The notes under the pieces are model-generated. The model was not told where the DNA came from. It ran no database searches and saw nothing but the letters and a program-made list of their open reading frames with translations. DNA of 64,000 nucleotides, from positions 1 to 64,000 of IMG/VR virus record IMGVR_UViG_3300041409_000610; one strand, written 5' to 3'. This document shows, piece by piece, positions 1 through 64,000 of this stretch (position 1 is its first letter; each line of letters begins with the position of its first letter). The position numbers and the translations under genes are program-made. This DNA is from a virus.

Positions 1-128
1 TCAACGAGGGGAACGACGGCCGGAAGGCGCGCAACCTCGGGGACCTCAAGATCGAGGGGACCCACTACGAACTGCTGGAAGCAGCCCTTTCCCACCAGGA
101 CGCCGATCCGTCCGACATCTTCATCTGA
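1..128 (+). CDS. 3' end of an upstream gene, product unknown (partial)
   Basis: An open frame enters from the left edge (first full codon at base 3) and stops at TGA 126-128, giving 41 visible residues ending in SDIFI. The tail is polar and acidic with no motif. A Shine-Dalgarno for the next gene follows within 10 bases, so both probably share a transcript. By position it could be a terminase or portal-region gene, but the fragment is too short to say. Confidence 0.6.
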   Translation, partial: NEGNDGRKARNLGDLKIEGTHYELLEAALSHQDADPSDIFI

Positions 129-142
129 TCAAGGAGAACCCC

Positions 143-562
143 ATGACCGACGTCGCCCCCGTCGAGGAAGCTCCGCAGGAGCAGCCCGCCGCCGAGGAGA
201 CCCCCTGGTCGCCGTTCCCGGACCAGGACCCCGCCGTCTTCGACGTGAACAAGCCGCTGAACCAGGCGCAGCTGCACAACGAGCTGGAGAAGGCCCTGGA
301 CGTCCCGGTCCAGCTCTCGACCTCGCAGGCGCCCGGGGACACCGCCAGCACGCTGTGGCTGGTGCCCGGTGACGTCGACAAGGAGCAGGTGCAGGCGATC
401 ATCGACGAGCACGAGGCCAACCCCGAGTGGGGTGTCCCGAGCAGCACCCGCGACTTCCTCGCGCTGGTGCGGAAGGTCGTCGAGGACGAGAGCTACCGGC
501 TCGATCAGGACGAGATCCAGACCGCGCTGAAGGGGCTCATCACCCGGTCGCAGGGGGCGTAA
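143..562 (+). CDS. Small acidic hypothetical protein
   Basis: 139 residues with an ATG start preceded by AAGGAGA. The first 30 residues are rich in Glu, Pro and Ala and look disordered. The rest is a mixed charged, probably helical domain without cysteines or membrane segments. It sits just downstream of the truncated gene and is closed by a strong hairpin at 573-608. I do not recognise the family. Because it lies in the head-gene operon, a structural or assembly accessory role is the best guess. Confidence 0.7.
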   Translation: MTDVAPVEEAPQEQPAAEETPWSPFPDQDPAVFDVNKPLNQAQLHNELEKALDVPVQLSTSQAPGDTASTLWLVPGDVDKEQVQAIIDEHEANPEWGVPSSTRDFLALVRKVVEDESYRLDQDEIQTALKGLITRSQGA

Positions 563-572
563 TCACCTGATC

Positions 573-608
573 ATTCAGGGCTACGGGTGCCTGTCCGTAG
601 CCCTGAAT
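573..608 (+). terminator. Perfect 14-bp hairpin, probable terminator
   Basis: Bases 573-586 pair perfectly with 595-608 around an 8-base loop, 10 bases after the stop codon at 562. No long T run follows, so termination strength is uncertain. It separates the upstream genes from the membrane-protein block. Confidence 0.6.
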
Positions 609-639
609 CTGGTGCCAATTTGCGACAAAGGAGGTAATC

Positions 640-798
640 GTGGAGCTGCTCGTTTTGATCTTGGCCATCCTCGCCGTCGCTGGCACCGCGCTGCACACCA
701 TCCTGTGGGCCACGGTCCCGAGCTACCGCAGTCCGCTGCTGTTCCATCTGGCAGCCCTCTGCGGCTTCGTGGCCGTGCTCGTGCTGGCACTGAAGTAG
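640..798 (+). CDS. Small two-pass membrane protein
   Basis: A 52-residue protein starting at GTG 640 behind a near-perfect AAAGGAGG (627-634). The sequence is almost entirely hydrophobic: one membrane segment at about residues 2-22, a short polar turn (PSYRSP), and a second at about 33-50. No catalytic motif is visible. It is the first gene of a block of four membrane-protein genes between two hairpins. A role in the host envelope, such as exclusion or lysis timing, is inference from topology only. Confidence 0.65.
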   Translation: MELLVLILAILAVAGTALHTILWATVPSYRSPLLFHLAALCGFVAVLVLALK

Positions 799-860
799 CG
801 CCGGGTGGGCCCCGACCCCCTGTAACTGCACGTCCGTCAGGTGACGAGGAGATTTCTGCC

Positions 861-1286
861 GTGCCGATGCGTCCGCTTCCGCGATGGCTGCACCTCTTCG
901 CCTACCTGTTCATGAGCGTCTCGGCCGTCATGTCGTTCTTCGTCCCGCTGGCCAGCTTCGCGCTGGTCAGCTGGAAGATCTACATCTACGTGTGGGCCGC
1001 GTCGCTGACCGTGGGAGGCCTCGTGGGTGTCCTGGGTGCATCCCTGCGAAACCTCGGCTTCGAGCTGGCGGCCATTACTCTGCTGCTCACCGGTTACGCC
1101 GCGTACACAGTGATCTTGTTCGCTCGCGGAGTGACCCTCGTTTCCGATCACCGGATGGCCGAGATTCCGGGCCTGATCTATGTCCTCTTCAGCACGCTCG
1201 CCCTGTGTCTGCTGCTGGTTCGGCGCTATGCCGAGCTGTGGACGATCTTTCACCACGCACCCCGTGTGCGAGGTGACGAGAAGTGA
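861..1286 (+). CDS. Four-pass integral membrane protein, unknown function
   Basis: 141 residues from GTG 861, chosen because ACGAGGAGA lies 8 bases upstream; ATG 867 is a possible alternative. Four hydrophobic segments are visible at about residues 9-35, 40-60, 66-88 and 102-121, with a basic C-terminus. Base composition from here to about 1410 is visibly lower in GC than in neighbouring head genes, suggesting separate acquisition. The stop overlaps the next GTG start (GTGA). Family not recognised. Confidence 0.7.
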   Translation: MPMRPLPRWLHLFAYLFMSVSAVMSFFVPLASFALVSWKIYIYVWAASLTVGGLVGVLGASLRNLGFELAAITLLLTGYAAYTVILFARGVTLVSDHRMAEIPGLIYVLFSTLALCLLLVRRYAELWTIFHHAPRVRGDEK

Positions 1287-1582
1287 GCCTTGAGCTGATC
1301 CTGGGCGCCGTCTTCGGCGGCGGCCTGGCCACCCTTATTGCCACGATGGCTAGGGTTATAGACGGTCGTCGCAAGGGGAAAATAGAGTCGGAAGACTCTG
1401 TTATCACCCGCTTGGAGGCCGAGAACCGGAAGGCCCGCGAGCGCGCCGACGAGGCCGAGATGGAGACCGAGGACTACCGCAAGAAGATGCATCAAGCCGA
1501 GGATGAGGCAGCTCGATACCGGCGACTGCTGATCCAGAACAACATCCCGATGCCCGGCGAGGAGACCGGCCATGTCCATTGA
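1283..1582 (+). CDS. Membrane-anchored coiled-coil protein
   Basis: 99 residues, GTG start overlapping the previous stop by 4 bases. An N-terminal hydrophobic segment (about residues 3-22) is followed by a basic patch and then a highly charged Glu/Lys/Arg helix (about 38-85) with coiled-coil character. This resembles Rz-type spanins or small membrane scaffolds in general architecture, but there is no signal cysteine or holin-type partner nearby. The next gene overlaps it by 11 bases, so the two are probably translationally coupled. Confidence 0.65.
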   Translation: MSLELILGAVFGGGLATLIATMARVIDGRRKGKIESEDSVITRLEAENRKARERADEAEMETEDYRKKMHQAEDEAARYRRLLIQNNIPMPGEETGHVH

Positions 1583-2501
1583 CCCGACGCTGACACCTCA
1601 GGCGAATCTGCTCGTCAACGAGCACAAGCGCCAGCGCTCCCGCGAGCGCTGGGACAGCTTCCTGGGCCGCCTGGGCATGGCAGGCCTCGGCGTAGCGCTC
1701 TTCGCCGCCATCTTCGCCATCCCCACGGCCAAGGTCGACGCGGTGACCCAGGAGAAGGACACCAAGAGCAGCCAGCTGGCCAGCGTCAGCCAGGTGGCGG
1801 GCACGACCTCGGACAAGAACACCGAGCTGTGCCTGCGCGGCGGCGCGGCGGCCAAGGAGATGGAGCAGGCCGGTCTCTGCGAGCTGGCCAAGCAGCTGAA
1901 GGCCGCCGTCGTCGCGGCCGCCCCCACTCCGCTCCCCGGCGCTCAGGGTGCCCAGGGCCAGCCGGGCACCGCCGGGTCGTCCGGGCGCGGCATCACCGCT
2001 ACCGCGATCGTGAGCGGGCACTTCCAGGTGACCTACACCGACGGGACCATCGAGGACAAGGGCTCGATCACCGGCGCGCCGGGCCCGACCGGGCGCAGCA
2101 TCACCAGCTCGATCATCAACAGCGGGCACCTGGTGCTGGTCTACTCCGATGGCAAGAGCGAGGACGTGGGCCAGATCGTCGGGAAGGACGGGCAGAACGG
2201 CGCAAACGGTAACGACGGCGCCCCGGGCAAGGACGGCGCCCCGGGGCGCGGCATCACCAGCATCACCACCGACGCCGGGCACCTGATCGTCGCCTACACC
2301 GACGGCACCACGACCGACCTCGGGCCGCTGCCCCAGGGCCCGCAGGGCAACGACGGCAAGCCTCCGCTGAGCTGGGTCGTGCACAATCCGGACGGCTCGA
2401 CGACGAACTGCCAGCGCACCGCGTCCTTCGACTTCCAGAACCCGACCTACGACTGCACGCGCACCGCCGCGTCCTCCGCAGGCCTGCTCGGCGGTCGCTG
2501 A
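1572..2501 (+). CDS. Membrane-anchored collagen-like repeat protein
   Basis: 309 residues. A basic N-terminus is followed by one membrane segment (about residues 31-50) and then an Ala/Lys-rich stalk. The distal part has short Gly-X-Y collagen-like tracts (GAQGAQGQPG, GKDGAPGKDGAPG) alternating with three copies of a roughly 30-residue beta repeat containing G-[RS]-[GS]-I-T, then GH, then Y-[TS]-DG. Such collagen-plus-beta modules are usual in phage fibres, but fibres lack a membrane anchor. It may be displayed from the infected-cell membrane; a virion role remains possible. Confidence 0.75.
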   Translation: MSIDPTLTPQANLLVNEHKRQRSRERWDSFLGRLGMAGLGVALFAAIFAIPTAKVDAVTQEKDTKSSQLASVSQVAGTTSDKNTELCLRGGAAAKEMEQAGLCELAKQLKAAVVAAAPTPLPGAQGAQGQPGTAGSSGRGITATAIVSGHFQVTYTDGTIEDKGSITGAPGPTGRSITSSIINSGHLVLVYSDGKSEDVGQIVGKDGQNGANGNDGAPGKDGAPGRGITSITTDAGHLIVAYTDGTTTDLGPLPQGPQGNDGKPPLSWVVHNPDGSTTNCQRTASFDFQNPTYDCTRTAASSAGLLGGR

Positions 2502-2506
2502 GCTGT

Positions 2507-2560
2507 CACCCGCTCACCTCGCGCCGCCCAATGGGCGAGCAGGAACGAGGTGAGCGGGTG
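2507..2560 (+). promoter_or_regulatory. Long hairpin covering the RBS and start of the next gene
   Basis: Bases 2507-2521 pair perfectly with 2546-2560, a 15-bp stem; the loop holds a smaller CGCCC/GGGCG hairpin at 2525-2537. The right arm contains the ribosome binding site and ends on the first base of the GTG start at 2560. It could be a terminator for the membrane block or an RNA structure that hides the protease gene's ribosome site. Confidence 0.6.
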
Positions 2561-3342
2561 TGCTGAAAAAGCGGGCGATCGCCCAGATCATCGACGCGAT
2601 GGAGCATCCCCGGAAGGGGCTGATCCGCAACGCGGCGCGGCACGAGTTCCAGTACGAGCCACGGCGCGGGATGATCTACGCCCGATCGCGGATGATCTCG
2701 AACCGGGTGAACGACAACTGGGACGGTTTCCCGGCCGAGGAGATCGCCTCGGAGAAGCCCGGCTACGGCTGGCAGACCTTCTTCGGCAAGCCCGCCTTCG
2801 TCAACCACCACAACGAGAACCACCGCCGGGCGCGGGGCGTGATCGTGGACGCCGCGCTGCATCAGCACAGCCAGCCGGACGGCACCCCGGACATCTGGGT
2901 CGAGGGCCTGCACGAGATCGATGCCCAGACCTTTCCCCGGCTGGCGCGCGCCGTCCTGCTCAAGCGGATCGACAAGACCTCGATGGGGGTCGACGTCGAC
3001 TACTCGGTCTGCTCGGCCTGCGGGAACAAGGCCAAGGACATCTTCAGCTACTGCCAGCACATCCCGGGGATGAAGGGCAAGAAGTACTTCGCCTCCGGCG
3101 GGCCGGGCAAGTTCGTCTTCGAGGAGTGCTTCGGCCTGCGGTTCTTCGAAAACAGCCTGCTCGTCGAGGACCCTGCCGACCCCACCGCCATGTTCACCTC
3201 CGCGCCCGTCGCCGGGCCCGGTCTGGAGCACCTCACCGCCGGACTCCAGCGGACGGCCTCTCGCCGCGCGCCAGGCCGGTTCACCCCCGTTGAAGACCTC
3301 GGCCCCCGCTTCGCCGAGTGGTACGAAAGGACCCGCGCATGA
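2560..3342 (+). CDS. Prohead (capsid maturation) protease-like protein
   Basis: 260 residues from GTG 2560; an in-frame stop at 2551 rules out an earlier start. Residues 80-145 follow the pattern of herpesvirus/HK97-type prohead proteases: a His-containing turn (NHHN, 82-85), then GVIVDA, then a Ser in KTSMGVDV (S141). A Cys/His cluster (C151, C154, C165, H167) follows and could bind zinc. In phages this enzyme cleaves scaffold and capsid N-termini during head maturation, and its place upstream of scaffold-like and capsid genes fits. Catalytic residues are assigned by eye. Confidence 0.65.
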   Translation: MLKKRAIAQIIDAMEHPRKGLIRNAARHEFQYEPRRGMIYARSRMISNRVNDNWDGFPAEEIASEKPGYGWQTFFGKPAFVNHHNENHRRARGVIVDAALHQHSQPDGTPDIWVEGLHEIDAQTFPRLARAVLLKRIDKTSMGVDVDYSVCSACGNKAKDIFSYCQHIPGMKGKKYFASGGPGKFVFEECFGLRFFENSLLVEDPADPTAMFTSAPVAGPGLEHLTAGLQRTASRRAPGRFTPVEDLGPRFAEWYERTRA

Positions 3343-4418
3343 CCGGCCCGCTGCTCTCGCAGTTCATCCGGCGCGAAGCCGCGCGCTACAACCACCCGAG
3401 CGAGCACCCGTGGTTCAAGGAGAACCCGGTCCACTCCGACCACATCGTGGACCACTGGAACCAGGCCACGGACGACGAGAAGGCCCAGGGCAAGCGCTGG
3501 TACCCGGACGCGCACCTGGTGGCCAAGTCGATCGCCAAGCTCGCGCCGGTCCGGCCGGAGAAGCTCAACGACTCGGCGGCCTACCACGGAGCGCTGGCCG
3601 ACCACGAGCACCGCAAGGCGGCCGCCCAGAGCGCGGGCAAGCCGTTCAACGAGGAGCCGCCGAAGGAGCCGCACGACCTGCGGCACCCGCACGGCGACGC
3701 GCACCTGGGCGCCTCGATGCTGGCGATCTACAGCCCGCAGCAGGGCTGGGCGGGCAACATGCACAACGCAGCTCGCGTTCTGCACGAGGGCAAGGGCATC
3801 GGCGGCAAGGGCTCCGGCATGTTCGCCTCCAAGAGCCAGTCCGACTCGGCGGACAAGGTGCTCGCGGGCGGTCACATGCACGAGGCCGTGAGCGGCCCGA
3901 AGATCCGCGACTTCGGCCACCTGATCGAGCACGGCGGCGACGAGCACCCCGAGGGCCATCCCGACCACCAGTCGCACGTGGTCATCGACCGTCACGCCCT
4001 GGGGGTCGCGACGGGCAAGCGGCTCTCGAACGACGACTACGGCTCGGCGCCGGTGGCGGCCGCGTCCAAGCGCAAGGACGGCACCATCCCGCGCTCGGCG
4101 GGCTACGACCACGTGGTGAACGCCTATCACGAGGCGGGCAAGCGGATCTCCCAGTCGGAGGGCGAGCACGTCCCCGGGCACGCGGTGCAGGCCACCACCT
4201 GGCTGGTCCGCCAGCGGCTGAACCAGGAGGGCGAGAAGTCCGACACCGGCAACCGCGCCAACCTGAACAAGGGCCGCGACAAGGCGCGCAGCAAGGCCGA
4301 GACCGACTGGAGCGACTTCCGGAAGCAGCACCTGCCGGAGATGGAGCACGGCGGGCCGGGCACCGGCTACGTCAAGGAGTCCCGGCGAGGTGGTGCCAGC
4401 TTTCGCGCGGCCCCGTAA
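3339..4418 (+). CDS. DUF7178-like head-region protein
   Basis: 359 residues from ATG 3339, which overlaps the protease stop (ATGA) and has GAAAGGA upstream. The central part carries a YSPQQGWAGNM segment (about residue 131) and VVIDRHA (214-220). These match what I recall of the DUF7178 family found in many phage head regions, whose biochemical function is unknown. The protein is His-rich and charged with no membrane segment. Translational coupling to the protease suggests a role in head assembly or packaging into the capsid. Confidence 0.55.
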   Translation: MTGPLLSQFIRREAARYNHPSEHPWFKENPVHSDHIVDHWNQATDDEKAQGKRWYPDAHLVAKSIAKLAPVRPEKLNDSAAYHGALADHEHRKAAAQSAGKPFNEEPPKEPHDLRHPHGDAHLGASMLAIYSPQQGWAGNMHNAARVLHEGKGIGGKGSGMFASKSQSDSADKVLAGGHMHEAVSGPKIRDFGHLIEHGGDEHPEGHPDHQSHVVIDRHALGVATGKRLSNDDYGSAPVAAASKRKDGTIPRSAGYDHVVNAYHEAGKRISQSEGEHVPGHAVQATTWLVRQRLNQEGEKSDTGNRANLNKGRDKARSKAETDWSDFRKQHLPEMEHGGPGTGYVKESRRGGASFRAAP

Positions 4419-5121
4419 CGGGGTCCAGCACGTCGCCTACGGGGAGACGATCGCCCCGCCGAAGGTGGACACCCTGCGGGACGAGAACTGCCCGATCTGC
4501 GGCGAGGACAACGCCTACGACGGCCACCGCTGCTCGATCTGCGGGTACGTCGCGCCGCCGAGCCCGTTCAAGGACCCGGACCTGGGCATGGCCAGCCGGA
4601 TCGACCTGCGCGACCAGCAGGACCAGTTCGACGAGTCGATGATGGCCGACCCGGACCGGATGGCCGAGCAGCAGGAGGGCGGCACCCTCATCTGCAACAA
4701 CTGCGGCACCGAGTTCCCGCAGGAGCCGCCGGAGACCGTCGACACCGACGAGGCCGCGCCGGACGTGTCCGCCGAGGAGACCGAAGAGGGCGAAGGCGCC
4801 ACCGAGGGCGACATCTGCCCGGCGTGCGAGAACGGTCAGCTCGTGGCCCAGGACACCGTGGCCGACGAGGACGCCCAGGAAGGCGTGATCGACCCCGAGG
4901 AGGACCCGGACGCCGAGGGCGAGGGCAACCCGTTCGGTGGCGCGGATCCCGACGCCGACGAGGACCAGGACGGCGTCCCGGACGACGAAGAGGACCAGGA
5001 CGAGGAGGAGCCGCCCGGCGTGGCGGTGAAGTCCTCCGACGGCCCCGAGGACGAAGACGACGACGAGGATGAGGCCGACGATCAGCCTGTCTTCAAGCGC
5101 AAGCCCAAACCCAAGCAGTAG
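4390..5121 (+). CDS. Zinc-ribbon protein with long acidic tail
   Basis: 243 residues from GTG 4390, overlapping the previous gene by 29 bases in another frame. The N-terminal half has three paired-cysteine knuckles (C34/C37 with C48/C51; C102/C105; C143/C146), consistent with zinc ribbons. Residues 150-243 are dominated by Asp and Glu, ending in a basic KRKPKPKQ. Acidic low-complexity tails occur in scaffold and head-core proteins. No enzymatic motif is seen. A core or scaffold accessory is my best guess. Confidence 0.6.
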   Translation: MVPAFARPRNGVQHVAYGETIAPPKVDTLRDENCPICGEDNAYDGHRCSICGYVAPPSPFKDPDLGMASRIDLRDQQDQFDESMMADPDRMAEQQEGGTLICNNCGTEFPQEPPETVDTDEAAPDVSAEETEEGEGATEGDICPACENGQLVAQDTVADEDAQEGVIDPEEDPDAEGEGNPFGGADPDADEDQDGVPDDEEDQDEEEPPGVAVKSSDGPEDEDDDEDEADDQPVFKRKPKPKQ

Positions 5122-5154
5122 AACCCCGATCATGGCGAAGGTGGAGATGTAACC

Positions 5155-6102
5155 ATGACCCGCACGGCACTGGCCGCACTGGCCGATCAGCAGAAGCTCA
5201 TCGAGAGCATCGAGGCCACTCACCGCAAGCAGGCCTCGGCGACGAACGACAGCCTGGCCAGCATCCTGGAGATCGTGAAGGACCAGCACGGCCAGATCGC
5301 CCGGCTGACGGCCGGTCTCCAGTACCTCTCGCGGTACGCGGGCATCGAGCCCCGGGTGGCCAGTGCGATGGGCCTGAAGCTCGTGCAGGCCGACGTGCAG
5401 AACCCGGCCCAGCCGATCCCCGAGCCGCCCGCCGGTCCGCCGACGCAGACCACGCAGGAGGTCAACACGCCGGAGGCCTTCGCCGACGTGCAGGCGCCGG
5501 GCCTGGTCCCGGGCTCGACCCAGGACGTGGCCGCCGACGTGACGACCACGAACTACACCCCGGGCGAGGACGTCCCCGCTCCGGCGGTGCACCAGCTGGT
5601 CGACGTCACCCAGCCGGTCGACGGCACCCAGACGCAGCGGCCGCTGAACGAGACCAAGACCGAGACCGACGTCCGCGTGGGCGACCCGATGAACCCGCAG
5701 CGGGCTTACCCGACCCAGCCGTGGATGCAGCCGCAGCGCACGACCGGCTCGGTGCAGAAGTCGGCCCAGGACATCGCCGACGACTCGGCGCTGCGCACCA
5801 TGGCGTGCATCCGGCTGGCCCGGCTCCAGATGCGGGCGGGCATCGCCACGGCGAGCGAGGGCGCGGTGTCGCCGGACTTCGAGATCGCCGGGAAGATCGA
5901 GAAGAACGCGTCCATGTCCATCGAGGAGATCGAGAGCCAGATCGCCACGCTGGACGCGGTCGTGAAGAAGCAGGCGGGCTCCGACGCCGCGCGCAACCAG
6001 CGCCTCGTGCCGAAGTCGGCGTCCGGCCGTCAGGCTCCGTCGATGGTGGGCGGCGGCTCGGCTGCGGTGTTCGACGACGACGCCGAAGGCCTCTTCATGT
6101 GA
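5155..6102 (+). CDS. Probable scaffolding/head-core protein
   Basis: 315 residues. The N-terminal third (about 1-60) is helical with coiled-coil character, the centre (about 80-190) is a Pro/Thr/Asp-rich low-complexity segment, and the C-terminal part (about 200-280) is again helical. This shape and its position after the protease and just before decoration and capsid genes are typical of scaffolding proteins, but there is no diagnostic motif. It ends in DDDAEGLFM and is followed by a strong terminator. Confidence 0.5.
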   Translation: MTRTALAALADQQKLIESIEATHRKQASATNDSLASILEIVKDQHGQIARLTAGLQYLSRYAGIEPRVASAMGLKLVQADVQNPAQPIPEPPAGPPTQTTQEVNTPEAFADVQAPGLVPGSTQDVAADVTTTNYTPGEDVPAPAVHQLVDVTQPVDGTQTQRPLNETKTETDVRVGDPMNPQRAYPTQPWMQPQRTTGSVQKSAQDIADDSALRTMACIRLARLQMRAGIATASEGAVSPDFEIAGKIEKNASMSIEEIESQIATLDAVVKKQAGSDAARNQRLVPKSASGRQAPSMVGGGSAAVFDDDAEGLFM

Positions 6103-6119
6103 CCGGGTAGGCTCGCTCG

Positions 6120-6153
6120 AAAGGCCCCGAACTTCCCCGAGTTCGGGGCCTTT
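6120..6153 (+). terminator. Strong intrinsic terminator
   Basis: AAAGGCCCCGAAC (6120-6132) pairs perfectly with 6141-6153 around an 8-base loop, ending in TTT. It lies 17 bases after the scaffold-like gene and before the highly expressed capsid genes, so a separate promoter is expected in 6154-6274. Confidence 0.8.
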
Positions 6154-6274
6154 CTCGTGTCATACGCCTGTTCAACCGCTCGGCGGAGCACAGCCAATGT
6201 GTGAAGAGAGGGACGCAACCCGGCGGCGGGGAGCCCTCCACCAAAGAACCTCTTGCTGGAGGAGGGAAAGACAC
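6154..6274 (+). promoter_or_regulatory. Leader region upstream of the capsid genes
   Basis: A 121-base non-coding stretch between a strong terminator and the decoration-like gene. It ends in a purine-rich GGAGGAGGGAAAG ribosome binding site. I cannot identify a convincing -35/-10 pair, although a promoter would be logical here because the upstream transcript should stop at 6153. Confidence 0.35.
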
Positions 6275-6835
6275 ATGCTGAGGACCACGCTGGCCAACTC
6301 CTGGGCCAAGCGCACGCTGAAGCCGCTGTACGCGTTCTCCCAGAGCACCCCCAAGGCCGTGTTCCTGGACCCGGCGTGGATCGCGGCCCCGGCCGTGCCG
6401 ATCTACGCGGGGATGGCGATGGCGAAGACCATCGGTGACTCGGTGACGCTCGTCGGCGACGGAACCACCGGCCCCCTGGTGCCCTACGGCATCGCGGCGT
6501 TCATGGAGGGTGTCCCGGGCATCGAGTCCGAGATCACCAACCAGGGCGGCCCGAACCCGTGCGCTGTCTGGGTCCTGGGCCCGGACGCCGAGTTCGAGGT
6601 CACGGCCCCGGCCATGGACGCCTCGGCGACCTGGCTCGACCCGGGTACCGGCTTCCCCGCGCTGGTGTACGCGTACACCACGACCGCGAAGCGAGGCCAG
6701 CTCTGCCCCGTCGGCGCGGGCACCGTCGGCACCACCATCACCTCGAAGCCCGTGGCGCGTTTGCTGAAGGTGAGCGCCGCCAACAAGATCGTCATCGGCG
6801 GGCTCGACCCCAACTGGGCCAGCGACGTCGCCTGA
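6275..6835 (+). CDS. Probable capsid decoration/head-stabilising protein
   Basis: 186 residues from ATG 6275; this start was chosen over 6197 because GGAGGAGG lies just upstream of it. The protein is Ala/Gly/Thr/Val-rich and looks beta-structured, without cysteine clusters or membrane segments. It sits directly upstream of the major capsid gene in a two-gene unit bounded by terminators at 6120-6153 and 7925-7963. That arrangement is common for decoration proteins. The assignment rests on context, not on a recognised domain. Confidence 0.5.
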   Translation: MLRTTLANSWAKRTLKPLYAFSQSTPKAVFLDPAWIAAPAVPIYAGMAMAKTIGDSVTLVGDGTTGPLVPYGIAAFMEGVPGIESEITNQGGPNPCAVWVLGPDAEFEVTAPAMDASATWLDPGTGFPALVYAYTTTAKRGQLCPVGAGTVGTTITSKPVARLLKVSAANKIVIGGLDPNWASDVA

Positions 6836-6865
6836 TCTGGCGAGAGCAAGGGAAGGAACAGAACG

Positions 6866-7906
6866 ATGACCGCAGCTCTCGTCCAGACGCCGGGTCTGGT
6901 GGCGAACGGCCTGAGGAAGCAGGCCGCGCCGACCAAGTCCGACGACTACGTGGCCAAGCTGATCGAGCGCCAGGAGAAGCAGGGCAAGCTCACCTTCAAG
7001 GCGAAGACCGAGAAGCTGGCTCTGATCCTCCAGGACGGCACCAACGGCATCCGCCGTCTCGGTGTCGGCATGGTGGGCCCGATCCAGCTGAAGCTCCGCT
7101 ACCAGGGCATCACGCGCAACGTCCTCATGGAGGACCCGGTCACCCCGGGCACTCCGGTGGAGTACGACGTCTGGGATGACCTGGGCCAGGCGTACATCAT
7201 GTCCGGCCACGAAGGCGAAGTCAGGATCAACGCCTTCGAGGGCAAGCGTGTCCCGATCCGGTTCTACCGGATCGCCTCGTTCCCGGCGATCCGCAAGGAA
7301 GACCTCGTCTACCTGCGGATCAACGCCGTCGAGCAGGCCCAGGATGAGACGAAGCAGTCCATCCTGAAGCAGGAGGACTTCCGCCTCATGCTGATCCTCC
7401 AGGCGGCGGTGAACGACTACGCGAACCGCGCCGACCACGTGGTTACCCCGGACCACCGGGTGACCCAGGCCGGTACGCAGTTCACTCCGGCTGCGCTCTA
7501 CGCGGCGGTCTCCCAGACCGACATGCACGAGCTTCAGTCCTCGCGTCTGCTCGTCAACCCGATGGACTACCGGGACCTGTACAAATGGACGATCAACGAC
7601 ACCGGCTGGGCCTTCAAGGACCGCGTTGTCGCTGGTGAGAGCATCACCAGCTTCGGCGAGTTCCAGATCCAGCGGTCGATCATCGTCCCGCAGGGCACGA
7701 TCTTCCTGACCCCGGAGCCGAACTTCCTGGGTGTCTTCCCGGTGCTCTACTCGCTCGACGTCGAGGAGAACCACCAGGTCGAGTCGTTCTGGAAGGGCTG
7801 GGTGTTCGACGAGATGGTCTGCATGGCCATCCTGAACCCCCGTGGCCTGGCGACCATCACGAAGACGGTGAGCAGCACCCCGATCACGGTCCCGGCGGCT
7901 CCCTGA
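6866..7906 (+). CDS. Major capsid protein
   Basis: 346 residues with a good AAGGAACAG ribosome site. The sequence has a charged helical N-terminal arm (about 25-60), then a beta/alpha body including MVGPIQLKLRYQG and KRVPIRFYRIASFPAIRKEDL, consistent with HK97-fold capsid proteins of large phages. The EFQIQRSIIVPQGTIF segment and C-terminal beta strands fit the same fold. Position after protease, scaffold-like and decoration-like genes, and its isolation between two strong terminators, support high-level expression as the main shell protein. Confidence 0.8.
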   Translation: MTAALVQTPGLVANGLRKQAAPTKSDDYVAKLIERQEKQGKLTFKAKTEKLALILQDGTNGIRRLGVGMVGPIQLKLRYQGITRNVLMEDPVTPGTPVEYDVWDDLGQAYIMSGHEGEVRINAFEGKRVPIRFYRIASFPAIRKEDLVYLRINAVEQAQDETKQSILKQEDFRLMLILQAAVNDYANRADHVVTPDHRVTQAGTQFTPAALYAAVSQTDMHELQSSRLLVNPMDYRDLYKWTINDTGWAFKDRVVAGESITSFGEFQIQRSIIVPQGTIFLTPEPNFLGVFPVLYSLDVEENHQVESFWKGWVFDEMVCMAILNPRGLATITKTVSSTPITVPAAP

Positions 7907-7924
7907 CCGACCTGATCAACAGAA

Positions 7925-7963
7925 CGAAAGCCCCGGTTTCCCACGCGGAGACCGGGGCTTTCG
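7925..7963 (+). terminator. Strong intrinsic terminator after the capsid gene
   Basis: CGAAAGCCCCGGT (7925-7937) pairs perfectly with 7951-7963 around a 13-base loop, 18 bases downstream of the capsid stop codon. No long T tract follows, but the 13-bp GC-rich stem is typical of terminators in high-GC phages. Confidence 0.8.
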
Positions 7964-8025
7964 CCTGTCGGTGGCCGGGGACGCGCTGCCAATTCGCGAA
8001 GGGCACCAGACGAAGGAGTTACCCG

Positions 8026-8490
8026 ATGACCAGCACCATGTTCGTGCGCAACAACCAGCCCGGCCCGACCGTCCTGGACGAGGAGGGCTTCGAGTTCCTC
8101 CAGTGGGAAGGCCACGGGAACCCGATGGGCGCCGACGTGCTGCCGGTGCCCTCAACCCTGGTCGACAACCACAACTTCCAGCGGGCCCGGATGCTCGGCA
8201 TCTTCGACGTGATCGAGGCCGACGAAGAGATCCAGGCCCTGCTCGACAAGACCAAGGCTGCCTGGCGGCGCCAGCAGAGCCAGCGCGCGGGCATCAACTT
8301 CGCGAGCCTCGGTCAGCTGCCCACCGAAGAGGGCACCGTCCCCCAGGAATTCGAGCAGCCGAAGCCCAAGATCGGTCCCGGCGAGCTGCCGAAGACGGTA
8401 GAGGTCGAGGTCGGCGTGGACACCGGCGACGAGACCGCGACTCCGCGCATGAAGACGATGCGCGTCTCCCTCGTCCGCAACGGGATCTGA
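8026..8490 (+). CDS. Hypothetical head-region protein
   Basis: 154 residues, ATG start behind AAGGAGTT. The N-terminal half is moderately hydrophobic (about residues 15-50) followed by a helical stretch rich in Glu and Ala. The C-terminal half is an extended Pro/Glu-rich segment ending in a basic RMKTMRVSLVRNGI. No family recognised. It lies between the capsid gene terminator and the neck and fibre genes, so a minor head component is plausible. Confidence 0.65.
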   Translation: MTSTMFVRNNQPGPTVLDEEGFEFLQWEGHGNPMGADVLPVPSTLVDNHNFQRARMLGIFDVIEADEEIQALLDKTKAAWRRQQSQRAGINFASLGQLPTEEGTVPQEFEQPKPKIGPGELPKTVEVEVGVDTGDETATPRMKTMRVSLVRNGI

Positions 8491-8552
8491 CCTCCCCTTC
8501 CTCAAGCTCGGGGCCTCGGACCTCGGGAAGATCATCAGCAAAGGAGCAGGGA

Positions 8553-9158
8553 ATGCCGACCGAGAAGTCCGAAAGCAAGCCGGAGACCACCGAGGACCCG
8601 GCCACCGACGAAGAGCACCCGCAGGACGCGCTGCGGCGCGAAGGCCTGCGCCTGAACCCGCAGTGGCAGACCGAGCACCTCGACACGACCGGCGGCGGCC
8701 CGGTGGACTTCAGCCGCACCCCGGCCTTCGAGGAGGCCCGCCAGCACGCGGTGCGCCAGGGCGCCCTGGCGGCCGACGCGGACTACACGCCGGACAACGT
8801 CGTGTTCTCCGACGACAGCGACGAGGCCGAGCGCCAGCGCGAGGCGGTGCGCAAGCAGGCGGAGGAGCTGCCGGAGGACGAGGCCGAGCGCCGTCCGCCG
8901 GGCTACGCCGACGGCATGGGTGGCCCGTACAACCAGGGCGTCGTGGCCGCCGAGGACGACGATCAGGCCTCGGCGAACGAGACCTCGACCCCCGTGGCCG
9001 CTCCGGCGACCAAGGCGACCGCCGAGGGCAGCGACGGCAAGGACTCGGACAAGACCGAGGCCAAGCCCACCTCCTCCAGCTCGCGCAGCTCCGGCTCGAC
9101 GACCACCAAGGCCGCCGCGAAGCCGAGCACCTCGACGAGCAGCACCGCGAAGAAGTAG
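8553..9158 (+). CDS. Low-complexity acidic/Ser-Thr-rich protein
   Basis: 201 residues from ATG 8553, preceded by AAAGGAG. The body is acidic and predicted disordered (many Glu, Asp, Ala, Gln). The last 70 residues are a Ser/Thr/Lys/Ala tail resembling a flexible, positively charged linker. Similar tails occur in head-to-tail joining or packaged proteins, but nothing defines a function. It ends immediately before a hairpin at 9172-9200. Confidence 0.65.
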   Translation: MPTEKSESKPETTEDPATDEEHPQDALRREGLRLNPQWQTEHLDTTGGGPVDFSRTPAFEEARQHAVRQGALAADADYTPDNVVFSDDSDEAERQREAVRKQAEELPEDEAERRPPGYADGMGGPYNQGVVAAEDDDQASANETSTPVAAPATKATAEGSDGKDSDKTEAKPTSSSSRSSGSTTTKAAAKPSTSTSSTAKK

Positions 9159-9171
9159 GGCCCCCGAGGCA

Positions 9172-9200
9172 GGCCGGGTGGGCCCCTTCCCCACCCGGCC
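9172..9200 (+). terminator. Hairpin, probable terminator
   Basis: GGCCGGGTGGG (9172-9182) pairs perfectly with 9190-9200 around a 7-base loop, 13 bases after a stop codon, followed by a pyrimidine-rich stretch CCCTCTTCGCTTCCC. Confidence 0.65.
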
Positions 9201-9241
9201 CCCTCTTCGCTTCCCCCGCCCCGTGAGCGCATGAGGTAGAG

Positions 9242-9931
9242 ATGACCGCGAGCAAGACCCCGAACCTCGGCCTGATGTCGCCGGTGCTGTCGGACTCGTT
9301 CTCCCCGGACGACTTCGCTCAGACCTTTGGGATCCTGGATCAGCATCCGGGTATCGAGGTGGTCGCCAACCAGGCGGCCCGGCCGAGCAACCTGGGCTCG
9401 GCGCAGCACGGCCGGATGTACTGGCAGGCCGACTCGAACATCATGTGGGTCTGGAACCAGCCGATATCCACTGTGGCCGGTTTCTGGGTGCGTTCCGGCA
9501 CGAAGGGCTGGCTCGGCGGCGCTGGCAACGCGGCGCAGGTGAACACGACGGCGATCAGCGTCAGCACCGCGCCGACCATCGTCAACGTCAACACGCTCAT
9601 CCCCGGCGGCCGCCCGGTCATGATCCTCTACCGGTGGACCTTCATCGGCAACGACTCGGCGCGCTTCGCCACGATCAACCTGCTCGCAAACTCGTCGAGC
9701 GTCCAGGAGGCGCGGTTCAACGGCAATGGCTTCGGGGCCGCCTACTCCGCGTCCACGCCCTACCCGCCCCAGTCGCAGATGCACGGCTACCTCTACAGCG
9801 CGCCGGGCGCTCAGCAGAACGTGAACTTCCAGGTGAAGCTGCGCTGCCAGGACCCGGCCGTCGTCGGCTCGCAACAGGGCGGCGGCAGCTGCTTCATCAT
9901 CGGCACCAGCATGGACGTCTTCGAGCTGTGA
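9242..9931 (+). CDS. Putative head-fibre/structural protein
   Basis: 229 residues. The start TASKTPNLGLMSPVLSDSFS resembles the conserved N-terminal anchor of phage fibre proteins. The rest is beta-rich (many Thr, Val, Asn, Ser; GRPVMILYRWTF) with two Cys near the end, typical of trimeric or jelly-roll surface proteins. It lies among head genes rather than tail genes, so a head fibre or capsid-surface protein is favoured over a tail fibre. Confidence 0.5.
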   Translation: MTASKTPNLGLMSPVLSDSFSPDDFAQTFGILDQHPGIEVVANQAARPSNLGSAQHGRMYWQADSNIMWVWNQPISTVAGFWVRSGTKGWLGGAGNAAQVNTTAISVSTAPTIVNVNTLIPGGRPVMILYRWTFIGNDSARFATINLLANSSSVQEARFNGNGFGAAYSASTPYPPQSQMHGYLYSAPGAQQNVNFQVKLRCQDPAVVGSQQGGGSCFIIGTSMDVFEL

Positions 9932-9941
9932 GGAGGAGCCG

Positions 9942-10811
9942 GTGAGCCTGTCCGATCGCCTGTGGATCAACCAGTACGACCCCGCTGTGCTGGGCATACA
10001 CGTCTACGCGCGCGGGCAGATCGGCGACCCCGACTCGAACCTGGTCCAGGTGACCATGAGGAGCGAGGACACCGCCGCGCCGGTCTTCATCAACCGCGCG
10101 GCCACCCGGGCCGACGTGGGCGCCTACGAGATCCAGCTGACCTCGGATGAGACGGCGGCCATCGGCCCCTTCGCGCTCACCTGGTCCTACGCGCTCAGCG
10201 GCGTCGGCGAGAGCTACACGACCCACGTCCAGGTCGGCGAGTTCAGCCCGGACTACGCGGCGCTCTCCGAGGGCATGAAGGGCGTCGTCGAGCAGGGCTG
10301 GAACCGCTTCGAGGACCTGTTCGACTCGCCGCTGGGCGGCCCGAACCTCCAGGTGTACGCCCAGAGCCACTTCAACCGGGGCCGGATCGCGCAGCTGTTG
10401 CGTTTCGCCGTCGGGCGGCTGAACACCGCAGCCCAGCCGTTCCAGACCTACACCCTCGACGGCGACGGCGGCGCGACCTTCCCGCTGACCCAGTGGGGTC
10501 CCCTGCTGGAACAGGCGCTCTACGTCGAGATCCTCAAGCACCTGCGCCGGTCCTACGTGGAACAGCCGCTGCTGATGGGCGGCGAGGTCACCCGGCACGA
10601 CCGGCGGGACTACATGGACCGCTGGAGCCAGGTGCTTTCCGACGAGCAGGCCCAGCTGAAGGAACAGCTCGACGTCTTCAAGATCCGCTCCATGGGTCTC
10701 GGGCGCCCGGCGGTGCTCGTGTCCGGTGGCGCGTACGGCCGTTCCCCCGCCGGGGTGCGGTACATGGGCACCCGAGGGCGGCCGCGCTTCTACCGGCCCG
10801 GACTGTACTGA
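9942..10811 (+). CDS. Probable head-tail connector/neck protein
   Basis: 289 residues from GTG 9942 behind GAGGAG. An N-terminal beta domain of about 100 residues (IHVYARGQIGDPDSNLVQVTM) is followed by an alpha-helical domain (about 105-240) and a basic Gly/Arg/Tyr C-terminus. The length and the place between capsid and tail genes fit a connector or adaptor component. No named family was recognised, so the role is contextual. Confidence 0.45.
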   Translation: MSLSDRLWINQYDPAVLGIHVYARGQIGDPDSNLVQVTMRSEDTAAPVFINRAATRADVGAYEIQLTSDETAAIGPFALTWSYALSGVGESYTTHVQVGEFSPDYAALSEGMKGVVEQGWNRFEDLFDSPLGGPNLQVYAQSHFNRGRIAQLLRFAVGRLNTAAQPFQTYTLDGDGGATFPLTQWGPLLEQALYVEILKHLRRSYVEQPLLMGGEVTRHDRRDYMDRWSQVLSDEQAQLKEQLDVFKIRSMGLGRPAVLVSGGAYGRSPAGVRYMGTRGRPRFYRPGLY

Positions 10812-10819
10812 GGTGGCCG

Positions 10820-11494
10820 GTGACTCGATACCGCTTCCCGCAGGACCGGGCGACCTTCGTCTACGGAGATGACCTCTCACCGATCCTGACGCCTCCGCGC
10901 ACGGCCGTGGTGGTCTACACCGACCAGGCGCTGACGACCCTGGCCGACATCACCACCCTCGAAGGCCAGTCAGTCGCCCTGAGCACGCTGTACACCGACC
11001 ACGGCCTCCTGCCGGAGTTCCTGGGCCCGGACAGCGTCTCGCGGCTCTGGACGGGCCTCCAGGGCGGCATTGCCTATCCCCTGGACGCGCAGGCCTCGTC
11101 ACTGCTGGAGAACAGCGGCGTCGGCGGGACCGCCCGGCAGCTGTGGGCCACCGGCACGGCAGCGTCCGCGCTCTCGGGCCATCGCGCGGTGACCCCGGCT
11201 CCGGACGGCTCGCTGGGCTACGCCAGCAACGACAACGCCGCTCACCTGCACGCACCGCTGTGGATCACGTCTGGCGCGGCCTCCAGCGGCGCGCAGGTGG
11301 AGGCGCTGATGCTCGGCACCATGATCGAGCCCTCCTGGAGCTGGACCCCGGGACCGGTCTACCTCGGCGCGACCGGACAGCTCACCCAGACACCCCCGGC
11401 CGGGCCCGGGGCGCAGTTCCTCGCTCAGGTGGGCACGGCCACCAGCCCGACATCCCTATTCGTCGATCGCAGCCCGTCGATCAAGATCACGTAA
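10820..11494 (+). CDS. Hypothetical beta-rich virion protein
   Basis: 224 residues from GTG 10820, nine bases after the previous stop. The N-terminus (YRFPQDRATFVYGDDLSPIL) is followed by Ala/Gly/Thr/Leu-rich beta sequence and a C-terminal jelly-roll-like segment. It reads as a fibre-like or capsid-surface protein and is followed by three more small beta-rich genes. This may be a cluster coding for modular head decorations. Confidence 0.5.
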   Translation: MTRYRFPQDRATFVYGDDLSPILTPPRTAVVVYTDQALTTLADITTLEGQSVALSTLYTDHGLLPEFLGPDSVSRLWTGLQGGIAYPLDAQASSLLENSGVGGTARQLWATGTAASALSGHRAVTPAPDGSLGYASNDNAAHLHAPLWITSGAASSGAQVEALMLGTMIEPSWSWTPGPVYLGATGQLTQTPPAGPGAQFLAQVGTATSPTSLFVDRSPSIKIT

Positions 11495-11503
11495 GGAAGG
11501 GCC

Positions 11504-12013
11504 ATGGCCGGAGACAAGTTCCTCTACAACAACGCTGGCACTCTCACAGAGAAGGTCTCGAACCAGACATCGGCGGGCGCGGGTGACGCGGGCAAGATCC
11601 CGGCGCTCGACGCGACGGGCCGCCTCGACAACTCCATGATGCCGGTGGGCATCGGCGCGGACACCGCCGTGATCACCGCCTCCGAGGCGCTGGCCGCCGG
11701 AGACCTGGTCAACATCTGGAACAGCACGGGAGCCAAGGTCCGCAAGGCTGACGCCTCGGTGGCGGGCAAGGAGGCGCACGGCTTCGTGCTCGCGGCCGTG
11801 CTCAGCGCCGCCGCCGCCACGGTCTACTTCGAGGGCACCGACACCCAGGTGACCGGGCAGACGCCCGGTCCGGTCTTCCTGTCGGCATCCACGCCAGGTC
11901 TGGCCACCGCCACGGCGCCGAGCGGAACGGGTCAGGTCGTCCAGCGGGTCGGCTTCGCCACCTCCGCCACGGCGATCAACTTCCAGTCGCAGCCGCCGGT
12001 CGTTCTGGCCTGA
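11504..12013 (+). CDS. Capsid-cement/fibre-type beta-domain protein
   Basis: 169 residues with a good GGAAGGGCC ribosome site. The N-terminus KFLYNNAGTLTEKVSNQTS, then GAGDAGKIPALDATGRLDNS, then an ITASEALAAGDLVNIWN strand and a VVQRVGFATSATAINF C-terminus match a compact beta domain I recall from many phage decoration and fibre proteins. Here it is a free-standing gene. It probably decorates the capsid or forms part of a fibre. The stop overlaps the next start (TGATG). Confidence 0.55.
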   Translation: MAGDKFLYNNAGTLTEKVSNQTSAGAGDAGKIPALDATGRLDNSMMPVGIGADTAVITASEALAAGDLVNIWNSTGAKVRKADASVAGKEAHGFVLAAVLSAAAATVYFEGTDTQVTGQTPGPVFLSASTPGLATATAPSGTGQVVQRVGFATSATAINFQSQPPVVLA

Positions 12014-12414
12014 TGACCGCTCGCAGGCCGCTGACGCTGGTCTCCGGGGACATCCGCGAGATGCCCTCGGGGGACGTCGTGCTGCCCGCTGCCCAGGTGG
12101 CGCCGGTCACCCTGACCGATGCGACCACAGTGGCGACCAACGCTGCGCTGGGCAATCACTTCCGGGTGACGCTGGGCGGCAACCGGACCCTGGGCAACCC
12201 CACGAACGCGGTCGATGGCCAGAAGATCATCTGGGAGCTGATCCAGGACGGCACCGGCACGCGCACCATCACGCTCGACACGAAGTTCGTGCTGGGCACC
12301 GACCTGACGGCGGTGACTCTCTCGACGGCGATCAACAAGCGCGACTTCCTGGGCGCCTTCTACAACTCCGTGACGGACAAGTTCTACGTGACCGCGTTCG
12401 TCAAGGGGTACTGA
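12013..12414 (+). CDS. Short beta-structured fibre/decoration protein
   Basis: 133 residues. The sequence is dominated by short strands and turns (VTLTDATTVATNAALGNHFRVTLGGNRTL, split here as separate strands) resembling the repeated beta modules found at the C-termini of phage fibres. No cysteine or membrane segment. Translationally coupled to the preceding gene by a TGATG overlap, so the two products may work together on the virion surface. Confidence 0.55.
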   Translation: MTARRPLTLVSGDIREMPSGDVVLPAAQVAPVTLTDATTVATNAALGNHFRVTLGGNRTLGNPTNAVDGQKIIWELIQDGTGTRTITLDTKFVLGTDLTAVTLSTAINKRDFLGAFYNSVTDKFYVTAFVKGY

Positions 12415-12424
12415 GGAGGCGGGC

Positions 12425-13081
12425 GTGACTCTGGAAGGGGCGTACAGCTTCGACGTCGATGGGACGGACTTCTCCGGGAATGGCCGGACCCTGACCCTCG
12501 GCGCGAACGCCGTGTCGGTCGCGGGCGGGCACACGAGCAACGCGCTGGGCAAGACCGGCGCCACCATGCCCGTCTTCCCCGGATCCCTGCTGACCGCGAC
12601 CCAGACCGACGACCGGTGCGTGATGTTCTGGGGCCAGGGTGCGCTGACCACCTGGTGGGTGCGCTGGGAAAAGGACGCGATCAACTCCGGTACCTGGGGC
12701 ATCTTGAACATCTCCGGGTCCATGGCCGTGCAGGCGCGGCGGGCCTCTGATGACTCCCAGCTGACCCGGCCGACTGGCACGGCGCCGAGCGCGGGCACGT
12801 GGCGGCACTACTGCGCCACCTATGTCCGCTCCACCGGTGTGGCCCGGATGCTCGTCAACGGCGTCCAGACCGGCACCCAGAGCTTCGCAGCCGGGACCCA
12901 GCTCACGATCAACGCGGACCGGATCAACATGGCCGAGTGGAGCACCACCGGTCCGGCCGTGGACGACATGCGCTTCTTCTCGAATGTGCCCACCGACCCC
13001 GAGATCACCACCTACATGAACACGGCCGTCACCGGCGGCCCGAGCCCGTACGTCACCAGCGCCTTCATGTCCTACTTCTGA
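12425..13081 (+). CDS. LamG/concanavalin A-like lectin-domain protein
   Basis: 218 residues from GTG 12425. The whole protein follows the LamG/ConA jelly-roll pattern: YSFDVDGTDFSGNGRTLTLG at the start, then WVRWEKDAINSGTWGI, then WRHYCATYVRSTGVARMLVNG and VDDMRFFSNVPTDPEI near the end. Such domains bind carbohydrates; on virions they can tether the particle to cell-surface glycans. It lies in the neck and decoration region, so display on the head or neck is inferred. Confidence 0.7.
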   Translation: MTLEGAYSFDVDGTDFSGNGRTLTLGANAVSVAGGHTSNALGKTGATMPVFPGSLLTATQTDDRCVMFWGQGALTTWWVRWEKDAINSGTWGILNISGSMAVQARRASDDSQLTRPTGTAPSAGTWRHYCATYVRSTGVARMLVNGVQTGTQSFAAGTQLTINADRINMAEWSTTGPAVDDMRFFSNVPTDPEITTYMNTAVTGGPSPYVTSAFMSYF

Positions 13082-13092
13082 GGAGGTGCTCG

Positions 13093-13821
13093 ATGCCCCT
13101 GCCCATCCCGCAGCCGCCGACTCCGAGTGCGGCCACTGGCGAGCGCTTCTACGTCCGCGCTCCGCAGAACTGGGCGATCGACCAGGAGCGTTACCGGCAC
13201 GACCAGGCGCTGTACACCATCGGTGAGTACTCGATCTTCTACCTGATGTGGTCGCTGCTCGACTTCGAAGCCGGGCTGGTGACCCGGTGCGCGCGCTGCT
13301 ACGGCACCAACGGGTCCCTGGACAACCGCAAGGCCAAGGTCTACAACCAGCCCTCGATCAACCGCTGCCCGGACTGCTTCGGCACCACCTTCGAGGGCGG
13401 CTACCGGGCGCGCATCGTCCGGCCCGCGCTCTGGGCCGACAACGACGAGGACGAGAAGCCCAACCGGCAGGGCATCGTGCACCCCGAGTCGGTGAACGTC
13501 GAGTCCACATGGGACTTCCGGATGCGCGAGGGCGACTACATCATCCGGGCCGACGCCTCCCGCTGGCGGCTGCCTGCCGCGCCGCGCCGGACCACGCTTC
13601 GCTCGGGCTACGACCACCCGGCCCAGGTCGACGCCGCGATCACCTACGCCCGGATGCAGGCCCGGCTGGAGGAGCCCGGCACGGTGGCCTACCTGCTGGA
13701 GCCGAGCAGCAAGATCGGCCTGCACACCCTGTTGACGACGCACAGTGACTTCCCACGACAGTTCCCGGAGTTCGAGGTGATCCGGGCACCGCTGATCCCG
13801 CCTGATGGAGTGCTCGACTGA
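13093..13821 (+). CDS. Probable neck protein with zinc knuckle
   Basis: 242 residues from ATG 13093 behind a strong AGGAGG. Two CxxC pairs (RCARC and RCPDC, about 27 residues apart) suggest a zinc-binding module inside an otherwise mixed alpha/beta protein. The C-terminal part carries LEEPGTVAYLLEPSSKIG. Position between decoration genes and tail completion genes suggests a head-completion or neck role. The stop overlaps the next ATG (TGATG). Confidence 0.5.
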   Translation: MPLPIPQPPTPSAATGERFYVRAPQNWAIDQERYRHDQALYTIGEYSIFYLMWSLLDFEAGLVTRCARCYGTNGSLDNRKAKVYNQPSINRCPDCFGTTFEGGYRARIVRPALWADNDEDEKPNRQGIVHPESVNVESTWDFRMREGDYIIRADASRWRLPAAPRRTTLRSGYDHPAQVDAAITYARMQARLEEPGTVAYLLEPSSKIGLHTLLTTHSDFPRQFPEFEVIRAPLIPPDGVLD

Positions 13822-14228
13822 TGATCAACTACGTGCTGGATCTGCTGGCTGGCCCGGAGAGCCAGCTGGCCTTCCGGGCTGCCGAGGCCGAGGCGAATCC
13901 CGCCTGGCGGCAGTTCTACTGGAGCAGCGACACCGGCTTTCTGGACCTGAAGCGGCTGAGCGAGGACGAGGTGGCGGGCTGGGCACCGGTGCGCTACTCC
14001 TCCGACCCGCTCTCGCGGCCGGTCGCGAACGCGCTGACCAAGGTGGCCGAGTGCCGCGTGGCGATCCGGATCCCGTCGCACGCCGACTGCTCGCCGGAGA
14101 TGGCCTGGCTCGGATGGTGGGTCTCGGCGGCGGGACTGACGGTGCAGCTGCTGAGGGAGACCGAGGTTCTGGACTGGACGCCGCTCTACGAGGAGAGGGA
14201 GTCAGCCGATGGCGACCATGCCGAGTGA
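13821..14228 (+). CDS. Hypothetical protein
   Basis: 135 residues, ATG start overlapping the upstream stop. A helical, Trp-rich protein (NPAWRQFYW, WLGWWVSAAG) with an acidic C-terminus. No known family or metal-binding motif. The last 20 bases are shared with the following iron-permease-family gene in another frame, so the two are translationally coupled. Confidence 0.65.
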   Translation: MINYVLDLLAGPESQLAFRAAEAEANPAWRQFYWSSDTGFLDLKRLSEDEVAGWAPVRYSSDPLSRPVANALTKVAECRVAIRIPSHADCSPEMAWLGWWVSAAGLTVQLLRETEVLDWTPLYEERESADGDHAE

Positions 14229-14586
14229 GGCGACCGACGACAAGGGCCTTTTCGACCGGCTCGCCGACCGCGCCGACGCGATGTTCTCGCACCCGGCCTT
14301 CTTCGCGTTCGAGATCGCGCTGGTCATCGTCTGGGCCGCCTCGGGCTGGGCCTTCGACTGGTCCGACACCTGGCACCTGCTGATCAACACGCCGACGACG
14401 ATCATCACCTTCTTGCTCGTCGGCCTCTCGGCCAACACCACGCGCCGGTCGAACGCGGCCAGCCAGCAGAAGCTCAATGCCCTGGTGCTGGCGGTCGCGG
14501 ATCTCCCCAACATCGGAGAGAACGCGCGGCGCGAGCTGCGCTCGGCGATCGGTCTGGAGGACGACGAGGCGGCGCAGGATGCGTAG
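14209..14586 (+). CDS. Low-affinity iron permease family-like membrane protein
   Basis: 125 residues from ATG 14209, preceded by GAGAGGGA. Two membrane segments (about 30-48 and 58-76) frame the conserved pattern of Pfam Iron_permease (PF04120): HPAFFAFEIALVIVW, DTWHLLINTPTTIITFLL, then a polar QQKLNALV helix. That family is annotated as low-affinity iron transport, mainly by association. Its presence in a phage head-neck operon is unexpected. Roles could include a membrane effector during infection or host metal homeostasis; neither is shown by the sequence. Confidence 0.7.
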   Translation: MATMPSEATDDKGLFDRLADRADAMFSHPAFFAFEIALVIVWAASGWAFDWSDTWHLLINTPTTIITFLLVGLSANTTRRSNAASQQKLNALVLAVADLPNIGENARRELRSAIGLEDDEAAQDA

Positions 14587-14689
14587 CACAGAGTGACAGG
14601 AGAAAATGAAGCGTCAAGGCGCTGACCTGCGGAATTGACACTAGTGTAGCGATCTCGCCACCCTTGTGGCAAATACAGAAAGTGACGAA
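14587..14689 (+). promoter_or_regulatory. Intergenic region with TTGACA box and ACTAGT palindrome
   Basis: This 103-base gap is relatively AT-rich. It contains CTGACCTG (14622-14629), a consensus -35-like TTGACA (14635-14640) and the palindrome ACACTAGTGT (14639-14648). No good -10 box is found 16-19 bases downstream, so a promoter is only possible. A 10-codon reading frame (14606-14638) with a ribosome site also lies here and could be a leader peptide. Confidence 0.35.
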
Positions 14690-15406
14690 ATGGCTCCCAT
14701 CACCGCGCAGATCCTCCGGCTCGGGTCAGGCACCCCCGACCGGATGGTGATGCGCGCCGAGGGATACGGCCAGGACGTCACGCGCTACCTCGCGATCGAC
14801 GCTGTCTACACCGCCCGGATGAGCATGCCGCGCGTCACCGGCGCCACGGCCAGCCGCTTGACGCCGATCTACGAGGAGGGCTGGTTCGGGATCTACTTCC
14901 CGGACAGCTGGACCTGGTTCATGGAGCAGGGCACCGGCCCACGCACCATGCGGAGCCTGGCGGGCAAGACCGTGCCGATGTGGGTGTCCGATGAGGACGG
15001 TCAGATCCGAGCGAAGAACCCGAAGATCCGCAGGCGTACCACGATGGACGGCCGGACCCAGGTGCTCATCTTCCGCCGCGCGGCGCCGATCGGGCAGCGC
15101 AAGCAGGTCCGCCGCCGGAACAAGTGGACCGGCGAGATGGAGACCGTGTGGACGGTGGCCAGCTACCCGGGCGCGCCCGGCCGGATCAACCGGCGCTCCG
15201 ACGGCATGGGCTGGGGCCGGGGCGCGTCCGGACAGATCTCGGCAGGCAACACCGGAGTGCGCTGGCGGCACCCGGGCCTGCGCGCTCTCCAGTTCCTCAA
15301 CGCCGCGCTCTCCGGAGTGGCCTTCCGCTCGAACGTCCCGCTCACCACCGTCTACGCGACCGACGCGGCCGAGTGGGAGCACTTCCTGACCCGAGGAGGG
15401 CTCTGA
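14690..15406 (+). CDS. Tail completion/neck-type protein
   Basis: 238 residues from ATG 14690 (GTG 14666 would add 8 residues; neither has a strong ribosome site). The protein is basic, with a Gly/Arg-rich central part (IRAKNPKIRRRTTMDGRTQV, PIGQRKQVRRRNKW), and ends in a small hydrophobic domain. The position, two genes before the sheath, is where phages encode neck and tail-terminator proteins. Family not recognised. The stop overlaps the next start (TGATG). Confidence 0.5.
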   Translation: MAPITAQILRLGSGTPDRMVMRAEGYGQDVTRYLAIDAVYTARMSMPRVTGATASRLTPIYEEGWFGIYFPDSWTWFMEQGTGPRTMRSLAGKTVPMWVSDEDGQIRAKNPKIRRRTTMDGRTQVLIFRRAAPIGQRKQVRRRNKWTGEMETVWTVASYPGAPGRINRRSDGMGWGRGASGQISAGNTGVRWRHPGLRALQFLNAALSGVAFRSNVPLTTVYATDAAEWEHFLTRGGL

Positions 15407-16086
15407 TGTACCGAGTTCCGCTCAAGGCCGCTGTGGTCGAGGCGCTAGAGTCGGTCTTCACCGACACCCACCCGAACGTCGATTTCCGGGGCCAGAACAA
15501 GCCGCTGGTGTCCATCGAGTACCCGGTGGAGCGAGCGCACTACCCGGGCGTCTGGGTGCAGTACGCCGACGACTCCGAGCTGAGCATCGCCGGGATCGGG
15601 CACGTCGAGATGGCCGTGGATGAGGCGAACAACCGGCTTATTGAGTACAGCCGGTGGATCTTCTCGGGCTCGGTGACGATGACCATCGTCGCGCTGTCGA
15701 GCTACGAGCGGGACCGGCTCTTCGACGAGGTCGTCCGGATCTACGTCGGCGCCCGGTTCAACCCCGGGCTGTCGAGCTTCCGGACCAGGATCGAGAGCAA
15801 CGACCTGATCGCGATCAACGCGAACTTCGACGACATCGAGCCGATGGGCGACGCCACGCCGATCGGCACCCCCTGGGGCACCGACGAGATCATCTATGAG
15901 ATCTCGCTGCGCTTCGACGTGCGCGGCGAGTTCCTGACCGATCAGCTCAACACCGAGCTGGTCCCGCTGTCCGGAGTCACCTTCATCGACTACGTCGAGG
16001 GCAGCCCCGAGCCGCCGTGGCCCGGCCCCGGTTCACCGACGGCCCCGCCCACTCCGGGCAACTGGGACCGCACCAACTGGAGCTGA
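15406..16086 (+). CDS. Probable tail terminator/neck protein
   Basis: 226 residues from ATG 15406, behind GAGGAGGG. It starts with a helix (VPLKAAVVEALESVF) and then has a beta-rich body (PLVSIEYPVERAHYPGVWVQY, WIFSGSVTMTIVALSSYERD) and a Pro-rich tail. The helix-then-sheet pattern and the place immediately upstream of the sheath gene fit tail-terminator or sheath-connector proteins of myoviruses. The C-terminal PGPGSPTAPPTPGN segment is flexible. Confidence 0.5.
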   Translation: MYRVPLKAAVVEALESVFTDTHPNVDFRGQNKPLVSIEYPVERAHYPGVWVQYADDSELSIAGIGHVEMAVDEANNRLIEYSRWIFSGSVTMTIVALSSYERDRLFDEVVRIYVGARFNPGLSSFRTRIESNDLIAINANFDDIEPMGDATPIGTPWGTDEIIYEISLRFDVRGEFLTDQLNTELVPLSGVTFIDYVEGSPEPPWPGPGSPTAPPTPGNWDRTNWS

Positions 16087-16153
16087 TCATCCTGTCGGCT
16101 CCCCGGGTGCCCAACCCAACTGATGAACGAGCACCTGCTGCCCGGAGGGGTCG

Positions 16154-17665
16154 ATGACCGCATCGCTGGACTTCAGCCAATACCGCCACCCCGGCGTGTA
16201 CGTGGACGCGGGTCAGAGCCCCACGATCGCCACGGCCGGGGTCGCCCCCACCGTCGTGTGCATCGTCGGCTCTGGAGTCGGCTACAACACCTTCACCGAG
16301 ACCATCAGCTTCGCCTCAGCGTCTGCGGTGCAGCTGACCAAGCGCGGGATCAACCCGGCGACGATCCAGGTGCGCGGGTACATCACCGACCCGAACGCCA
16401 CCGGTCAGAGCATCCCGTACCTGTTCGCGCCGGACGTCGGCGCGACGACGCACGACTACGCGGTCACCACGAACACCTCGGGCGGCACGGCGAACTCGAC
16501 CACGACGATCACCAAGTCGTCCGGTGGCAAGATCGAGACCGCGTACCCGCAGGTCACGGTGACCTACCAGTACACCGACGCGAGCTACCACTCGCTGAAC
16601 TTCTTCGAGGACTACACCTCGATCGTCGAGACGTACGGCCCGGCCCTGGACCCGACGACCGGCGCCCTGGTCAGCCCGATCACCTTCGCCGCCGGAGTGG
16701 CCGTCCTCAACGGCGCGAACCAGATCTACGCCATCGCGCTCGACCCCGCGATCGGCACCGTGGCCCAGCAGTTCTCCGACGCCTACCAGACGCTGTCGGC
16801 GAACAACATCAACGTGAACCTGGTGGTTCCCCTGTTCGACGGGGTAACCGACCAGGCGGCCCTCGGCGGCATGCTCGCGACGCTGAACGCGGCCCTCCAG
16901 GCGGACGCGAACAAGGGCATCCTGCGGATGGCCATCTGCGGTCTCGACCAGACCTACGCGGGCTCGATCGCGAACGTGGCGGCGCTGGCGAGCGGCATCA
17001 GCTCCAACCGGATCGTCATGGCCTACCCGAACCAGCTGGAGTACTACAACGGCGTCCTGAACCAGACGGTCACCGTGGACGGCTTCTACCTGGCCGCCGC
17101 CTACGCCGGGGTGGTCTCGCGCCAGGACATCCAGATGCCGCTGACGCACAAGACCGTCCAGGGCTTCTCGGCCATCACGGCCACGGTGCTCAAGACCCTG
17201 ACGCCGACGAACAAGGACACCCTGGCCAAGGGCGGCGTGGCGCTGGTCGAGCCCGACCGGCAGGGACGGCTGCGCGTCCGGCACGGCGTCACGACGAACT
17301 TCGGCGGCGGCATCCTCACGCGCGAGATCTCGCTGGTGCGGGTCCAGGACGGGCTTTACAACCTGCTCCAGGACACCATGGAGAACTCGGGCCTGATCGG
17401 CATCCCGATCACCGACGCCACCGCGCTCCAGGTCAAGAGCGTCGTCTCCGGCGCCCTGGAGACCGCGAAGAACACCAACGCGCTGATCGTCGACTACAAC
17501 TCGCTGGCCGTGCGCCAGCAGAGCCCGCCCTCGGGCGACCCGACGGTGATCGACGTCCGATTCGCCTACCGGCCGCCGTGGCCCCTGAACTACATCCTGG
17601 TCAGCTTCACCGTCGACACCTCGAACGCGGACGCCGTGTCGAACCTGAACCAGACCCTGACCTGA
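16154..17665 (+). CDS. Contractile tail sheath protein
   Basis: 503 residues from ATG 16154 behind GGAGGGG. The opening SQYRHPGVYVDAGQSPTI and following GVAPTVVCIVGSGVG are characteristic of sheath subunits (PGVYxxE-type N-terminus). The C-terminal domain (LRVRHGVTTNFGGGILTREISLVRVQDGL and the last strands YILVSFTVDTSN, each quoted in part) carries the conserved sheath core. It polymerises around the tail tube and contracts to drive it into the cell. This is the clearest evidence that the phage is a myovirus. The tube gene follows directly. Confidence 0.9.
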   Translation: MTASLDFSQYRHPGVYVDAGQSPTIATAGVAPTVVCIVGSGVGYNTFTETISFASASAVQLTKRGINPATIQVRGYITDPNATGQSIPYLFAPDVGATTHDYAVTTNTSGGTANSTTTITKSSGGKIETAYPQVTVTYQYTDASYHSLNFFEDYTSIVETYGPALDPTTGALVSPITFAAGVAVLNGANQIYAIALDPAIGTVAQQFSDAYQTLSANNINVNLVVPLFDGVTDQAALGGMLATLNAALQADANKGILRMAICGLDQTYAGSIANVAALASGISSNRIVMAYPNQLEYYNGVLNQTVTVDGFYLAAAYAGVVSRQDIQMPLTHKTVQGFSAITATVLKTLTPTNKDTLAKGGVALVEPDRQGRLRVRHGVTTNFGGGILTREISLVRVQDGLYNLLQDTMENSGLIGIPITDATALQVKSVVSGALETAKNTNALIVDYNSLAVRQQSPPSGDPTVIDVRFAYRPPWPLNYILVSFTVDTSNADAVSNLNQTLT

Positions 17666-17696
17666 TCGCTCGACCAGCCTGAAAGGGGCCTGGAGC

Positions 17697-18185
17697 ATGC
17701 CCGATACCAAGGTCCGAGTCGTCGGCTCGGGGTTCAGCACCTTCAACTACCGAGGTCAGCCGATCGCCTTCCTGGAGGGCGTGGAGGACTCCGGTCAGCG
17801 AGCGTTCTCGGACGCGGGCCAGAGCTACCAGTTCATCCACCCGCTCGGCGCCCGGCACCCGGTCGAGATCGCGACCTCGCGTGTGCTCGCGGGCGGCACG
17901 CTGAACCTCACCATCCGCGAGCTGTGGGACGGGCCGATCTGGAACCAGCTGGCCGGGCTCGGCGGCGCGCAGAACATCGTCGACATCTACGAGATCCTCG
18001 CCAACGACCCGAGCTACGTGACCTGCCAGACGATCATCCAGCCGCCGGGCGGCCGCCGTCCGCGCGGGAAGGTCTATCACAACTGCGTGGTCGTCGACAT
18101 CGCCGACAACGACACGATCACCGTGGGCGCGCTCGCCGTGGCCAAGGGCATCGTCGTGGCGTATACGCACAGCACCGCACTCTGA
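17697..18185 (+). CDS. Tail tube protein
   Basis: 162 residues, ATG start behind GAAAGGGG. Size, beta-rich content (GSGFSTFNYRGQPIAFLEGV, VEIATSRVLAGGTLNLTIREL) and its place between sheath and tail-chaperone genes are as expected for the tube subunit of a contractile tail, which stacks as hexameric rings inside the sheath. No catalytic motif. Assignment is from context plus fold-like pattern rather than a family signature. Confidence 0.8.
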   Translation: MPDTKVRVVGSGFSTFNYRGQPIAFLEGVEDSGQRAFSDAGQSYQFIHPLGARHPVEIATSRVLAGGTLNLTIRELWDGPIWNQLAGLGGAQNIVDIYEILANDPSYVTCQTIIQPPGGRRPRGKVYHNCVVVDIADNDTITVGALAVAKGIVVAYTHSTAL

Positions 18186-18196
18186 GAGGCCCCTCG

Positions 18197-18772
18197 ATGC
18201 CCGACCTCTTCGCCGACGAGGCGGCCGCTGAGGCGGCCTTCCAGCTACCCCCGGACCCCCGCGAGGAGATCCGGGCGCTCGGCAGCGGCTCGGCGTTCCC
18301 TGAGCACGCTGGGGACCGGGAACCGGCCAAGGAGGAGAAGCCCGCTCCGGAGCCGGTCGAGGAGGACGTCCCCGAGTTCGACCCCGCGCACCGGCAGCCG
18401 TTCAAGGGCCTGCTCTACGTCGGCGCGCTGACGAAGAGCTTCGAGCTGTTCGGCCACCGCTTCACGATCGCCACCCCGACCCAGACCGAGCGGCTCCAGA
18501 TCGGTCAGATCATCGAGCCCTTCCAGAACACGATGACTGCCGAGATCGCCTACCAGACCGCGCTGGTGGCCGCCTACCTCGTGGACATCGACGGCACGAA
18601 GCTGCCCGAGCCGGTGGTGACCAACCCGAAGGAGACGGCTCTGCACGACCGGTTCCGGTGGGCCTCAGAGAACCTCCGGCGCCCGGTGCTGGACAAGATC
18701 TTTGACGAGTGCCTGAAGCTCGATCACCAGGTGGACGAGGTGCTGGAGGCCATGGGAAAAGCGTCGGGCTGA
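18197..18772 (+). CDS. Tail assembly chaperone (unshifted G-type product)
   Basis: 191 residues from ATG 18197. A disordered acidic N-terminus (about 1-70) is followed by a compact domain with HRFTIATPTQTERLQIGQII and a C-terminal helix pair (RPVLDKIFDECLKLDHQVDEVLEAM). A slippery GGGAAAA lies at 18754-18760, just before the stop. This position, between the tube and tape-measure genes, is where tail chaperones with a programmed frameshift are found across tailed phages. They keep the tape measure soluble while the tube polymerises. Confidence 0.8.
   Translation: MPDLFADEAAAEAAFQLPPDPREEIRALGSGSAFPEHAGDREPAKEEKPAPEPVEEDVPEFDPAHRQPFKGLLYVGALTKSFELFGHRFTIATPTQTERLQIGQIIEPFQNTMTAEIAYQTALVAAYLVDIDGTKLPEPVVTNPKETALHDRFRWASENLRRPVLDKIFDECLKLDHQVDEVLEAMGKASG
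18754..18760 (+). other. Programmed -1 ribosomal frameshift site GGGAAAA
   Basis: The heptamer G GGA AAA is in the correct X-XXY-YYZ phase for the upstream frame. Slipping back one base continues into an open frame running to 19221, adding 153 residues. The unshifted frame stops at 18770-18772. The same type of heptamer is known for lambda gpG-T and many actinophages. Confidence 0.85.
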
Positions 18773-19221
18773 CCGGAGTCGACCCGTGGCTGGCGGGAGA
18801 GCTGCGGTTGGCCCAGCGCCAGGGCTTGCTGACCGGCCGCCACCTGTCCGACGTGCAGGCCAACTCGATCACGATCCTCGACTGGATCGATCGTCTGGGC
18901 AGCTTCCGGCGCGACGGCGAGCACGAGCTGCTCATCCTCAAGGCCGCCCTGATCGCGCGCAACGAGCCCGAGCGCTTCATGCCCGAGACCCTGTTCGCGG
19001 ATTGGTTCAAGAGCCCAACTGATGACGAAGATCCCGAGTCGCTCGACGTCGAGACGCAGGAAGGCAAGCTCGGCGTGGACTACTCGGCCGTGGACTTCAA
19101 GGGCAGCGAGGCCATGGACGAGTACCAGGCGCTGATGCGCCAGCTCGGCGAGATGACCTCGGGGTCCTTCAACGGTACGGAACTGCGCATCGCCGGAGGA
19201 GAGGACGGGGGGTGGCTCTAG
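18760..19221 (+). CDS. Tail assembly chaperone, frameshift extension (T-type part)
   Basis: This frame has no suitable start and good ribosome site of its own and is reached by the -1 shift at 18754-18760. The fused product is about 341 residues. The extension (SVGLTGVDPWLAGELRLAQ, then helices to GGEDGGWL) contains a helix-rich domain followed by an acidic linker, typical of the T portion that binds the tape-measure protein. It ends one base before the tape-measure start, suggesting coupling. Confidence 0.75.
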   Translation, partial: SVGLTGVDPWLAGELRLAQRQGLLTGRHLSDVQANSITILDWIDRLGSFRRDGEHELLILKAALIARNEPERFMPETLFADWFKSPTDDEDPESLDVETQEGKLGVDYSAVDFKGSEAMDEYQALMRQLGEMTSGSFNGTELRIAGGEDGGWL

Positions 19222-21699
19222 GTGCCGAAGAAGAACCGCAGCGGTGGTGACTCGACGCCGACCGGGCGTCCCCGGCAGTCCACATCCGCCGACGAGATGC
19301 TCGCTCAGGGCCGGATCCCCATGGGCCCGCAGGGCCAATCCGGCAAGGACCCGCTGAAGGTCCAGCTGGTCTCCGGCGACAAGGAGTTCTTCGAGGCGCT
19401 CAAGTCGGCGCTGGGCACCGGCACCGGCGCGGCCACCGGGTCGAATGAGCAGTTCCAGGCGATGCTCTCGTCTTCGGAGGCCATGCAGCAGGCCGCGCGC
19501 GAGATCACCTCGGAGCTGAGGACGTCCGTGGCGATGATGCGCGATCTCCAGGTCCGCTCCACCGAGAACCTGAACCGGATGACCGAGCAGACCGCCCGGG
19601 ACCGGCAGGTCGACCGGGACCAGATGGACACCCTGATCCAGCTGCTCTCGGGTGGCGGCGGGATCGGCGGAGGCGGTGGTCACGGCGGGGGCGGTCATGG
19701 CGGTGGTGGAGGAGGCCATGGTGGCGGGTACTACGACCCCAGCCGGGGCGGCTTCACCTCCTACGGCGGCATCGGCAGCCGCGTAAACGCCCGCCTGGCG
19801 ACCGCGCTGCACCAGAACTACGGCACGCCCTCGCTGGGCCAGCACTCCAGTGCGCACACCACGCGCAACGCCGCGATGATGAGCCGGGCCGCCGGGGCGC
19901 TGGCGCACGGCGGGATCGGCGCAGGCCTGCGCCGGGTGCCCTACATCGGCGCCGCCATCACGGCGGTGGAGGGCGTCAACGACGCGGCCGAGTGGCTCAC
20001 CAACGAGCGCGCGAAGAACGCCCAGTACCAGAGCATGCTGGGCGGCCAGAACAGCTCCATGGACAACCGGGGCAACCCGGTGACCTCCATGGGCGGCCTG
20101 ATGGGCGACCTCTCGGAGTTCTTCTCCGGCCAGTCCTCCTCGTCGACCTCCGGGCTCGGCAACCGGATGGCCGAAGAGGGCTACGTGATGGGCCAGCGCT
20201 TCTCCGGCGGCGGCTTCGACGAGACCAGCGCCCGGCAGCTGTTTCAGGGCGTCACGAGCCTGGGCTACACCGGCGACCGGCGCGCGGGCGCCCTGGACTT
20301 CGCCAGCTCGAACTACAAGACCATGGGCATGGGCCAGGACGAGTCCATGCAGCTGATCGCGACGTCGGCGAAGTACGCCCAGTCGAGCCTCCAGGGGCTC
20401 TCCCGTGAGCTTCAGAACGTCACCAAGACGGCCGTCCGGACCGGGCAGAGCGCCCAGGTCGTCCGGCAGGCCTTCGCTGAGACGTACGCGGCCGCGCTCC
20501 AGGCGTCGGGCGGGGCCGGATCCGGCGCGCTCGCGGCCGCCGCCACGAACATGACCGGCGCGGGCGGGCGCCTGCTGGCGGGCTCGAACCCGCTCTCGGT
20601 GCTGAACGACCCGACCTCGAAGTACCAGATGGCCGGGTCCATGGGCATGACGCCCAGCCAGCTGGAGGCGGCCGGGCAGACGAACCCGGGCATCACCATG
20701 CAGGCGCTGGGGAAGCGCTCGGACATGTACATGCGCTCCCTGGGCACCGGCACCATGAGCACGCTCAACGACCTGATCGGCCAGCAGGGCGGCAAGCAGA
20801 AGGTGGCCGCCGACTCGAACCTCATGGGCAACGTGGCCAGCCAGCTGATGGCCAGCCAGGGCTACGACATCACGGTGGCCAAGAACATCGTGGGCCAGAT
20901 CGACCCGAGCATGGCCAACGCCAGCGACTCGGCTATCGCGCAGTACATCGTGAACTACGTGGCGGGCAACAATCCCGGGAACCAGGCCGCTGCGCTGAAG
21001 GACTCGATGACGCCCAAGAACATCTCCTCGGGCGAGCGGGACAAGATCAAGAACCCGAACAACCAGGGCGACCCGACCGGCAAGGGGTTCGGCAACTTCG
21101 CCTGGGACCAGAACAAGCGCGGCAAGGACATGCAGTCCGACGCGGGCATGTGGTCGAACCTGTTCAACGGCGACCAGACCGAGCAGGGCTACAACCTCCA
21201 GGTCAACTCGGACTACTACAACGAGCTGACCAAGGGCACCGGCAAGTCCGACCCGGTGATCGAGAAGCTGATCTCCGAGTACGGCACCGACCCGAACATC
21301 CGGTTCAAGGTCAAGACGAAGAACGGCGATAAGGCCGTCACCTTCGGAGAGGCGATCCGGAACTTCTCCGACCAGCTCTCGTCGGGCCAGGCGTCCATCG
21401 TTTCGTCCAATAAGGACATCAACAACCGTCAGGTGAAGGACCTCGCCGGGAGCACCGGCGCGCAGGTCACTTCCGACAAGAACGACTGGCAGGGCTCGGA
21501 CTTCAACAAGGTGGCCGACGAGATCGGCGCGGGCACAGCCGACCAGGCGGCTGCGGACAACAGCGGCGGCGGCTCGATCACGCTCTCGCTGTCCCCCGAG
21601 GCGCAGCGGCTGTTCCAGGTCAACACGAGCGGCAATGTGGACCTGGACAACTCGGCCTCGGCCGGGCGCCCGTCTCCGCAGTCGACGGGGCCGAAGTAA
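19222..21699 (+). CDS. Tape measure protein
   Basis: 825 residues from GTG 19222, immediately after the chaperone stop. It is the long gene after the frameshift pair, largely helical and Ala/Gly/Ser/Gln-rich as usual for tape measures, which set tail length and pass through the membrane on ejection. Charged coiled-coil-like helices occupy about 85-140. A Gly/His tract (144-169; IGGGGGHGGGGHGGGG) follows, then an amphipathic hydrophobic segment around 225-260. No lytic domain is obvious inside it. Tail length cannot be inferred precisely. Confidence 0.8.
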   Translation: MPKKNRSGGDSTPTGRPRQSTSADEMLAQGRIPMGPQGQSGKDPLKVQLVSGDKEFFEALKSALGTGTGAATGSNEQFQAMLSSSEAMQQAAREITSELRTSVAMMRDLQVRSTENLNRMTEQTARDRQVDRDQMDTLIQLLSGGGGIGGGGGHGGGGHGGGGGGHGGGYYDPSRGGFTSYGGIGSRVNARLATALHQNYGTPSLGQHSSAHTTRNAAMMSRAAGALAHGGIGAGLRRVPYIGAAITAVEGVNDAAEWLTNERAKNAQYQSMLGGQNSSMDNRGNPVTSMGGLMGDLSEFFSGQSSSSTSGLGNRMAEEGYVMGQRFSGGGFDETSARQLFQGVTSLGYTGDRRAGALDFASSNYKTMGMGQDESMQLIATSAKYAQSSLQGLSRELQNVTKTAVRTGQSAQVVRQAFAETYAAALQASGGAGSGALAAAATNMTGAGGRLLAGSNPLSVLNDPTSKYQMAGSMGMTPSQLEAAGQTNPGITMQALGKRSDMYMRSLGTGTMSTLNDLIGQQGGKQKVAADSNLMGNVASQLMASQGYDITVAKNIVGQIDPSMANASDSAIAQYIVNYVAGNNPGNQAAALKDSMTPKNISSGERDKIKNPNNQGDPTGKGFGNFAWDQNKRGKDMQSDAGMWSNLFNGDQTEQGYNLQVNSDYYNELTKGTGKSDPVIEKLISEYGTDPNIRFKVKTKNGDKAVTFGEAIRNFSDQLSSGQASIVSSNKDINNRQVKDLAGSTGAQVTSDKNDWQGSDFNKVADEIGAGTADQAAADNSGGGSITLSLSPEAQRLFQVNTSGNVDLDNSASAGRPSPQSTGPK

Positions 21700-22412
21700 T
21701 GGGCAGCGCGAGCATCGGCGGCGTCCGCTTCCGGATCGACCCTTCCCAGGTGTCGATCCCCTACAAGATGAACGTCGCCGTCACCCCGACCGTCGGTGGG
21801 CGCGTGGTGCAGGTGCACGGAGTGACCTTCGGCGACATGACCATCCGGGGTCTGTTCGGCCAGGACCGGGCGAATCGGCGTGAGTCCTGGCAGCTGGCCG
21901 AAGACTTCTCCACAGCTGTGGGCAAGCTTGTGGACAAGCAGAGCGCCCGGCCGACCATGGCTCAGCTGAGCGGCACCGATCCGGCGCCGATGCACCCGAC
22001 GCTGCGCTTCCTCTACAGCGACGCGAACAGCACGACCCGGCGCGGGCTCCCGGTGCACGACTGGGACTTCAACGTCTACATCAAGAGCCTGCGGGAGATC
22101 GAGGGCGAGTCGACGGTCTCGCACACCACCGGGAAGTACTCCTACGGCTACACCATGACGCTGTTCATCGTGCAGGACAACACCGGCAAGCTTGCTCACG
22201 TGGCTCAGAACGCCTTCATCGACCGGCTCTCGAAGGGCCTGGGGTGGAAGCGCGGCCCGTACAACGGCCTCATGACGGCGGCCGACCTGGCGAGCTACCT
22301 CCAGAGCAAGGGCGCGGCCGACATCCATAGCTACGTCCTCCAGCAGTACCAGAATTCCGTCACCGGAACGGTTCCTGGATCCAGTGCGGCAAGCGGACAG
22401 GGAGGGAAATGA
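21699..22412 (+). CDS. Baseplate hub-type protein
   Basis: 237 residues, TAATG overlap with the tape-measure stop. Beta-rich throughout: VGGRVVQVHGVTFGDMTIRG, then FLYSDANSTTRRGLPVHDWDFNVYI and YSYGYTMTLFIVQDNTGKL. This matches the small hub or tail-tip proteins that follow the tape measure in myophages (for example those containing a LysM-like or hub fold), but no diagnostic motif was identified. Ends in a short disordered tail. Confidence 0.55.
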   Translation: MGSASIGGVRFRIDPSQVSIPYKMNVAVTPTVGGRVVQVHGVTFGDMTIRGLFGQDRANRRESWQLAEDFSTAVGKLVDKQSARPTMAQLSGTDPAPMHPTLRFLYSDANSTTRRGLPVHDWDFNVYIKSLREIEGESTVSHTTGKYSYGYTMTLFIVQDNTGKLAHVAQNAFIDRLSKGLGWKRGPYNGLMTAADLASYLQSKGAADIHSYVLQQYQNSVTGTVPGSSAASGQGGK

Positions 22413-22606
22413 TGGACAGCAACGGTTCCTGGGGCTCCGACGTGCTGGTCTCCCTCCCGGTCCCGCCCTTCGAGACGCCAGTGCGCCCGGCGGCGTCCGG
22501 CTTCGCCTTCTCGCGCTTCGGGCTTGTGCACGACCTCACGCAGTCCGACCTGGAGACCTACCTCTACCCGACGTTCTCCCCTCTGGACACGCCGGAGCGT
22601 GAGTGA
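22409..22606 (+). CDS. Small baseplate-region protein
   Basis: 65 residues with an ATG-ATG start overlapping the previous stop and a GGGAGGG site upstream. Pro/Phe-rich N-terminus (VSLPVPPFETPVRP) and a short helical C-terminus. Too small and divergent to classify. Its overlap with both neighbours shows it belongs to the tail operon. Confidence 0.55.
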   Translation: MMDSNGSWGSDVLVSLPVPPFETPVRPAASGFAFSRFGLVHDLTQSDLETYLYPTFSPLDTPERE

Positions 22607-23214
22607 TGCCCACTCAGGTCGTCGGCACCCAGACCAACTGCACGCTCTCCTACTCGAAGAGCGGAGTGAACTACTCCTTCAAAACGTGGGCTTACGGTGC
22701 ATCGCATGGGTTTTCGGTCATCGCCACCGAGTCGGCCGGTCGCAAGTACCGGGCCTTCTACCCGCACCAGCGCGCGGTCGACCCGTTCACGGTGACCTTC
22801 CTGCTGAAGGGTTACCCGCATCTTCAGCTGCTGACGAAGTACCTGATCAACTACATGCTCGCCGTGGTGGACACCGGTTCGGTGGCCATGACGGTGAACA
22901 TCCCGTCGCGGAACTTCCTGCGGCAGGGTGTGCCGACCGGCGGTGTGGTCGATCAGGACCAGACCGGCTCGATGCTCTTCATGCCGCAGATCACCTTCGA
23001 TTCCGTGAGCGACCCGCTCGACACCACGGCACCGGTGGTGTCCGGCATCGCGCTGGGCTCGACGGCCGCCGACGACGCGGCGAAGTTCTTCTACCCGGCC
23101 TCGGCGAGCACCAACGATCCGAACGCCACGGCGAATTCCTTCTACGACGCGGCCCCCACCCTGGTCCCGACCCCGGCGACCGACGTGTCCGCTCCCGTCC
23201 ACGGGCCGAGGTGA
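22606..23214 (+). CDS. Hub/baseplate beta protein
   Basis: 202 residues from ATG 22606 (GTG 22603 is an alternative one codon earlier). Starts with beta-rich NCTLSYSKSGVNYSFKTW, then FTVTFLLKGYPHLQLLTKYL and SVAMTVNIPSRNFLRQG, followed by a low-complexity Asp/Thr/Ala tail. By place between tape measure and lysin-hub it should be a tail-tip or baseplate component. Confidence 0.55.
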   Translation: MPTQVVGTQTNCTLSYSKSGVNYSFKTWAYGASHGFSVIATESAGRKYRAFYPHQRAVDPFTVTFLLKGYPHLQLLTKYLINYMLAVVDTGSVAMTVNIPSRNFLRQGVPTGGVVDQDQTGSMLFMPQITFDSVSDPLDTTAPVVSGIALGSTAADDAAKFFYPASASTNDPNATANSFYDAAPTLVPTPATDVSAPVHGPR

Positions 23215-23218
23215 TCAA

Positions 23219-25813
23219 GTGTCGACCCTCATCTACCAGCCCCGGGTGTACGCCTTCATCTCCGTGATCAACAAGAAGGGCGCCGAGCAGGTCCTGGACA
23301 TCTCCGAGGACCTCACCGGCGGCGACATGAAGCTGCGCACCGAGGGCGTGCACACCTTCGCCTTCCAGCTCCAGAACACCCAGCGGAAGTACGACGGCCT
23401 GATCCGCCCGATGGACCGGATCGTGGTCTCCATGCAGCGCATCGGGCAGCCGCTGCGCGTGTTCTCCGGGTACATGAACAACGGCCCGGTCTTCTCCGTC
23501 TGGCCGCGCGTGCTCGACCTCTCGGCCAGCTGCACCCTGAAGCGCCTCCAGTACTGGTACTGGGACTCCGGCGCGCAGGAGTCGGCGAACCTGATCCAGA
23601 AGGTCGGCTCGAAGACCTCGGGGATTGCGAGCGACCAGCAGGCGAACGCGGGCCAGCCCACCGGCGACGGCGGCATGCGCGACCTCACCCTGAGCATCCT
23701 GGCGGAGGTGGTGCGCTGGCCGAAGGAGAAGGTCCACATTGGAGCGATCCCCGACGACTGGTTCACCTTCGCCACCCAGGTGGGCGACGAGATCATCAAG
23801 GCCAGCGACTACTCGAACCTCATCGGCTCGATGGGCAACGGCCTCTCCGGCGGCTCGGGACTCTCCGGCGGCAGTCTGGCGCACGGCCAGGTAGGGCCGG
23901 GCACCTACGGCGGGCTCGCGCTCGACGCCGAGCAGGCGAAGGACGCCTCGATCATCTACAACGTGGCCGCCGACCGGGGTCTGGAGCCGCGCGCGGCCGC
24001 CCAGGGCATCGCGACCGGCATCGTGGAGTCCCGGCTGAAGAACCTCCAGGGCGGCGACCGCGACTCGGTGGGCGTCTTCCAGCAGCGGCCGAGCCAGGGC
24101 TGGGGCACCGTGGCCGAGTGCACGGACGTCGCGCACGCGTCAGGCAGCTTCTTCGACCGGCTGGTGAAGGTGCCGAACTACAAGACCGCCGACTTCGGGC
24201 TGACCTGCCAGGCGGTCCAGCGCTCGGCCTTCCCGGACAAGTACGCCAAGCAGCAGGCGGCCGCCGAGGCGATCGTAACGGCCATCCAGAAGACCTCCAC
24301 CGAGGCCGGGAACGCCATCGTGGGCTCCGGCGCGGGTAACACCATCGGCTCGACGACGGCCATCGGGAAGCCGCAGGGAGCCACCGGCCGGAACGTGGCC
24401 GCGCAGGCCTACAACCTGATCAAGGGGAACCCGGCCGGGCACATCCGGTACTCCCTCGGCGGCGACGATCCCTACAACTCGCCGGACCCGAAGGTGCTCG
24501 ACTGCTCGTCCTTTGTGGACGTCGCCTACTTCCGCGCCGTGGGCAAGCCCTGGATCAACCCGCGCTCCACGGTCTCCACCGAGCGGCCGAAGTGCATCAT
24601 CATCCCGACCGACATGGCCAAGCAGATCAAGGGCGCGCTGCTGTTCGTCGGCACCGGCCACGTCGAGGTCTCGCTGGGCAACGGCTACTCCGCCGGGGCG
24701 CACACCGACGGCATCCCGCTGGAGAAGCAGGTCTCGATCGTCCAGGCGAACGGCTTCACCGACGGCGGGCTGATCAACGGCGTGAACTACTCGGACGCGG
24801 CCACCACGCAGGCGGCCGCCCAGTTCATCCAGAGCAAGCTGGGCTACTCGGCGAACATCACCGACCAGAACGAGTTCAAGGCGGACGGCGCGGCGGTCGA
24901 CGCGTCCCAGGGCAGCGGCAGCAGCGACACCTCGGCGCTCGATGTATTCAATGCTTTGATCAACGTCTACAGCTGGGGCTACGTGCCGGACCTGGCCGGA
25001 CAGATCCTCGTCGGGCCGCGCGCGCTGATGAACGACCAGCCGATCCTGCCCTTCCTCGGCAACCTGATGTCCGCCTCGATGCGCTCGTGGTGCTCGGCGC
25101 CCAACGGCGACTTCATGGCCTGGTTCCCCGACTACTTCGACCTCTGGGGCATCTCGGCGAAGATGGACGTCCGCTCGATCGAGCTGATGGACTTCACGGT
25201 CACCTGGTCGGACCTCCAGACGGTTACCCACCAGTACGTCATCGGCGTCCCGGCGGGCATCACCAACTCGATCAACACCAGCGGGCAGACCTTCGCCAAC
25301 GGCTCGAACAGCGGGTACGCCTGGCAGCTGACCAGCTCGGGCATCGCCACCATGGAGTTCCCGCAGATCTTCCGGGCGATCTTCGGCCAGGACGCCAGCC
25401 AGCAGTTCCTGGACGAGTTCCTCGGCCGCTTCGGCGCCCGGCCGAACACCGTCACCCTGCCGACTGTGAAGCAGGGCCTGCCGGAGTTCTTCCTGGCGCT
25501 GTTCCTGTTCATGCGCAAGTGGGCCGACCAGTTCTCGGCGAACATCCCGATGACCTGGATGCCCGAGCTGTGGCCGGGCATGATCCTGCGGCTGCCCGAG
25601 TTCAACTTCCAGGCCTACATCACCGAGGTGAACCACAGCTTCAAGACCGGTGAGGACGGCTACTTCCGGACCTCGGCCAGCGTGTGCGCGCCGAGCCGGA
25701 TCAGCCAGAAGACCAACGACGTGTTCGGCCTCCTGCCGCTGGGCGGGAAGCGCTACAACGTCGTCCGCCAGGACCTCGAACCGGCCGACAAGACCCCGCG
25801 AGGCGCCTCGTGA
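23219..25813 (+). CDS. Baseplate hub with embedded transglycosylase and NlpC/P60 lysin domains
   Basis: 864 residues from GTG 23219. Residues 1-200 and about 545-864 look like the two parts of a tail hub. Between them are two peptidoglycan-degrading modules. At about 238-357 is a lysozyme/SLT-type domain with a candidate catalytic Glu (E270 in GIVESRL) and the actinobacterial SVGVFQQRPSQGWG segment. At about 390-525 is an NlpC/P60-like peptidase with Cys429 (LDCSSFVDVAYF) and His481 (GTGHVEVSLGNGYSAGAH). It should drill through the wall at infection. Overlaps the next gene by GTGA. Confidence 0.8.
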   Translation: MSTLIYQPRVYAFISVINKKGAEQVLDISEDLTGGDMKLRTEGVHTFAFQLQNTQRKYDGLIRPMDRIVVSMQRIGQPLRVFSGYMNNGPVFSVWPRVLDLSASCTLKRLQYWYWDSGAQESANLIQKVGSKTSGIASDQQANAGQPTGDGGMRDLTLSILAEVVRWPKEKVHIGAIPDDWFTFATQVGDEIIKASDYSNLIGSMGNGLSGGSGLSGGSLAHGQVGPGTYGGLALDAEQAKDASIIYNVAADRGLEPRAAAQGIATGIVESRLKNLQGGDRDSVGVFQQRPSQGWGTVAECTDVAHASGSFFDRLVKVPNYKTADFGLTCQAVQRSAFPDKYAKQQAAAEAIVTAIQKTSTEAGNAIVGSGAGNTIGSTTAIGKPQGATGRNVAAQAYNLIKGNPAGHIRYSLGGDDPYNSPDPKVLDCSSFVDVAYFRAVGKPWINPRSTVSTERPKCIIIPTDMAKQIKGALLFVGTGHVEVSLGNGYSAGAHTDGIPLEKQVSIVQANGFTDGGLINGVNYSDAATTQAAAQFIQSKLGYSANITDQNEFKADGAAVDASQGSGSSDTSALDVFNALINVYSWGYVPDLAGQILVGPRALMNDQPILPFLGNLMSASMRSWCSAPNGDFMAWFPDYFDLWGISAKMDVRSIELMDFTVTWSDLQTVTHQYVIGVPAGITNSINTSGQTFANGSNSGYAWQLTSSGIATMEFPQIFRAIFGQDASQQFLDEFLGRFGARPNTVTLPTVKQGLPEFFLALFLFMRKWADQFSANIPMTWMPELWPGMILRLPEFNFQAYITEVNHSFKTGEDGYFRTSASVCAPSRISQKTNDVFGLLPLGGKRYNVVRQDLEPADKTPRGAS

Positions 25814-26631
25814 CCGGCGCCATGCCCATCCAGGGCCTGAGCATCCAGGCGGTCACCGTGCTGTCCGTGGACGGCAACACGGCGTACGTCCGGTCCGACC
25901 ACACCGGGAAGTCGTTCCCGGTCGCCAGGGACGTGCTCAGGGCGCACGCGCTGCCGCCGATGCCCGGCGAGCGGTGGATCCTCGACATGGCCTACGGGGC
26001 CGACTGGACCTTCTCCGCGATCATCGGCGGCGACCCGGTCAACCCGGTCCTCACGGTGGGCAACTCCTCCGAGCGGCTGGCGATCAAGAACCCGTTCCAG
26101 AACCTCGCGGTCTACCAGCTCGACACCTACTCGATCTGGTACTGGACCGGCTCGGCCTGGGTCGAGCGCATCTCGCCCGCCATGACCGCGCTCCAGGCCC
26201 AGGTCAACGCGCTGCCGCGCGGCCTGGTGAAGATCGTCCGCTGGCCGACGGACATCACCATCGTCAGCCCCACCGGCATCCTGATGGAGTCGCTGGCCGC
26301 GCCGCTCGTGGCCGGTCGCACCTACAAGATCAGCTGGCAGACCAACCAGGCGGGCTCGCTCGCGGCCGGGCCGCCGAACGGCCAGTCGAACATCGTCACG
26401 GCGCCCGGCTCGGTCGTGGCTGGCTCTCCCGTCATCCGGGGAGCGGGCATCCGGGTCTACAACGCCACCCAGGAGGTCTTCACGCTGACCGTGTTCTACG
26501 ACGCCCTGGTGACGGAGACACGGGCGTTCGGCGCCGTGGCCAACTCGGGGTCCACCTCGGCCTCGATCACCTTCTACGGTGCTCAGGGGCGGTTTCTCAG
26601 CGTCGAGGACGTCGGGCCGACCCCGCCGTAA
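25810..26631 (+). CDS. Probable baseplate spike/OB-fold protein
   Basis: 273 residues from GTG 25810 overlapping the lysin stop. The first 100 residues (VTVLSVDGNTAYVRSDHTGK, then PGERWILDMAYGADWTFSAIIGG) have the short-strand pattern of the OB-fold of gpV/gp45-type spikes. The C-terminal half is a long beta-rich region with GTYKISW-type strands that may form a helical spike or fibre base. No metal-binding HxH tip is obvious. Function is inferred from position between hub and gp25-like genes. Confidence 0.5.
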   Translation: MTGAMPIQGLSIQAVTVLSVDGNTAYVRSDHTGKSFPVARDVLRAHALPPMPGERWILDMAYGADWTFSAIIGGDPVNPVLTVGNSSERLAIKNPFQNLAVYQLDTYSIWYWTGSAWVERISPAMTALQAQVNALPRGLVKIVRWPTDITIVSPTGILMESLAAPLVAGRTYKISWQTNQAGSLAAGPPNGQSNIVTAPGSVVAGSPVIRGAGIRVYNATQEVFTLTVFYDALVTETRAFGAVANSGSTSASITFYGAQGRFLSVEDVGPTPP

Positions 26632-26687
26632 GCCTGTCGAGCCCCGGAGCCTCCAGCCCAACTAGTAGCCGGGAAGGGAGGTGCGCC

Positions 26688-27122
26688 ATCAAGACGCTCG
26701 CGCTCGTGAATGGCGACCTCGCCATCGGGACGAACGGCGGCTACCTGACGTACTCGGGCGCCCAGCGGATCAAGCAGGACCTGACGCTCGGGCTGACCGA
26801 GGAGTACGGGACCGACCGCTTCCACCCCACCTACGGCTCGGTCGTGCAGGCCTATCTGGGCCAGGTCCTCTCGGCGGACATCATGCAGCTGGTGCGGGCC
26901 GAGGTGAACCGGGTCCTCCAGAACTACCTGGTCATCCAGCAGAATGAGGTCATCCGGGACACCGTGGTCGACGTGCAGGGGCGCTATGACACCTCCGACG
27001 TCGTCCAGTCCGTCGACAACGTGGCCGCCCGGTCCGTGCTCGACACGATCTACATCACGGCGACCCTCACCACTCTCTCGCGCGAGAGCGTGACCATCTC
27101 CCGGCAGGTGACCCCCTCATGA
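26688..27122 (+). CDS. gp25/gpW-like baseplate wedge protein, ATC start suspected
   Basis: 144 residues. The segment LVNGDLAIGTNGGYLTYSGA followed by QRIKQDLTLGL and YGTDRFHPTYGS is the gp25/gpW pattern of the conserved myophage wedge core, which joins hub to sheath. There is no ATG, GTG or TTG at the expected N-terminus. An ideal AAGGGAGGT (26674-26682) sits 5 bases from ATC at 26688. The first canonical start, GTG 26706, lacks a ribosome site and would delete conserved sequence. Confidence 0.7.
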   Translation: MKTLALVNGDLAIGTNGGYLTYSGAQRIKQDLTLGLTEEYGTDRFHPTYGSVVQAYLGQVLSADIMQLVRAEVNRVLQNYLVIQQNEVIRDTVVDVQGRYDTSDVVQSVDNVAARSVLDTIYITATLTTLSRESVTISRQVTPS

Positions 27123-27451
27123 GGTTCCTCAAGCGCGCTGAGCAGCCCGAACAGCTTCCTCCCGGGACCACCGTGGCGCCCTCGGAGCTGGCCGCCGTCC
27201 GGCAGACGCTGGAGGACGGCCGCGCCTTCGCGCCGCACTGCGACCAGCGGATCCTGCACCCGCCCGGTGAGTGCTGGTCGTGCGATCTGTACCCGGACTG
27301 GCAGAAGCTCCGCGTGCTGTGGGGCATCGACTTCTCCGGCCACTCCACGCCGGGGAACCTGCCGTGCCCCGCCGACTACCACCGTCCGCCGAACTCGCCC
27401 TCCGATCACCGGAACTGGCCGAACAACCGAGCTGAGAGGGAGCGCGGATGA
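27119..27451 (+). CDS. Small zinc-knuckle protein in the baseplate operon
   Basis: 110 residues, ATG start overlapping the gp25-like stop (ATGA). A Cys-rich centre (HCDQRILHPPGECWSCDLYPDW) gives one Cys plus a CxxC pair and nearby His residues, suggesting zinc binding. The C-terminus is Pro/Asn/Arg-rich. The role is unknown, but overlaps on both sides tie it to baseplate genes. Confidence 0.55.
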   Translation: MRFLKRAEQPEQLPPGTTVAPSELAAVRQTLEDGRAFAPHCDQRILHPPGECWSCDLYPDWQKLRVLWGIDFSGHSTPGNLPCPADYHRPPNSPSDHRNWPNNRAERERG

Positions 27452-29274
27452 CCTCGACCGGCGACATCGCGGCCAAGATGGTCGCGGCGCTCAACGCCGC
27501 CGAGCCGGACCTGGATGTCTCCGTAGGCACCGTGGCCCGGAAGCTGATCGACGCCGTCTCGGAGTCGATCGCCGAGGCCTACTCGGACTCGCACCTGATC
27601 CAGTACCAGTACGACATCGACTCGAAGTCCGGCGGCGACCTCGACGACTTCTGCGCGCTGTTCGGCATCACCCGGATCCCCTCGTCCCGGTCCCAGGGCG
27701 TGGTCACCTTCACCCGGCCGAATGACCAGTTCGCCGCGACCACGGCCCTGGTCATCCCGCCCGGCACGCAGGTGGTCGCCCAGACGAACCCGATCATCTA
27801 CGTGATGACCACCGTGTCCGCCGTGATGAGCCCTGGCCAGCTGACCGCCGACGTGCCGGTTCAGGCGGTCGTGGCGGGCACGAGCGGCAACGTCGCGGCC
27901 GGGATGCTGGTCACCGTGGCCACGGCCGTCTCCGGTATCGCCAGGGTGGTGAACGCGGGCCCGCTCTCCGGCGGCTCGAACCAGGAGTCGGACGCCGACC
28001 TGCGCACCCGCTTCCGGAACACCGTCTTCCGCTCGCTGGCGGGCACCCAGAGCATGTACCAGGCGATCGCCCTGGCGACGCCGCAGGACCCCACGATGCC
28101 AAACACCCGCGCGGTGACGCAGGTGAACGTGCTCGGGGCCTCGAAGCGCTACCGCGAGCAGATCCAGGTGGTGGCCGGGACGGCGGCCAGCACCGTGCTC
28201 CGGGCGGCCTACATCTTCCCGGACAACGTCTACTGCGGCGCCGACATCGACGCGGGGAACCTGCTCACCCAGGGGACGAACTTCACCTTCACGCCGTCGA
28301 ACCCGACCAACGGAACCAGCGCCACGGCGGCCCTGACCGCGCTGACCGGCATGCCGGACGGGATCTACGACCTCGACTTCGAGTACGTGCCGAGGGCCTC
28401 GCGCAACGACCCCGCCAACACACGCTTCGCCAAGGGCGGGATCAACAACCGGGTCGACGTGTGGATCAACGGCACGATCGCCGACGTCGCCACGCAGAGC
28501 GTGAGCTTCTCGAACTCGCGGCTGTTCACCTCCGGGTTCAACGACCCGTACTACAACCAGGCCTTCTCCCAGGCCAGCGCGGCGGCTCCGACCCCGCCGC
28601 TGTCCAATATCTTCATCCCGCTGGCCTACGGCCCGGTGCTGGCCGTGCCGGACACCCTGGTGATCAACGGCGTGACCTACGTCGAGGGCGCGGACTACTG
28701 GATCACCCAGCGCGAGGACTGCTTCGGGATGAGCCCGGGATCGCTGTTCGGGCTGTCCTGGCAGACCAGCCGGGTGCCGCCCAACAACGCGGTGTTCGCG
28801 ATCACCTACAACTACAACCGGATCGCCCGCGACGTCCAGGACAACATCGCCCTGTGGCGGCTGGTCGGCACCGACGCGCAGACCCACTGCGGTCTGCGCC
28901 GCATGGTCAAGTTCCACTTCGCCATCGTCTACGACCGCGCGTACGAGGCCAGCTCGGTGAACACGAACATCGACATCGCGCTGAGCGCCCTGTGCTCCAG
29001 CCTTGGTTTCGGGGCCTCGCTTCAGGTCTCCGACGTTCTCCAGACTGTCCACAATGTACCCGGCGTGGACAACGTCCGGTTCCTGACCTCCACCGACGAC
29101 GGCACCAACTACGCCATGGCCCAGATGTCGCCGTGGACGGCGAACTCCCAGCTCTCGCTCTACGCATCCGGCGGCCGGGCGATCGACGCGACCTTCGGCA
29201 ACAGCGAGTACCCCGTGTTCCACTCCTCGCGCATCGTCGCCAAGGCGCCGAACACCTTCATGATCGGGGCGTGA
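27448..29274 (+). CDS. Baseplate J-like protein (wedge)
   Basis: 608 residues from ATG 27448. The N-terminal region contains GTVARKLIDAVSESIAEAY, then SGGDLDDFCALFGITR and IPPGTQVVAQTNPIIY, and a later SGGSNQESDADLRTRF. This is the signature of baseplate J/gp47/gp6-type wedge proteins. These form the iris-like ring that triggers sheath contraction. The protein is longer than P2 gpJ, with an extra beta-rich insert at about 270-430. Followed by the gpI-like gene in the usual order. Confidence 0.8.
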   Translation: MTSTGDIAAKMVAALNAAEPDLDVSVGTVARKLIDAVSESIAEAYSDSHLIQYQYDIDSKSGGDLDDFCALFGITRIPSSRSQGVVTFTRPNDQFAATTALVIPPGTQVVAQTNPIIYVMTTVSAVMSPGQLTADVPVQAVVAGTSGNVAAGMLVTVATAVSGIARVVNAGPLSGGSNQESDADLRTRFRNTVFRSLAGTQSMYQAIALATPQDPTMPNTRAVTQVNVLGASKRYREQIQVVAGTAASTVLRAAYIFPDNVYCGADIDAGNLLTQGTNFTFTPSNPTNGTSATAALTALTGMPDGIYDLDFEYVPRASRNDPANTRFAKGGINNRVDVWINGTIADVATQSVSFSNSRLFTSGFNDPYYNQAFSQASAAAPTPPLSNIFIPLAYGPVLAVPDTLVINGVTYVEGADYWITQREDCFGMSPGSLFGLSWQTSRVPPNNAVFAITYNYNRIARDVQDNIALWRLVGTDAQTHCGLRRMVKFHFAIVYDRAYEASSVNTNIDIALSALCSSLGFGASLQVSDVLQTVHNVPGVDNVRFLTSTDDGTNYAMAQMSPWTANSQLSLYASGGRAIDATFGNSEYPVFHSSRIVAKAPNTFMIGA

Positions 29275-29275
29275 G

Positions 29276-30580
29276 ATGGCCGATACCCTCGTCGAGAACC
29301 CGTCCTTCTTCCAGAACTTCGACGCGGCGGCCGCCGCCGACCTGATGTCCATGCAGCTGGCGCCCGGCCAGCCGAACACCACCGAAGGCATCTTCACCGT
29401 CTCCGACCCGATCGTGCCGGACCGGATCACCAGCGAGCGGCTCGCGCACTTCGACCCCGAGATCTACGACCTGCGCGACACCTCGCACCTGATGAAGCTG
29501 CTCAAGGTCATGCTGGGCGGCTCCGGCGCCGGGGGCCTGCGCAAGCAGCTGGCCGTGGCCCGGATGCAGAACAGCTTCACCGGCATGCACTTCCTGGACC
29601 TGGACCGGTTCTACGGTGCGCTGTTCGGCATCCGGCGCACGCAGGCGGAGCTGTTGCCGGGCAACTTCGACCCCTACAGCGACGGCGCCTCGTCGGCGGA
29701 GTGGGACGACATCCACTCGCGCGACGCGAGCTACCGCGACCGGCTGATCAAGTTCGCCCGCTCGATCCCGAACGGCGGCAGCTACACCGGCATGAAGCTC
29801 ATGGCCGAGTCGCTGATCGGCGCCGAATGCGAGATCTACGAGTCGTGGACGTGGATCGACGAGCAGGACGCGGGGCGCTTCCAGCCCAACGTCCTGAACT
29901 ACACCTACAACTTCCTGCTCAACACCGTCCGGACCTACCAGGGCATGACCGCGCGCACCTGGGGTGACTGGGCGGGCGCCGGGCAGCTGTTCACCGGCCG
30001 GACGAGCGCGCGGACCCGGTCGGACTGGATGCTGGTTCCGAAGCGCCCGCTGGCCAGCTGGGAGCAATTCCAGCTGATGCGGGTGCTCAACACCTTCAAG
30101 CCGGTGGGCACCCAGTTCACGGTCTTCAACAAGGGCCTGAACATCCACCAGCCCGTCGAGATCCGGAACGTCTCGGCCAGCTCGGAGCACTGGGAGATCA
30201 TCTCCTCGGTCACGCCGAACCCGAACCTGAACTACAACCCCTACGCCAACGCGCTGTCTTTCGACCCCAGCTTCGCCGTGGCGGCCCCGCAGGCGCGCCC
30301 GGCGTTCTCGGGGTACCAGGGCGAGGAATGGACGCTCAACGGCGACGTGGCGACCGTGACGAGCTACACCCTCAACGAGGACGACACCCGGACGCCGGGT
30401 GATGACGACCTGATCGCCTACACCGACGGCACGACGCGGTCCTACGAGGCGAAGAACGGGCTGATGACCGCAGCGCAGGCGGCCGCCACCCAGCTGGTCT
30501 CCGATGGCGTGATGACCTCGGCGCCCTACGCCAAGGCGCGCAACTCCCTGAACGTGAACACGGTGGTGGCGGCTCGATGA
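29276..30580 (+). CDS. Baseplate wedge/tail protein (gpI-like position)
   Basis: 434 residues, starting one base after the baseplate-J stop. A helical N-terminal domain (HLMKLLKVMLGGSGAGGLRK, then FYGALFGIRRTQAELLPGNF) resembles the tail-protein-I fold of wedge partners. The C-terminal half is beta-rich with acidic turns. In P2-type phages the J and I products form the wedge and anchor the fibres. The assignment depends mainly on gene order. Confidence 0.6.
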   Translation: MADTLVENPSFFQNFDAAAAADLMSMQLAPGQPNTTEGIFTVSDPIVPDRITSERLAHFDPEIYDLRDTSHLMKLLKVMLGGSGAGGLRKQLAVARMQNSFTGMHFLDLDRFYGALFGIRRTQAELLPGNFDPYSDGASSAEWDDIHSRDASYRDRLIKFARSIPNGGSYTGMKLMAESLIGAECEIYESWTWIDEQDAGRFQPNVLNYTYNFLLNTVRTYQGMTARTWGDWAGAGQLFTGRTSARTRSDWMLVPKRPLASWEQFQLMRVLNTFKPVGTQFTVFNKGLNIHQPVEIRNVSASSEHWEIISSVTPNPNLNYNPYANALSFDPSFAVAAPQARPAFSGYQGEEWTLNGDVATVTSYTLNEDDTRTPGDDDLIAYTDGTTRSYEAKNGLMTAAQAAATQLVSDGVMTSAPYAKARNSLNVNTVVAAR

Positions 30581-33500
30581 CCTCCCCGCAGCTTCCCGGC
30601 TCCTCGGTGGCCCCGGCCTGGGTCGGCGGCATGCCGCTGTCGAACCTCGTCGAGGGCATCCGGCTGAACAGCGTCGGGTCGACGCAGCAGAGCGTGGACA
30701 CCCAGCGGTTCTGGGCCAGCCCGTCGCGCGACGCCAGCTCGACCGAGCGCGAGGTCATGCAGCTGACGCTGACCAGCGCCCGGCGGCTGAACGAGATCGA
30801 GTTCGACGCGGCCGCCTTCCCCCAGGACATCTACGCCGAGTTCTACGACGAGCAGACCGGTGCCTGGTCGCCCTGCCTGGAGGACCTCTCCGGCAGCCCG
30901 GCGCCGGTCTCCTTCAGCGTCCGGGACTCGGTGCCCACGGTGCTCCCGCCCGCGAGCGCGGTCATCGGTCACCTGCACCCGCAGCACAGCTTCACCGGCC
31001 ACTGGCGGACGGTCACCTTCAAGATCCGGCCGATCTCCACGAAGCTGCTTCGCCTGGTCCTCTCGCGCTCCGAGCGCGGCACGCCGCCGACGAACAGCCA
31101 GGGCGTGCTCGTGCCCTACTCGCTGGCCGTCCGGAACCTCAAGATCTCGTACTCGATCCGGAAGCTCTCCGACGTCCCCTACACCCAGCCCGCTCAGGGT
31201 GAGGTGCGGGACACCTTCGCCACCACCACGGACCTGTTCGGCTCGCCGGTGGACTTCCAGGTGCGCGTCAACTCCGCGACCAACGTGATCGGCGAGACCA
31301 CCGGCGCGAACAGCCTCACCACGGTCTGGAAGAGCGAACCGCAGCCGATCCCCTGGGCCGTGGTCAACTTCTACGTGGACGCCCGCGACGGCGAGGGTGG
31401 CGGTCAGATCCTCGACCGGCTCTACCTGGAGCCGCTCTACGACGGCCCGACCTGCAACCTGTACTGGTCGGATTCCGAGCCCACCAACGAATTCCGGTCC
31501 AATTCGGACCCGCTGCCGCCGGTGGTCGCCAGCGTCAACAACTCGGCTGGCGTCACCGGGAACGTGCTCAACTTCGGCGATCCGGCCTTCGACACCGCGA
31601 TCGCCTTCGTCGAGCTGAACAACGCAGGCATCGCCTTCGACCCCTCGCGGCCGTGGTCCTTCGGCGGCCAGCTGAATTTCAAGTTCAAGCACGGCACCCA
31701 GGCCTACGACTGCCCGATCTTCTCCTGCGACCAGTTCAACCTGACCTGGACCCCGCTCGGGCCCCGGCTCACCACCACGGCCGGGGACAGCCTGCTGGTG
31801 CCGACCGAGACCGAGCCGCTGGGCATCTACACGGGCTCGGTGGACGTTGACGGGCAGCCGATCTACACCACGCCGGACAGCCCGGTCTTCGTCGGCTTCG
31901 ACCCGGCGACGCCGGTCAACTTCATCGCCTGGAGCGACGGAACGACCCTCGGGCTGGCCATCCGTTTCGGCAACAGCGAGTTCGCCGGGACGCTGCCGCT
32001 GGCCGTCCCGCTCGGTCCGGTGAAGACCATGCGGGTGGGCGCCTTCATGGGTGCATCGCCGGGCGCGGCCCGATCGCGGATGAAGGCGCTCATCCTCAAG
32101 GTGGACACGTCGCCGACGCCCGAAGAGGTCGAGCAGTTCCTCGCCGACCCCTTCCCCTACGTGCTCAACAGTGTCTACATGGGACAGAACGACCCGCGCA
32201 CGGACAACGCGCTGCTGCGCTACCACCCCACCTTCTACAGCGACAACTCGCCGTCCGCGTTCATCGGCGGTGCCCCGGACCGCTACGCGTTCATGGAGTG
32301 GCACCCGATCGCGCGGGATTACATACTGCGCAAGGGATACCTGTACTTCCCGCCGACGCGGGCGAAGTACTGGAAGCTGGAGTTCACCAACCTCTCACCG
32401 CAGACCTACGAGGTCTACCGGCCGGTCGACAAGACGGTGAACGTCTTCCCCTCCGAGCAGTGGCGCAAGTCCGTCCCCTCGGGTTCGGCACCCACCTCGG
32501 CGGCCGGTCTCGCGGAGTTGCTCCCCGGCCGGGACAACGTCTACGTCGTCAACACGCTGACGCAGTCGCTGGACAACAACCGCACGGCCATCGTCGGCAC
32601 CGGTGCGCCGAAGTCGAACACCACGGCCCGGGTGATCTACGACAACGCGGTGCGGGCCAAGGTGGCGGACGCTTACTGGGCCTGGTCGTTCCTGCCCATG
32701 CACTCCACCGGCTCGACGCCGTCCTGGGAGTCGACCGGCGTCCACAACTACCAGGTGATCAACTACTCGCAGGTCACGAAGATCGGCTACTTCGTCGGCC
32801 TGCGGTCGATCGCGGCCTACAAGCTGAGCTACCTGAACACCGACGACACCGACCAGTACGTGGACCTGTTCTACGATCTGTCCAATGTGGCCGATGGCGG
32901 CAACTGGATCCTGCCGCAGGACCACCAGCTCACCTCCGGGGACGCGGCCTACGCGCAGGTGCAGAGCAAGGTGTTCCCGTCCAACCGCGTCGTCACCGCC
33001 GTGCAGTTCGCGACCCAGCAGAGTGATCCTGACCAGCTGCTGCCCGATCCGGACCTGAGCGACCCCGAGATCGCCAGCTGGACTGCGGTCGGCGATGCCG
33101 TGCTCTCCGACTCCTCCGGCCAGGAGCCCACGCTGGCCTCGACGAAGCGGATCAACCGCTCCCAGCCGCCGCTCACCTGGGCCCGGGTCTCCCAGGGCTA
33201 CCACACCTGGGGCGGCATCGTCGGACTGAACGCCACCTGGGGCGCGGTGACCATCGGCTCGCAGATCCCCGGTGAGGTCGGCGGCATCAGCTCGAAACCG
33301 ATCTCCCTGCCGCTCGGCGGCCGGGTGCACGTCGCGGCGCGCGCGATCGCGGACGCGGACCTGTCGCTGCCGCTCTCGGTCCAGCTGGTCAACGTGGCCG
33401 ACGGCCGGGTGCTGGCCGACGCCGAAGCCCAGGTGAAGGCAGGCCAGATCGCCGAGTGGTACACCAGCTACACCATCGGCGAGGGCACCAGCCCGGCTCC

Positions 33501-35466
33501 CTGGGTCTGGAGCGACTTCGCCAGCAGCGGCTACAGCAGCCAGGGCCTGAGCGCGACCTTCGGCGGGCCGAACGCGACCACCCTGCCCGTGCTCGACAGC
33601 GGCCAGCTCTGGATGTGGCCGGTGGACGGCAGCGGGAACGAGCAGAGCCTGGACATCGTCTCGGCCGCCGCCACGGTGACCGCTGACGGGCAAACGGACT
33701 GGGTGGACACCGGAAGCCCCTGGGGCACGCTGGCGGTCACCGTGGGCACCATGGGCAGCGCCACGCCGGGGACCTTCGCCCTGCTGCGCCTCGACCCGTT
33801 CTTCATCACCGAGGTCGGCACGCTGGCGCTGTTCGGCGCCGACCTCCCGGCCTCGCGCGGGCTGGTGCTCGGCGCGGGCAACACCTCCTACACGGTGCAG
33901 TCCGGCGATGTGATCCGCGTCGACTTTCTCCCGGCCGACTACGTCCCCTCGGACAAGACCGACCCGACCGGCAGCCCATACGACCAGTACGCGATGATGT
34001 TCTGGGTCAACGGGGTCTGGAAATCGACCCGGACGCACAACTTCGGCGCGCAGGTCACCAAGGGCATCAAGGGTCACCTGAACCAGAAGTTCACCAAGTT
34101 CAGCTGGACACCCGCGCCCTACGGCCGCATCCCGGGTCCGACCATCTCCGGGATGCCGCGCAAGGGCAACGGAGCCTGGATCGACGCGACCGTCCAGCAG
34201 TCCTGGGTGGACTCCGCCGGGCGTCACTGGAACGTCGGCACCTCGAACGCCACGACGACGCCACTGGCCACCTGGGACACCACGAACAACCCCGAGACCG
34301 CCAACCACGACGAGGTGGGAGCCACGCTGGTGGCCTCCACGGACAACGCGGTCTTCTGGACCGACACCGAGGAATGGAACGGCAACCTGACCTTCCGGGC
34401 ACGCGCGATCGCGGGCACGGCGGGCCAGGTCGACCCCAACGGACGTCGCGGGATGGTGGCCTGCCTCGACTTCGACCACGGGATCTACCTCGACGCGCTG
34501 GGCAACCTGGTCCAGAACGGAGCCATCCTCCAGACCGGCTTCCTGCCGGGCGGTATCCCGCTGAACAAGAACGTGACGATCGTCTTCGCCGACTCGAAGC
34601 TCTTCAGCCCCACCTCGACCTCCGGACGGCAGGTCTACGTGCTCTACGACAGCGTCCTTCAGGGCACGGCGGCGCCGAGCGCGGTGAACCTGATGCAGGG
34701 CACCAAGCGCGGGCTGGCTGGCTCTGTCTACAGCGGAACGCGTCCGGGTGGGGCGAACTACACGATCGACACGTCCTTTCAGGACTTCCACTGGAGCCCG
34801 AACGCGAAGCTGATCTCGCTCGCGGTGGACAAGCCCACCTGGGCCTCGGCCACCCGCAACGGGACGCTGACCTACGACGAGGTGCTGGCCCAGAAGGACA
34901 CCGAGCACCTGAACGTCTACGCCCGGGTGGTGCAGCAGGGCGCTACCGAAGACGTCTGGGACGTCGACAACATCTCGCTCTACGCCGAGCCGATCATCTG
35001 GTCTTTCTCCAACGACGGCGGCACCACGTTCATCCCCGCCTACGAGATCCGCAACAACCCGTCCGGCGTGCTGGTCTTCCCGCAGATCAGCGCCGTGAAC
35101 CTGGTCCAGAAACCGGGCAACGCGCTGGTCTGGCGAGCGGTGAGCTACCGGCGCGGCGCCACGGTGTCGTCGATGACCATCCGGCCCTGGTACGGAGGCA
35201 TGTTCTCCGGCATCGACCACCGCGCGGCGCTGACGCCGGTGAGCCCGAACCTGATGCCCTACGACCAGTACGGCGATATTCGTAAGGATGCGCGCTTCCA
35301 GACCTGGAATCTGCCGGTCCCGCGCAGCTGGTGGTACCGATTCCAGATTCTGGAGCGGGTCCCCACGCCCGGTCCCAGCACGGCCCCCATCGCCGTTCAG
35401 CCCGGCTACCCGGGCAACGCGGTCTTCCCCGGCTTCAACGTCTACCCAGGAGTGGCTACGCCATGA
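30577..35466 (+). CDS. Very large baseplate/tail adhesion protein
   Basis: 1629 residues, the largest product in the window; ATG start overlaps the upstream stop. No membrane segment. It appears to be a chain of beta domains: an early coat-like block, a jelly-roll-like segment around 290-520 (FNFGDP..., WSFGGQLNFKF, VGFDPATPVNFIAWSDGTTL), and another sheet-rich block near the C-terminus with LNVYARVVQQG. Such modules bind glycans or hold fibres. It is probably a peripheral baseplate or adhesin protein; no enzymatic signature found. Confidence 0.6.
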   Translation: MTSPQLPGSSVAPAWVGGMPLSNLVEGIRLNSVGSTQQSVDTQRFWASPSRDASSTEREVMQLTLTSARRLNEIEFDAAAFPQDIYAEFYDEQTGAWSPCLEDLSGSPAPVSFSVRDSVPTVLPPASAVIGHLHPQHSFTGHWRTVTFKIRPISTKLLRLVLSRSERGTPPTNSQGVLVPYSLAVRNLKISYSIRKLSDVPYTQPAQGEVRDTFATTTDLFGSPVDFQVRVNSATNVIGETTGANSLTTVWKSEPQPIPWAVVNFYVDARDGEGGGQILDRLYLEPLYDGPTCNLYWSDSEPTNEFRSNSDPLPPVVASVNNSAGVTGNVLNFGDPAFDTAIAFVELNNAGIAFDPSRPWSFGGQLNFKFKHGTQAYDCPIFSCDQFNLTWTPLGPRLTTTAGDSLLVPTETEPLGIYTGSVDVDGQPIYTTPDSPVFVGFDPATPVNFIAWSDGTTLGLAIRFGNSEFAGTLPLAVPLGPVKTMRVGAFMGASPGAARSRMKALILKVDTSPTPEEVEQFLADPFPYVLNSVYMGQNDPRTDNALLRYHPTFYSDNSPSAFIGGAPDRYAFMEWHPIARDYILRKGYLYFPPTRAKYWKLEFTNLSPQTYEVYRPVDKTVNVFPSEQWRKSVPSGSAPTSAAGLAELLPGRDNVYVVNTLTQSLDNNRTAIVGTGAPKSNTTARVIYDNAVRAKVADAYWAWSFLPMHSTGSTPSWESTGVHNYQVINYSQVTKIGYFVGLRSIAAYKLSYLNTDDTDQYVDLFYDLSNVADGGNWILPQDHQLTSGDAAYAQVQSKVFPSNRVVTAVQFATQQSDPDQLLPDPDLSDPEIASWTAVGDAVLSDSSGQEPTLASTKRINRSQPPLTWARVSQGYHTWGGIVGLNATWGAVTIGSQIPGEVGGISSKPISLPLGGRVHVAARAIADADLSLPLSVQLVNVADGRVLADAEAQVKAGQIAEWYTSYTIGEGTSPAPWVWSDFASSGYSSQGLSATFGGPNATTLPVLDSGQLWMWPVDGSGNEQSLDIVSAAATVTADGQTDWVDTGSPWGTLAVTVGTMGSATPGTFALLRLDPFFITEVGTLALFGADLPASRGLVLGAGNTSYTVQSGDVIRVDFLPADYVPSDKTDPTGSPYDQYAMMFWVNGVWKSTRTHNFGAQVTKGIKGHLNQKFTKFSWTPAPYGRIPGPTISGMPRKGNGAWIDATVQQSWVDSAGRHWNVGTSNATTTPLATWDTTNNPETANHDEVGATLVASTDNAVFWTDTEEWNGNLTFRARAIAGTAGQVDPNGRRGMVACLDFDHGIYLDALGNLVQNGAILQTGFLPGGIPLNKNVTIVFADSKLFSPTSTSGRQVYVLYDSVLQGTAAPSAVNLMQGTKRGLAGSVYSGTRPGGANYTIDTSFQDFHWSPNAKLISLAVDKPTWASATRNGTLTYDEVLAQKDTEHLNVYARVVQQGATEDVWDVDNISLYAEPIIWSFSNDGGTTFIPAYEIRNNPSGVLVFPQISAVNLVQKPGNALVWRAVSYRRGATVSSMTIRPWYGGMFSGIDHRAALTPVSPNLMPYDQYGDIRKDARFQTWNLPVPRSWWYRFQILERVPTPGPSTAPIAVQPGYPGNAVFPGFNVYPGVATP

Positions 35467-37109
35467 GCACCCCGATTTACGACCCGCAGACCTGGGTGAA
35501 CGGCGAGTCCGGCAACACCCCGATCACCGACACCCGGCTGGCCCACATCGAGGACGGGGTCCACAACGCCAGCCTGACGGCCAATGCGGCCGCCGCGCTG
35601 ATTCCCCCGATCGGCACCGACGTGCTGGCCCTGCTGAACAACTTCGTCGCCCCGCTCAGCGCGGTGCAGGGCTACCGGGAGCCGACCGGGCCCGAACTGA
35701 CCAACGCGCTGGCCGGGCTCGGGAAGATGGTCACCTCCACGGTCGACGCCGCCACGTTGCTCACGCCGCTGGGCTTCACGATCGTCACCGGTGTCGAGGC
35801 GGTGAGCAAGCGGGCCTTCGCGCTGGCCTACTCGGCCCCGCCGACCGACCTGCGCGGCTGGGGCTTCTTCCTGTTCGACCTCTCGGCGCCGATCGACATC
35901 ATCATCGAGGCTCCGCATCCGGTCGCGGATCCGTCCTCCGAGCAGATGGCCTTCGCGCACTGGCAGAAGCGCCGGGGCGCGCTGCTGATGGTGGCCGGAG
36001 CGCACAAGGACTCGGCCTCGGCCCTGGCCAACGTCGCTCTCCAGACGAACAACGTCTTCCACCAGCTGGCTGCCTCCTACGCCTCGCGCAAGATCGGGCA
36101 GATCCAGTGGCACGTCTACAGCGACGCCACCGCGCCGGGACTGACCCAGGTCGTCTCGGCGGGCACCGGGAACGCCGGAGCGGCGGTGCGGCGCGTCAGC
36201 ACCGAGCTGGCGGCCGCTGGCTTCGCCGTAGGCAACGCCTGGGACTCCTCCGGGTCCGGAACCTCGCTGACGGCAGTGACGAACGTCCAGGGGATCGACG
36301 CGGCCGCGAAGGGCGCTACCTGGATCCACATCGAGAACAACCTCACCACGGCCGGGGACACGGCGGCGCGGGCCAAGGCCGTTCAGGCGGTCTACGGCGC
36401 CGACGCCAGGCACCTGGACAACGCCGACGGTGGCTTTCCGGCACGGGCCGGGGTGGACTTCCCCCAGTCGATCGGCACCGGGAACACCGTGGGCACGGCG
36501 CTGAGCTGGGCGCGGTCGGACCACATCCACAAGGAACGCCAGGCCACGCTGGACCGGATCACGGCCGTGGAGAACCGCGCGTCGGTGATGCCCGGAGACG
36601 TCGGCTACGTCTCCTGGTCGAGTGACCCGCACGCCTGCGGCTCGTCGCTGATGCAGCCGACGACGGGCGTGCTCTACCCGCAGCGCCTGCCCATCAAGGT
36701 GGCCGGGCAGATCATCACGAACATCCACGTGGGCATCCAGGCCACCGGCACGCTGACCTCCGGGCAGAACTTCCTCGCGCTGTACGACGCGGTCACGGGC
36801 ACCCGGCTGGGCGTCACGGCCGACCTGACGACCGCCTTCGGCACGGCGGGGGAGATCAAGGCGGCGCTGACCGCGCCCGTGACGATCGCCAGCGCCGGGT
36901 GGGTGTACGCCGCGCTGCTCGTGAACGGCTCTGCGGCGCCCCAGTTCGCCCGCTCCGGGTCGCTGGTGCCCGGTCTGGGGAACGCGCAGAGCGCGAGCAG
37001 TGCGAAGCGCTACGGCTCGCTGGGGAGCGCTCAGGTGGCCACACCGACCACAATCACGCTGACCTCCATCGCCAACTCCAGCAACGGCGTCTGGATCGGC
37101 CTGTCCTGA
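35463..37109 (+). CDS. Tail fibre/receptor-binding protein with hydrolase-like domain
   Basis: 548 residues from ATG 35463. The N-terminus (MSTPIYDPQTWVNGESGN, then TRLAHIEDGVHNA) is the typical fibre attachment segment of actinophages. Residues about 130-290 hold a globular domain with EAPHPVAD (149-156), an SSEQ motif and GAHKDSA (H181), then ANVALQTNNVFHQLA and IGQIQWHVYSD. This looks like a metal-dependent hydrolase fold of unknown substrate. The C-terminal 150 residues are beta-rich and probably bind the receptor. A strong terminator follows. Confidence 0.65.
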   Translation: MSTPIYDPQTWVNGESGNTPITDTRLAHIEDGVHNASLTANAAAALIPPIGTDVLALLNNFVAPLSAVQGYREPTGPELTNALAGLGKMVTSTVDAATLLTPLGFTIVTGVEAVSKRAFALAYSAPPTDLRGWGFFLFDLSAPIDIIIEAPHPVADPSSEQMAFAHWQKRRGALLMVAGAHKDSASALANVALQTNNVFHQLAASYASRKIGQIQWHVYSDATAPGLTQVVSAGTGNAGAAVRRVSTELAAAGFAVGNAWDSSGSGTSLTAVTNVQGIDAAAKGATWIHIENNLTTAGDTAARAKAVQAVYGADARHLDNADGGFPARAGVDFPQSIGTGNTVGTALSWARSDHIHKERQATLDRITAVENRASVMPGDVGYVSWSSDPHACGSSLMQPTTGVLYPQRLPIKVAGQIITNIHVGIQATGTLTSGQNFLALYDAVTGTRLGVTADLTTAFGTAGEIKAALTAPVTIASAGWVYAALLVNGSAAPQFARSGSLVPGLGNAQSASSAKRYGSLGSAQVATPTTITLTSIANSSNGVWIGLS

Positions 37110-37113
37110 CACG

Positions 37114-37150
37114 ACGAACCCCGGGCGTCGACCGGGCGCCCGGGGTTCGT
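37114..37150. terminator. Bidirectional terminator between convergent operons
   Basis: ACGAACCCCGGGCG (37114-37127) pairs perfectly with 37137-37150 around a 9-base loop. It sits between the end of the plus-strand tail operon (37109) and the end of the minus-strand replication operon (37165), as expected for a shared terminator. Confidence 0.85.
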
Positions 37151-37164
37151 CTGGCACTCCGCCC

Positions 37165-39120
37165 TTACCGGCGGGCGGAGAGGTCTTCGAGGTACGCGCT
37201 GGCCTCCTGGAACGTACCCACCCGGCGGGCCGGGGGCAGCGCCTTCAGAATCTGCTTGCCGTAGCGCTTCTCGATCAGCCGCGAGTCGAAGATCGCGATC
37301 AGGCCCTCGTCGCTGGTCGTGCGGATCAACCGCCCGGCCTCCTGGAGCAGGTCCAGGGCCATGCTCGGCACCGACAGCTTCGGGAACGCGCCGTCGACCC
37401 ACTTGTTCGTGGCCACCTTGTCGATCGCCTCGGCGCGCGCGGCGAAGATCACGTCGCTCGGGACCGGGAACGGCATCTTGTCGATGATCACGAGCCGCAG
37501 CGCGTCGCCCGGCACGTCGAAGCCAGTGGCGAAGGACTTCAGCCCGAACAGGACGCTGGTCTCGTCCGTCTTGAACTTCTCGCCGAGCTGCTTCACGGTG
37601 CCCTGGCCCTGGATGAGCACGGTCAGGCCCATGTCCTCCAGCGACTCCTTCATCGAGTCGTGCATGGCCTGCATGTTCGCTCGCGAGCTGAACAGCATCA
37701 GCGTCCGGCCGCCCGCCTTGCGGATCAGCTCCAGGCTCTGCATCCGCAGCTTCGAGCGCCAGTTCGCCACGCCCTCGCCGGAGGGAACGCACTTCTCCGC
37801 CGGGATGTAGAGGGTCGCCTGCTTCTCGAAGTCGAACGGGCTGCCCGCGTCCACGTGCTGGTAGCCCGCCGGGATGCCGTGGCGCTCGGCGACGAAGGTG
37901 AAGTCGTCCCCGATGGCCACCGTGGCCGAGACCAGCGCCGCCGGGCCGCGCTCCCAGATCATCTCGTTGAGGAAATCGCCGACGTAGAGCGGCGCGTACT
38001 TCAGCACGACGCCGCGCTTGTCGTCCGACTCGATCCAGCGGACCAGCTCGTCCGAGGTCGAGAAGATCACCGACTTGAACTTGTCGAACATCGAGTTGAT
38101 GCGCTTCTTCAGCCGCTTGAGGCGCATCCGCTCCTCGTCCTCGGTCACGTAGGCGGCCTCGGCGGCCTTCTTCAGCGTGAGCAGAGCGCGCAGGATGTCG
38201 CCCAGCTGCTTCTCGGCCTCCAGGGCCTCACGGTCGCCGAACTTGACCGTGCGCTCCTTGGCCTCCCTGAGCAGCTTCTTCATGTGGGTGAAGAGCCGCT
38301 CTCCCGCACCCAGCAGGGCCGAGGTCTCGGCCGACACCGTGGCGGACAGCAGGTGGATGGCCTCGTTCGCGAGGTTCTCGATCCCGCGCTGGGTGACCTC
38401 GGCACCGAGGGCGTTGGTCGCGTAGCTCTCCAGCTCGTGGCTCTCGTCGATCCCGATGGCGCCGAACTCCGGCAGCAGGCCGAAGCCACCTTCCTGCTTG
38501 ATCCTCAGGTCGGTAATCAGCGCCGCGTGGTTGACGACCACGATGTCCGAGCGCTTCGCCCGGTCCTTGGCCACCTCGGCGTAGCAGCCCTTGTCGCCGA
38601 ACGGGCACTCGCTCTTGCCGGGGCACTCCTCGGAGGTCGAGACGATGAAGCGCTTCTCGCCGGGCTCGATCGGGGTGACCAGGTCGGCCAGGTCGCCGGA
38701 GTGGGCCGGGTCGGCCGCCAGCTCCTGCACCAGGGCCTCGCGGTACTGGATGTCGCCCGGCTTCAGCTCCTGCATCTTGGCCTTGCAGACGTAGTTGCCT
38801 CGACCCTTGACCACGGCGTACGAGAAGGGCTCGCCCAGGTGCTTGAGCAGGAAGGGCAGGTCCTTGTTGACGTACTGGTCCTGGAGTGCCTTGGTCGCCG
38901 TGGAGACGGCGGCCGGGAGGCCGGTGCGCCGCGCGTGCATGATCAGCGGGATGAGCAGGGCGAAGGACTTGCCCACGCCGCAGCCGCCCTGGCCGATCAC
39001 AACCTTGCACTCGCCGAGGGCGATCTCGATGGCCTCGGCCAGCATCTTCTGCTGGGGGCGCGACTCGTAGGCGGGCAGCGACTCAGCGAGGCGCTGCTCC
39101 GCTTCAGTCCAGGTCAGCAT
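37165..39120 (-). CDS. dinG: DinG/XPD-family Fe-S helicase
   Basis: 651 residues. Walker A GQGGCGVGKS is at residues 43-52 and the DESH box at 225-228. Four cysteines (C112, C166, C172, C179) lie between them in the spacing of XPD/DinG Fe-S clusters. The C-terminal helicase half contains FATGFDVPGDALRLVIIDKM and LLQEAGRLIRTTSDEG (motif VI). The family unwinds DNA 5'-3' and removes R-loops or displaced strands. In a phage replication operon it probably helps fork progression. A good GGAGGG lies 8 bases before the ATG. Confidence 0.85.
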   Translation of the reverse strand: MLTWTEAEQRLAESLPAYESRPQQKMLAEAIEIALGECKVVIGQGGCGVGKSFALLIPLIMHARRTGLPAAVSTATKALQDQYVNKDLPFLLKHLGEPFSYAVVKGRGNYVCKAKMQELKPGDIQYREALVQELAADPAHSGDLADLVTPIEPGEKRFIVSTSEECPGKSECPFGDKGCYAEVAKDRAKRSDIVVVNHAALITDLRIKQEGGFGLLPEFGAIGIDESHELESYATNALGAEVTQRGIENLANEAIHLLSATVSAETSALLGAGERLFTHMKKLLREAKERTVKFGDREALEAEKQLGDILRALLTLKKAAEAAYVTEDEERMRLKRLKKRINSMFDKFKSVIFSTSDELVRWIESDDKRGVVLKYAPLYVGDFLNEMIWERGPAALVSATVAIGDDFTFVAERHGIPAGYQHVDAGSPFDFEKQATLYIPAEKCVPSGEGVANWRSKLRMQSLELIRKAGGRTLMLFSSRANMQAMHDSMKESLEDMGLTVLIQGQGTVKQLGEKFKTDETSVLFGLKSFATGFDVPGDALRLVIIDKMPFPVPSDVIFAARAEAIDKVATNKWVDGAFPKLSVPSMALDLLQEAGRLIRTTSDEGLIAIFDSRLIEKRYGKQILKALPPARRVGTFQEASAYLEDLSARR

Positions 39121-39183
39121 GTGATGTCCCTCCGGTGCGGGTGATGCTGGAACAGTACCAGAATGGGTAGTGTTGGCACAACC
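39121..39183 (-). promoter_or_regulatory. Possible promoter and near-palindromic operator before the DinG gene
   Basis: On the minus strand TTGTGC is followed 18 bases later by TACTGT, giving a weak promoter candidate. The latter overlaps a near-palindrome CTGGTACTGTTCCAG (12 of 15 positions symmetric). It could uncouple helicase expression from the upstream loader gene. Confidence 0.35.
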
Positions 39184-39885
39184 TCACGCCCTCCGGTCCG
39201 TGCCCAGGATCGCGCACTCCTGGCCGGAGCCGAGTCGGCTGGCCAGGAACGCGGGCATCAGCTCGCTCAGCTCCACGGCCGGGTCGTGGTTCAGGGTGAA
39301 GACCGTGGGCAGGGTGCCCTCGCGCTCGTCGACCACCTCGCCCAGGGACTCCATGTCGAAGTCGGTCAGCTTGAACCGGGTCAGGTCGTCGATGACCAGC
39401 ACCTTGGCGTGGGTGACCTCGAAGTAGAGATCCTCGCGAGCCTTCGCGTTGCCGAAGTTCTTCAGCTGGCCGACCAGCCGGGAGGCCTTGTGGAAGGCGA
39501 TCGGCGGCGCGTCCACGTAGCTGTTGCTGTCCCAGAAGGCGGCCAGGTAGCAGGCCAGAGCGCTGGCGCCGTGGGTCTTGCCCACGCCCACCACGCCGCT
39601 CATCAGCAGCGGCTTGATCGGGCCACCCTGGATGATCTTGTCCGCCCACTGCCGCGCCGGGCGCGGGATCTCGTAGGCGTCCGGCATCGGCACGTGCTTC
39701 GGGGCGTGCAGCGCCCGGTAGGCCTTGACCTTGACCCACGTGCTCCGCAGCCGGTTCCACTCCTCGTTCGGGCCCATCAGGTCGGCGTCCCAGAATTCGG
39801 CCGGGTCCGGCGCGTCATCCGGGTCGAAGCCGTCGTACAGGTCCTCGGGCAGGATCCGGTCGAACGGGGTGATCATGGCGGTCAT
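39184..39885 (-). CDS. DnaC-like AAA+ helicase loader
   Basis: 233 residues. Walker A GVVGVGKT (97-104) and Walker B VLVIDD (162-167) with a following LTRFKLTDFD helix match the DnaC/IstB/DnaI loader group. Such loaders place the hexameric replicative helicase (here probably the DnaB-like product at 49561) onto origin DNA melted by the initiator. Its start codon overlaps the stop of the initiator gene by one base (TCATCA on the plus strand), so the two are made together. Confidence 0.75.
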   Translation of the reverse strand: MTAMITPFDRILPEDLYDGFDPDDAPDPAEFWDADLMGPNEEWNRLRSTWVKVKAYRALHAPKHVPMPDAYEIPRPARQWADKIIQGGPIKPLLMSGVVGVGKTHGASALACYLAAFWDSNSYVDAPPIAFHKASRLVGQLKNFGNAKAREDLYFEVTHAKVLVIDDLTRFKLTDFDMESLGEVVDEREGTLPTVFTLNHDPAVELSELMPAFLASRLGSGQECAILGTDRRA

Positions 39886-41099
39886 CAGGCGTCCGATCCG
39901 TGGGGCGGGATGTTGTAGTCGTCGAGCAGCCGCTGGTACAGCTGCGGGTCGATGCCGTTCGCGTAGGCGTCCATGAGCGCGTCGACGTCCTCGGAGGTGT
40001 TCCCGGTCTTCAGCATCTGCTCGACCGTCCAGTCTCGCTGCTCCTGGACGTTCCAGTGGTAGTACCAGGCGAAGTTCATCTCCCAGTCGCCCGGCATCGG
40101 GCCGGTGCGCATGAGCTTGCAGATCGGCCGGGCCTTGGCGCGGTCCAGCGCACCCTCCTGGGTCTTCACGTCCGAGCCCGCGTGGCCCTGGTAGCCCTTG
40201 ACCGGCGGCTCGATCTCCTCGGTCCAGCCCTCGTTGTTCAGCCAGGTGGCCAGGTTCTTCCGCCGGGGCTTCCAGGCGGTGCCGGTGCCCTCCGGCTCAC
40301 CCCGCGCTGCGGTGACGGCCACGTAGGCCGGGATGGCGGCCAGGATGGTCTCTGCCGGGGCCTTCTTCAGCGCCCGGGTCCAGGCCTTCTGGGCCTGCAC
40401 GCGGTCCACCTTGTGGCCGTAGGCGGTCCAGGCCTTGTCGAACTCCGGGTCTTCGGTTGCCGGGCTGGTGCGCTGGCGCCGGGCCTTGGGCGGAGCTGCG
40501 GGCAGGTCTTCGAAGTCGTTCAGGTTCAGCAGGACCACAGGGGCCTCCTCCGGTGCGGGGTCGGGCTTAGCGATGTGTTCTTTCTTAACGACGTTAGTAG
40601 GGAGAGAAGAGAGTGGGTTTTCGTAAGAGGTATACCTATCTCTCTTATATATAAGCCCCCCGTCTCCCTCTGAGACCCCCTCCCCCGTCTCTGTCTGAGA
40701 CCCCCCGGGGTCTCCCTGTGATACGGGGGTCTGAGCTGGGGATCCTTGGAGGGGGTCTCCCTCTGAGACCCCCGGGGTCTCTGTCTGAGACGGGGGGAGT
40801 GTCTGTGTGAGACCCCCCTCGTGCAGGCGGTAGACATTCGTTCGCGTCCCGCCGTCGGAAGCGGCCGAGGAATAGACCTCGACGATTCCAGCCTCGGTCA
40901 ATTCAGTCATCGCGCGATAGATGGTGGCTCGCGAGAGCCCGCTGTCCTCGATCAGCTCGGACTTGCTGCGCTCGATCTCCCGCCGATCGTCAGCGACGCA
41001 GCAGAGGGCGGCGTAGAGGTGCTTGGCGTGGACGGACAGCTTGACGTTCAGGACGATCGCGCGGCTGACGATCCCGCCCGGGTTGGCGGGCTCGGTCAT
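39885..41099 (-). CDS. Replication initiator (lambda O-like), carries the origin
   Basis: 404 residues. The N-terminal winged-helix domain (about 23-92; KSELIEDSGLSRATIYRAM, then RTNVYRL) is a DNA-binding domain. The disordered linker (about 96-146) is encoded by an array of direct repeats, and residues 147-163 by an AT-rich tract. The C-terminal part (about 205-404) is helical and Trp-rich, perhaps binding the loader. In lambda the O gene has the same arrangement: initiator DNA-binding domain, iterons inside the gene, then AT-rich DNA. The loader gene follows directly. Confidence 0.8.
   Translation of the reverse strand: MTEPANPGGIVSRAIVLNVKLSVHAKHLYAALCCVADDRREIERSKSELIEDSGLSRATIYRAMTELTEAGIVEVYSSAASDGGTRTNVYRLHEGGLTQTLPPSQTETPGVSEGDPLQGSPAQTPVSQGDPGGSQTETGEGVSEGDGGLIYKRDRYTSYENPLSSLPTNVVKKEHIAKPDPAPEEAPVVLLNLNDFEDLPAAPPKARRQRTSPATEDPEFDKAWTAYGHKVDRVQAQKAWTRALKKAPAETILAAIPAYVAVTAARGEPEGTGTAWKPRRKNLATWLNNEGWTEEIEPPVKGYQGHAGSDVKTQEGALDRAKARPICKLMRTGPMPGDWEMNFAWYYHWNVQEQRDWTVEQMLKTGNTSEDVDALMDAYANGIDPQLYQRLLDDYNIPPHGSDA
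40609..40660. other. AT-rich DNA-unwinding element candidate
   Basis: A stretch rich in A and T (for example CTTATATATAAG within 40644-40655) lies right beside the iterons in a genome that is otherwise very GC-rich. In lambdoid origins the AT-rich tract next to the O boxes is where the duplex melts. Confidence 0.65.
40662..40813. repeat. Iteron array of the replication origin (GTCTC-N5-GAGAC units)
   Basis: Six clear units of GTCTC-N5-GAGAC lie at 40662-40676, 40687-40701, 40710-40724 (imperfect, GATAC), 40755-40769, 40777-40791 and 40799-40813 (GTGTC variant). They are spaced about 22-25 bases apart; one degenerate half lies near 40730. Each unit is itself an inverted repeat, so a dimer could bind it. 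The whole array lies inside the initiator gene. Confidence 0.85.
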
Positions 41100-41290
41100 G
41101 CGTCTTCGCCACCGGCTGGCTGGAGGAGGGCTTCCACCTCGGTGCGGCGGTAGCGGATGAAGCGACCGTGCTTGTAGGCCGTGAGGGTGTTGTTGCGGCC
41201 CCAGGCGTAGATCGTCATCGGGTCGACCTTGAAGTAGTCCGCGACCTCTTGACGAGTCATCCAGGGGCTCTCTGCGGGCTTAGAGTCCAT
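41096..41290 (-). CDS. Small HTH DNA-binding protein (excisionase/MerR type)
   Basis: 64 residues. WMTRQEVADYFKVDPMTIYA, then HGRFIRYRRTEVEALL is the HTH_17/excisionase-type winged helix. It has no ribosome site; a -10-like TATAGT (minus strand, 41299-41304) ends 8 bases before its ATG, so it is a candidate leaderless transcript. Its stop overlaps the initiator start, so it is the first gene of the minus-strand replication operon and may regulate the divergent promoters. Confidence 0.75.
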   Translation of the reverse strand: MDSKPAESPWMTRQEVADYFKVDPMTIYAWGRNNTLTAYKHGRFIRYRRTEVEALLQPAGGEDA

Positions 41291-41405
41291 GGACGCTGAC
41301 TATACACGGCTATAGCCATCTCGATCAGTGTGGATGATTCACAGGTTCGATCCACCTGCCCTTCCGCTGATCTCCGCTCCCCAACCTGCGGAAGGGAGCA
41401 CCACC
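41291..41405. promoter_or_regulatory. Divergent control region with palindromic operator
   Basis: The 115 bases between the divergent replication and lysis operons hold the minus-strand -10 TATAGT (41299-41304) and the perfect palindrome GGCTATAGCC (41308-41317). This is a natural binding site for the adjacent HTH protein. A rightward promoter must also be here, but I cannot assign its boxes. AAGGGAG (41390-41397) is the ribosome site of the lysis gene. Confidence 0.5.
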
Positions 41406-42338
41406 ATGCCGAACACCTCCGCCCGCATGCTCGGGCGGCGCGCACCGAAGAACGCGCCCGCTCTGCGCGCCTCGCGGTTCCTCACCGGGGTCATCCCGGA
41501 GCACCCGGCGGCGGCCGACAACCTCTCGAAGGCCACCTACGGGCTCTACGACAACGACACCTACGGCGACTGTGGGCCCACCTCGGTGGCCAACCAGCGC
41601 CGCCAGGTCACCGCGTACCTGACCGGCACGCAGGAGACCCCGAGCCAGAACGACGTCTTCGACCTCTACCGGCGCTCTGGCAACCCGGGCTTCGACCCGG
41701 CGGACCCGGGCGGATCGGGCGACGGCGGCGTGGACATGCAGACCATGCTGGAGGAGGTCCAGCGCAACGGCATCGGCGGCAAGAAGTGCGTCGCCTTCGC
41801 CAAGCTCGACGTGAGCAACGTCGAGGAGATCCGGGCGTGGACGGCCATCTTCGGCGGCCTGCTGCTCGGCGTGAACCTGCTGACGGCGCAGCGCAGCCAG
41901 CGGGGCACCTGGGATTACGAGCGCTCCGGCGAGTGGGGCGGCCACGCCGTCTTCGTCGGCGGCTACGACCCGAACCCCGAGCTGATCTCCTGGGCGGAGA
42001 AGTTCGAGACCACGCCGAGCTTCTGGAGCCACCAGGCCGAAGAGGCCTGGGGCGTCATCTGGCCCGAGCATCTGGGCACCGCCGCCTTCCAGCAGGGGGT
42101 GGACAAGCAAGCCCTGGCGTCGGCCTACACCGACCTCACGGGCCGTCCCTTTCCCAGCCCCGCTCCCCAGCCCCAGCCCGCCCCCGGCGAGCAGCCCAAG
42201 CCTGTGGCGCCGTCTGTGGACGACGCTGACCGCGCTCTGGCGACGCATCTCCGGCCGTGGGTGAACGAGCACCACTACGGCCAGGGGCACGTCGTGGCTG
42301 ACGCGCTGCGGGCCTGGCTGGCCGCGAAGGGGCTGTGA
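41406..42338 (+). CDS. C39-like cysteine peptidase, probable lysin
   Basis: 310 residues from ATG 41406. The first 220 residues hold a papain/C39-like core with Cys56 in YGDCGPTSVANQ and His180 in GEWGGHAVFVGGYD. A Pro/Gln-rich linker (about 240-265) and a short C-terminal helical domain (RALATHLRPWVNEHHYGQG) follow. It lies first in a cassette with a glycoside-hydrolase-like protein and a holin candidate, so a role as an endolysin peptidase cutting cell-wall peptides is likely. The stop overlaps the next start (TGATG). Confidence 0.6.
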   Translation: MPNTSARMLGRRAPKNAPALRASRFLTGVIPEHPAAADNLSKATYGLYDNDTYGDCGPTSVANQRRQVTAYLTGTQETPSQNDVFDLYRRSGNPGFDPADPGGSGDGGVDMQTMLEEVQRNGIGGKKCVAFAKLDVSNVEEIRAWTAIFGGLLLGVNLLTAQRSQRGTWDYERSGEWGGHAVFVGGYDPNPELISWAEKFETTPSFWSHQAEEAWGVIWPEHLGTAAFQQGVDKQALASAYTDLTGRPFPSPAPQPQPAPGEQPKPVAPSVDDADRALATHLRPWVNEHHYGQGHVVADALRAWLAAKGL

Positions 42339-43306
42339 TGGCCGACATCTGGCACATCGACTACAGCGCGACGCAGCTGGACGGGAAGACCATCGCCCGA
42401 ACGCAGGTCGGGCCGAAGGGTGAGTACGCCACCGGTGCGATCCGCTACATCGACGACATCTCGAACCCAGCCCTGGTGCGCACCAAGCACGTCACCAGGG
42501 CCGAGTACGCCAGCCTGAAGACGGCGGGCATCGCGATGGACGCGATGTACATGGAGGTCGGGGTCGACGACCCGCTGGGCGGCTACCCCGCCGGGCAGGT
42601 CAACGCCCGCCGGGCCCAGGCGGGCATGAACTACCTCGGCTGGCAGGGCAAGGTCCTGTTCTGCTGTGATCGCTGGTTCACCAGCAAGGGGCACGTCACG
42701 ATCTCGGCGAAGTCCTGGCAGGACTACCTCGACGGCGCGGTGAGCGTGCTCGGCCGGACTGTGGCGGGCGGCTACGGCTTCGCCGACGCCATCGACGCCG
42801 CGCGCGGGCACGTGGACTTCGCCGTCCAGTGTGGATCGCGCTCGGCCGTGCGCTCGTGGGTCAACGGCTGGCAGGACAACAACATCCAGCCGAAGGTCGG
42901 CGGTATCTCGACCGACCGCGTGCTGATCCTCAACGCGTTCGGACCTGGCGTACCCAGCGCTCCGGCATCGCAGCTCACCCAGGCAGGAGTAGAGATCATG
43001 GAGCGCATCACCGTCACCCCGCCCAACGCCGAGCAGAACACGGTGCGGGTCAACCTCTCGGGCAGCGCGGGCGCCGCGATCGTCGTCCGGCCGCGTATCG
43101 ACGGCACCGGCTTCTCGAAGCCCATGTGGATCGGCGACATCTTCGCCTGGGGCAACGACCACAACGGCATCGGCCACAACCCCACCCAGATCCCGGGTTA
43201 CAACAGCAGGCTCACGAGCCACCGGCGGTACGACCTGCCGGGCGGTGTCTGGGCGGACATCAACTACTCGGCGGCGGAGCCGTTCGAGATCGACATCGTC
43301 GGCTGA
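42338..43306 (+). CDS. DUF1906/Rv2525c-type glycoside-hydrolase-like lysin
   Basis: 322 residues from ATG 42338. AIRYIDDISNP and HVTRAEYASLKTAGIAMDAM, followed by MEVGVDDPLGGYPAGQVNA and GKVLFCCDRWF, follow the TIM-barrel pattern of DUF1906 (glycoside-hydrolase-like). The last 100 residues form a separate beta domain (ERITVTPPNAEQNTVRVNLS) that may bind the wall. Between a peptidase and a holin candidate, it should act in host lysis. Which bond it cleaves is not evident. Confidence 0.7.
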   Translation: MADIWHIDYSATQLDGKTIARTQVGPKGEYATGAIRYIDDISNPALVRTKHVTRAEYASLKTAGIAMDAMYMEVGVDDPLGGYPAGQVNARRAQAGMNYLGWQGKVLFCCDRWFTSKGHVTISAKSWQDYLDGAVSVLGRTVAGGYGFADAIDAARGHVDFAVQCGSRSAVRSWVNGWQDNNIQPKVGGISTDRVLILNAFGPGVPSAPASQLTQAGVEIMERITVTPPNAEQNTVRVNLSGSAGAAIVVRPRIDGTGFSKPMWIGDIFAWGNDHNGIGHNPTQIPGYNSRLTSHRRYDLPGGVWADINYSAAEPFEIDIVG

Positions 43307-43324
43307 CAAAAGGAGAAATCGATC

Positions 43325-43714
43325 ATGACCACCCTCGAACCGGCCAAGCCGGTCATCTTCCTGGGCCGCGAGCCCGTGCAGTGGCTTCAGCTCATCTCCG
43401 GCGTGCTGGTCTTCCTCACGCCGATCCTGCACGTGAGCGTGGAGCTGAACGGCGCGATCATCGCGGTGCTCACGGCTCTGTTCGGCGTGCTCACCGCGCT
43501 GGCAGTGTCCAAGGAGAAGGCCGCGCCCACCGTGGCCGGTCTGCTGAAGGCCCTGATCGCGCTGGCGCTGGCGCTGCGGTTCCACATCAGCCCGGAGATC
43601 CAGGCGGGTGCCATGGTGTTCGTCGAGGCCGGTGTGGCCTGGTACCTGCGCACGCAGGTGTTCGCGCCTGCACTGAAGCCGGTCGTCGCGCCGGTGGTCC
43701 CGGTCGACGCCTGA
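43325..43714 (+). CDS. Holin candidate
   Basis: 129 residues, ATG start behind AAAGGAG. Three or four hydrophobic segments (about 19-36, 40-60, 72-87 and 93-108) with a short basic loop (SKEKAAP) and a Pro/Val tail. Size and topology fit phage holins, and it immediately follows two lysin genes. The dual-start control region of lambda S is not seen. The cassette is closed by a hairpin at 43728. Confidence 0.65.
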   Translation: MTTLEPAKPVIFLGREPVQWLQLISGVLVFLTPILHVSVELNGAIIAVLTALFGVLTALAVSKEKAAPTVAGLLKALIALALALRFHISPEIQAGAMVFVEAGVAWYLRTQVFAPALKPVVAPVVPVDA

Positions 43715-43727
43715 CCTTCAGCTCAGC

Positions 43728-43763
43728 ACGGGCCGCTCTCCTCCGGGAGGGCGGCCCGTTTGC
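43728..43763 (+). terminator. Terminator after the lysis cassette
   Basis: ACGGGCCGC (43728-43736) pairs with 43751-43759 around a 14-base loop that can itself fold (CTCC/GGAG), followed by TTTGC. It lies 13 bases after the holin-candidate stop. Confidence 0.7.
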
Positions 43764-43922
43764 TGTCTTGACCTGGGCTTTCGTCCGCATTCGAAGGACA
43801 AAGGGCCGCTCTTCTTACCCCAAAGAGCCGTAATAAGCGAGGCATTCGGCCTTAATTATTGAGCTATTCGTCCTGACCTGCGACAATGATTGCAGAGAGC
43901 AACCTCAGAAAGGGCTCCCGTC
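43764..43922 (+). promoter_or_regulatory. AT-rich promoter region before the replication genes
   Basis: About 160 bases, clearly richer in A/T than the surroundings (TTAATTATTGAG at 43852-43863). It contains TTGAGC (43858-43863) with ACAATG about 18 bases downstream, and the CTGACCTG element (43873-43880). A promoter for the helicase operon is expected here; the exact boxes are uncertain. Confidence 0.4.
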
Positions 43923-44225
43923 ATGTCGTTCGACCTCGCGGTTTCCCGAGCGGTCACGATGGCGCACGCCCTGGAGCGGGCGCTGCACGACCCCGGTCCC
44001 TGGTTCATCGAGCTGGACGGCTACGTGGCTCACGCCGAGCGCGAGGTCCGCGAGGAGGCGCTGGAGGTGCTCTTCACCGCCCAGTTCCCGCGTGCGCTCG
44101 ACGGCGCCGTGCCGATCCTGCGCTGCCTCGCCGACGAGATCCGCGCGATGGCGCCGGTGTCCGGCAGCGACCGGGCATTCCAGTACCAGGTGACGCTGAC
44201 CCTGCCCGCCGAGGTAGCCGCGTGA
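43923..44225 (+). CDS. Small helical protein upstream of the SNF2 helicase
   Basis: 100 residues from ATG 43923 behind AGAAAGGG. A largely helical sequence (LAVSRAVTMAHALERALHD, then REVREEALEVLFTAQFP) with a polar surface and no known motif. Its stop overlaps the helicase GTG (GTGA). May be a partner or an immediate-early protein; function unknown. Confidence 0.6.
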   Translation: MSFDLAVSRAVTMAHALERALHDPGPWFIELDGYVAHAEREVREEALEVLFTAQFPRALDGAVPILRCLADEIRAMAPVSGSDRAFQYQVTLTLPAEVAA

Positions 44226-45835
44226 CCGCCGTAGCGGCAGCTCCCGCTTTCATCCCGGTGCGGGAGCTGCCCAACGGCAAGAACTTCTACTCCCCGCGCG
44301 GTCTCTACCCCTTCCAGGCCGAGGACGTGGCCAAGGCGTACCTGCGCACTGAGGGCGGCGGCCAGCAGGGCCAGCTCGTTGGCTGGGACACCGGGCTCGG
44401 CAAGACGATCTTCGGCATGGCGCTCGCCTCGCTGCTGATCGAGGACGGCCGGATCGACCAGGTCATCGTGGTCGCCGAGAAGAACAAGATCGTCGACTGG
44501 CGTACTGAGTTCGAGCACTTCACCACCCTCTCGGCAGCCGTCTATCACGGCCAGGGTCGGCAGAAGCGCCTGACCAAGAACGGGATCCCGCACGTCCTGG
44601 TGTCCACTTACGACACCCTGCGCACCGATCTCGTGAGCCAGGTCGAGATCGAGGGCCGCAAGTCGAAGAAGATCGTGGACGGCCCGCTGATGGAGACCAT
44701 GGGCCTGCGCGGGCGGCGGACACTCTGGATCCTCGACGAGACAACCGCTCTGCGCTCGCGCGGCAGCCTGCGGCACAAGGCCTTCGAGTACGTGCTGAAG
44801 GAGCTGCGCAAGACCGCGCACCAGCGCGTCGTCGGCTTGACGGCCACGCCGGTCGAGCGCGACATCGAGGACAGCTACAACGTCGGCCGGATCCTCGCGC
44901 CCGCCCGGATGATGACCGTGGCCAGCTTCGAGGAGCAGTTCACCCGGGGCCGGGACCTCTACGGCCACTACATCTACCGGGCGCACGCCGCCGAGCGGTT
45001 CGCCGACACCTTCCGGCCGATCTGCCTGATCAAGCACAAGACCGACGAGGACGTCCGGGACCAGTTCCCGAAGCAGGTCGAGAAGTCGCTATGGGTGCCG
45101 CTGGAGCCCGCGCACAAGAAGCTCTACATGGCGATCAACGAGATGGTGTTCCCGGAGGGCGAGGAGGTGCCGCAAAGCGTCTCGGATCTCGCCTTCACCG
45201 TGCAGCGGATGACCGCCGGGCACCCGGCCAGCCACCTCTACGCCGGGAACATGATCTCCCAGGCGATCGTGGATATCGTCGGCCCGAAGGCGCTGCGCGA
45301 GATACCCTCGTCGAAGTCGATCGACCTCATCTCGCGGCTGACCCCGATCGTCAAGGGCCAGGGCGCCCAGGCGATCGTCTTCTCATTCTTCGGCCGGTCG
45401 GTACTGCGCGCGCTCGGCGACGACCTGCGCAAGGCGGGCTTCGCCGTGGTCGAGTACCACGGCGGCCGTTCGCTGGAGGAGAACGAGCGGAGCAAGAACA
45501 CCTTCGTCACCGGCCAGGCCGAGATCCTGCTGGCCTCGGACGCGGCCAGCCAGGGCCTGAACCTCCAGAACGCCCAGTACGTCTTCGAGTACGAGAGCGC
45601 GCTGAGCTTCGCCCGGCGGACCCAGCGGATTAATCGCGCGCACCGGATCGGCTCGGTCCACGACCTGGTCACCTGCTACACCATGATCGCCGAGGGCACC
45701 GTCGAAGAGGGCATCATCCGCAAGATGATCAAGCGGAACCAGGCTCACGACGACCTGGTGGGCGGCGACTCCGACGACGGCTACGTCACCGCCGCCGACC
45801 GGCGCGAGTTTCTCGGGATCGGCAAGAGGGATTGA
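44222..45835 (+). CDS. SNF2/SWI2-type DEAD/H helicase-ATPase
   Basis: 537 residues from GTG 44222. Walker A WDTGLGKT (55-62), DETT box (172-175), GLTATPVERD (motif III) and the C-terminal QGLNLQNAQYVFEYESALSF and RINRAHRIGSVHD motifs place it in SF2, SNF2-like group. Such proteins translocate on dsDNA and are used by phages in replication restart, recombination or displacement of bound proteins. No nuclease domain is attached. Confidence 0.8.
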   Translation: MTAVAAAPAFIPVRELPNGKNFYSPRGLYPFQAEDVAKAYLRTEGGGQQGQLVGWDTGLGKTIFGMALASLLIEDGRIDQVIVVAEKNKIVDWRTEFEHFTTLSAAVYHGQGRQKRLTKNGIPHVLVSTYDTLRTDLVSQVEIEGRKSKKIVDGPLMETMGLRGRRTLWILDETTALRSRGSLRHKAFEYVLKELRKTAHQRVVGLTATPVERDIEDSYNVGRILAPARMMTVASFEEQFTRGRDLYGHYIYRAHAAERFADTFRPICLIKHKTDEDVRDQFPKQVEKSLWVPLEPAHKKLYMAINEMVFPEGEEVPQSVSDLAFTVQRMTAGHPASHLYAGNMISQAIVDIVGPKALREIPSSKSIDLISRLTPIVKGQGAQAIVFSFFGRSVLRALGDDLRKAGFAVVEYHGGRSLEENERSKNTFVTGQAEILLASDAASQGLNLQNAQYVFEYESALSFARRTQRINRAHRIGSVHDLVTCYTMIAEGTVEEGIIRKMIKRNQAHDDLVGGDSDDGYVTAADRREFLGIGKRD

Positions 45836-45860
45836 AATCCTGATCCGGGTACGGTATTCT
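45832..45860 (+). promoter_or_regulatory. Sigma-A-type promoter
   Basis: TTGAAA (45832-45837) is followed by a 17-base spacer and TATTCT (45855-45860), a near-consensus -35/-10 pair. The -35 box overlaps the stop codon of the SNF2-like gene. It precedes the gene at 45913 by about 45 bases of leader. Confidence 0.6.
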
Positions 45861-45912
45861 GAACCAGTCGACCACCGAAGTCACTGGATCACCTACCGCC
45901 CCGGGAGGGCTC

Positions 45913-46614
45913 ATGTCCGAAGCCATCGAGGTCACTCCGCAGCTGACCGGCGTGCGCGCCGCGCTGTCCAAGCCGAAGGCCACCGTCACCGACGTCCTCA
46001 ACGCCGCGAAGCCGGAGCGGGACCTCGTCCAGCTGGCCGAGACGCCGATCCCGCAGAACGCCGCGCTCAACGAGGACGCCGAAGAGGCGGTCTCCAAGGT
46101 CGGCAAGCTGCTGGCCGAGCTGGACCTGCCGGACCGGCGCCGGATGCTGACCGGTGCCGAGCTGGAGACGCTCACCCGCACCTACGTCGAGTGGGACAAG
46201 GCCTCGAAGGGCCTCGACCGCTCGCGTGAGCAGATCAAGGCCGCGATCTTCAACCACTTCGACGCGATCGCCGCGCACGACGGCAAGATCGACATCGAGA
46301 CCCAGCACACCAAGGAGGGCTGGGCGATCGTCGCGGACAAGACCTCGGCCGTCGTGCCGGGCCTGGACGTCAAGCTGACCCGTGAGGTGGCCGGGGGCAA
46401 GACCGAGCTGGACCTGGACCGCCTGCGTGACCTCGTCGAGGACGAGGTGCTCAGCAACGAGGACTTCCTGGGCATGACCCGGCAGATCCGCGTGGTCGAC
46501 GAGGCCCGCGCGCTGGAGTGGCTCCGGAAGAACCCGGGTCGCGCGCACCTGCTCCTGGAGGGCACCAAGACCGGTCCGGCCCGCGCGTCGCTGTACCTGC
46601 GCAAGAACGACTGA
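45913..46614 (+). CDS. Hypothetical helical protein after a strong promoter
   Basis: 233 residues, ATG behind GGGAGGG. Mostly charged helices (LNEDAEEAVSKVGKLLAELD, then DKASKGLDRSREQIKAAIF), an apparent beta hairpin around 105-145, and a basic C-terminus. No cysteine or catalytic motif. Flanked by its own promoter and a perfect terminator (46619-46655), so it is expressed as a separate, probably strong, unit. Family unknown to me. Confidence 0.7.
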   Translation: MSEAIEVTPQLTGVRAALSKPKATVTDVLNAAKPERDLVQLAETPIPQNAALNEDAEEAVSKVGKLLAELDLPDRRRMLTGAELETLTRTYVEWDKASKGLDRSREQIKAAIFNHFDAIAAHDGKIDIETQHTKEGWAIVADKTSAVVPGLDVKLTREVAGGKTELDLDRLRDLVEDEVLSNEDFLGMTRQIRVVDEARALEWLRKNPGRAHLLLEGTKTGPARASLYLRKND

Positions 46615-46618
46615 TCCC

Positions 46619-46655
46619 GAGGAGACCCGGCGCCCCCGCGACGCCGGGTCTCCTC
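46619..46655 (+). terminator. Perfect 14-bp terminator
   Basis: GAGGAGACCCGGCG (46619-46632) pairs perfectly with 46642-46655 around a 9-base loop, followed by TTCTG. Two bases after the stop-codon region of the previous gene. Confidence 0.8.
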
Positions 46656-46675
46656 TTCTGCCCTGGAGGCGCATC

Positions 46676-47227
46676 ATGCTCGAAACGACCGAACCCTTCG
46701 TGATCAGTGGCGAGGGGGTGTTGACACCACCCGACCGCGACCGCTGGGTGACACCCGAGATGGTCCTCAACGGCCCCACCTACACGTCCTCGGAGGTCGC
46801 CGAGGTCTTCTTCGCCAAGTCGACGAACTGGCTGCGCAAGCGGCTCTGGGAGCGCCGGGACGACTGGGACCCGGACCGCACCGACGCCGGGCACCGCCGG
46901 TTCAACCTGGCTCAGATCGAGGACCTGGCGCACCTGCTGCTGCGCGAGCGCGCGCTGAAGCCGCCAGAGTTCGCGATGATCATCCGGCACGTCAAGGCCT
47001 CGGCACTCCAGCACGGCTACACGCTGGGCGACACCGGCTTCCTGCTGGCCCACTGGAACGGCCAGCTGGCTTCCCGGCGGCAGATGGTCCTGCTGGTGCT
47101 CCAACGGCTGGAGGAGTGGGACGCGGGTCGGAACCCGAGTCACCCGGACGCGCAGCTCGATCGAGCCATCGACGACGCCGCCGACGGCATCCGGCGCGGC
47201 GAGATGCTCCCCCTGGAGGCCTCGTGA
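46676..47227 (+). CDS. HTH DNA-binding protein
   Basis: 183 residues from ATG 46676 with GGAGG upstream. Residues about 36-85 (PTYTSSEVAEVFFAKSTNWL, then RKRLWERRDDWDPDRTD, then HRRFNLAQIEDLAHLLLRE) form a MerR-like winged helix with an adjacent HTH_17-type helix. The rest is helical. Likely a regulator or origin-binding protein of the replication region. The stop overlaps the next GTG. Confidence 0.55.
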   Translation: MLETTEPFVISGEGVLTPPDRDRWVTPEMVLNGPTYTSSEVAEVFFAKSTNWLRKRLWERRDDWDPDRTDAGHRRFNLAQIEDLAHLLLRERALKPPEFAMIIRHVKASALQHGYTLGDTGFLLAHWNGQLASRRQMVLLVLQRLEEWDAGRNPSHPDAQLDRAIDDAADGIRRGEMLPLEAS

Positions 47228-47634
47228 CGGAGGACCAGGGCGTCTGCGGCTTCGGCCTGGTCGACGGCTCGCTGTGCGTGCTTCCCCGGGTCGCGCTGCG
47301 CTGCTCGGCGCACGAGGCGCTCGTCTGCAACGGCTGCCGCAAACGCGAGGCCACCCACGAGTGCCTGCACAGCGACGGCGCGGTGCTGTGCGAGGCCTGC
47401 GAGCACATCAGCGGGTCCCAGCACGGTCCCCGGCCGAACCCGCGCGACGTGGTGGACGAGGAGATGAGCCGGGCGGTCGAGCTGATCCTGGAGCAGCTCA
47501 GCGCCACCGAGGTACTGCCCAGCACCGGCCCCCAGCGCCGGGACGCGGCCGCGCAGATCTGGCGCGGCCTGTCCAACCACATCGCCATGAAGGTGCTCGC
47601 CGGAATGGCTCGACCCGAAGGCGAGACCTCGTGA
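47224..47634 (+). CDS. Cys/His-rich zinc-finger protein (B-box-like)
   Basis: 136 residues from GTG 47224 (GTGA overlap). Residues 8-61 carry twelve potential zinc ligands: C8, C18, C27, H30, C35, C38, H45, C47, H49, C56, C59 and H61. The order resembles a B-box or a double zinc finger, which mediates protein or nucleic-acid contacts. The C-terminal half is a helix bundle. It overlaps the exonuclease gene by 4 bases and is probably a cofactor of that locus. Confidence 0.65.
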   Translation: MTEDQGVCGFGLVDGSLCVLPRVALRCSAHEALVCNGCRKREATHECLHSDGAVLCEACEHISGSQHGPRPNPRDVVDEEMSRAVELILEQLSATEVLPSTGPQRRDAAAQIWRGLSNHIAMKVLAGMARPEGETS

Positions 47635-48578
47635 CCAAGTACCTGCTGGTCGACGGCAACAACATCGCGGCCAGGGCCGCCCACGCCTCCTGGGCGACGA
47701 ACACACTCTCGACCGACGACGGCGTCCCGACCGCCGCGCTGATGTTCTTCATCAACTCGCTGGCCAAGGTCATCGGCGAAGAGCACCCGACCCACGTCGC
47801 GGTGGCCTGGGACGGCCGGAGCGAGTTCCGGCACCGCCTGCTGCCCACCTACAAGGCGAACCGCAAGACGGCGGCGCCCGAGCCCGGGAAGGACTACACC
47901 GCCGCGTTCCCGCTGATGCGCGAGTTCCTGGGCGCGGCGGGGATCTTCCAGCATCGGCTGGCCGAGTTCGAGGCCGACGACCTGGTGGCCACCTGGTGGT
48001 GGAAGATCCACCAGGCCGAGGAGATCATCATCCTCTCCGGCGACAAGGACCTCTACCAGCTGCTCGGCCCGAGCCCCTGGGCCATCAACACGACCGCGCG
48101 CAAGCCGGTCGGCGGCGGGATCTACGAGAAGTGGACCTCCGAGCGCTTCGTGGAGAAGAACGGCTTCGAGCCGCACCTGTGGCCCCTGGTCGGCGCGCTC
48201 ACCGGTGACACGTCGGACAACATCGACGGGATCAAGGGCGTCGGGCCGAAGCGGGCCGTCAAGCTCCTGAACGACTTCGACTGGAACATCACCAAGGCGA
48301 TCCAGGAGAAGTACCCCGAGCACGTCGAGCTGGTTCGGCGCAACGTGCGGCTGATGGACCTGACCGCCGACCCGATCCCGGACTACGGGAACCACATCAG
48401 GCGGTTCCGGCCCGCGCCGTGCGACAGCCCCGACGGCGCCGTGCTCGACGCCTTCCTGACCCGGTACGAGCTGGCCGGAATCCAGGCCAGCTTCCGGAAG
48501 AACGCCCTCTGGACCCAGGCCAGCGCGGTCGGACGCCCGTTCCGATCGAGCGCGGCGGAAGGGAGGACGAGCCCCTAA
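47631..48578 (+). CDS. 5'-3' exonuclease / FEN-like nuclease
   Basis: 315 residues from GTG 47631. LLVDGNNIAARA (metal-binding Asp), WDGRSEFRHRLLPTYKANR, EFEADDLVAT, IILSGDKDLYQLL and TGDTSDNIDGIKGVGPKRA are the conserved motifs of the PolI 5'-nuclease/FEN family, ending in the H3TH DNA-binding element. It removes RNA primers and flaps during lagging-strand synthesis, complementing the PolIII-type polymerase. The fold is complete; no polymerase domain is fused. Confidence 0.9.
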   Translation: MTKYLLVDGNNIAARAAHASWATNTLSTDDGVPTAALMFFINSLAKVIGEEHPTHVAVAWDGRSEFRHRLLPTYKANRKTAAPEPGKDYTAAFPLMREFLGAAGIFQHRLAEFEADDLVATWWWKIHQAEEIIILSGDKDLYQLLGPSPWAINTTARKPVGGGIYEKWTSERFVEKNGFEPHLWPLVGALTGDTSDNIDGIKGVGPKRAVKLLNDFDWNITKAIQEKYPEHVELVRRNVRLMDLTADPIPDYGNHIRRFRPAPCDSPDGAVLDAFLTRYELAGIQASFRKNALWTQASAVGRPFRSSAAEGRTSP

Positions 48579-48642
48579 CCTGCCCATTCCCTCGGGGCCG
48601 CACCCCAATGTGTGCCCCCAGGGAGGACACCAGGAGGACCAC

Positions 48643-48996
48643 GTGCCAAGCATGCCGATCGACACGCGACGGGAAGGTCTGGAGCGTCCACCCGTGACGC
48701 TCACCCAGGCCGCCCGGAGCGTGAAGCTCGGCCAGAAGGTCACCGCCTTCGTCAGCCATGGCGATCAGGACCGCGTGACCGGATATCTGGCCGGGGTGGA
48801 TGCCGAGTGCTGGTTCATCCTCCAGCCGAGCTTTGAGACATTTCGCCAGATCCTGGTGAGCCGCCACAAAGTGCCGGTGCTGGAGATCCACATCGAGCGG
48901 ACCTACGATCGGGAACCTCTCCGTCGGGAGATGGATCGGATCGTGGTTCACTTTCGAACGTGGGTCGACCAGAACGTCCTGAGTGGACGTTCGTAA
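48643..48996 (+). CDS. Small protein, possible Sm-like fold
   Basis: 117 residues from GTG 48643, with AGGAGGA 4 bases upstream; ATG 48652 is an alternative. KVTAFVSHGDQDRVTGYLAG then DAECWFILQPSFETFRQILV resembles the two-strand core of Hfq/Sm proteins, but the typical Sm2 motif is weak. The C-terminal helix is charged. Role unknown; it lies between the exonuclease and a small acidic gene. Confidence 0.45.
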   Translation: MPSMPIDTRREGLERPPVTLTQAARSVKLGQKVTAFVSHGDQDRVTGYLAGVDAECWFILQPSFETFRQILVSRHKVPVLEIHIERTYDREPLRREMDRIVVHFRTWVDQNVLSGRS

Positions 48997-49048
48997 AAAC
49001 TGCTCTGACCTGGGCAGATGTCAGAATTTACCGCGAGAGGAAGAACCT

Positions 49049-49474
49049 GTGCTGAACTTCACCGAGGACCTGGACGAGGACACTGGAACGGCTGTCCAGG
49101 CCCATCGGGACGAGGTTCCGGCGGTGCAGGAGCGGGTCACCGTGACCCCCATCTCGGAGCCCGCTCCTGCTCCCGCCACCCCGTCCCGCATCCCGACGAA
49201 CCGGAACGACTTCGCACCCCACTCGGAGTGGGAGGCGGTCCGGAACTACGTGATCAGCCAGCTGGAAGAGATCGCGCCGTTTCCGCGCGAGCCCCGCCGG
49301 GAGAACACGATCTTCATGGGTTTCCAGGACCGCTGGGGCGATCAGGCCATGGCCATCGCCCGGTACGCCTTCCAGGAGGCCGGTGGCGAGTGGCTCGGCG
49401 CGCCGATGAGCGTCGCTCGCTTCGACCGGGCATCGGACCGGGTCTTCGCCGCGAGGATCGCCGCGATGCTCTGA
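49049..49474 (+). CDS. Hypothetical protein before DnaB
   Basis: 141 residues from GTG 49049, preceded by AGAGGAAGAA. An acidic N-terminus, a Pro/Ala linker (ISEPAPAPATPSRIP) and a C-terminal helical domain with FQDRWGDQAMAIARYAFQEAG. No known family. Ends before the hairpin at 49491. A CTGACCTG element lies about 45 bases upstream of its start. Confidence 0.6.
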   Translation: MLNFTEDLDEDTGTAVQAHRDEVPAVQERVTVTPISEPAPAPATPSRIPTNRNDFAPHSEWEAVRNYVISQLEEIAPFPREPRRENTIFMGFQDRWGDQAMAIARYAFQEAGGEWLGAPMSVARFDRASDRVFAARIAAML

Positions 49475-49490
49475 AGATCACGGCCGTATG

Positions 49491-49513
49491 GCCCCCGTCC
49501 ACCCGACGGGGGC
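49491..49513 (+). terminator. Hairpin, probable terminator
   Basis: GCCCCCGTC (49491-49499) pairs perfectly with 49505-49513 around a 5-base loop, 16 bases after a stop codon. A TATGGT (49516-49521) and a CTGACCTG element follow and may belong to a promoter for dnaB. Confidence 0.6.
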
Positions 49514-49560
49514 TGTATGGTCTCCTGACCTGATCGACTTCCTGGCGCACCGGAGCCGCA

Positions 49561-50880
49561 ATGAACAAGGCCGAAGAGGTCCTCTTCAACCACTTGACCA
49601 ACCCAGACAGTCTCGATTACCTCGTGCGCGAGGGCTTCTCCAGCTCCACCATCCGCGAGTGCATCCCGGGTGACATCGCTCCCCAGGTCGTGGGGTGGGT
49701 GATCGACACCTACTTCCGCTCGGGCCGGACCGTGGCACCCAGCCGCGAGGGGATCCTGGAGACCTGGGGCGACCAGATGGAGAAAGTCGATCTGGTCATC
49801 GACGACGACTACGAGACGGACTCCATCGAGTGGGCCGTCACCCAGCTGCGCACCCAGTTCGCCGAGGACCAGGTAAACGAGCTGACGATCCAGCTGGCCA
49901 ACGAGCTTCACCACGCCGCGCCGCCGGACAAGACCTCCGTGGTGAAGGAGTACTCGGGGCGGTTCCACGCTCTCACGAACCAGCTCATCAGCCACTACGA
50001 CGAGATGCCGCTGGACGTCGGTCTCGACCATGCCTGGGCTCGGTACCAGGAACGCGCCATCGCGCGGATGCACATCCAGGGGATGACCTTCGGCCTGCCG
50101 GAGATCGACGAGCACACCATGGGCGTCCGGGACGGCGAGATGGCCGTCTTCGCGGGCTACGCCGGGTCCGGCAAGACCTGGATGGCGATCAAGACGGCGC
50201 TGGCCGAGTGGCGGCGCGGCCGCCGGTCGGTGCTCTACACGCTGGAGAACAGCGTTGAGATGATCATCGACCGGATGGCCTGCATGATGGCCGGGCTCGA
50301 CTACGCCCGCTGGCAGAAGGGCACCGTGGAAGGCCCGCCGCTGGAGCGATTCCACGTGGCCAAGGACCGGATCCAGCAGACCGAGCACGCGCCGATCATC
50401 ATCATGCCCGAGCGCGGCGACCGCGACCCGGTCTCGCTCGTCCGCCGGGTGTTCGCTCTCGGCGGCGAGTCGGTGATCATCGACCAGCTGTCCCACATCG
50501 AAGCGGTGATCGGCACCCGCACGCACAAGCGCAACGAAGTCGTCATGGAGATCATGAAGGAGCTGTACGTCCTGATCTCCGAGGGCAAGGAGAAGATCTC
50601 CGCCCTCGTGCTCGCGCAGATCAACCGCGAGGGCAAGGACGCGGCCGCCCGGCTCGGCCGCTACGACATGGAGCACCTGGCCGAGTCCTCGGAGATGGAG
50701 CGGACTCCGGACTTCGTCTTCAGCCTGCTGCGCCAGCCGACCGAGACCAATGAGGACGGCGCGCTGCTCCAGAAGCTCAAGGGGCGCCGCGTCGAGGAGC
50801 GGCCCGAGGCCTGGGAGATGGTCTGGCGCCTCGGCGTCGGCGACATCCGGGTGATGAGGGAGGTGGCGCTCAGTGCCTGA
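49561..50880 (+). CDS. dnaB: DnaB-like replicative helicase
   Basis: 439 residues. Walker A GYAGSGKT is at 199-206, the Walker B Asp at 308 in SVIIDQLSHIE, followed by the DnaB-type KELYVLISEGKEKISALVLAQINREG segment (read in two parts) and the arginine-finger region. The N-terminal about 180 residues match the DnaB N-terminal helical domain in size. It is the hexameric 5'-3' fork helicase. A loader is encoded at 39184 and a primase at 51090. Confidence 0.85.
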   Translation: MNKAEEVLFNHLTNPDSLDYLVREGFSSSTIRECIPGDIAPQVVGWVIDTYFRSGRTVAPSREGILETWGDQMEKVDLVIDDDYETDSIEWAVTQLRTQFAEDQVNELTIQLANELHHAAPPDKTSVVKEYSGRFHALTNQLISHYDEMPLDVGLDHAWARYQERAIARMHIQGMTFGLPEIDEHTMGVRDGEMAVFAGYAGSGKTWMAIKTALAEWRRGRRSVLYTLENSVEMIIDRMACMMAGLDYARWQKGTVEGPPLERFHVAKDRIQQTEHAPIIIMPERGDRDPVSLVRRVFALGGESVIIDQLSHIEAVIGTRTHKRNEVVMEIMKELYVLISEGKEKISALVLAQINREGKDAAARLGRYDMEHLAESSEMERTPDFVFSLLRQPTETNEDGALLQKLKGRRVEERPEAWEMVWRLGVGDIRVMREVALSA

Positions 50881-51097
50881 GCAGTACGTGGGACCTGGCG
50901 TGGTGGCCGAGTGGTGCGGGGTTTCCCGGCACGCGGTGGCGAAGTGGCTGGCGCGTGATGTCGGCCTGCCGGAGCCGGATGTGGCGATCAAGAACCCCGG
51001 CGGCGCGGTGGCCCACGGCTGGCTGCCTGAGCGCCGCGCCGAGATCGAGGAGTGGAACGCCACGCGCAAGGACGGGCGGTGGGGCCGCGATGCCTAG
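50873..51097 (+). CDS. Small HTH (MerR/excisionase-type) protein
   Basis: 74 residues from GTG 50873. VVAEWCGVSRHAVAKWLARD then GWLPERRAEIEEWNA is a compact winged-helix reader of the HTH_17 or phage regulator kind. It overlaps the helicase stop by 8 bases and ends within the first codons of the primase gene, so it is co-translated with both. Could guide primase or repress the operon. Confidence 0.6.
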   Translation: MPEQYVGPGVVAEWCGVSRHAVAKWLARDVGLPEPDVAIKNPGGAVAHGWLPERRAEIEEWNATRKDGRWGRDA

Positions 51098-52241
51098 GCT
51101 CGGCCGGGGCTTCAAGAACGCCCCCACGACCCCGTTCTTCGAGGCTTCGCTGCTGCCCGACGTGATGAAGCTCCAGCTGTGCCAGGACCTGCTCGGCGAG
51201 ATCGGCGCGAGCAACGTCCGGGCGCCGAATTCCAAGCACGAGATCATCCACTCGTGCCCGATCCCCAACGCGCACCGCAACGGCGACCGCAACCCGTCGG
51301 CGAGCCTGAACTACCAGCGGCTGGCCTTCAACTGCCTCGGCTGCGGCGCCCAGGGCGGCCTGCTGTGGTTCATCGCGGTCACCAAGGGCGTGGAGACCTA
51401 CGAGGCCTTCCGCTGGCTGGGCGACCAGACCGGCGTCGGCGGCCGGTCGATGGACGGCAAGCGCGTCATCGAGATCCTGGAGGCGATCTTCGCCAAGCAG
51501 GAGAACCGGCCCGAGCCGATGAACATCTACCCCGAGAGCGCGCTGACCCCGTGGACCTTCCCGGTCACCCACCCGTACATGACCCACAAGGGTAGTTTCG
51601 GCAAGATCAAGTGCCGGGGGATCCCCGAGGAGAACTGCCAGCGGTTCCGCATCGGCTACGCCGAGAAGTACCCGATGGGCTGGCAGCGCGACGAGGACGG
51701 CGAGCTGATCCTGGACGAGGACGGCGGGATGATCCCGCTGCCGCCGCAGGAACGGATCGTCATCCCGCTGTTCTGGGACGGCAAGCTGCTCGGCTGGCAG
51801 GCGCGCGCCATCCGGAGCGAGGACGAGCCGAAGTACAAGAACAGCGTGAAGTTCCCCCGGGACCGCGTGCTCTACGGCTGGGAGCCCGGCAAGGACATCG
51901 TGCTCGTGGAGAGCCCGATGAGCGTGCTGCGGCATTGCCACCACCAGCCGATGGTGGCCAGCTTCGGCAAGCAGCTGACCGACCCCCAGCTCCGGATCCT
52001 GCACAAGGCGAAATCCATCACCCTGTGGTTCGACCCGGACGCCGCCGGGTGGAAGGGCACCCAGCGCGCCATCGCGGAGCTTCGCCGGTACGTACCCCTA
52101 CGGGTGGTGGACTGGAAGTACCGTGACACTGACCCTGCTGATCTTCCTGACGATGTGGTGGCTGAGCGGGTTGCCAACGCGATGCCCTGGTCGCTCTGGA
52201 AGTGGCCCGGGTACGAGAGCCTGATGAAGTGGGAAGGATGA
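51090..52241 (+). CDS. dnaG: DnaG-type primase
   Basis: 383 residues from ATG 51090. A CHC2 zinc finger (C56, H62, C82, C85) is followed by an RNA-polymerase-type core. The TOPRIM domain carries Glu274 (DIVLVESPMSVL) and the DPD motif (D315, D317 in WFDPDAAGWKG). It makes RNA primers for lagging-strand synthesis. It is shorter than E. coli DnaG because the C-terminal helicase-binding domain is missing or reduced. It starts inside the previous gene. Confidence 0.85.
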   Translation: MPRLGRGFKNAPTTPFFEASLLPDVMKLQLCQDLLGEIGASNVRAPNSKHEIIHSCPIPNAHRNGDRNPSASLNYQRLAFNCLGCGAQGGLLWFIAVTKGVETYEAFRWLGDQTGVGGRSMDGKRVIEILEAIFAKQENRPEPMNIYPESALTPWTFPVTHPYMTHKGSFGKIKCRGIPEENCQRFRIGYAEKYPMGWQRDEDGELILDEDGGMIPLPPQERIVIPLFWDGKLLGWQARAIRSEDEPKYKNSVKFPRDRVLYGWEPGKDIVLVESPMSVLRHCHHQPMVASFGKQLTDPQLRILHKAKSITLWFDPDAAGWKGTQRAIAELRRYVPLRVVDWKYRDTDPADLPDDVVAERVANAMPWSLWKWPGYESLMKWEG

Positions 52242-52243
52242 TC

Positions 52244-52417
52244 ATGCCGCTGCGCAAGTTCGGCGTCGAGCACGGGACCGTCGAGGTGGACCGGGACGAC
52301 CCCCAGGGCCTCTCCAGGACCGCCATGCGCCACCTGGCCGCCGAGGAGCCCACCGAGGCCGCTTCGGCGGCGGAGGGAGCCGCTGAGGCCGACGAAGCCA
52401 GCCCGGAGAGTGAGTGA
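52244..52417 (+). CDS. Short acidic/Ala-rich protein
   Basis: 57 residues from ATG 52244, with GGAAGG 6 bases upstream; ATG 52238 overlaps the primase stop and is an alternative. It begins RKFGVEHGTVEVDRDD and becomes an Ala/Glu/Ser-rich tail. No domain recognised. It is probably coupled to the primase gene; function unknown. Confidence 0.5.
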   Translation: MPLRKFGVEHGTVEVDRDDPQGLSRTAMRHLAAEEPTEAASAAEGAAEADEASPESE

Positions 52418-53232
52418 GCTTCCGGCAGCTGGACGTTTCCGGCTTCCTGGTCCCCGACCAGGAGCCGGATCGTCGCCGTGACCTACCGGTGCGCGGCGGC
52501 ACGGGGCCACTGGAGGCGTCCAGTTGCGTGGCCCTGTCCGTCACGCCCGAGGTCATCTGGGACGTGAACGGCTACTACCGGGCGCTGGGCTTCGAGTGGC
52601 CCTTCACCGGCATCACGAAGAAGGCGCTCAGGCTGGCCTACCACCGGATCGACGGCGAGAAGAGCGTCTACCTGACCCGGGTGTTCAAGCTGCTGCTGAA
52701 CGAGGCCAATCGCCGGAAGTACGACATGGCGCAATTCGGCCGTCAGCACATGGACCAGATCCAGATCGACGCGCTGCTGGACATGGTCAAAAGAATGGCC
52801 GCCGCCGTCAAGCCGAGCAATGACACGCGGGCCACTCAGCGCGAGATTCTGAAGACGATGGGCTTCAACCTGCCGGACACGGACAGCGAACACTACCCAA
52901 ACGAGCAGTACCCAGATGGGCAGGATCCGTGCAAGGATGAAGACCTGTTGATCGAGACCTTCTGGCGGTGGGGCTACTACCGCTGGGGGACCGGGTGCAC
53001 TGAGGTCACCCGGCTCGGTCGCTGGCAAGAACTGCTGGTCAGCCAGCTCGCCGCACTGGAGGTGACGACCAAGCTCTGCGTCGGCTACATCGGGCGCGGG
53101 CGCACGGACTCTCGTTTTGTCGTAGCTCGCACGTATGGTGTCCGCACGATCTACCTGCGTGAGGACATGGAGCCGGACGAGGAGATGGCCGCAGCTGCGG
53201 CGGGCGCGCTGATCGCAGATCTAACTGAATAA
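52414..53232 (+). CDS. DnaJ-like (degenerate J-domain) protein
   Basis: 272 residues from GTG 52414. Residues about 50-104 (VNGYYRALGFEWPFTGITKK, then ALRLAYHRIDGEKS, then LNEANRRKYDM) follow the J-domain helix pattern with the terminal RRKYD, but the essential HPD is replaced by HRIDG. The rest is a helical domain with RWGYYRWGTGCTEVTRL. It lies between primase and SSB genes, so a replication co-chaperone or a domain adapted to another partner is likely. Confidence 0.55.
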   Translation: MSFRQLDVSGFLVPDQEPDRRRDLPVRGGTGPLEASSCVALSVTPEVIWDVNGYYRALGFEWPFTGITKKALRLAYHRIDGEKSVYLTRVFKLLLNEANRRKYDMAQFGRQHMDQIQIDALLDMVKRMAAAVKPSNDTRATQREILKTMGFNLPDTDSEHYPNEQYPDGQDPCKDEDLLIETFWRWGYYRWGTGCTEVTRLGRWQELLVSQLAALEVTTKLCVGYIGRGRTDSRFVVARTYGVRTIYLREDMEPDEEMAAAAAGALIADLTE

Positions 53233-53289
53233 CGCAAGACCCACGACCGCCAGACCCAAGAAACGAAAAAGACGAGAACAGGAAAACGC

Positions 53290-54360
53290 ATGGCGAATTT
53301 CGGTAAGGGTGGCGACGCCGCCCGCGACGAGGCCGCGAAGAAGCAGTTCGGCAGCTTCAAGAGGGTCAAGTACCTGTCCCTCAAGGACAAGGAGTCGATC
53401 ACCGTCCGGCTGCTCGACGACTCGAACGAGTGGCCGTACGTCTACCAGCACTCCTTCGTCCCCACCAAGGGCGCGCCGCCGGACTGGCAGAAGGACGTCA
53501 AGGACTCGGACAAGAAGCAGTGGCCGACCGCCATGGGCGCGGTGTGCCGCAAGCAGAAGAACCCCGAGAACGGGGAGCTGGTCTTCCCCGAGTACGACGG
53601 GGAGTGCTTCATCTGCGACCACATGGAGAACCCGAAGAACAAGCGCCGCAAGTACTTCCCGTCCGTGAAGCTCTGGGCGCGGGCGCTGGTGCGCGAAGAG
53701 GTCCGGGGGACCCAGGCCGCCGTCGACAAGGGCCTCTGCCCGGCCAGCAAGATCGGCAAGATCATCGGCTTCCGGGACAAGATGGTCGAGGAGGAGCAGA
53801 CCGACGCCGAGGGCAAGGTCACCGGGACCAAGAAGGTGCCGGAGATCATCGTCATCAACCAGTCCTCGTCGAACTTCTTCGGTGCCATCCAGGCCATCTG
53901 GGACACCTTCGGAACGGTGCTCGACCGGGACTTCAAGATCACACGTCGCGGTGAGGGCCTGGAGACCGAGTACGACATCGTGGCCATGGACCCGATGGAC
54001 TACAAGAACGGCGACGGCGAGATCGTCCGCTGGTCCCTGGAAGACCCGGAGATCAAGGCCAAGTACGACGGGTTCGTGGCCCTGGAGGAGATCATCTCCG
54101 AGCAGGCCTCCGACCAGCGCTTCGACACCTTCTTCGACACCCGGCCGGGTCACGAGCACCCGGTGAACAAGAAGAACGACGAGAAGCGCGACGACGCCAA
54201 GGCCGACCGCGAGAGCGGCGTGGGCACCCAGGCCCCGGCTGCTGCGGCGCCCGCCGAGGAGGACGTGGACGCCGAGGACGTCGCCGAGATGCGCGACCGG
54301 CTGTTCCAGCAGGCGGGCATGATGGGCAACTTCCCGGCCGGGGAGAACGTCGAAGCCTGA
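53290..54360 (+). CDS. Single-stranded DNA-binding protein (gp32-like)
   Basis: 356 residues. The core has VRLLDDSNEWPYVYQHSF and a Cys/His cluster (C in MGAVCRKQK, then GECFICDHM) reminiscent of the zinc module of T4 gp32, then IIVINQSSSNFFGAIQAIW. The last 70 residues are highly acidic, the usual protein-interaction tail of SSBs. Its place between the primase/J-protein genes and the polymerase gene supports this role. The nucleotide spacing before the ATG is AT-rich with ACAGGAAAA. Confidence 0.7.
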   Translation: MANFGKGGDAARDEAAKKQFGSFKRVKYLSLKDKESITVRLLDDSNEWPYVYQHSFVPTKGAPPDWQKDVKDSDKKQWPTAMGAVCRKQKNPENGELVFPEYDGECFICDHMENPKNKRRKYFPSVKLWARALVREEVRGTQAAVDKGLCPASKIGKIIGFRDKMVEEEQTDAEGKVTGTKKVPEIIVINQSSSNFFGAIQAIWDTFGTVLDRDFKITRRGEGLETEYDIVAMDPMDYKNGDGEIVRWSLEDPEIKAKYDGFVALEEIISEQASDQRFDTFFDTRPGHEHPVNKKNDEKRDDAKADRESGVGTQAPAAAAPAEEDVDAEDVAEMRDRLFQQAGMMGNFPAGENVEA

Positions 54361-54372
54361 TCGATCAGCTAA

Positions 54373-54428
54373 GATACGCACGCCTCGACGGGGCCATACC
54401 CAGGGCTTGGCCCCGTCGAGTGCGTATC
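54373..54428 (+). other. Long stem-loop between SSB and polymerase genes
   Basis: Bases 54373-54396 pair with 54408-54428 over 21 bp with one 3-base bulge and an 11-base loop. A TAAGAT -10-like box lies at the 5' edge. There is no U tract, so it may be a terminator, an RNA-processing or stability element, or a small structured RNA. Confidence 0.55.
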
Positions 54429-54459
54429 CCTCCCGTACCAGAGGAATCACAGGGACCGC

Positions 54460-57400
54460 ATGTCTGGCAACTTTGTGCATTTGCACACTCACACTGAGTA
54501 TTCTCCGCTCGACGGTCTCTCGACCACGAAAGAGATCGTCGCGGCGGTGAAGGCCGACGGGCAGACCGCCGTCGCGTTCACCGACCACGGCAACTGCGCC
54601 GCGCACCCGGACGCCCAGATCGTCTGCGAGGCCGAGGGCGTCAAGTCGATCTTCGGCCTGGAGGCCTACTTCGTCGATGACCGGTTCGCCCGTGAGGGCA
54701 AGCCGTCGGACTACTGGCACCTGATCCTGTGGGCCATGGACGACGAGGGCTTGAAGAACCTCTGGGCCATGAGCACCGAGTCCTATCGGGACGGTCTGTG
54801 GGGCAAGTACGCCCGCCTCGACTGGGACACCTTGCAGCGCTTGAACAAGGGCGTCATGTGCTCGACGGCGTGCCTCGGCGGCCCGGTTCTCAAGCCGATC
54901 TGGAAGGGCCCCGAGAAGTTCTTCGGCGGCGAAGGTGAAGAACTGGCGGTCTCGAATCTCTTGCGCCTGAAGGAGATCTTCGACGACCGGCTCTACATCG
55001 AGATCCAGCCGGGCAGCAGCTCCGAGCAGGTGCAGAGCAACTTCTGGCTGCTGGAGCAGGCAGAGAAGTACGGCATTGAGGCAGTTGTCGGGGTCGACGC
55101 GCACTATCCGACACCGAACGAGAAGCGCGCGCACAAGGTCTGGCTGGCCTCCGCCATGAACAAGACGCTCGACGAGTTGGCCGACAGCTCGATGTTCGAG
55201 GGTGACGACGACTACCACCTCATGACCGAGGACGAGGTGCGTGAGCAGCTGAGCTATCTGGAGTGGCCCTGGAAACACCCCGTGTGGTCTGCGGAGGCCC
55301 CTTACCCCCCACTGCACCACCAGTGCATGGCCGAATGGGGCGTGCCGGAGGATGAGCGCTTCGGGCTGTTGGAGCGGATCATCGCCAACACCAAGGTGAT
55401 CGCGGACCGGTGCTCGGCGAAGATCGAGCTGTCGAGCCACACTCCGGTCTACTCGCGCAAGACCGAGGATCACCCCAACCCCGCGAAGCACGACATCGAA
55501 CGTCTGCTGACCCAGTGCATGGATCGCTGGGACGAGCGCACCAGCGGGAAGAAGCATGGCTCGACCGCCTACATGCGACGGTTCGAGAACGAGTTCACGA
55601 TGATCGCGGCGAAGGGTTTCGCGGGCTACTTCCTCATGGTGGCCGACCTCGTGGGCTACGCGAAGGAGACCGGCATCCTGGTCGGCCCCGGGCGTGGATC
55701 CGGCGGCGGATCGCTGGTGGCCTACTTGCTCGGCATCACCGAGATCGACCCGGTCGAGCACGACGTGCTGTTCGAGCGGTTCATGACCAAGGGCCGCACC
55801 GAGCTGCCGGACTTCGACATCGACTTCCCCAGCTCGAAGAAGGCCGAGATGTACGGCTACGTCGCGAAGCGCTGGGGCGAGGCGCACGTGGCCACCGTCG
55901 GCACGCACATGCGGCTGAAGTCCAAGAGCGTCATCCAGTCGGTGGCCCGCGCGTTGAAGGACACCCTGCCCGAGGGCCACTGGACCGACATGATGGAGTG
56001 CTCCAAGATCATCGAGGCGGCCGAGGGTGACACCGCCGGTCTGGGGCTGTCCTGGGACGAGCTGTGGGACCGCGCCGGAGATCTACTCCAGCCCTACGCC
56101 GATCGCTACCCCGACGTCTTCCTGTACGCCAAGCGCTTCCACGGGCGGCTGAAGGGCTACGGCAAGCACCCGGCAGGCGTGATCATCGACCCGGACCATC
56201 CGCTGACGGAGAACCTGCCGCTGCGGATGGGCGAGGACGGCACGATGATCGCCCAGTTCGACCTGAAGGTGCTGGAGCTGCTCGGGTACGTGAAGTTCGA
56301 CCTGCTCAACATCGCCAACCTGGACATGATCCAGACGGCCATGGACCTGATCTTCGAGCACACCGGCAAGCGGATCACTCCCTACACCTGGACCGAGGAG
56401 CTGGAAGACCCGCTGCTCTACGACGAGATCGGGAAGGGGCACTGCCTCGGTCTGTTCCAGATCGGCTCGGCGATCGGCACCGCGATGTCCCGGCGGATGA
56501 AGCCTGACGGCCTGCACGAGCTGGCCGACATGGTCACTCTGGTCCGGCCGGGCCCGTCGCGCTCGGGGCTGACCGATCGCTACCTGGCCCGCCGCAAGGG
56601 CGAGGAGGAGATCTACTACCCCGATGAGCGGATGCGCGAGGTCCTCGGCAAGACCTGGGGCGCGATGATCTACCAGGAGCAGCTCATGAAGCTGTGCATG
56701 GTGCTCGCGCAGTACGACGACGTCGAGGCCGACAAGGTCCGGAAGATCCTCGGCAAGAAAAAGGTCGAGGAGGCCAAGAAGCAGGGCGCGATCTTCATCG
56801 AGCGGGCCATGGCCAACGGCACCGACGAGGCCGTCACGCGCGAGTTGTGGGCGCAGATGGAGGAGTTCGCGCGGTACAGCTTCGGCTTCGCCCACGCGCT
56901 GGCCTACGCGATTTTAGGGGTTTGGACAGCCTGGTTCAAATTCCACTACCCGCTCTACTTCATGTGCGGCGCGCTCTCGACGGCCAAGGACGACGACGTG
57001 CGTGTGTCCTATGTGGAGGAGACACGGCGGATGGGGTACAAGGTCCTCTCGCCGGACATCAACCTCTCCGGGCGCGGCTTCTCCCTCGGCGATACCGGAC
57101 TGGACATCCGCTACGGGCTGGATGCCATCAAGGGCCTTGGCCCGGTTGCCGTCGAGTCGATCATCGCCTCTCAGCCCTACTCGTCCTGGGAGGACTTCAT
57201 AGAGCGCCGGGGCCCGAAGGTGGACAAGGGCCACATCGCCACCATGGTCAAGCTCGGGGTGTTCGACTCCCTGGAGCCCAACCGGCGGGTGCTGGAGCGG
57301 CGGCTGGCGTTCGACGCCCTTCCGGCCGCCCAGCAGTGCGTACACCGCGTCCCGGGGGACCGACCGCTGGTCTGGCTCCCCTCGCCCAAGCGCGGCGTTC

Positions 57401-57963
57401 CTGCGGAGCCTGAGACGGTCTCCTGGACGCTCCCGTGCGGGTTCGACTGGCTGAGCGAGCCGGAGACGATCAGCGAGCGCACGGGCAAGCTGGAGCGCCG
57501 GAAGGCGCCGCCGAAGATCTGCTCGAAGGGCTGCCGCCAGTGGATCCAGGCGGCCGGTCCGGAGGACCTCACCGTGGCGCCCTACTCGGCCGCCGAGATC
57601 CGCGCGATCGAGCAGGAGCTGCTCGGGACCTACCTCTCCTCTACCCCGTTCGACGCCATCCCGGCGGAGGACATGGATCAGTTCTCGACCGCCGACGACA
57701 TCGAGACCGGCGGCCTCGGCAACTACATGGTCGCCGCCGTGATCCAGGGCGTCCGCAAGATCCAGACGAAGAAGGGTGACTCGATGGCGATCATCACCCT
57801 GTCCACACCTCGTGGGTCGTTCACCACCGCCGCCTTCCCCTCTCTCTGGGAGCAGCAGGGCGACCAATTCGTGAAGGGCAACCTGGCGTACGCGCTGGTC
57901 ACCAAGGGAGACCGGGGCTGCCGTCTGGACACCTTCATCCCGATCCAAGGAGTGACCGCATGA
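54460..57963 (+). CDS. dnaE: DNA polymerase III alpha subunit (DnaE family)
   Basis: 1167 residues, about the size of bacterial PolIII alpha. The PHP domain begins with HLHTHTEYS (7-15). The polymerase core has VGPGRGSGGGSLVAYLLG (about 409) and catalytic aspartates in ELPDFDIDFP (448-457). Helix-hairpin-helix and OB-like regions follow (FALLEYVT-type strands weak), with a Cys-rich ICSKGCRQW segment near the C-terminus. It replaces the family A/B enzymes seen in many phages. The RecA gene overlaps its stop by 4 bases. Confidence 0.95.
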   Translation: MSGNFVHLHTHTEYSPLDGLSTTKEIVAAVKADGQTAVAFTDHGNCAAHPDAQIVCEAEGVKSIFGLEAYFVDDRFAREGKPSDYWHLILWAMDDEGLKNLWAMSTESYRDGLWGKYARLDWDTLQRLNKGVMCSTACLGGPVLKPIWKGPEKFFGGEGEELAVSNLLRLKEIFDDRLYIEIQPGSSSEQVQSNFWLLEQAEKYGIEAVVGVDAHYPTPNEKRAHKVWLASAMNKTLDELADSSMFEGDDDYHLMTEDEVREQLSYLEWPWKHPVWSAEAPYPPLHHQCMAEWGVPEDERFGLLERIIANTKVIADRCSAKIELSSHTPVYSRKTEDHPNPAKHDIERLLTQCMDRWDERTSGKKHGSTAYMRRFENEFTMIAAKGFAGYFLMVADLVGYAKETGILVGPGRGSGGGSLVAYLLGITEIDPVEHDVLFERFMTKGRTELPDFDIDFPSSKKAEMYGYVAKRWGEAHVATVGTHMRLKSKSVIQSVARALKDTLPEGHWTDMMECSKIIEAAEGDTAGLGLSWDELWDRAGDLLQPYADRYPDVFLYAKRFHGRLKGYGKHPAGVIIDPDHPLTENLPLRMGEDGTMIAQFDLKVLELLGYVKFDLLNIANLDMIQTAMDLIFEHTGKRITPYTWTEELEDPLLYDEIGKGHCLGLFQIGSAIGTAMSRRMKPDGLHELADMVTLVRPGPSRSGLTDRYLARRKGEEEIYYPDERMREVLGKTWGAMIYQEQLMKLCMVLAQYDDVEADKVRKILGKKKVEEAKKQGAIFIERAMANGTDEAVTRELWAQMEEFARYSFGFAHALAYAILGVWTAWFKFHYPLYFMCGALSTAKDDDVRVSYVEETRRMGYKVLSPDINLSGRGFSLGDTGLDIRYGLDAIKGLGPVAVESIIASQPYSSWEDFIERRGPKVDKGHIATMVKLGVFDSLEPNRRVLERRLAFDALPAAQQCVHRVPGDRPLVWLPSPKRGVPAEPETVSWTLPCGFDWLSEPETISERTGKLERRKAPPKICSKGCRQWIQAAGPEDLTVAPYSAAEIRAIEQELLGTYLSSTPFDAIPAEDMDQFSTADDIETGGLGNYMVAAVIQGVRKIQTKKGDSMAIITLSTPRGSFTTAAFPSLWEQQGDQFVKGNLAYALVTKGDRGCRLDTFIPIQGVTA

Positions 57964-59027
57964 GCCCGAGCAAGGCAGCGCTGAAGAAGTTCACCGAGGA
58001 GCTGGGAAAGCGTCACGAGGGCGCCTCGATCCGTGACCTGAGCGAGGGCCCGCCGGAGGTCGTCCCCACCGGCTCGCTGTCCCTGGACTACGCCCTCGGC
58101 TGCGGCGGCTGGGTGAAGGGCCGTGTCGTCGAGCTGTGGGGCCGGGAGCAGACCGGCAAGTCCACCATGCTGACGATCTCCGTCGCTGAGTTCCAGCGGC
58201 AGGTGCCGAACCGAATGGCCGCGTGGATCGACGTCGAGGGCACTTTCGACCTGGAGTGGGCGCGTGGGCACGGCGCGGACCTGGACCCGAGCCGGTTCCT
58301 CCTGATCCAGCCGGGCAACGCCGAGGAGGTTGCCGACCTCACCAAGGAGCTGATCAACGCCACCGATGGCGGTGACCCGATGTTCGGCTTTATCACGCTC
58401 GATTCGGTCGGCGCCATGATCACGCAGACCGAGAAGGACAAGGACGCCGACGAGGTCACCATGGCGGCCAACGCCAAGGTAGTCACTCGCATGGTGAAGA
58501 TCGCCTCGGCGGACATGGGCCAGACGGGCGCCGTCCTGGCGATCATCAACCAGGTGCGTGCCAACCTGTCCTATGGCGGGGACCTGACCCGCACCGGCGG
58601 CTTCGCACTCTCCCACGTGACCACGCACCGAGTGCAGTTCAAGCGCACCGGCACCAAGCCCTACATGATCGGTGGCAAGGGCTCGGAGGAGCAGGTCGGC
58701 CAGGAGATCGCCATGTTCGTCGAGAAGAACAAAGTGGCTCCGCCCAAGCGCACCGCGATGGCGACCTTCTGGAACCAGACGACCGAGAAGTACGGCCCGA
58801 TGGGTCTGGACGTGGCTCGGGACGTCTTCAACACCGCGCGCAACATCCCGGGCGTCTTCGGCCGCCGGAGCGCCTGGTACGACCTGCCGGACGGCTCGAA
58901 GCACAACGGCGAGGACTCGGTGGTCGCCTACCTGCGCGAGAACGTCGCCGCCCGCGAGGCCATCCGCGAGAAGGTCCTGGCCACCCGGTCGCACGAGGTC
59001 ATCACCGACCCGATCAAGGAGGGCTGA
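57960..59027 (+). CDS. recA: RecA-like recombinase
   Basis: 355 residues, ATG overlapping the polymerase stop. Walker A GREQTGKS (61-68; a variant of bacterial GPESSGKT), Walker B FGFITLDSVGAM (about 143-154), and the L2/ssDNA region LAIINQVRANLSYGGDLTRT. It catalyses strand exchange and perhaps recombination-dependent replication. It is complete and similar in size to bacterial RecA; the first helix is present (KAALKKFTEELGK). Confidence 0.9.
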   Translation: MSPSKAALKKFTEELGKRHEGASIRDLSEGPPEVVPTGSLSLDYALGCGGWVKGRVVELWGREQTGKSTMLTISVAEFQRQVPNRMAAWIDVEGTFDLEWARGHGADLDPSRFLLIQPGNAEEVADLTKELINATDGGDPMFGFITLDSVGAMITQTEKDKDADEVTMAANAKVVTRMVKIASADMGQTGAVLAIINQVRANLSYGGDLTRTGGFALSHVTTHRVQFKRTGTKPYMIGGKGSEEQVGQEIAMFVEKNKVAPPKRTAMATFWNQTTEKYGPMGLDVARDVFNTARNIPGVFGRRSAWYDLPDGSKHNGEDSVVAYLRENVAAREAIREKVLATRSHEVITDPIKEG

Positions 59028-59028
59028 G

Positions 59029-59451
59029 ATGGACCTCGCGATCATCATCATGGGGTCCGTGCTGACTGCGCTCTCCGGGGGCGGTCTGCTCTACCTGGCC
59101 ATCGCCGGGATCTTCCACCTCAAGCCGTTCAACCGGCCGCCCGAGCCGGACCTGGATACGACTCCGGATCCGGACGTCAGGGTGGCCGGTCGCCTGATCG
59201 ATCCCGAGCTGGCGCACTACCTCGCGGCGCATGTCTATGGCCGGTCCGTCCGGCGCCGGTTCAACCCGGCCGACTACCCGGAGCAGACCACTGTGAAGTG
59301 CCTGACCTGCGGACACGAGCTGATCGGCGGCCAGTTCTTCTGGGATACCCCGCTGCTCGACCGCGACACCCTGGCACCGGTCGGGAAGAGCTTCCAGATC
59401 TGCATGAGCTGCCAGCCCGGCGACGTGGAGGCGATCACCCATGGTCAGTAA
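59029..59451 (+). CDS. Membrane-anchored zinc-ribbon protein
   Basis: 140 residues, starting one base after the recA stop. An N-terminal membrane segment (about 2-28, LAIIIMGSVLTALSGGGLLYLAIAGIF in two halves) is followed by an acidic Pro-rich linker and a C-terminal zinc ribbon (CLTCGHE and CMSC). The role in a DNA-repair operon is unclear. It overlaps the next gene by 11 bases. Confidence 0.6.
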   Translation: MDLAIIIMGSVLTALSGGGLLYLAIAGIFHLKPFNRPPEPDLDTTPDPDVRVAGRLIDPELAHYLAAHVYGRSVRRRFNPADYPEQTTVKCLTCGHELIGGQFFWDTPLLDRDTLAPVGKSFQICMSCQPGDVEAITHGQ

Positions 59452-59968
59452 GCCCAGCACCCGCGACATGAGCGACCGGCACGAGGACTTCCTGGCCGAG
59501 CTGCTCGGTGGCCGGAAGACCAAGGGCTCGGGCAGTCACTGGCGGGACCAGATGGACGGCAAGAACGACCAGCACGAGCAGTCGCACGCGCTGGTGTGGG
59601 ACGGCAAGGCCACCCAGAACGCGTCGGTCAGCATCAGCCGGGACATGTGGGCGAAGGCCTGCGAGCAGTCCGGCGGCCTCATCCCCTCGGTCGCCATCCG
59701 CTTCTACAGCAAGGGTTTCCTGCTCAAGTCGGAACTGGACCTGATCACGCTGGAGGCCAACGACTTCGCCGCGATCCTGGAGGACGCGCGCAAGGCGCAG
59801 ATCCGGGGCCTGGAGGCCGCCAGCGCGGCCGGGGTGCTGCGGGACGTCCAGAACGAGGAACGCCACGCCCGGCACCGGCTGGCCGTGCTGCTGGACGCCG
59901 AGGGCGACCTGACCTGGGATGCGCTGCTCGACCTGGCCGAACAACGACTGAACGGAGCGGCGGCATGA
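59441..59968 (+). CDS. Putative PD-(D/E)XK nuclease
   Basis: 175 residues. RHEDFLAELLGGRKTKGSGS, then RDQMDGKND and HALVWDGKATQNASVSIS resemble the E...D...D-x-K pattern of small PD-(D/E)XK enzymes such as Hjc-type resolvases: E15/E20, D39 and D54-G-K56. The C-terminal half is helical and charged. It sits next to a Cas4-like nuclease and a RuvC-like resolvase, so a role in recombination is plausible. I am not certain of the active-site alignment. Confidence 0.45.
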   Translation: MVSKPSTRDMSDRHEDFLAELLGGRKTKGSGSHWRDQMDGKNDQHEQSHALVWDGKATQNASVSISRDMWAKACEQSGGLIPSVAIRFYSKGFLLKSELDLITLEANDFAAILEDARKAQIRGLEAASAAGVLRDVQNEERHARHRLAVLLDAEGDLTWDALLDLAEQRLNGAAA

Positions 59969-60267
59969 GCGAGGATCGAGAGATCAAGGCCCAGTGGGCA
60001 TACGTGCTCGGCGAGGGCCGGGTCATCGTCTACGGCCTGACCGAGGCGCCGCTGGTGCTCACCCCGCAGGAGGCCGAGAACCTCGCCGGGCTGGAGCACC
60101 ACGCCAAGATGGCCAAGACCGCGCCCCAGATCATGGCGTGGCTCGAAGGTCATGGGCTGCCGGAGGAAAAGGTCTCCGAAATGCTCGGTGACCTGGCCCT
60201 GAAGGCTCAGACCAATGAGACGATGAGCGGTCTGCTCAAGGCCTTCGGGAACAGGTATGGCGCTTAA
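59965..60267 (+). CDS. Small hypothetical protein
   Basis: 100 residues, ATG start overlapping the previous stop (ATGA). An N-terminal beta hairpin (QWAYVLGEGRVIVYGLTEAP) precedes a helical region (LTPQEAENLAGLEHHAKMAK). No motif. It lies between two nucleases and may be a structural partner of one of them. Its last 11 bases overlap the Cas4-like gene. Confidence 0.6.
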   Translation: MSEDREIKAQWAYVLGEGRVIVYGLTEAPLVLTPQEAENLAGLEHHAKMAKTAPQIMAWLEGHGLPEEKVSEMLGDLALKAQTNETMSGLLKAFGNRYGA

Positions 60268-61057
60268 CCTCAACCGTGCGCTGGCCGGGCTGAAGAAGCA
60301 GCAGCTCTTCATCCCGGTCCTGCGAGCGGCCATGGCCAACCCGAAGTTCAAGAGCTTCTGGATCGAGGTCGAGGGCTGGCAGAAGAGCACGCGCAGCTGG
60401 GACGGGTACTTCCACCCGTCCACCCACGGCGACTGGACCGCCCGCCAGCTGACCTATCTGCTCAAGCACGGCGCCGACGTGCCTCGGGAGCCGCCCGCGC
60501 TGGAGTTCGTCATGGCGGTGACCCAGGGCAAGTTCTGGCACCGGATCATCCAGCAGATCGGCCTCGACGAGGGCCTGCTGCGCGAGCAGCCCGGCACCAC
60601 GGCGGCCGACGACATCGAGACCCGTGTCGAGGTGCCGCTGCGGGACGAGTACCACAACCTGATCGGGCACGCCGACGGCGAGATGGCTACGGCCGAGGAC
60701 GAGCTGTTCGAGCTGAAGACCATGAACGACATGAAGATCAAGAAGTACACGTCCGAGGACGTGCTGCGCGAGCTGAACCCGTTCGGCTACTGGGAGCAGA
60801 CCCAGGACTACCTGATGATCTCGGGCAAGGCGAAGTCGCGCTACATGATCGTCTCGATGGCCAGCCCGTTCCCGATGCAGGAGTTCCTGGTCCACGCCGA
60901 CCCCGAGTTCCAGGCCGGGCAGCGGGCGAAGTACCGCGAGGCGATCGTCGCCACCCAGGAGGGCTGGCTGCCGGAACCCTGCTGCGTGCTCGGCTCGGCC
61001 AAGGCCACCAGCTGCCCCGTGCGTGAGTTCTGCCCGATGGGAGGGATCGCCCGATGA
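60257..61057 (+). CDS. Cas4/RecB-type PD-(D/E)XK exonuclease
   Basis: 266 residues from ATG 60257. An invariant His (H95 in GKFWHRII), Asp140 in GHADGEM and E152-L-K154 form a PD-(D/E)XK centre. C-terminal Cys (C242, C243, C253, C259; CPVREFCPMG) are arranged as in Cas4/AddB Fe-S nucleases. No N-terminal Cys is present, so a complete 4Fe-4S cluster must use both C242 and C243. Likely a DNA end-processing exonuclease feeding RecA; no CRISPR array is present. Confidence 0.8.
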   Translation: MALNLNRALAGLKKQQLFIPVLRAAMANPKFKSFWIEVEGWQKSTRSWDGYFHPSTHGDWTARQLTYLLKHGADVPREPPALEFVMAVTQGKFWHRIIQQIGLDEGLLREQPGTTAADDIETRVEVPLRDEYHNLIGHADGEMATAEDELFELKTMNDMKIKKYTSEDVLRELNPFGYWEQTQDYLMISGKAKSRYMIVSMASPFPMQEFLVHADPEFQAGQRAKYREAIVATQEGWLPEPCCVLGSAKATSCPVREFCPMGGIAR

Positions 61058-61707
61058 ACACCGATGCCCTGGAGGCCTTCGCGGCCGGTCGGCCGAGCAA
61101 GACGAAGGACGAGTGGCGGTCGCCGACGCTTGACGACCTCCCGATGCGCGAGTACTACCCGCGCCAGGTGATCGCCGTTGACCAGTCGCTGCGCAAGTTC
61201 GCTGCCGTCTTCATGCTCAACGCCTGGGAGCTGGGCAGTCCTCAGATCTGCGTGCTCGCCGCGCGCAAGTTCAGCACCGAGGAGGGCGAGGTCTCCGGCT
61301 GGGAGGCGAACTTCCAGCGGGCCATGCAGCTCGCCGGGGAGTTCAAGGACTGGGTGCTGGAGGTCACGCCCGGGTTCAGCCTCGTCGCCCAGGAGATCGT
61401 GCACGAGGCGCCCCCGGCGGGCGGCGGCCGCATCATCCGGCCCGAGGCCTCCATCCTCGGCGGCATGGCCGTGCGCGTTGCCGCGCGAGACCTTGGGCTG
61501 TCGACTCAGCGCATGGTCACCCCGCAGACCCACAAGCGGTTCGTCTGCGGCACGGACAAGGTGACCAAGGCCCAGCACCACGCTGAGCTGAAGAAGCTGG
61601 CCGCCCAGCTGGGGGTCACCGGCATGGACTTGATCAAGAACCAGGACCAGCGCGACGCGTTCTCGGTCGGCCTGGTCCAGCTGTCGAGGCCGGTGCCCGG
61701 TGTATGA
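61054..61707 (+). CDS. RuvC-like Holliday junction resolvase
   Basis: 217 residues (4-base overlap with the Cas4-like gene). Catalytic acids are placed as in RuvC: D43 in VIAVDQSLRKFAAV, E114 in VAQEIVHEAP, and D198/D201 in KNQDQRDAFS. It should cut four-way junctions and perhaps branched replicated DNA before packaging. The internal THKRFVCGTDKV segment is typical of actinophage members. Confidence 0.75.
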   Translation: MNTDALEAFAAGRPSKTKDEWRSPTLDDLPMREYYPRQVIAVDQSLRKFAAVFMLNAWELGSPQICVLAARKFSTEEGEVSGWEANFQRAMQLAGEFKDWVLEVTPGFSLVAQEIVHEAPPAGGGRIIRPEASILGGMAVRVAARDLGLSTQRMVTPQTHKRFVCGTDKVTKAQHHAELKKLAAQLGVTGMDLIKNQDQRDAFSVGLVQLSRPVPGV

Positions 61708-62389
61708 GCTGCCCCCGAAGGACGAGCTGCGGCGCCTCTACCTGGACGAAGAGGTGTCCGTCCGGCGTCTCTGTGTCCGGTACGGGGTGGCCAAGGACAC
61801 CGTCCGGCGCTGGCTGGTCGTCTACGAGATCCCCCTGCGCAGTCACCAGCAGGCGTCCCAGGTCAGACCCTCTCGCAAGGCTCCTCCGCTGGACAAGGCC
61901 GTCCTGGAGCGGATGTATGCCCGGCAGGGCCGGACGATGACCGAGATCGCCGCCGTGCTGAAGGTCGGGCAGATGCGGGTGAAGACCTCGCTGGAGCACC
62001 ACGGGATCCCGCTCCGGAAGACCGGCGGCCGCCGGGCCGCGTACCTGCCGCCCCACGTCCTGCTGCCGATGGCCCGCAACGGGCTGACCCTGACCCAGAT
62101 GGCCCGGACCCTGGGCGTCGGCGAGAGGCGCATCCGGGAAGAGCTGGACAAGCTGGGCGCCGAGCGCCGCCGCCGGGCGCCCAAGGGCGAGGGGCCGCCC
62201 CGGCGCTCGGTGGCGAGCTTCGAGGAGGTCGTGGTGGCCCAGACCATGACCGGCCGCGATATCACGCGCCTGGTCGCCCACCTGGAGTGCGGCCACAAGA
62301 GCCCGGTCTCCCGCAAGAGACTCCCCCACGACCGGATGACCGCGACGTTCGGCTGCAAGGTCTGCGCGCAGAAAGAGAGTGGATCATGA
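61700..62389 (+). CDS. Triple-HTH zinc-finger DNA-binding protein
   Basis: 229 residues from GTG 61700, overlapping the resolvase by 8 bases. Three homeodomain-like helix-turn-helix repeats occupy about 8-40, 66-102 and 118-152 (VSVRRLCVRYGVAKDTVRRW, MTEIAAVLKVGQMRVKTSLE, LTQMARTLGVGERRIREELD). A basic linker leads to a C-terminal CxH...CxxC finger (C197, H199, C219, C222). A transcription regulator or DNA-targeting protein is likely. The tandem arrangement is unusual. Confidence 0.7.
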   Translation: MYELPPKDELRRLYLDEEVSVRRLCVRYGVAKDTVRRWLVVYEIPLRSHQQASQVRPSRKAPPLDKAVLERMYARQGRTMTEIAAVLKVGQMRVKTSLEHHGIPLRKTGGRRAAYLPPHVLLPMARNGLTLTQMARTLGVGERRIREELDKLGAERRRRAPKGEGPPRRSVASFEEVVVAQTMTGRDITRLVAHLECGHKSPVSRKRLPHDRMTATFGCKVCAQKESGS

Positions 62390-63075
62390 CCAACAACGTC
62401 CGCGCGAGCGGCAAGACCGCCGCCGACGAGACAGCCCGGGAGCTGGGCGCTGAGCTGGACCAGCCGCTCAACCCCGAGCTGCCGGACGAGCGCAAGCGCA
62501 AGTTCGCCACGGCCGGGCAGTCCCGGCTGCGCGTCGACTGGCGCCCGGAGCAGCGCGCCGAGCTGAACCAGATGCACCTGGTCGTGCAGCGGCGGCTGAC
62601 CGACAACTTCGCCGACGCCTTCGCGCTGCTGGTCGAGCTGTGGTCGCTGGTGCGCGAGCCGGTGCAGGTCAACGGCGAGGTGCTGCGCGACAATGTCACC
62701 GGCATGCCGGAGTGGCGACGTACCCCGTCCGGGGGATACATCGAGGACTGGGGCAAGCTCAACGTCCGCGAGCGAGAGCGCTTCCTCTACCAGCTGACGA
62801 CCCGGCTGGCGATCTGGGAGCAGCGGGCCACCGAGGCCTGGTACGAGTCGATGTACGCCAAGGTCACCTGGGAGATGAGCTTCTCCGACGGGTTCGAACG
62901 CCTTGAGGGCACGATGAAAGACACCGTCGAGGCGCGCACCGCGCGCGGCAAGCTGGTCGCCCGGGAAGATCACTTCTTCGCGATCCTGAGCACCTACTAC
63001 AGCCGCAAGGCCGAGGCTCTCGTCCGCTCGATGGAGCGAATTGCTCAGCGACTCAAGGACATTCACGTGGGTTAG
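62386..63075 (+). CDS. Hypothetical helical protein
   Basis: 229 residues (ATGA overlap with the HTH gene). Nearly all helix: a disordered start, then QMHLVVQRRLTDNFADAFAL and ERFLYQLTTRLAIWEQRATE, and a C-terminal coiled region (SRKAEALVRSMERIAQRLKD). No motif. Being last in the operon before a terminator, it may be a late-acting accessory protein. Confidence 0.6.
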   Translation: MTNNVRASGKTAADETARELGAELDQPLNPELPDERKRKFATAGQSRLRVDWRPEQRAELNQMHLVVQRRLTDNFADAFALLVELWSLVREPVQVNGEVLRDNVTGMPEWRRTPSGGYIEDWGKLNVRERERFLYQLTTRLAIWEQRATEAWYESMYAKVTWEMSFSDGFERLEGTMKDTVEARTARGKLVAREDHFFAILSTYYSRKAEALVRSMERIAQRLKDIHVG

Positions 63076-63227
63076 TAACCACGGAAGTAGTTGCGAACTC
63101 GTGACCTAATAGGACGCTCTCCTTGCCAAAAAGGATCACGTTGAGTCACGATGAGGCGGGCGGCCCACTAGGTCGCCCGCCTCGGTGTTACCGGGGCCAC
63201 TAAGGGTTCGATAGGGGCTCGGGCTAC
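63076..63227 (+). promoter_or_regulatory. Intergenic region with terminator and possible promoter
   Basis: The 152 bases contain an imperfect dyad GTGGGTTAGTAACCAC (63067-63082, running out of the previous gene), a CTGACCTG-like GTGACCTAATAGG, the terminator at 63153-63183, and a weak -10-like GATAGG shortly before GTG 63228. Expression of the next gene from its own promoter is likely. Confidence 0.4.
63153..63183 (+). terminator. Intrinsic terminator
   Basis: GAGGCGGGCG (63153-63162) pairs perfectly with 63174-63183 around an 11-base loop. It ends the long recombination operon. Confidence 0.75.
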
Positions 63228-63935
63228 GTGACGTCGATACAGGCATCCCCGGAGGTCGCAGAGCTACGACAGCTGCTGCGCTACCTGCAAGAGTTCCGGT
63301 CCCTCTACGAGCTGGAGGGGATTGACGAGGTCACCACCCCGCGCGGCGTGACCTGGTCCATCTGGGACCTGGAGTACCTCTACGAGAAGGCCGCCGACCT
63401 GCTCACCGAGTCCCAGTTCACGGCGATCCGGCTGTTCCTGGTCGAAGATCACAAGGAAGCCGACGCCGCCGAGTTGATGGGCGTCTCCCGGACCAACCCC
63501 ATCGGCATGTACGCCGCGCTCGGGCTCTCGAAGCTGGTCGAGTTCGTGGACGCCGGAGGTCTGGACCGCTTCCGCTCTCGCCGTGAGGACTGGGCCCGGG
63601 ACCACTTCCGGATGGCCGTCTGGGCCATGCAGAAGCTGGCCGGGCAGATCAAGGACCAGTCCGAGGTGATGATCAACGACTGCCTACGCTTCAACCTGGC
63701 TCCGGGCGGCCACGTCCCCCGGATCCGCCTGAAATCCCACGCTTCGGCGTCGGGATTTTTCTATGTCCACCCCCTGGAGGTCATGTACGTGGCCCACGTG
63801 GGACTGGTGCCGCCGGGCTACGCCGTCCTGCACCGATACAGCCTCCCCGACTACCGTGCATGCCACCTGGCCTGCGTGAACCATGAGCACGCGCGCCTCG
63901 CCCACAGGGGGATCAACTGGAGGAGGTCAGCGTGA
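63228..63935 (+). CDS. Sigma-like HTH protein with HNH-like C-terminus
   Basis: 235 residues from GTG 63228. Residues 59-108 (LTESQFTAIRLFLVEDHKEA then AELMGVSRTNPIGMYAALGL) resemble sigma region 4 or a related HTH. The C-terminal part (about 195-232) has LHRYSLPDYRACHLACVNHE and ARLAHRG, which recalls the His and Cys spacing of HNH endonucleases, but the core His-Asn-His is not intact. It could be a regulator derived from a homing-type nuclease. It ends overlapping the next start. Confidence 0.5.
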   Translation: MTSIQASPEVAELRQLLRYLQEFRSLYELEGIDEVTTPRGVTWSIWDLEYLYEKAADLLTESQFTAIRLFLVEDHKEADAAELMGVSRTNPIGMYAALGLSKLVEFVDAGGLDRFRSRREDWARDHFRMAVWAMQKLAGQIKDQSEVMINDCLRFNLAPGGHVPRIRLKSHASASGFFYVHPLEVMYVAHVGLVPPGYAVLHRYSLPDYRACHLACVNHEHARLAHRGINWRRSA

Positions 63936-64000
63936 CGGCAACGGATGAGCGGCCCATCTGGAGTGACGAGGAACCCGAGGAAAACGATCTCTTCGACAGC
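63932..64000 (+). CDS. 5' end of an acidic protein (partial)
   Basis: GTG 63932 overlaps the previous stop (GTGA) and has GGAGGAGG upstream; the window ends after 23 codons. The visible part (RPIWSDEEPEENDLFDS) is highly acidic. Nothing more can be said. Confidence 0.55.
   Translation, partial: MTATDERPIWSDEEPEENDLFDS

Follow-up and report, generated by a model that had tools for sequence, protein, structure and literature searches.

The replication origin of the phage studied here very probably lies inside the gene of its own initiator: judging from the sequence, we put at about 87% the probability that an array of six GTCTC-N5-GAGAC palindromes, together with the AT-rich tract beside it, is a theta-type origin embedded in that gene. 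The DNA comes from IMGVR_UViG_3300041409_000610, a 155,347-bp virus record whose first 64 kb form the window, that is, the whole stretch analysed here. The ends of the record (1-69 and 155279-155347) are a 69-bp direct terminal repeat, so it probably represents a whole genome assembled as a circle of about 155.28 kb, and since a tail-sheath gene is present we regard the phage as a myovirus. Its cultured relatives are all distant. The closest initiator domain, at 38% over 104 aa, belongs to an Arthrobacter phage, and Streptomyces phages have polymerases about 30% identical to that of this phage, which makes an actinophage, as first proposed, plausible. The window also codes for a DnaB-like helicase, a primase, an SSB, a PolIII-type polymerase and a UvsX-like recombinase.

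The genes that concern us here are the following:

37165..39120, minus strand: DinG/Rad3-type helicase, which closes the minus-strand replication module (phrog_2488, E=5.6e-57; Helicase_C_2, E=4e-37)
39184..39885, minus strand: DnaC-like AAA+ helicase loader, 233 aa (phrog_50, E=2.7e-13; phrog_3277, E=1.4e-10; IstB_IS21, E=9e-6)
39885..41099, minus strand: lambda-O-like initiator, 404 aa, with a winged helix-turn-helix (wHTH) domain, a disordered linker and a C-terminal helical domain (phrog_270, phrog_678, phrog_391, AlphaFold2)
41096..41290, minus strand: small HTH_17 (excisionase-like) protein, just upstream of the initiator (family matches)
49561..50880, plus strand: phage-encoded DnaB-like replicative helicase, the likely client of the loader (DnaB_C, E=1.8e-21; phrog_19, E=1e-35)

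The loader gene is directly downstream of the initiator gene and overlaps its stop by one base. A promoter and terminator scan found no signals, and GC skew, suggested by the initial annotation as an origin check, proved uninformative, with no clear turning point here and gene strand as a confounder.

The window protein belongs with the O-like/phrog_270 initiators. It matches phrog_270, 'replication initiation protein', with E=1.2e-35 over residues 17-398, which takes in both the HTH and the C-terminal parts; phrog_678 and phrog_391 ('replication initiation O-like') match as well, and HTH_36/IclR-type HTH does so weakly. It has no match to Pfam Phage_rep_O (PF04492) at E<=0.1, which we count against the origin reading, nor a Pfam match to RepA_N (PF06970). 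Structure searches retrieved generic wHTH proteins, with the RepA_N structures 5kbj, 4pt7 and 4pql as weak matches (E about 0.02-0.03), and from the viral structure library phage HTH, replisome-organiser and O proteins. The predicted structure divides the gene as follows:

40815..41057, minus strand: wHTH DNA-binding domain, residues about 15-95 (AlphaFold2 pLDDT about 90-97 over most of it)
40893..40931, minus strand: recognition helix, residues 57-69, with the A58 codon at 40926-40928 and the R62 codon at 40914-40916 (AlphaFold2 and comparison)
40305..40457, minus strand: C-terminal helical domain, residues about 215-265 (AlphaFold2, confident helices), presumed to bind a partner

Between the two domains the linker is predicted to be disordered (pLDDT <50 over most of residues 105-213), and the array lies at its start, about 290-430 bp inside the gene, where it codes for residues 96-146:

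40799..40813, no strand: iteron 1, one mismatch (pattern search)
40777..40791, no strand: iteron 2, exact (pattern search)
40755..40769, no strand: iteron 3, exact (pattern search)
40710..40724, no strand: iteron 4, one mismatch, exact in the relative L004 (pattern search and comparison with L004)
40687..40701, no strand: iteron 5, exact (pattern search)
40662..40676, no strand: iteron 6, exact, adjoining the AT-rich tract (pattern search)
40594..40657, no strand: AT-rich tract, the presumed DNA unwinding element (genome-wide AT ranking)

The spacings along 40662-40813 are 25, 23, 45, 22 and 22 bp; the 45-bp gap amounts to two periods with one slot skipped, and at roughly 22-bp spacing the six iterons lie on about the same helix face. 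Plain counts are not significant (7 matches at <=1 mismatch in 64 kb, against 5.3 expected), and the array stands out by clustering and exactness: in a motif search of the whole 155,347-bp record, a check proposed at the outset, all 4 exact sites fell within 130 bp. A single-strand fold z of -5.5 merely restates the palindromes. The AT-rich tract ranks first for AT-richness across the 155-kb genome at the 40-, 60- and 80-bp scales, and adjoins the array directly downstream in the coding sense, which is lambda's side. The initial annotation was thus right to place the repeats within an HTH initiator-like gene, in the coding sequence of its disordered linker and beside an AT-rich tract. Its details needed amendment: the six repeats stand (four exact and two with one mismatch), whereas the seventh that it allowed for, a decayed copy in the gap at 40729-40743, has three mismatches, no better than chance, and was rejected; the spacing of 22-25 bases holds except for the 45-bp gap; and of the interval 40609-40813 only 40662-40813 is array, the remainder covering most of the AT-rich tract.

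The repeats are conserved as DNA and not as a peptide, since the six copies occupy all three frames of the initiator ORF (1,2,0,0,2,0) and the single DNA motif accordingly yields different peptides by frame (SQTET, VSEGD and LTQT-type). Four exact sites arose in 0/1500 protein-preserving codon shuffles drawn from the genome's codon usage, and in 1/1500 under the more conservative permutation of codons within the gene. In the relative L004 (81% identity over 150 aa) the array has stayed in register, and synonymous changes between L004 and the window affect 18/95 codons in the wHTH part and 2/51 in the iteron part; at fourfold sites alone this contrast gives p=0.06, which we count against the origin reading. 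A search for the loader gave no match in the remainder of the L004 record, the contig ending within the initiator gene just past the array. This contig is L183 1-18763, where the upstream HTH gene is 68% identical to the window's and other genes match the window's DnaB-like helicase and polymerase in size; the excisionase-like HTH_17 gene (41096-41290) also occurs in L183 and is a possible regulator of the module.

Searches with the initiator or loader protein gave almost no close relatives in viral contigs and, among phage records, none at E<=1e-5, so relatives were found through the iteron pattern. Paired GTCTC-N5-GAGAC sites occur in 72 viral contigs, against 5 for the reversed control CTCTG-N5-CAGAG, and a wHTH frame covers the array in 58/72 of the former and 0/5 of the latter. 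In most cases the array begins some 80-140 residues after the start of the ORF, and its copies often fall in mixed frames. L004 apart, the proteins that bear them are 10-26% identical to the window protein; 30 of 41 representatives match phrog_270, 25/41 match phrog_391 and a single one of the 41 matches Pfam Phage_rep_O (E=1e-11). The same layout occurs with other repeats in LiSara (GCCCG-N4-CGGGC) and Pam5 (GGTCA-N5-TGACC), and with direct repeats in the P. aeruginosa phages U7 and phi2.

This distribution also bears on the strongest rival, namely that the initiator or another HTH protein binds the palindromes merely for autorepression or handcuffing, as an operator or a brake on copy number, while replication begins elsewhere. 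Palindromic wHTH sites are typical operators, and the same pair is found outside phage initiators: only 12/83 bacterial-genome loci have a wHTH frame and 71/83 do not, so that the pair often has another meaning in genomes. In Nocardioidaceae, eight chromosomal loci of Nocardioides/Kribbella (L091, L098, L120, L123, L141, L150, L154 and L159) carry pairs 22-23 bp apart; in the one scanned, L141, the pair sits between divergent GAF/Fis-type regulator and amidohydrolase genes, the others have a similarly placed neighbour, and these pairs are probably operators separate from the phage origins. For the window we nevertheless consider an operator unlikely: (i) the sites lie well inside the gene and not at its promoter; (ii) the array adjoins the most AT-rich tract of the genome; (iii) many phages keep the array at the same linker position of O-like genes; and (iv) the characterised systems with such a layout are origins (PMC7466680, PMC6316719, PMC5703833).

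Two further groups of bacterial loci were seen. Eight contigs of the Candidatus Wallbacteria MAG STB_16 (L082, L086, L089, L102, L121, L131, L140 and L151) have GTCTC-N5-GAGAC pairs 20-21 bp apart that are not in evident initiator genes and may be a palindromic repeat dispersed through the genome. L083, L084 and L134 (Desulfobulbaceae, Candidatus Electronema) have regular arrays of 5-7 GTCTC-type palindromes, spaced exactly 23 bp apart, which do not clearly lie within an initiator gene.

The recognition helix of the GTCTC initiators opens with a common motif, S-[RK]-A-[TS]-x-x-R, in which the window protein has A58 and R62. Both residues are present in 32/38 of these initiators, against 2/48 of a comparison set of other wHTH proteins, drawn either from cultured phages or by sampling protein families. 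Across the 58 viral GTCTC wHTH frames, residue 58 is Ala in 55 and Ser in none. One of the two exceptions among the 48, L260, itself carries GTCTC palindromes with irregular spacers, and in its sister L259 Ser at 58 goes with GTCCC/GGGAC palindromes; this informative pair came from scans for HTH-only relatives, which otherwise returned mostly the same contigs. Rhodococcus phage Tonitrus likewise has Ser at 58 (GRSTVAR) and mostly GTCCC half-sites. On the basis of L259/L260 and Tonitrus, the prediction that Ser58 goes with GTCCC arrays was fixed before viral contigs were scanned for GTCCC. The scan gave 67 loci, 14 of them with a wHTH frame over the array, and residue 58 was Ser in 10, Lys in 3, Asn in 1 and Ala in 0; since GTCTC proteins made up most of the frame-finding profile, any bias would work against this result. 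The other 53/67 contigs (L261-L327 minus the 14) have GTCCC-N5-GGGAC pairs without a wHTH frame.

After reduction to a nonredundant set at 60%, Ala and Ser account for 35 and 1 of 41 GTCTC proteins and for 0 and 8 of 11 GTCCC proteins (Fisher p=5e-8). The homologues L031 and L288/L298 (42-44% identical) have the same spacing (17,17,22,23) and have switched both half-site and residue 58. In a tree-aware test with few tree columns, 4/4 independent switches on supported branches were concordant (sign test p=0.125); a wHTH-domain tree that set GTCTC initiators against others lacked the resolution to test independence. This covariation supports the view that each initiator reads the repeats of its own gene. 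We lean, with some reserve, towards a broader proposal: that GTCTC-N5-GAGAC marks widespread self-encoded phage origins, that residue X of the helix S/G-R/K-X-T/S-x-x-R sets base pair 4 of the half-site (GTCTC with Ala, GTCCC with Ser), and that gene and origin have switched together repeatedly across unrelated phages. Were residue X to set that base pair, initiator gene and origin would therefore change specificity together, inside one gene.

Two other explanations are far less probable than an operator. The array might be a partition centromere of the TubR-tubC style, since the family profile has TubR chains among its best PDB matches (E about 5e-6); this match spans only the generic wHTH, however, TubR is far shorter than the window protein, whose family matches are to replication initiation, and the surrounding genes examined include no partition NTPase, the neighbours being loader and helicase. 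Just as improbable is that a repetitive disordered linker (SQTET/VSEGD) gave rise to the repeats as a by-product, with no role for them as DNA. The peptide does look repetitive, and codon permutation within the gene fairly often yields near-repeats (mean 2.8 at <=1 mismatch). Against this stand one 15-mer read in three frames into different peptides, the near-failure of synonymous shuffles to regain four exact sites, the DNA kept between the window and L004, and the covariation of half-site and recognition helix, which is inexplicable by a peptide repeat.

With the array and AT-rich tract read as an origin, we infer the following course of initiation. Dimers of the initiator's N-terminal winged helix would bind the six palindromes, and the resulting complex would melt the AT-rich tract (40594-40657). 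Tethered by a disordered linker that the iterons partly encode, the C-terminal domain would recruit the adjacent DnaC-like loader, which would place the phage's own DnaB-like helicase, to be followed by the phage primase and PolIII-type polymerase. The UvsX-like recombinase may allow recombination-dependent replication, so the array could be an early origin only, with later replication possibly independent of it.

The origins of uncultured phages are seldom identified. Here, the sequence of a 155-kb genome that encodes its own replisome is enough to name a candidate origin, its initiator and its loader, and the shared iteron allows origins to be sought in dozens more phages. The Ala/Ser switch offers a concrete hypothesis of how an initiator might change specificity when the gene that encodes it also contains its site. 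Neither the shared iteron class nor the helix code was found described before; the literature search, confined to open-access papers and therefore no proof of absence, returned no paper on either.

The layout itself is already known, with lambda O/ori, SPP1 gp38/oriL and pSK41 Rep as precedents. In lambda and its Stx relatives, iterons and an AT-rich tract lie in the middle of the initiator gene, the initiator is dimeric and the loader gene comes next (PMC7466680). As the initial annotation had it, the window shows the architecture of lambda O and ori, with an adjacent DnaC-like loader; it repeats the O-ori-P order and polarity (wHTH, iterons, AT tract, C-domain, loader), and the Stx phages also have six iterons (PMC7466680). 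The palindromic half-sites, which it took to set the array apart from simple direct iterons, are indeed present but do not distinguish it from lambda, whose iterons are inverted repeats too (PMC7466680). The differences are that the iteron sequence is another, that the loader is AAA+/DnaC-like as opposed to lambda P, that the protein lacks the Phage_rep_O match and that this phage, unlike lambda, itself encodes a DnaB-like helicase, a primase and a polymerase.

In Bacillus phage SPP1 (gp38-oriL-gp39-gp40), initiator gene 38 contains oriL, which has repeats and an AT-rich element, and SPP1, like the window phage, encodes both a loader and a DnaB-family helicase (PMC6316719). SPP1, however, has a second origin, oriR, its repeats are described as direct and it relies on host polymerases and DnaG (PMC6316719), whereas the window phage has palindromic repeats, its own polymerase and primase, and no second array was seen in its record, the exact sites all lying in one place. 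The pSK41-type RepA_N proteins have a wHTH N-domain whose binding boxes lie midway along the rep gene itself, the origin encodes the central linker and the C-domain is reported to bind DnaG (PMC5703833); this is a Firmicutes plasmid family, and the window protein falls outside it by Pfam.

Nearer at hand, the actinophage 'RepA-like replication initiator' proteins (Arthrobacter LiSara g86 and Prairie g43; mycobacteriophage repA) have an architecture similar to that of the window protein. LiSara embeds four copies of its own palindrome in place of GTCTC-N5-GAGAC, and the same search detected no repeats in Prairie or VanLee. For mycobacteriophage repA the authors found no upstream repeats and suggested an origin beside or within the gene (PMC7157519). 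Gene 63 of the cultured actinophage Tonitrus, an HTH gene, contains four GTCYC-N5-GRGAC palindromes 22-24 bp apart, and here the mostly GTCCC half-sites and Ser58, as against those of the window, fit the proposed code. The window system is thus a further case of a known layout, and the shared iteron class and the helix code are the new part.
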